From Bacteroidia bacterium (GTDB lineage: Bacteria > Bacteroidota > Bacteroidia > Bacteroidales > Prolixibacteraceae), in contig JANYJT010000209.1 in the NCBI GenBank assembly GCA_025358395.1, forward strand, positions 1 through 13,375: a DNA stretch of 13,375 nucleotides. Direction: 5' to 3'. Position numbers and translations under genes: made by a program. The number at the start of each line of letters is the position of its first letter. Position 1 is the first letter of the stretch. A model generated the notes under the pieces. That model did no database searches. It was not told the DNA's origin and was given only the letters and a program-made list of their open reading frames with translations. Below are positions 1 through 13,375 of the stretch, piece after piece.

Positions 1-6
1 AATCAT

Positions 7-14
7 TATCTTTG
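7..14 (+). promoter_or_regulatory. Candidate Bacteroidota -7 promoter element
   Basis: TATCTTTG matches the Bacteroidota sigma-ABfr -7 consensus TAnnTTTG exactly. It lies about 33 nt before the TTG start of the symporter, leaving room for a short leader. The partner -33 TTTG element would fall outside the window, so only half of the promoter can be judged. An 8-mer with four fixed T's can occur by chance in AT-rich DNA. Confidence 0.35.
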
Positions 15-46
15 GAATCAATTGATCTAACTGAAAGACGTATAAA

Positions 47-1438
47 TTGGAAAATAGTAGCAAGCTAAAAAGCCCCATTCACTGGGTTTCATGGCTTTTG
101 ATCGTCACTTTGACGGTCACAGCCCTCCTTTCTTTCTTGAAAATATTTAACCTCGCCGATTTGGGCAGCGGATTGCTGACAGCCAGCAGGGCGATCACAA
201 TTCTTGCCTTCGGACTTGTTGCCTGGCGTAAAAAATCCCTGACCATCTGGATTTTGTTTGGTCTGGCAGCCGGAGCCGAATTCGGCTATGATTTTCCGAA
301 AATAGCCGGCTCGCTTGGGTTTCTGAGCGAGATCTTTCTTCGGATGATCAAAACCATCATTGCACCTTTGTTATTCGCCACGCTGGTAAATGGGATAGCC
401 GGTCATACCGATTTGAAACAAGTGGGACGAATGGGATGGAAATCACTGCTCTACTTTGAAATTGCTTCTACCCTGGCTCTTTTCATCGGCTTAATTGCGA
501 TCAATATCTCCAAAGCCGGCGTTGGGATCAATCTTTCCTCCATGACCGGAAATGTCCCTGCCGTAGCCGGAAAAATGCAGACCACCCAGGAGTTCATCCT
601 TCATATTTTCCCCGAAAATATAGCAAAAGCCATTGCCGAAGGGAATATCCTTCAGATTGTCATTTTCAGCATCATTTTTGGGATTGCACTGTCCATGCTG
701 GGCGACAAATACAAATCGCCCATGTTAAAATTTACCGCCAGTTTAACGGAAGTGATGTTTAAGTTTACCAATATTGTCATGTATTTTGCACCGGTGGCAG
801 TCTTTGCTTCCATCGCCTACACCATTGGCCACATGGGTACAGATGTGCTTTTTACGTTGCTAAAACTTCTGGCAACCTTATATGTGGCACTAATTGCATT
901 CCTGGTATTGGTATTACTTCCGATCGCGCTTCTTTTTAGGATACCGGTTCTGAAGTTTATGTCGGCAGTTTCAAAACCAGCCTCCATAGCCTTTGCTACA
1001 GCGAATTCCGAATCAGCACTCCCATCTGCCATGGAATCTATGGAGGTTTTCGGAGTACCCAGAAAAATAGTCTCCTTTGTCATACCGACAGGATACAGCT
1101 TTAACCTGGATGGTTCGACCTTATATCTCTCATTGGCAGCAGTATTCGTGGCTCAGGCTGCAGGAATAGAGCTTTCCATTGAAAAACAGCTAGCCATAGC
1201 CTTAACCTTGATGCTGACCAGCAAAGGTGTTGCCGGGGTGTCAAGAGCATCTTTCGTGATCTTGTTGGGAACTGTTACCACCTTTGGACTGCCGGTCGAG
1301 CCGGTGATGATTATCCTTGGCATTGATGTATTGCTCGACATGGCCAGGACCGGCGTCAACGTCATTGGAAACTGCCTTGCCACTACCGTGATAGCCAGGT
1401 GGGAAGGTGAGTTCGACGATGCAAAAGCCAATAGTTAA
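47..1438 (+). CDS. Dicarboxylate/amino acid:cation symporter (DAACS family)
   Basis: Inner-membrane secondary transporter of the GltP/DctA/GltPh family, 463 aa, probably importing an acidic amino acid or C4-dicarboxylate with protons or Na+. Visible landmarks are the first re-entrant hairpin with its serine-containing tip around N320-P326, the NMDGT-like motif as N353-L-D-G-S, and the substrate/cation helix with D431, R434, N438 and N442. In the family the arginine equivalent to R434 goes with acidic substrates. N442 replaces the Asp used for Na+ binding in GltPh, as I recall for the proton-coupled DctA branch, so proton coupling is inferred. About 60 N-terminal residues with one or two extra hydrophobic segments precede the canonical TM1 (near residue 66). 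The start is TTG: an in-frame stop lies at 32-34, no ATG occurs before residue 97, and GAAAG at 34-37 is a possible weak ribosome site. The last seven codons, stop included, lie in a long inverted repeat and overlap the convergent gene by 4 bp. Confidence 0.92.
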   Translation: MENSSKLKSPIHWVSWLLIVTLTVTALLSFLKIFNLADLGSGLLTASRAITILAFGLVAWRKKSLTIWILFGLAAGAEFGYDFPKIAGSLGFLSEIFLRMIKTIIAPLLFATLVNGIAGHTDLKQVGRMGWKSLLYFEIASTLALFIGLIAINISKAGVGINLSSMTGNVPAVAGKMQTTQEFILHIFPENIAKAIAEGNILQIVIFSIIFGIALSMLGDKYKSPMLKFTASLTEVMFKFTNIVMYFAPVAVFASIAYTIGHMGTDVLFTLLKLLATLYVALIAFLVLVLLPIALLFRIPVLKFMSAVSKPASIAFATANSESALPSAMESMEVFGVPRKIVSFVIPTGYSFNLDGSTLYLSLAAVFVAQAAGIELSIEKQLAIALTLMLTSKGVAGVSRASFVILLGTVTTFGLPVEPVMIILGIDVLLDMARTGVNVIGNCLATTVIARWEGEFDDAKANS

Positions 1439-1483
1439 TAATGTGAACTTTCGTTCACATTATTAACTATTGGCTTTTGCATC
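1418..1483. repeat. Perfect 31-bp inverted repeat spanning convergent 3' ends
   Basis: Positions 1418-1448 and 1453-1483 are exact reverse complements separated by a 4-nt loop (TTTC). The left arm carries the end of the symporter gene including its TAA. The right arm plus loop and part of the left arm encode the last roughly 15 residues of the ThuA-PmoA protein on the other strand. The structure could stop or stabilise transcripts from both sides, but it is AT-rich and has no T-tract. Its perfection over coding sequence suggests a recent template-switch inverted duplication, or an assembly or amplification artefact. Confidence 0.95.
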
Positions 1484-3120
1484 TCTAGTTCCCCGGAAAT
1501 TATTCTGATCTTATATTTCAGCCTGAAGTTCTGACCTTTTTTGAAGGTGACTTTGTCATCGAATATGACCCCCGGACTGTAAAAGAAGAAGGGAATCAGC
1601 GGATCGTTGATCACATACCACCTGCTGGTTTTGAAATTGTAATTGGGATCGAGCTCAATCTTTATTCCGACCCTGGTTCCGGTTAAACTCTTAAAACCGT
1701 AGTACTGCCAGTCGCATTTCTGGCATTGCGTACTGTCGGCAGAATTCCGAATTTCCGGCGAAGTGAAGTCCAGGTTAAACCTGCAGGAAATACCGGCATA
1801 TCCTCCCTGAATTCTTCCACCACGAATGGCTGGTGGTGTGCGGTCTAAGACCACACTGTCTGCCAGGACTTTAAATTGATAATCCTGGTTGATTTCATAA
1901 TTTCCGTTTTGGGAAGGAACCGTTATGTGGTAGTTTCTTTCTTCCGACATCACGTTGGATCCTTCCTGCGGATGATAGTTGATCCACAGCCTGATATCTG
2001 CCGAAAAATCGGGATGGTGAACGATCTCCTTTTTCACAATTTCTGTGGCTCCTTCTGACCGGTAACCGGTTTTAGCAGAACGACTTTCGTTCATATATTC
2101 CCAGTAGTTCACATGGTTGATGTATTTCCAGCAGAACCATAAGCCAAGGTGCCATGGATGATCCGGAGGAGACAAGCTGGTGACCATGGTATTGTTCACA
2201 GTGAGTGGATGAAAATAGGGTCGTTGGAAGCGGTCGTTGTAATTGAATTGCCACACGATATCTTTTCCATTCACCAATGCCAGGGTCGTGTCGGTTTCTT
2301 GCCAGCTGTATTTTGGTTTACTGTTGATTTTTTTCAGGTCCATCTCTGCCGGAGGGTCTATGGTAACTTCTCTTCCGGCACACCACTGCGCGGCACGTAA
2401 AAGAATTGCTTTTAGTCCGGAATTGACCAGCGCGCGCTCATCGTGCCCCAGAATTGTGAAAAAACTTCTGCCTTTTCCGGTCTGGTTGACAAAAATCGCA
2501 GGTTCATCAATGGGATGTCCATCTTTCGAATTGATCGCAGTGAGTGACCCGATGGCTTTAGCACCGCTATAAAGCTCAGTTTTTTCCCAAATCTCATCCA
2601 TGATCTGAAACCCTTTCAGTCCTTTGGTGATCGGATGTTTTTGGTCAAAACCATCCACCCGTGCGACAATGGGAGCATCGTGGAAGGTCTCTTTTCCCCA
2701 ACGGCCAATGCCGATCCGGCGGTACGCGTCCCATCCTTCATAAGCCGAGGCACCGGAGTGGAGAAAGAGCGCTCCTCCACCTTCGTTGACATACTTCTCA
2801 AAGTCGGTTTCCCACACGCTGCTCATGCGGGTTTTGCCATCTGGTAAGGTGCTTGCGTTGCTGATAATCAGGTCGAATTTCTTCAAGCTTTTGTAGGACA
2901 GCGTATCTGGTTTTTCGGTGACACTTGTTGCAAAAAGGCTGGTTTCATCAAAAAAACGAACCAACAATGGAGTAGTTTTCTTCCATAAGTGGTTTCCGGA
3001 CCCACTGATAATCAATATTTTGATTTTTTTTTCATTTGACTGACCTGTGGACGCATAGTTATCAGATGAACCGAAAACCAATGATAGGAGGAGCGTAAAT
3101 ACAACGATGGATCTGATCAT
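1435..3120 (-). CDS. Secreted ThuA-domain / PmoA (DUF6807) fusion protein
   Basis: Exported two-domain protein of about 561 aa. Residues roughly 1-27 form a signal peptide with a hydrophobic core. A ThuA-like (class I amidotransferase-fold, trehalose-utilisation) domain follows, with the KILIISGSG strand, GGGALFLHSG, a typical DEIW segment and GHDERA. The C-terminal half is a PmoA/DUF6807 domain, recognisable by RPYFHPL and DHPWHLGLWF. The biochemical function of both domains is poorly defined; in Bacteroidota they accompany Gfo/Idh/MocA oxidoreductases and sugar catabolism, so a periplasmic carbohydrate-related role is inferred. I chose the ATG at 3120; an in-frame TTG at 3129 adds three residues. 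No clear Shine-Dalgarno is seen. The C-terminus appears atypical: after LKYKIRI, where the other PmoA protein here has about 20 more ordered residues, the last ~15 residues are encoded by the 31-bp inverted repeat, so the native tail may have been replaced. Confidence 0.9.
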   Translation of the reverse strand: MIRSIVVFTLLLSLVFGSSDNYASTGQSNEKKIKILIISGSGNHLWKKTTPLLVRFFDETSLFATSVTEKPDTLSYKSLKKFDLIISNASTLPDGKTRMSSVWETDFEKYVNEGGGALFLHSGASAYEGWDAYRRIGIGRWGKETFHDAPIVARVDGFDQKHPITKGLKGFQIMDEIWEKTELYSGAKAIGSLTAINSKDGHPIDEPAIFVNQTGKGRSFFTILGHDERALVNSGLKAILLRAAQWCAGREVTIDPPAEMDLKKINSKPKYSWQETDTTLALVNGKDIVWQFNYNDRFQRPYFHPLTVNNTMVTSLSPPDHPWHLGLWFCWKYINHVNYWEYMNESRSAKTGYRSEGATEIVKKEIVHHPDFSADIRLWINYHPQEGSNVMSEERNYHITVPSQNGNYEINQDYQFKVLADSVVLDRTPPAIRGGRIQGGYAGISCRFNLDFTSPEIRNSADSTQCQKCDWQYYGFKSLTGTRVGIKIELDPNYNFKTSRWYVINDPLIPFFFYSPGVIFDDKVTFKKGQNFRLKYKIRIISGELEMQKPIVNNVNESSHY

Positions 3121-3193
3121 TTTAAACAAGTTTGGAAGTTATTTTCTTCGTTGGATAAAAAAAGTGGTGATGCGTAAATTTAGAAAATTTTTC

Positions 3194-3236
3194 GCTTCAC
3201 ACCTGACAGGTTTAGAAAACCTGTCAGGTGTGAAGC
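3194..3236. repeat. REP-like palindrome, copy 1 (overlaps transposase 3' end)
   Basis: Arms of 20 bp (3194-3213 and 3217-3236) enclose the loop AGA. The arm core is CTTCACACCTGACAGGTTT. On the minus strand the arm reads CTT CAC ACC TGA in the transposase frame, so the palindrome supplies the transposase's last codons and stop. It begins 74 bp upstream of the ThuA-PmoA start. The 41-nt core (3195-3235) equals copy 2 in reverse complement. Confidence 0.95.
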
Positions 3237-3874
3237 AGCCAATTTTCAATTCTTTCCATTTCAATTTTTTGATTGTGCAAAAGTTTAAAATTTGCAGCAT
3301 TATCGAACCAGCCAACAACTGATTCCCTGTTAAGTTTGGTTGGTTTCACTGATATGCAGGTCAGATAGCTACTCCACGGATAATCCATCGAATGTTCCCG
3401 AAAACCATGATGAATAGGATTGTTGTGAATATATAGAATGACTTGCTTTAAATAGAAAATCTCATCGATTTTTTTTCGTTGAAACGGTCTTTCAAACAGT
3501 GCTCCATGACGATGGAATCTTTTGTTGATTGCCTTTGTGTAGGCATTAAATAAGTTGGAAAAATATTGGTGGGGTGACTTCACACCTGACAGGTTTTCTA
3601 AACCTGTCAGGTGTGAAGATGAGATTAGAATTTCGTCTATTTCTTTTATTCGGACTAGGAAGTGAAAATGATTGGGCATCAGAACCCAGGCAAAAGTCTC
3701 TGCAATCGGTGAAATGTAATGATCATAAAGGTTCATAAAGTATTCATAGTTTTCGATCTCCCTAAACAAATTGCAACTATTGATACCACGATTGTATATG
3801 TGATAATAATTACCAAATGACAGCTCCTCGAAATTTTGCATGATATATTGTATCAATTGTATGTAAGTTACCAT
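3224..3874 (-). CDS. REP-associated-type tyrosine transposase (Y1_Tnp, IS200-like) with in-frame palindrome
   Basis: Single-strand DNA transposase of the HUH/Y1 class, RAYT-like, 216 aa. The N-terminal YYHIYNRGIN block is typical. The metal-binding HUH motif is H69-F70-H71 within MPNHFHFLVRI. The likely nucleophile is Y112 in NLFNAYTKAINKRF, followed by the common GALFERPFQRK and YIHNNPIHHGF blocks. Family members nick and join single-stranded DNA at hairpins, and RAYTs are linked to dispersed REP palindromes. Residues 86-99 (SHLTGLENLSGVK plus an edge residue) are translated from palindrome copy 2, inserted in the linker between the HUH motif and the Tyr helix without breaking the frame. The stop codon lies in copy 1. 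The start is uncertain: ATG at 3874, or ATG at 3841 (M12), which fits the usual short N-terminus better. It sits between the divergent ThuA-PmoA and URO-D genes, as an insertion would. Whether it is still active is unknown; the motifs are intact. Confidence 0.85.
   Translation of the reverse strand: MVTYIQLIQYIMQNFEELSFGNYYHIYNRGINSCNLFREIENYEYFMNLYDHYISPIAETFAWVLMPNHFHFLVRIKEIDEILISSSHLTGLENLSGVKSPHQYFSNLFNAYTKAINKRFHRHGALFERPFQRKKIDEIFYLKQVILYIHNNPIHHGFREHSMDYPWSSYLTCISVKPTKLNRESVVGWFDNAANFKLLHNQKIEMERIENWLLHT
3578..3618. repeat. REP-like palindrome, copy 2 (inside transposase gene)
   Basis: Arms of 19 bp (3578-3596 and 3600-3618) flank the loop TCT. It is a 41/41 reverse-complement match to the core of copy 1. 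In the transposase frame both arms are open, encoding residues 86-99. I see no convincing target-site duplication beside it. Confidence 0.95.
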
Positions 3875-3885
3875 AAATTATTCAT

Positions 3886-3930
3886 TTTTTCACACCTGAC
3901 AGGTTTCCAAAACCTGTCAGGTGTGAAAAA
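3886..3930. repeat. REP-like palindrome, copy 3 (between transposase and URO-D gene)
   Basis: Arms of 21 bp (3886-3906 and 3910-3930) enclose the loop CCA. The outer end differs from copies 1 and 2 (TTTTTCACACC instead of CTTCACACC); the inner 16 nt are the same. It starts 12 bp before the first possible transposase ATG and ends 43 bp before the URO-D ATG, so it lies in the leader or promoter region of both. Confidence 0.95.
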
Positions 3931-3973
3931 TCTATTAATTTCGTTACAATATTTAACTGAAAAGAATTTAGGA

Positions 3974-5008
3974 ATGACAAACCAACAATGGGATTCATTG
4001 GTTGCATTGGTCGAAGGGAGAAGCACCAATAAAAAGGAGATCGGATTTATCATTGACAGTCCGTGGTTGCCCGGATGGGCCGGAATTTCGACGATAGATT
4101 ATTACTCATCAGATGATATATGGCTGAAAACCAATTTAAAAGCAATAGAGCTATTCCCTGATGTTACCTTTCTGCCCGGATTCTGGTCGGAGTATGGCAT
4201 GTGCACGGAGCCCTCCGCCTTTGGTGCACGGTCCGTCTGGTACGAAGCCAATCTGCCACATGCTGAGCGGGTAATTCATTCCGATGAAGACATCGAAAGG
4301 TTGCCCCAACCCAATGTCACCAGCGATGGATTGTTGCCTTTCATGATCAACAGGTTGAGGCTTATGGAACCGGCTATCCGGCAAAATGGTCACGAGATTA
4401 AATTTGCAGTCACACGCGGTCCGCTGAATATTGCCACTTTTTTAATGGGAACCTCTGAATTTATGCTTTTGTTGGCCATGGATCCGGATAAGGCGCACCA
4501 ATTAATGGAGAAAATCACCAAATTTATTGAGGATTGGGTCAGACATCAGAAAGCCTGTTTTCCTTCCATCGAAGGGGTGCTTTTATTGGATGATATTGTT
4601 GGTTTTGTCGGAGAAGACGAGTGCCGGGAATTTGTTGTTCCTTACATCAAGAGATGCTTCGGTGCCATTGATTCCAAGATTGGATTCTTCCACAATGATG
4701 CATTTGGTTTGACTTGCACCCCTTTTCTGAAAGAGATGGGTGTGAACCTTTTTAACTTTGCCTTTGATCATCCTATCAATCAGATCAGAGAACTCGCCGG
4801 ACCGGATGTTGCACTGATCGGCAATTTGCCGCCACGTGATGTGCTTTCCGCCGGTAAGCCCGAAGAAGTTTATACAGCCACACAGACTATGATGAGAGAA
4901 GCCAACGATCACAGCCGGATGATCTGGTCTTGTGGTGGAGGAATTCCGCAAAATGTCCCGACAGAGAATTTGAAGGCATTCGTGAAAGCGGTAAAGGATT
5001 TTGAGTAA
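3974..5008 (+). CDS. Uroporphyrinogen decarboxylase family (URO-D/MtaA-like) protein
   Basis: Cytosolic TIM-barrel protein of 344 aa from the PF01208 superfamily, which covers HemE and the corrinoid methyltransferases MtaA/CmuA. Landmarks are IIDSPWLPGWAG near the N-terminus, the VTRGPLNIATFLMG segment, the LLLDDIVGFVGEDECREFVVPYIKR segment, H240-N241-D242 where zinc methyltransferases have H-x-C, and C320-G-G-G-I-P near the C-terminus. The missing second zinc Cys argues against a classical MtaA reaction, and there is no haem gene context, so the substrate is unknown; a catabolic or demethylation role is only a guess. I chose the ATG at 3974. The frame stays open back to 3836, but that extension runs through palindrome copy 3 and aligns with nothing I know. 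GAAAAG about 9 nt upstream may be a weak ribosome site. The paralogue array follows after 72 bp on the same strand. Confidence 0.8.
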   Translation: MTNQQWDSLVALVEGRSTNKKEIGFIIDSPWLPGWAGISTIDYYSSDDIWLKTNLKAIELFPDVTFLPGFWSEYGMCTEPSAFGARSVWYEANLPHAERVIHSDEDIERLPQPNVTSDGLLPFMINRLRLMEPAIRQNGHEIKFAVTRGPLNIATFLMGTSEFMLLLAMDPDKAHQLMEKITKFIEDWVRHQKACFPSIEGVLLLDDIVGFVGEDECREFVVPYIKRCFGAIDSKIGFFHNDAFGLTCTPFLKEMGVNLFNFAFDHPINQIRELAGPDVALIGNLPPRDVLSAGKPEEVYTATQTMMREANDHSRMIWSCGGGIPQNVPTENLKAFVKAVKDFE

Positions 5009-5020
5009 CTTTAGTTCATC

Positions 5021-5078
5021 AAATAGCCAATTATTCCATAAGATAGCCACTATTATTCACACAGCCAATTCATACATC
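5021..5078 (+). repeat. Degenerate ~20-bp tandem repeat before the small-protein array
   Basis: The spacer reads as three degenerate units beginning at about 5021, 5041 and 5061. Each contains AGCCA followed by an AT-rich stretch with ATTC or ATTATTC. The following start region AAATGACCAAC resembles the unit's beginning (AAATAGCCAAT). Period is near 20 bp with several mismatches. No function is evident. Confidence 0.4.
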
Positions 5079-5080
5079 AA

Positions 5081-5491
5081 ATGACCAACACTTTCGAACT
5101 CAAAAAAGGAAAGCTCGTTTTCGAGGATGACAAAATCCTCATCACCGATGATGCAAAAAACCGCAAGCGCATGCGACTCATTTCAGCCATCTTATTGCTC
5201 GCTTTAGGTATTTATAATTTCAGTAAGTATATAAAGACCAACGATGACCATATTTTATGGAACAGTCTTATTGTTGGAATTGCAGCAATCGTGCTAATTG
5301 TCACTGCACTTTTGGTAAATGTTCAAAGTGAAATTAATTTGAGGGAGGTGACTTCCTTGAAGATTAGGCGAATTCTGTTCAGGGAATTTCTTGTTATTAA
5401 GACTGCCAAAAAGGGAACCAGGCAAGTTGTTGGAATCTTCAATACGGAAAGGCTCGAAGAATATATCTCTACAATATCGCTTCCTAAATAA
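5081..5491 (+). CDS. Small two-TM membrane protein, intact unit A of a tandem family
   Basis: I do not recognise a named family. The 136-aa protein begins with a charged FELKKGKLVFEDDKILITD block, then has two adjacent hydrophobic helices (about residues 30-47 and 63-85), then a soluble part SEINLREVTSLKI...FLVIKTAKKG...IFNTERLEEYI. The order of short beta-like strands followed by a final amphipathic helix resembles bacterial PH-like domains interrupted by a TM hairpin; that is a structural guess from pattern only. It is the sole complete member of three adjacent copies and defines the ancestral layout. The next unit starts 6 nt after its stop, so the two are probably co-transcribed, perhaps also with the upstream URO-D gene. 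Confidence 0.75.
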   Translation: MTNTFELKKGKLVFEDDKILITDDAKNRKRMRLISAILLLALGIYNFSKYIKTNDDHILWNSLIVGIAAIVLIVTALLVNVQSEINLREVTSLKIRRILFREFLVIKTAKKGTRQVVGIFNTERLEEYISTISLPK

Positions 5492-5497
5492 TTTCAA

Positions 5498-5989
5498 ATG
5501 ACCAGGACATTCGAACTCAAAAAGGGTAAGATTGTATTCGAAAAGTACAAAATTGTCATAACCGACAACGCCAGGATTCATCGGAGTATAAGGTTATTTC
5601 TCTCGGCATCTGCGATAATTTTAGCATTAACCTCTGCTATCGCCTATTTTACAACAGGCGATCAGTATGAATGGTGGCTTGGTGTTGATAAGGAAGGACT
5701 CCGCGAATTCATTTGTGAAGAATCACTATCAAAACCTCTCTTCGGGCAAAATACATTTGAATTGAAGAAGGGGAAAATTGTGATTGACGAAGACAAGATT
5801 ATCATCACGGATATTGCAAAACAACAAAGGCTTCAGATGCTATTACTTGCTGGTTCGGGGATGCTTTTGGGAACGTCTTATTTGATTGGATATTTTAAAA
5901 AGGGAGACCAGTTTGGGCTTTGGTTTATTTGTTGTGCTAGCCAATATTCAGATTTTTGTAGTCTTTTTTCTGCGGTCTGTAATAAGTGA
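5498..5989 (+). pseudogene. Fused, degenerate units B and C of the small two-TM protein family
   Basis: The 163-aa open frame joins two decayed copies of unit A. Unit B (5498-5734) keeps the FELKKGKIVFEKYKIVITD block and first TM segment but lacks about 57 residues, including TM2 and most of the soluble part. It jumps from GDQYEWWLG straight to DKEGLREFICEESLSK, the counterpart of the C-terminal helix in A. Unit C follows in the same frame. Where A has TAA, 6 nt and ATG, B-C has CCT, 6 nt and GGG (5735-5746), so stop and start are both gone in perfect register. C then matches A through its first TM and GDQFGLW, after which the frame shifts near 5924 and ends in an unrelated tail. The ORF may still be translated, but its product would be abnormal. 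Confidence 0.7.
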
Positions 5990-6176
5990 AATTTCCTTGA
6001 ACGAGGTTAAATCAATGATAATAAAAAAAAGAGCCGGCAATGAATTTTTGGACATCAAACTTCACAACAACAGAATCAGAAGGGTTACTGATATATTTAA
6101 TCCTGACAGACTCAAGGAATACATTGATGCACTTCTCGATACCAAAATTGAATCTGATCTTCAAGAAAAACAATAA
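5886..6176 (+). pseudogene. 3' remnant of unit C after a frameshift
   Basis: This frame carries the rest of unit C: TM2 (LFVVLANIQIFVVFFL), then SEISLNEVKSMIIKK, the FLDIKLHNN strand and FNPDRLKEYIDALLD, aligning with SEINLREV, FLVIKT and FNTERLEEYI of unit A. It joins the preceding frame if one base is removed around 5918-5930 (T/G-rich GGTTTATTT context). The only upstream start is TTG at 5886, so independent translation is doubtful. A single-base sequencing or assembly error would also explain it; corrected, unit C would have a complete body but still no ATG of its own. Confidence 0.65.
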
Positions 6177-6223
6177 TTGATAAAACTGATTTGAAATAAA
6201 TTATCAACCAACAAACCAAACAA

Positions 6224-7603
6224 ATGGAAAGAAGAAATTTTCTCAAAAACTCCTCTGCCGCTATCGCCGGAGGATTGATTGTCCCAACCATTGTGCCTTC
6301 TTCTGTCTTCGGAGTCAATGCCCCGAGTAACAAGATCAATGTGGCACAAATTGGATTTGGCCGGATTGCCATGGGGCATGATCTGGCAGAGACATTGCCG
6401 ATTGATGCCGCCAGAGTAATCGCGGTAGCTGATTTGGATTCGAATAGGGTTGCCTTAGGAAAGCAATTTATTGAAAATTTTTATGCTAAAAAGAGTGGGA
6501 GCTCTTCTGCCATGGATGTCAAAACTTATGGCGATTACCGGGAGATGCTGCTTAACAAGGAGATCGATGCCGTTATGATTTCTACACCTGACCACTGGCA
6601 TGCCCAGCCTGCCATTGAGGCAACTCTGGCCGGGAAACATGTCTACCTGCAAAAACCAACCGCGCTGACCATATCTGAAGGTCGGATGCTTGCGGATATT
6701 GTCAAGAAAAAGGGAAATATCTTTCAGCAGGGAACCCAGCAAAGAGCCATGCCGCAGTTCAGAATTGCCGCCGAGCTGGTTAGAAATGGCAGAATTGGAA
6801 GATTGCATACAGTCAAAATCGGATTACCGGGCGATCCATCCGGTCCTGAAGCTCCTGAGATGCCGATCCCCAAGAATCTGAATTATGATATGTGGCTTGG
6901 TTCTACGCCTCAGGTTTATTATACCGAGATCAGGGTACATCCGCAGAATAGCATGAGCGACCGTCCGGGCTGGTTACGTTGTGAGCAATTTGGGGCTGGC
7001 ATGATCACCGGATGGGGCCAACACCATTTCGATTCGGCTGCCTGGGGAATGGATACAGAATATACCGGACCAATATCCATCAACGCCATGGCTCAATTTC
7101 CCAAATCAGGTTTGTGGGATGTTCATGGAGAATTTGTGTCAGTGGCTGAATATAAAAATGGTATCACCCAGATAACCAGCGGAGCCTATCCAAATGGGAT
7201 CCGGTATGAAGGAACTGAAGGGTGGATCTTCGTTTCCAGGGGCAATTATGTGGCCTCCGCCAGCGATCCGGTTACCCAAAGAAGAAGCTCCAGTGCACTG
7301 AATGCAAGTGATCCAAAAATTCTTACCTCTGTGATCAAAGAGAATGAGATTCATCTGTATAAAATTGAAAACCAGCACCAAAACTGGATCGACTGCATCC
7401 AATCAGGCAAAGAACCAATATCACCCGTCGAGAAAGGACACCGTGCATGCACCGTTTGTCTGCTAACCCATATTTCCATGAAGTTGGGCAGAAAAGTTGA
7501 GTGGGATCCTGAAACGGAAAAATTCGTCAAGGATGATGAGGCGAATAAGCTGCTGTCCAGATCGCAGCGTTTTCCTTATGGGACGACAAATATTAAAATG
7601 TGA
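6224..7603 (+). CDS. Tat-exported Gfo/Idh/MocA family oxidoreductase
   Basis: NAD(P)-dependent sugar or inositol dehydrogenase-like protein, 459 aa. It opens with a twin-arginine signal (R3-R4-N-F-L-K, then a hydrophobic stretch to about residue 30), so it is expected in the periplasm or membrane-anchored there. The Rossmann fold begins at KINVAQIGFGRIAMG (G44-x-G46), includes STPDHWHAQPA, and has Q143-K144-P145 in VYLQKP where many relatives have EKP. The substrate domain carries GWGQHHFD with H267/H268 and D270, matching the usual active-site H-x-x-D region. The C-terminal half is of the long bacterial type and closes with DCIQSGKEPISPVEKGHRA. Exported members may keep a tightly bound cofactor as in glucose-fructose oxidoreductase. 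The ATG lies 47 bp after the small-protein array. A terminator follows at 7666-7699. PmoA and ThuA neighbours are typical company for this family. Confidence 0.92.
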   Translation: MERRNFLKNSSAAIAGGLIVPTIVPSSVFGVNAPSNKINVAQIGFGRIAMGHDLAETLPIDAARVIAVADLDSNRVALGKQFIENFYAKKSGSSSAMDVKTYGDYREMLLNKEIDAVMISTPDHWHAQPAIEATLAGKHVYLQKPTALTISEGRMLADIVKKKGNIFQQGTQQRAMPQFRIAAELVRNGRIGRLHTVKIGLPGDPSGPEAPEMPIPKNLNYDMWLGSTPQVYYTEIRVHPQNSMSDRPGWLRCEQFGAGMITGWGQHHFDSAAWGMDTEYTGPISINAMAQFPKSGLWDVHGEFVSVAEYKNGITQITSGAYPNGIRYEGTEGWIFVSRGNYVASASDPVTQRRSSSALNASDPKILTSVIKENEIHLYKIENQHQNWIDCIQSGKEPISPVEKGHRACTVCLLTHISMKLGRKVEWDPETEKFVKDDEANKLLSRSQRFPYGTTNIKM

Positions 7604-7633
7604 AAATGTGAGGATGAGAAAATGTGAGGATGA
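7602..7633 (+). repeat. Two perfect 16-bp direct repeats at the oxidoreductase stop codon
   Basis: GAAAATGTGAGGATGA occurs at 7602-7617 and again at 7618-7633. The first copy starts inside the TGA stop of the oxidoreductase. A further partial AAAATGTGA lies at 7596-7604. The spacer 7604-7893 otherwise holds the terminator at 7666-7699 and AT-rich DNA with no gene I can support. Confidence 0.85.
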
Positions 7634-7665
7634 GATGTAAGAGAAGGTATATTTTAATACTACTG

Positions 7666-7699
7666 ATAACCAGGGATTTAATATTCCTGGTTATTTTTT
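7666..7699 (+). terminator. Rho-independent terminator after the oxidoreductase gene
   Basis: A 9-bp stem, ATAACCAGG (7666-7674) paired with CCTGGTTAT (7686-7694), has an 11-nt loop and is followed by a run of T's (7694-7699). The T-tract is only on the plus strand, matching the oxidoreductase direction. It separates this gene from the barrel gene, which therefore likely has its own promoter in 7700-7893; I find no exact TAnnTTTG there. Confidence 0.75.
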
Positions 7700-7893
7700 G
7701 ATTGCGATTAAACTTCGAATCAATTTGGTAGTCAAACCACTGATTGAAAACAGGACTATTGAGACTTTTAAAATTGATAATACCGGAATTTATTTGGAAT
7801 TTGATGAACCAATTCTTGCGGACATAATAAAAAAACAATTTTTCTACCAAATTGACTGTTTAATTTGTGCCTTTACTATAAAATGATAATTAA

Positions 7894-10314
7894 ATGCGTC
7901 AACACTTAAATGCAATTTTTCTTTGCAGTCTGCTTTTCACCTGCCAATTAAACCTTCTCGCCCAAAAACAATTACAAGGAAATATTTCAGGTTTAATCGT
8001 TGAAAAATCGTCGGATAAACCCCTTGAGTTTGCACAAATTATTCTTAAAACGACCAATGATTCTGCGTTTGTGCAGGGTACTGTTGCCGATAAAAGTGGA
8101 AAATTCGTGTTCGAAAAAGTTCCTCCTGGTGAATACCGGTTAAACTATAGTTTTATAGGGTTTGAAAGTGTAACAACCTCATCTATAATCATTACAGGTT
8201 CAAAAAATAAGATAAATCTGGGAAAATTGTATATTGCCGAAACGGCAAAAACCCTAAATGAAGTGGAGGTGACAGGCCGTAAATCAACCTTCGTTAATTC
8301 CATCGACCGCAAGACTTTTAATGTAGGGGAAGATTTAATGAGCAAAACCGGTTCTCTGAGTGATTTGCTGCAAAATGTTCCCTCGGTACAGGTTGATATT
8401 GATGGAAATGTCAGTCTGCGCGGATCTGAAAATGTAACTATTCTTATCAATGGTAAACCTTCCGCCATGATGAACCTGAACAGGGCTGCCATATTGCAGC
8501 AAATTCCTGCCAACTCTATCGAGAAAATTGATGTGATCACCAATCCTTCGGCCAAGTACAAGCCGGATGGCACTTCAGGAATCATTAATATCGTATTGAA
8601 GAAAAATAAAAGCATGGGGCTTAATGGAAATGCGAGTCTCAACATTGGTAATGAGAACCGTTACAACAGCAATGTTACGGTTAATTACAATCCCGGAAAA
8701 TGGAATTTTTATGGGAGTGCCGGCCTCAGGCAGGATGCCCGCCAACGAATCAACGATGTTTCTACCCAAACTTTTCAAAACGGCAGGGAGGTCTCTTTCA
8801 TCATGAACCATTCACAAAGTGATGCAAGGCCTATCAGTAACATTGCAGGACTGGGAGCAGACCTAAAATTGAATGATAAAAACAAATTTGGAATCTCTGC
8901 CAACTACAATTATCGCTTTCAAAGGCAAAATGATGTTTCTGTCTACACCATTGACAGTCTTTCATTTAAAAAGGAGGATTACAACCGTGACAGGTACCTG
9001 CCGGAAATGGAATCTGATCTTGAATTATCTTCTATTTATCAGCATAATTTCGGCAAGGAAGGCCATGATTTGAATGTAAATTATACCCGATCTTTTACCG
9101 GGGAGAACGAAGATAATTATTACACAAATATTTACCGGATTCCCGGAGCCTATGTTTATTTAGACAATATGCTTTATCACCATTCAAATACCGAATCCCA
9201 ATTTCTGGCTGAATACGCCAATCCACTTTCTGAGAGTTCCAAACTGGAAGCGGGTTTTGAGCTGGATAATCTCAACAACAATATGGATCTCCAACGGGAC
9301 ACTACGGCCAAAAATAAAACCATTTTTGTCAGAGATATTTCGCGGTCTAACCAGTTCATTCGTTCCGAACATACACAGGTATTGTATGTAACTTTCGAAA
9401 AAGAGATGGGTAAGTTTGGGTTCCTGGCAGGACTTCGTGGTGAACTGACTTCTACCAGCGCCAATCTTGTCACTAAAAATACGGTCGTCAAGAACCAATA
9501 CAACCGACTTTATCCAACACTGCATACTTCCTATAAAATATCGGAGGAGCATGAATTACAGCTCAATTACAGTCACCGGATTCGCAGACCGGAGGACGAG
9601 CAACTCAATCCTTTTCCTGAATATCAGGATATGCACAATATCCGCGCCGGAAACCCTTACTTGAAACCGGAGGATATTCATTCTTTTGAATTTGGCTATC
9701 AACTCAAACGAAAATCAACCACCTTTCTGTCAACAGCCTATTGTCGGTTCAATTACAACGGCATTACCTCCATAACCAAAACCAGCGGGGATACATTAAT
9801 CTCCACACTTCAAAATCTGGGCAAAAGCACCTCTGCCGGACTCGAATTCATCTTAAGTACCAGTTTTGGAAAGTTGGCCACACTCAATCTTAGTTCAAAT
9901 ACTTTCTACAACGTCATTGATGCCTCTGCTTTGGGGTTTAGCACGAACAAAGCTGCAATTTCCCTTTCGTTTAATGGGAGTCTGGGCATAAATCTAACCA
10001 AAAGTACTGTCTGGCAGATTACCTCAATTTATACAGGTGAACAACTTACTCCTCAAGGTAAACGACTGCCTTCCTTTGTGCTTAATACCGGACTGAAACA
10101 GGATCTGTTTAAAAAGAAAGCTGCTTTTATTTTGACTATTTCGGATGCCTTCAATTCCTTGAGAAATAAATCAGTCCTTGATACCGCCGATATTCAGCGG
10201 TATGAAAATCGAAAACGAAGTGACCGCATCATCTACTGTGGGCTTACTTACAACTTTGGCACCAATGGCAAAAAAGCGAAAGATAATTCGTTGAAGTACG
10301 ATAATCAACTCTGA
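7894..10314 (+). CDS. TonB-dependent receptor-like outer membrane beta-barrel protein
   Basis: Outer-membrane protein of 806 aa. A signal peptide ends near A23 (LNLLA-Q). Residues about 27-113 form a CarboxypepD_reg-like/CNA-B-type domain (GLIVEKSSDKPLEFAQI, then GTVADKSGKFVFEKVPPGEYRL and YSFIGF). A plug-like domain follows (LNEVEVTGRK, SLSDLLQNVPSVQVDIDGNVSLRGSENV, INPSAKY-type block, GIINIVLKK). The rest is a long barrel rich in alternating aromatic strands, resembling the OMP_b-brl_3 group rather than the larger SusC proteins. No SusD partner is present, so glycan import cannot be claimed; the substrate is unknown. The last barrel-like strand is near IIYCGLTYNF, followed by about 20 charged residues. 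The gene begins with ATG at 7894 after a terminator, so it is probably a separate transcript, and its stop codon is the first element of a heptanucleotide repeat. Confidence 0.9.
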   Translation: MRQHLNAIFLCSLLFTCQLNLLAQKQLQGNISGLIVEKSSDKPLEFAQIILKTTNDSAFVQGTVADKSGKFVFEKVPPGEYRLNYSFIGFESVTTSSIIITGSKNKINLGKLYIAETAKTLNEVEVTGRKSTFVNSIDRKTFNVGEDLMSKTGSLSDLLQNVPSVQVDIDGNVSLRGSENVTILINGKPSAMMNLNRAAILQQIPANSIEKIDVITNPSAKYKPDGTSGIINIVLKKNKSMGLNGNASLNIGNENRYNSNVTVNYNPGKWNFYGSAGLRQDARQRINDVSTQTFQNGREVSFIMNHSQSDARPISNIAGLGADLKLNDKNKFGISANYNYRFQRQNDVSVYTIDSLSFKKEDYNRDRYLPEMESDLELSSIYQHNFGKEGHDLNVNYTRSFTGENEDNYYTNIYRIPGAYVYLDNMLYHHSNTESQFLAEYANPLSESSKLEAGFELDNLNNNMDLQRDTTAKNKTIFVRDISRSNQFIRSEHTQVLYVTFEKEMGKFGFLAGLRGELTSTSANLVTKNTVVKNQYNRLYPTLHTSYKISEEHELQLNYSHRIRRPEDEQLNPFPEYQDMHNIRAGNPYLKPEDIHSFEFGYQLKRKSTTFLSTAYCRFNYNGITSITKTSGDTLISTLQNLGKSTSAGLEFILSTSFGKLATLNLSSNTFYNVIDASALGFSTNKAAISLSFNGSLGINLTKSTVWQITSIYTGEQLTPQGKRLPSFVLNTGLKQDLFKKKAAFILTISDAFNSLRNKSVLDTADIQRYENRKRSDRIIYCGLTYNFGTNGKKAKDNSLKYDNQL

Positions 10315-10382
10315 GACATGAGATATAAGACATAAGACATAAGACATGAGACATGAGACATGAGACTTGAGATAAAAGAGAT
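10313..10382 (+). repeat. Heptanucleotide tandem repeat, ten units of RAGACAT
   Basis: Ten consecutive 7-bp units run from 10313 to 10382: GAGACAT, GAGATAT, AAGACAT three times, GAGACAT twice, GAGACTT, GAGATAA, AAGAGAT. The array begins at the second base of the TGA stop of the barrel gene. Outer units are more diverged than the inner five. Of the 10315-10484 spacer, the remainder is T-rich sequence and a direct repeat just before the next gene; I see no gene or clear terminator. Confidence 0.9.
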
Positions 10383-10432
10383 GAATATCCGGATTTTGGA
10401 TTTTTTTGATTTTATTCAGAACTTACGTACTT

Positions 10433-10467
10433 TAGTTCACTTTAGTCATTCTAGTTCACTTTAGTCA
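10433..10467 (+). repeat. Direct repeat upstream of the second PmoA gene
   Basis: TAGTTCACTTTAGTCA occurs at 10433-10448 and 10452-10467, a perfect 16-bp match with a 19-bp period. It ends 17 bp before the ATG at 10485. The tail TTTTGTTACTTTACTT resembles a third, decayed unit. The position suits a regulator-binding site or leader element, but microsatellite-like growth is equally possible. Confidence 0.75.
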
Positions 10468-10484
10468 CTTTTGTTACTTTACTT

Positions 10485-11381
10485 ATGAAAGCCAAAAAAA
10501 TCTTCCTCATCTTTCTGCTTTTTGCAAGCAGTGTTTTCACCCTTTCTGCAGCAAAAATCAATGCTGTGAAAGTTGGATCCAAGATCAATGTAACGATTGA
10601 CGGCAAATATTTTACGAGTTATATCTGTTCATTTGATGAGAAATATCCATTTTTCTACCCTGTAAACGGTCCGCTGTCAGGAGGATCCGTTACCTCCATG
10701 CGAAATGGTGAATACCCGCACCATAGTTCACTTTTTTTTGGTTGTGATTTGGTTAATGGCGGAAACTACTGGCAGGAAGGACTGGAACGCGGTCGCATTA
10801 TCTCGGTGAATGCCGAAATTCTGAAAGAAGGCGGAGACACAGTGATCATCTCTGATGAATGCATCTGGAGCAGACCCGGTGCCGTTTCTCCCGTAAAAGA
10901 CAGCCGGAAATTTATTATCACTTCACCATCTGCCACAGTCAGGCAAATTGATGTGGAAATAATGATGGAGATGCTGATGGATGTGACCATCAAAAAGACC
11001 AATCACTCCCTTTTCAGCGCCCGTATGGCTGCTGACCTCTCTGTTAAAAATGGAGGGACAATGATTAATGCAGAGGGAGACAGCGGCGAAAGGGCAACCT
11101 TTGGAAAGGGTTCAGCCTGGATGGACTTTTCCGGAAAGAGAGGCGATTTTGTCGAAGGTTTAGCCATCCTTCAACACCCATCCAATCCATGGTATCCCTC
11201 CCCCTGGTTCACCAGGGACTATGGCTTCTTTTCTCCGACGCCTATGTTCTGGCCGGCGGATGACAAGGAGACTCTTTTGAAGAAGGGTGAGAAGCTGGCA
11301 CTGCGATACAGGGTGCTTGTTCATGGTGGTAATTCTGTCGATGCCAAAGTGCGAGAATTCTTTGAACAATACAAAAAATAG
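10485..11381 (+). CDS. Secreted PmoA family (DUF6807) protein
   Basis: Exported protein of 298 aa with a signal peptide ending about residue 22 (FTLSA-A). A single PmoA/DUF6807 domain fills the rest: FFYPVNGPLSGGSVTSMRNGEYPHHSSLFFGCD near residues 57-89, FVEGLAILQHPSNPWYPSPWF in the C-terminal half, and the closing LALRYRVLVHGG plus a helical tail to FFEQYKK. It is related to the C-terminal half of the ThuA-PmoA protein (shared PFF/PYF and DHPWH/EYPHH-type motifs and the final R/K-Y-R/K strand). The family's reaction is not established; beta-sandwich folds of this type often bind carbohydrates. Start ATG at 10485, with direct repeats immediately upstream. It converges on the S46 peptidase gene with a hairpin between them. 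Confidence 0.88.
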   Translation: MKAKKIFLIFLLFASSVFTLSAAKINAVKVGSKINVTIDGKYFTSYICSFDEKYPFFYPVNGPLSGGSVTSMRNGEYPHHSSLFFGCDLVNGGNYWQEGLERGRIISVNAEILKEGGDTVIISDECIWSRPGAVSPVKDSRKFIITSPSATVRQIDVEIMMEMLMDVTIKKTNHSLFSARMAADLSVKNGGTMINAEGDSGERATFGKGSAWMDFSGKRGDFVEGLAILQHPSNPWYPSPWFTRDYGFFSPTPMFWPADDKETLLKKGEKLALRYRVLVHGGNSVDAKVREFFEQYKK

Positions 11382-11386
11382 TATAA

Positions 11387-11419
11387 AGAGCCGAAAGGTT
11401 TCCAAACCCTTTCGGCTCT
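11387..11419. terminator. Hairpin between convergent PmoA and S46 genes, likely bidirectional terminator
   Basis: A 12-bp perfect stem, AGAGCCGAAAGG (11387-11398) with CCTTTCGGCTCT (11408-11419), encloses TTTCCAAAC. It starts 5 nt after the PmoA stop. On the minus strand the stem is followed by TTATACTATTTTTT, a usable T-tract for the S46 transcript; the plus-strand tail (CTCTTATG) is poor. Its loop region resembles the apex of the REP-like palindromes at 3194-3930. Confidence 0.7.
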
Positions 11420-11506
11420 CTTATGCCTCCTGAAAAATTATCCTGCTAAATAAATAAATTTTCGATTACCTTGGTTTTGCTACTTTCGAAATGAGTGATG
11501 GCAATA

Positions 11507-13375
11507 TTATTTTACGATCTTCATCTCATTGAGCAAATAGCCCGCTCCGCCAAATTTATCCATGATAAACAGCGTATAGCGAATGTCAACGTTGATGCAG
11601 CGTTGCAAAGATGGTTCAAAGATGATGTCGCTGCTCATGGACTCCCAGTTACCATCGAAGGCTGTACCAATCAGTTCGCCTTTTTTGTTCATCACCGGAC
11701 TTCCTGAATTGCCTCCTGTAATGTCGTTGTTGGTTAGGAAAGCAACCGGCATGCGGCCATCTTTCAGTGCATATTGCCCGAAATCTTTGGCGTTGTAGAG
11801 TTCCTTGAGTTTGGCAGGAACCGTAAATTCATAATTTTTCGGATCTTCTTTTTGCATAACGCCATCCAGAGTGGTGACAAAATCGTAAATAACTCCGTCT
11901 TTAGGAGAATAGTTCAGGACTTTTCCATAGGTCAGACGCATGGTGGAGTTGGCATCCGGGTAGATGGCCTGCCCGGCTTTCATCTCCAACATTCCGGCAA
12001 TGTACTGTTTTTGACCTTGCGCATATTGAGTTCGATACTTTTCAAGCTCCATGCTGTATTTCATGAAAGCGGCCGAGATATCCTTACCTGCCAAGAATGC
12101 CAGATCTGTCTCCATTGCTTTCTTATCTCCAGCCTGAGCTGCTTTTAGTTTTTCTTCTGAAACGAATACCGATTGAGCGAACATGGCATCCACATATGCA
12201 TCTACATTGCCCTGGTAATCAGTATCAATGGTTTTGTAAAATGCCGGAAGATCACTTGCAGGTACTTTTTCCCTGAATAGCTTGATCAGGGCTTTGGCCA
12301 CCTTTATATCGGTAGCAACATTGTAATCTTTGTAAAAATCAGACGGATTGCTCTGGAAACCTGGTCTGCCTCCACCTCCGGCTCTGCCATCCCTTCCCGC
12401 TCTTTCGGTTTGTGGTCCAAAACGTGTGGCAGTAGAAGTTAGTTCAATTGAATTTAGAGCTTCCATGTAAAATCTTGAAATATACAGGAGTTTGGCTCTT
12501 CCTTCGATGGCCGATTTCACTTCCGACAATGCCTTTCCATACTTTTCAACTCTGGCCGGATCAGCAGCTACCCAGTCGCTGAAAGTCTTCTCCTCTGCGG
12601 CCCTTCTTTCGTACACATTTAGTTTGGCAAAAGTCTCGTTCATCCCAAGCGATTTTTTCCAGGAATTGGCCGAACCCGCGTATTTGCTGGAATATTGCAA
12701 TCTGACTTTTGGATTCGCCTCCATATCAGCCCAGATAATACCCTGACGTACATTCCTTACCAGGATGGTCACGGCGTTGGTTACTTCGCTGGTTTCCTTC
12801 ACTTCATATGATGTCATGAAACGATTGGTCCTGCCAGGATAGCCGATGATCATAGCCGGATCGTTCTGGTTCATTCCCTTCAATGAGATGGTAAGGAATT
12901 TCTTTGGTTGATAAGGAATGTTTTCTTTTGAATATTCCGCCGGATTATTGTCTTTGTCGGCATAAATCCTGAACATGCTGAAATCACCTGTATGGCGTGG
13001 CCACATCCAGTTGTCTGTCTCGCCGCCAAATTTGCCAATGGAGGAGGGGGGAGCTCCAACAAAGCGGATATCGCTGTATGTTTTGGAGACTACCATATAA
13101 AACTGGTTGTCGCCAAAAAAGGAAACCACACGGGCTCTGAGGTATTTGCTGTCGCCTACCGCCTTGGCCGTTAATTGGTCGGACACTGTTCTGAAGGCTT
13201 CATCCTTTGCCTTAGGATCCTTGGCAGCATTCATGGCATCGGTCACAGCCCTGGTCACATCTTCGAAACGGTCGAGGAAGATAACAGTCAGCCCTTTGGC
13301 AGGAAGCTCCTCATCATGGTTCATGGCCCAGTATCCGTTTTGGAGATAATCATGATCGACAGTGCTGAGTTTTTG
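11507..13375 (-). CDS. S46 family dipeptidyl peptidase, DPP7-like (N-terminus beyond window)
   Basis: Periplasmic serine exopeptidase releasing dipeptides from peptide N-termini. The frame is open to the right edge (visible 622 aa); S46 enzymes are about 710-720 aa, so roughly 90-100 residues, including the signal peptide and catalytic His in the HHCGY region, lie outside. The visible part starts STVDHDYLQNGYWA. The block KFGGETDNWMWPRHTGDFSMF carries the probable catalytic Asp, and GGNSGSP (Ser codon at 11705-11707) is the nucleophile. FDGNWE has Gly at the S1 position where DPP11 has Arg, predicting DPP7-type preference for hydrophobic P1 residues. An Arg/Gly-rich insert (ERAGRDGRAGGGGRPG, about 12360-12410) precedes DFYKDYN and looks like a species-specific loop. 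The ATG at 13322-13324 is internal, because homology continues upstream of it. It ends in TAA at 11507-11509 and faces the PmoA gene. Confidence 0.93.
   Translation of the reverse strand, partial: QKLSTVDHDYLQNGYWAMNHDEELPAKGLTVIFLDRFEDVTRAVTDAMNAAKDPKAKDEAFRTVSDQLTAKAVGDSKYLRARVVSFFGDNQFYMVVSKTYSDIRFVGAPPSSIGKFGGETDNWMWPRHTGDFSMFRIYADKDNNPAEYSKENIPYQPKKFLTISLKGMNQNDPAMIIGYPGRTNRFMTSYEVKETSEVTNAVTILVRNVRQGIIWADMEANPKVRLQYSSKYAGSANSWKKSLGMNETFAKLNVYERRAAEEKTFSDWVAADPARVEKYGKALSEVKSAIEGRAKLLYISRFYMEALNSIELTSTATRFGPQTERAGRDGRAGGGGRPGFQSNPSDFYKDYNVATDIKVAKALIKLFREKVPASDLPAFYKTIDTDYQGNVDAYVDAMFAQSVFVSEEKLKAAQAGDKKAMETDLAFLAGKDISAAFMKYSMELEKYRTQYAQGQKQYIAGMLEMKAGQAIYPDANSTMRLTYGKVLNYSPKDGVIYDFVTTLDGVMQKEDPKNYEFTVPAKLKELYNAKDFGQYALKDGRMPVAFLTNNDITGGNSGSPVMNKKGELIGTAFDGNWESMSSDIIFEPSLQRCINVDIRYTLFIMDKFGGAGYLLNEMKIVK

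Follow-up and report, generated by a model that had tools for sequence, protein, structure and literature searches.

In-frame REP-like palindromes in RAYT genes of Bacteroidota covary with residues of the encoded transposase

A palindrome of 41 nt occurs three times in the stretch of DNA analysed here (13,375 nucleotides of contig JANYJT010000209.1, hereafter the window). Two copies flank a RAYT-like open reading frame (ORF), and the third interrupts it. The locus raises the question of how a transposase gene comes to carry, within its own coding sequence, a repeat of the same family as those at its borders, and whether the sequence of that repeat is tied to the protein it interrupts. The features concerned are as follows.

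3224..3874, minus strand: RAYT-like Y1/HuH transposase ORF of 216 aa, matching NCBIfam NF047646 under the curated cut-off
3662..3670, minus strand: codons His69-Phe70-His71 of the HuH motif
3578..3618, no strand assigned: internal palindrome, built as an inverted doublet and spanning codons 86-99; it falls in the loop that separates the HuH strand from helix C
3533..3547, minus strand: helix C codons 110-114, including Asn110 and Lys114, which covary with stem positions 5-6 and 4
3488..3490, minus strand: codon Arg129, covarying with stem positions 8-10
3431..3433, minus strand: Tyr148 of the YIHNNP motif, most likely catalytic by alignment with Tyr115 of E. coli TnpA-REP
3888..3928, no strand assigned: upstream palindrome, between the RAYT gene and a divergent URO-D gene (start placed at 3974)
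3195..3235, no strand assigned: downstream palindrome, overlapping the RAYT stop codon

The internal copy has perfect 19-bp arms around a 3-nt centre and is translated in frame as SSHLTGLENLSGVKS. Such an in-frame palindrome within the transposase gene was the core of the original prediction, and it stands, the gene being flanked on each side by a copy of that family; the repeat core was also correctly described as open in two of three frames on either strand, the remaining frame containing stops. The downstream copy is the reverse complement of the internal one over all 41 nt and overlaps the end of the ORF by 12 nt, covering the last three codons and the stop. An inverted orientation can hardly be assigned to the flanking copies, which are symmetric except for the short centre. 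Folded as RNA, the internal copy reaches -32.4 kcal/mol (z -9.5 against dinucleotide shuffles). A single arm folds weakly (-1.4 to -3.1 kcal/mol), against -21.3 kcal/mol for the whole window palindrome. The window also contains repeats of other kinds. At 1418-1483, the 3' ends that two convergent genes share form a perfect inverted repeat (31 bp, 4-nt spacer), which encodes the last residues of both; TGAGACATAAGACA-like short tandem repeats spaced by 14 nt (10312-10388) stand right after an 806-aa ORF; and related short ORFs are arranged in tandem at 5077-6176 (a 72-nt repeat, 79% identical), the second appearing frameshifted by eye.

The ORF matches the NCBIfam model NF047646 (REP_Tyr_transpos; E 7.5e-14, 51.8 bits, under the curated cut-off of 80), which all 53 aligned relatives match at E <= 0.001, while a profile search at E 0.001 returned no Pfam family. 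The protein carries the HuH and single-tyrosine signature as NHFH and YIHNNP, and N57-H58-F59-H60 together with Y137-I138-H139-P142 (205-aa numbering) are invariant across 53 sequences. Judging from the N-termini of relatives, translation likely starts at the second Met (3841). In the AlphaFold model (mean pLDDT 70.5, with much of the C-terminal part also below 50), the palindrome-encoded insert is placed between the HuH strand and helix C. The model gives a strand at 58-65, a helix at 90-109 and pLDDT below 50 at 78-85 in the 205-aa numbering; residues 89-96 of the 216-aa numbering used hereafter are likewise below 50. The original prediction had set the palindrome between the HuH motif and a catalytic Tyr112. 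The position holds and the residue does not: Tyr112 falls in helix C of the model, and the catalytic tyrosine is most likely Tyr148, which pairs with Tyr115 of E. coli TnpA-REP in three alignments, one of them weak (E 0.19). Tyr115 is itself taken as catalytic because N119 is placed about four residues past the catalytic Tyr (PMC6006769; here and below, published work is cited from the parts of each paper that were accessible). The genome contig search returned one locus, viral contigs gave no match, and none of the 6 plasmid records found reached 80% query coverage.

Among order-level genomes, 56 of 393 contain relatives of the gene at E 1e-40; among class-level genomes, 58 of 395 do so at E 1e-25. 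Leaving out duplicate loci (L001, L009, L011 and L018), 3 of 142 gene groups for coverage and 9 of 139 genes with unrecognised motifs gave a set of 130 Bacteroidota RAYT genes. An internal palindrome is present in 53 of these 130, and 77 have none at the threshold used. The palindromes are concentrated in the loop between the HuH motif and helix C: this loop makes up 22% of the gene length and holds 55 of the 57 in-gene palindromes. Three rounds of codon shuffling of all 130 genes produced 0, 0 and 0 palindromes against the 57 real ones, although a few of the 55 loop palindromes, such as those of L024 and L081, resemble chance ones. Of the 55 palindrome centres, 36 share one codon phase, 12 share another and the remaining 7 are in further phases; the different frames yield different peptides, LTGFENLSG and PDRVSNPVR among them. 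Two related RAYTs of one genome (L006 and L034) read the palindrome in different frames. Mapped on the tree, palindrome presence requires at least 27 changes (gain and loss pooled), and the two main frames at least 10 changes between them. A single ancestral insertion was considered and is unlikely, given these numbers. An arrangement so widespread and recurrent is also more than the mere snapshot of ongoing spread that had been suggested for the window. Phylogenetically independent pairs are uninformative on the association of internal with flanking presence. Four of the fetched stretches (L059, L049, L061 and L107) contain two RAYT genes each, with loops that differ.

Palindrome sequences diverge strongly between loci and tend to agree inside one locus. 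Across 38 loci, the similarity is 0.774 within loci against 0.555 between them (0 of 5000 permutations as high), and the relationship persists when protein identity is accounted for (partial Mantel r 0.45, p 0.0005). The agreement is partial: a locus's own flank is the best match of its internal copy in only 17 of 38 loci, and in L140 the internal copy is unlike its flanks. In L028, palindrome arrays with a spacing of 63 nt lie on both sides of the RAYT gene, in a BIME-like arrangement. The elements share a common anatomy. Each arm is itself a dyad: pairing of position k with position 18-k holds in 89% of cases, and registers other than this one give 7-45%. By this sequence comparison, the unit is an inverted doublet of the dyad A-R-M-YY-T-NNN-A-RR-K-T-T, about 15 nt, around a short centre. 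No clear GTRG foot is seen on the Bacteroidota palindromes: one stands near an end in 15 of 211, against 10.6 expected from shuffles, a comparison made without a significance test.

The palindromes are not confined to RAYT loci. The CCTGACAGG form occurs in 16 of 25 genomes at 0 to 18 copies per genome, with 0 matches to a reversed control. The original prediction would have lost ground had the host genome no further copies of the repeat; the count covers the relatives' genomes, many of which contain further copies, and in some of which the palindrome is present at the RAYT locus only. In a grid of 18 genomes by four palindrome types, the top counts pair a genome with the type that its own RAYT carries: the CCTTCAAGG type has 28 copies in G523 and 23 in G577, the CTTTTCCAAAG type 24 in G433, and the CCTGACAGG type 14 in G337. 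Against this match, CCTGACAGG is present six times in G264, whose internal type is present only once; in G066 a type differing from that of its RAYT (L046) reaches four copies, and in G400 another type outnumbers that of its first RAYT. G655, G774 and G490 have zero copies of all four types tried. These counts (0 to 28) are exact matches to the patterns tried, in which variants are missed, and represent a lower bound. No RAYT-like gene was found in the fetched stretches around 66 dispersed copies. The distance to an ORF end is no more than some tens of bases for many dispersed copies, and of the 66 examined, which come from 9 relatives' genomes, 9 lie in large ORFs, in agreement with the expectation that the repeat can land in other genes as a short peptide. 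Among the 43 and 23 copies examined, each a subset of those listed, 8 of 43 (7 genomes) are in frame in 7 large ORFs, including those of CHAT-domain, Por secretion-tail and Eco57I-like proteins. Of the 23 (2 genomes), 4 are in ORFs of at least 80 aa, namely one class I tRNA synthetase and three probably spurious short ORFs. The synthetase gene, with its in-frame palindrome peptide, is at L208:592-2601. In another case, two similar secretion-tail proteins of the same genome (L165:954-2801 and L163:919-2601) have the in-frame palindrome at a common site, and one of them contains a second copy.

The sequence of the internal palindrome follows particular residues of the protein. A correspondence between K or Q in the protein and T or G in the stem was first noticed by eye, and a scan of the filled protein columns against stem positions 2-12 came later. 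Training used 49 of the 130 genes, internal palindromes with a score below 12 or a centre above 5 nt having been dropped. For internal copies, residue 114 with position 4 ranks at the top of the scan, with residue 110 (positions 6, 5 and 12) next and residue 129 (position 9) after it. For flanks, the top rank is taken by residue 169, which carries very little information, followed by 110; 129 also stands above 114, and 114 with position 4 is sixth. In the training genes, Lys114 goes with T at position 4 in 23 of 24 cases and Gln114 with G in 23 of 23.

The rule was written down before it was applied to new genes (113 loci and 112 genes, after exclusion of 13 refetched loci). An internal palindrome is present in 29 of the 112, and the residue 114 rule is right in 29 of 29. 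Identity to the nearest training gene is at most 69% for all but one of these 29 proteins (the exception is at 95%), and some of the 29 are mutually close. Residue 110 behaves similarly in the new genes, N going with GG in 19 of 20 and S with AA in 5 of 6. Taken over all internal copies, the 76 genes with K or Q keep the residue 114 rule with a single exception (75/76; K with T4 40/41, Q with G4 35/35). An even centre occurs in 2 of 78 internal palindromes, and rounding it the other way makes one Q gene read T. For residue 110 the combined counts are 47/52 for N with GG and 18/19 for S with AA; residue 129 shows a looser fit, with R accompanied by C[AT]G in 19 of 23. The window conforms to the three rules, combining K114, N110 and R129 with T4, GG and CAG. 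Shared ancestry is accounted for most fully at residue 114: this residue and position 4 each change at least 21 times on the tree, and all 11 supported independent pairs point in the same direction (p 0.001). Residue 110 has only 5 supported pairs (p 0.06), and R129 against C[AT]G gives a median p of 0.016.

Flanking palindromes obey the residue 114 rule less strictly. When all of them are counted, K goes with T in 34 of 42 loci and Q with G in 21 of 30, and the new genes give 32/46 and 25/35 copies. For REP-like flanks, the proportions are 29/34 and 20/23 beside genes with an internal copy (K with T only 5/10 in the new genes alone), and 34/36 and 25/30 beside genes without one. Of 79 loci, 7 have no REP-like flank that keeps the rule, a count that omits residues other than K or Q, position 4 letters other than T or G, and flanks without REP-like character. 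The location of the covarying residues in the protein is plausible, since K82 of the DNA-binding helix alpha3 contacts a base in the stem in E. coli TnpA-REP (Corneloup 2021, PMC8266576). The exact correspondence of residues is uncertain: hhalign finds no partner for helix C in the E. coli RAYT, and K82 corresponds to residue 118 by MAFFT, but to 114 when two F-S pairs are aligned by eye.

Several explanations other than recognition by the RAYT might be offered for the internal copies. That the loop peptide is conserved for the sake of the protein, with the palindrome as a by-product, appears highly improbable and was rejected. An LTGxxNLSG-like peptide is indeed found in 75 of the 120 best homologues. 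Eight LTGxxNLSG motifs, however, use nearly the same codons, other frames yield different peptides, and the palindromes resemble the flanking copies; some relatives, including the close relative P0097, have no such peptide at all, which speaks against its being a conserved part of the fold. We give equally little credence to the copies being ordinary terminators of transcription, or hairpins in mRNA that have no connection with the RAYT. Their strong folding as RNA and the many dispersed copies some tens of bases from an ORF end are what a terminator would show, but one copy is inside the gene, the sequence follows RAYT residues, and on the RAYT strand the 15 nt that follow each of the three copies in the window contain no run of five or more T.

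Two further explanations account for the match between copy and protein itself. The internal copy might be kept for a function: by binding to this hairpin, whether in the gene or in its mRNA, the RAYT would regulate itself, and the copy would have to match. The strength of the RNA hairpin and the stricter adherence of internal copies than flanking ones to the residue 114 rule are in its favour, yet more than half of the genes have no internal palindrome at the threshold used, and the REP-like flanks of such genes are nearly as strict; on balance we think self-regulation rather unlikely. A little less likely still is the exchange between RAYT genes of a segment containing the palindrome and the helix C codons, by which substrate and residues would change jointly. 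In the window, about 130 nt are enough to contain both the palindrome and codons 110-129. The beginning of codons 110-114 is no more than about 50 nt away from the palindrome, a distance at which joint transfer could inflate the internal match. Loop type and residue also go together among the best 120 homologues, with K in 72 of 75 genes with LTGxxNLSG loops and Q in 19 of 20 with PDRVxNPV loops (the remaining 25 have K in 18 and Q in 7). Linkage within the gene nevertheless is not the whole cause, because the flanks of genes without an internal copy obey the rule as well.

We consider it probable that the palindrome is the RAYT's own REP-like recognition element, repeatedly inserted at a permissive loop and kept matched to the specificity of the protein. 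Comparison across genes establishes the location of the internal copies, their frame and recurrence, their partial concerted evolution with the flanks and the covariation of residues with bases. The recognition reading would have residue 110 contact stem positions 5-6 and residue 114, on the same face of helix C, contact position 4, with residue 129, just before strand beta4, contacting positions 8-10. The elements may be inserted and exchanged by RAYT activity, probably on single-stranded DNA as in relatives. The insert might be tolerated in the loop because it is away from the active site and open in two of three frames, and the internal copy could be kept matched through turnover, selection or both when specificity changes. 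A stronger version, possible but tentative, would combine a three-part code, in which residue 114 specifies pair 4, residue 110 pairs 5-6 and residue 129 letters 8-10 in mid-arm, with retention of the in-frame substrate copy as a functional part, serving either self-regulation or the joint transfer of enzyme and substrate. If such a code is true, REP specificity would become predictable from protein sequence.

If such a gene carries its own substrate, each genome supplies a matched pair of enzyme and substrate. Such pairs give a directly testable residue-to-base rule, and they let one ask whether a selfish element within the gene of its own enzyme is a passenger or a control element. REP choice by RAYTs has been studied biochemically in two groups (PMC8266576). 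In-frame REPs in RAYT genes are already published, and the phenomenon as such is not a new one: Quentin 2018 (PMC6006769) describes them within tnpAREP genes of subclass 2.4, generally between the HuH and Y motifs and in a region distant from the active site. What is new here is the recurrence at the loop in Bacteroidota, the anatomy with no clear GTRG foot and the residue-to-base rule. The accessible parts of Quentin 2018 contain no such rule, and no such code for this RAYT group was found in the literature searched, which lacks most subscription papers.

The closest known system is TnpA-REP subclass 2.4, or RAYT group 4 (PMC6006769), in which REPs likewise flank the gene and sit inside it in frame. 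Its in-frame REP occupies a variable insertion between beta3 and helix C, as seen in the window model and in the internal-palindrome genes of our set, and Bacteroidetes are among its hosts; the window's NHFH and YIHNNP fit the subclass motifs NH[IFV]H and YIxNNP. Unlike the REPs described for that subclass, which have a GT[AG]G tetranucleotide or double foot, the palindromes reported here seldom carry one. As in gammaproteobacterial REPtrons and BIMEs (PMC2817692, PMC8266576), where TnpA-REP and REP are said to co-evolve, the RAYT gene is bracketed by its REPs. In the gammaproteobacterial systems the REPs most often follow a GTAG and a genome contains hundreds to thousands of them, against the 0 to 28 exact copies that form our lower bound. 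Like intragenic REPs and the Rickettsia palindromic elements (Di Nocera 2013, PMC3733652), the Bacteroidota palindromes enter unrelated genes in frame as short peptides. They differ from those elements in that one recurrent in-gene home is the transposase gene itself, whose residues their sequence tracks.
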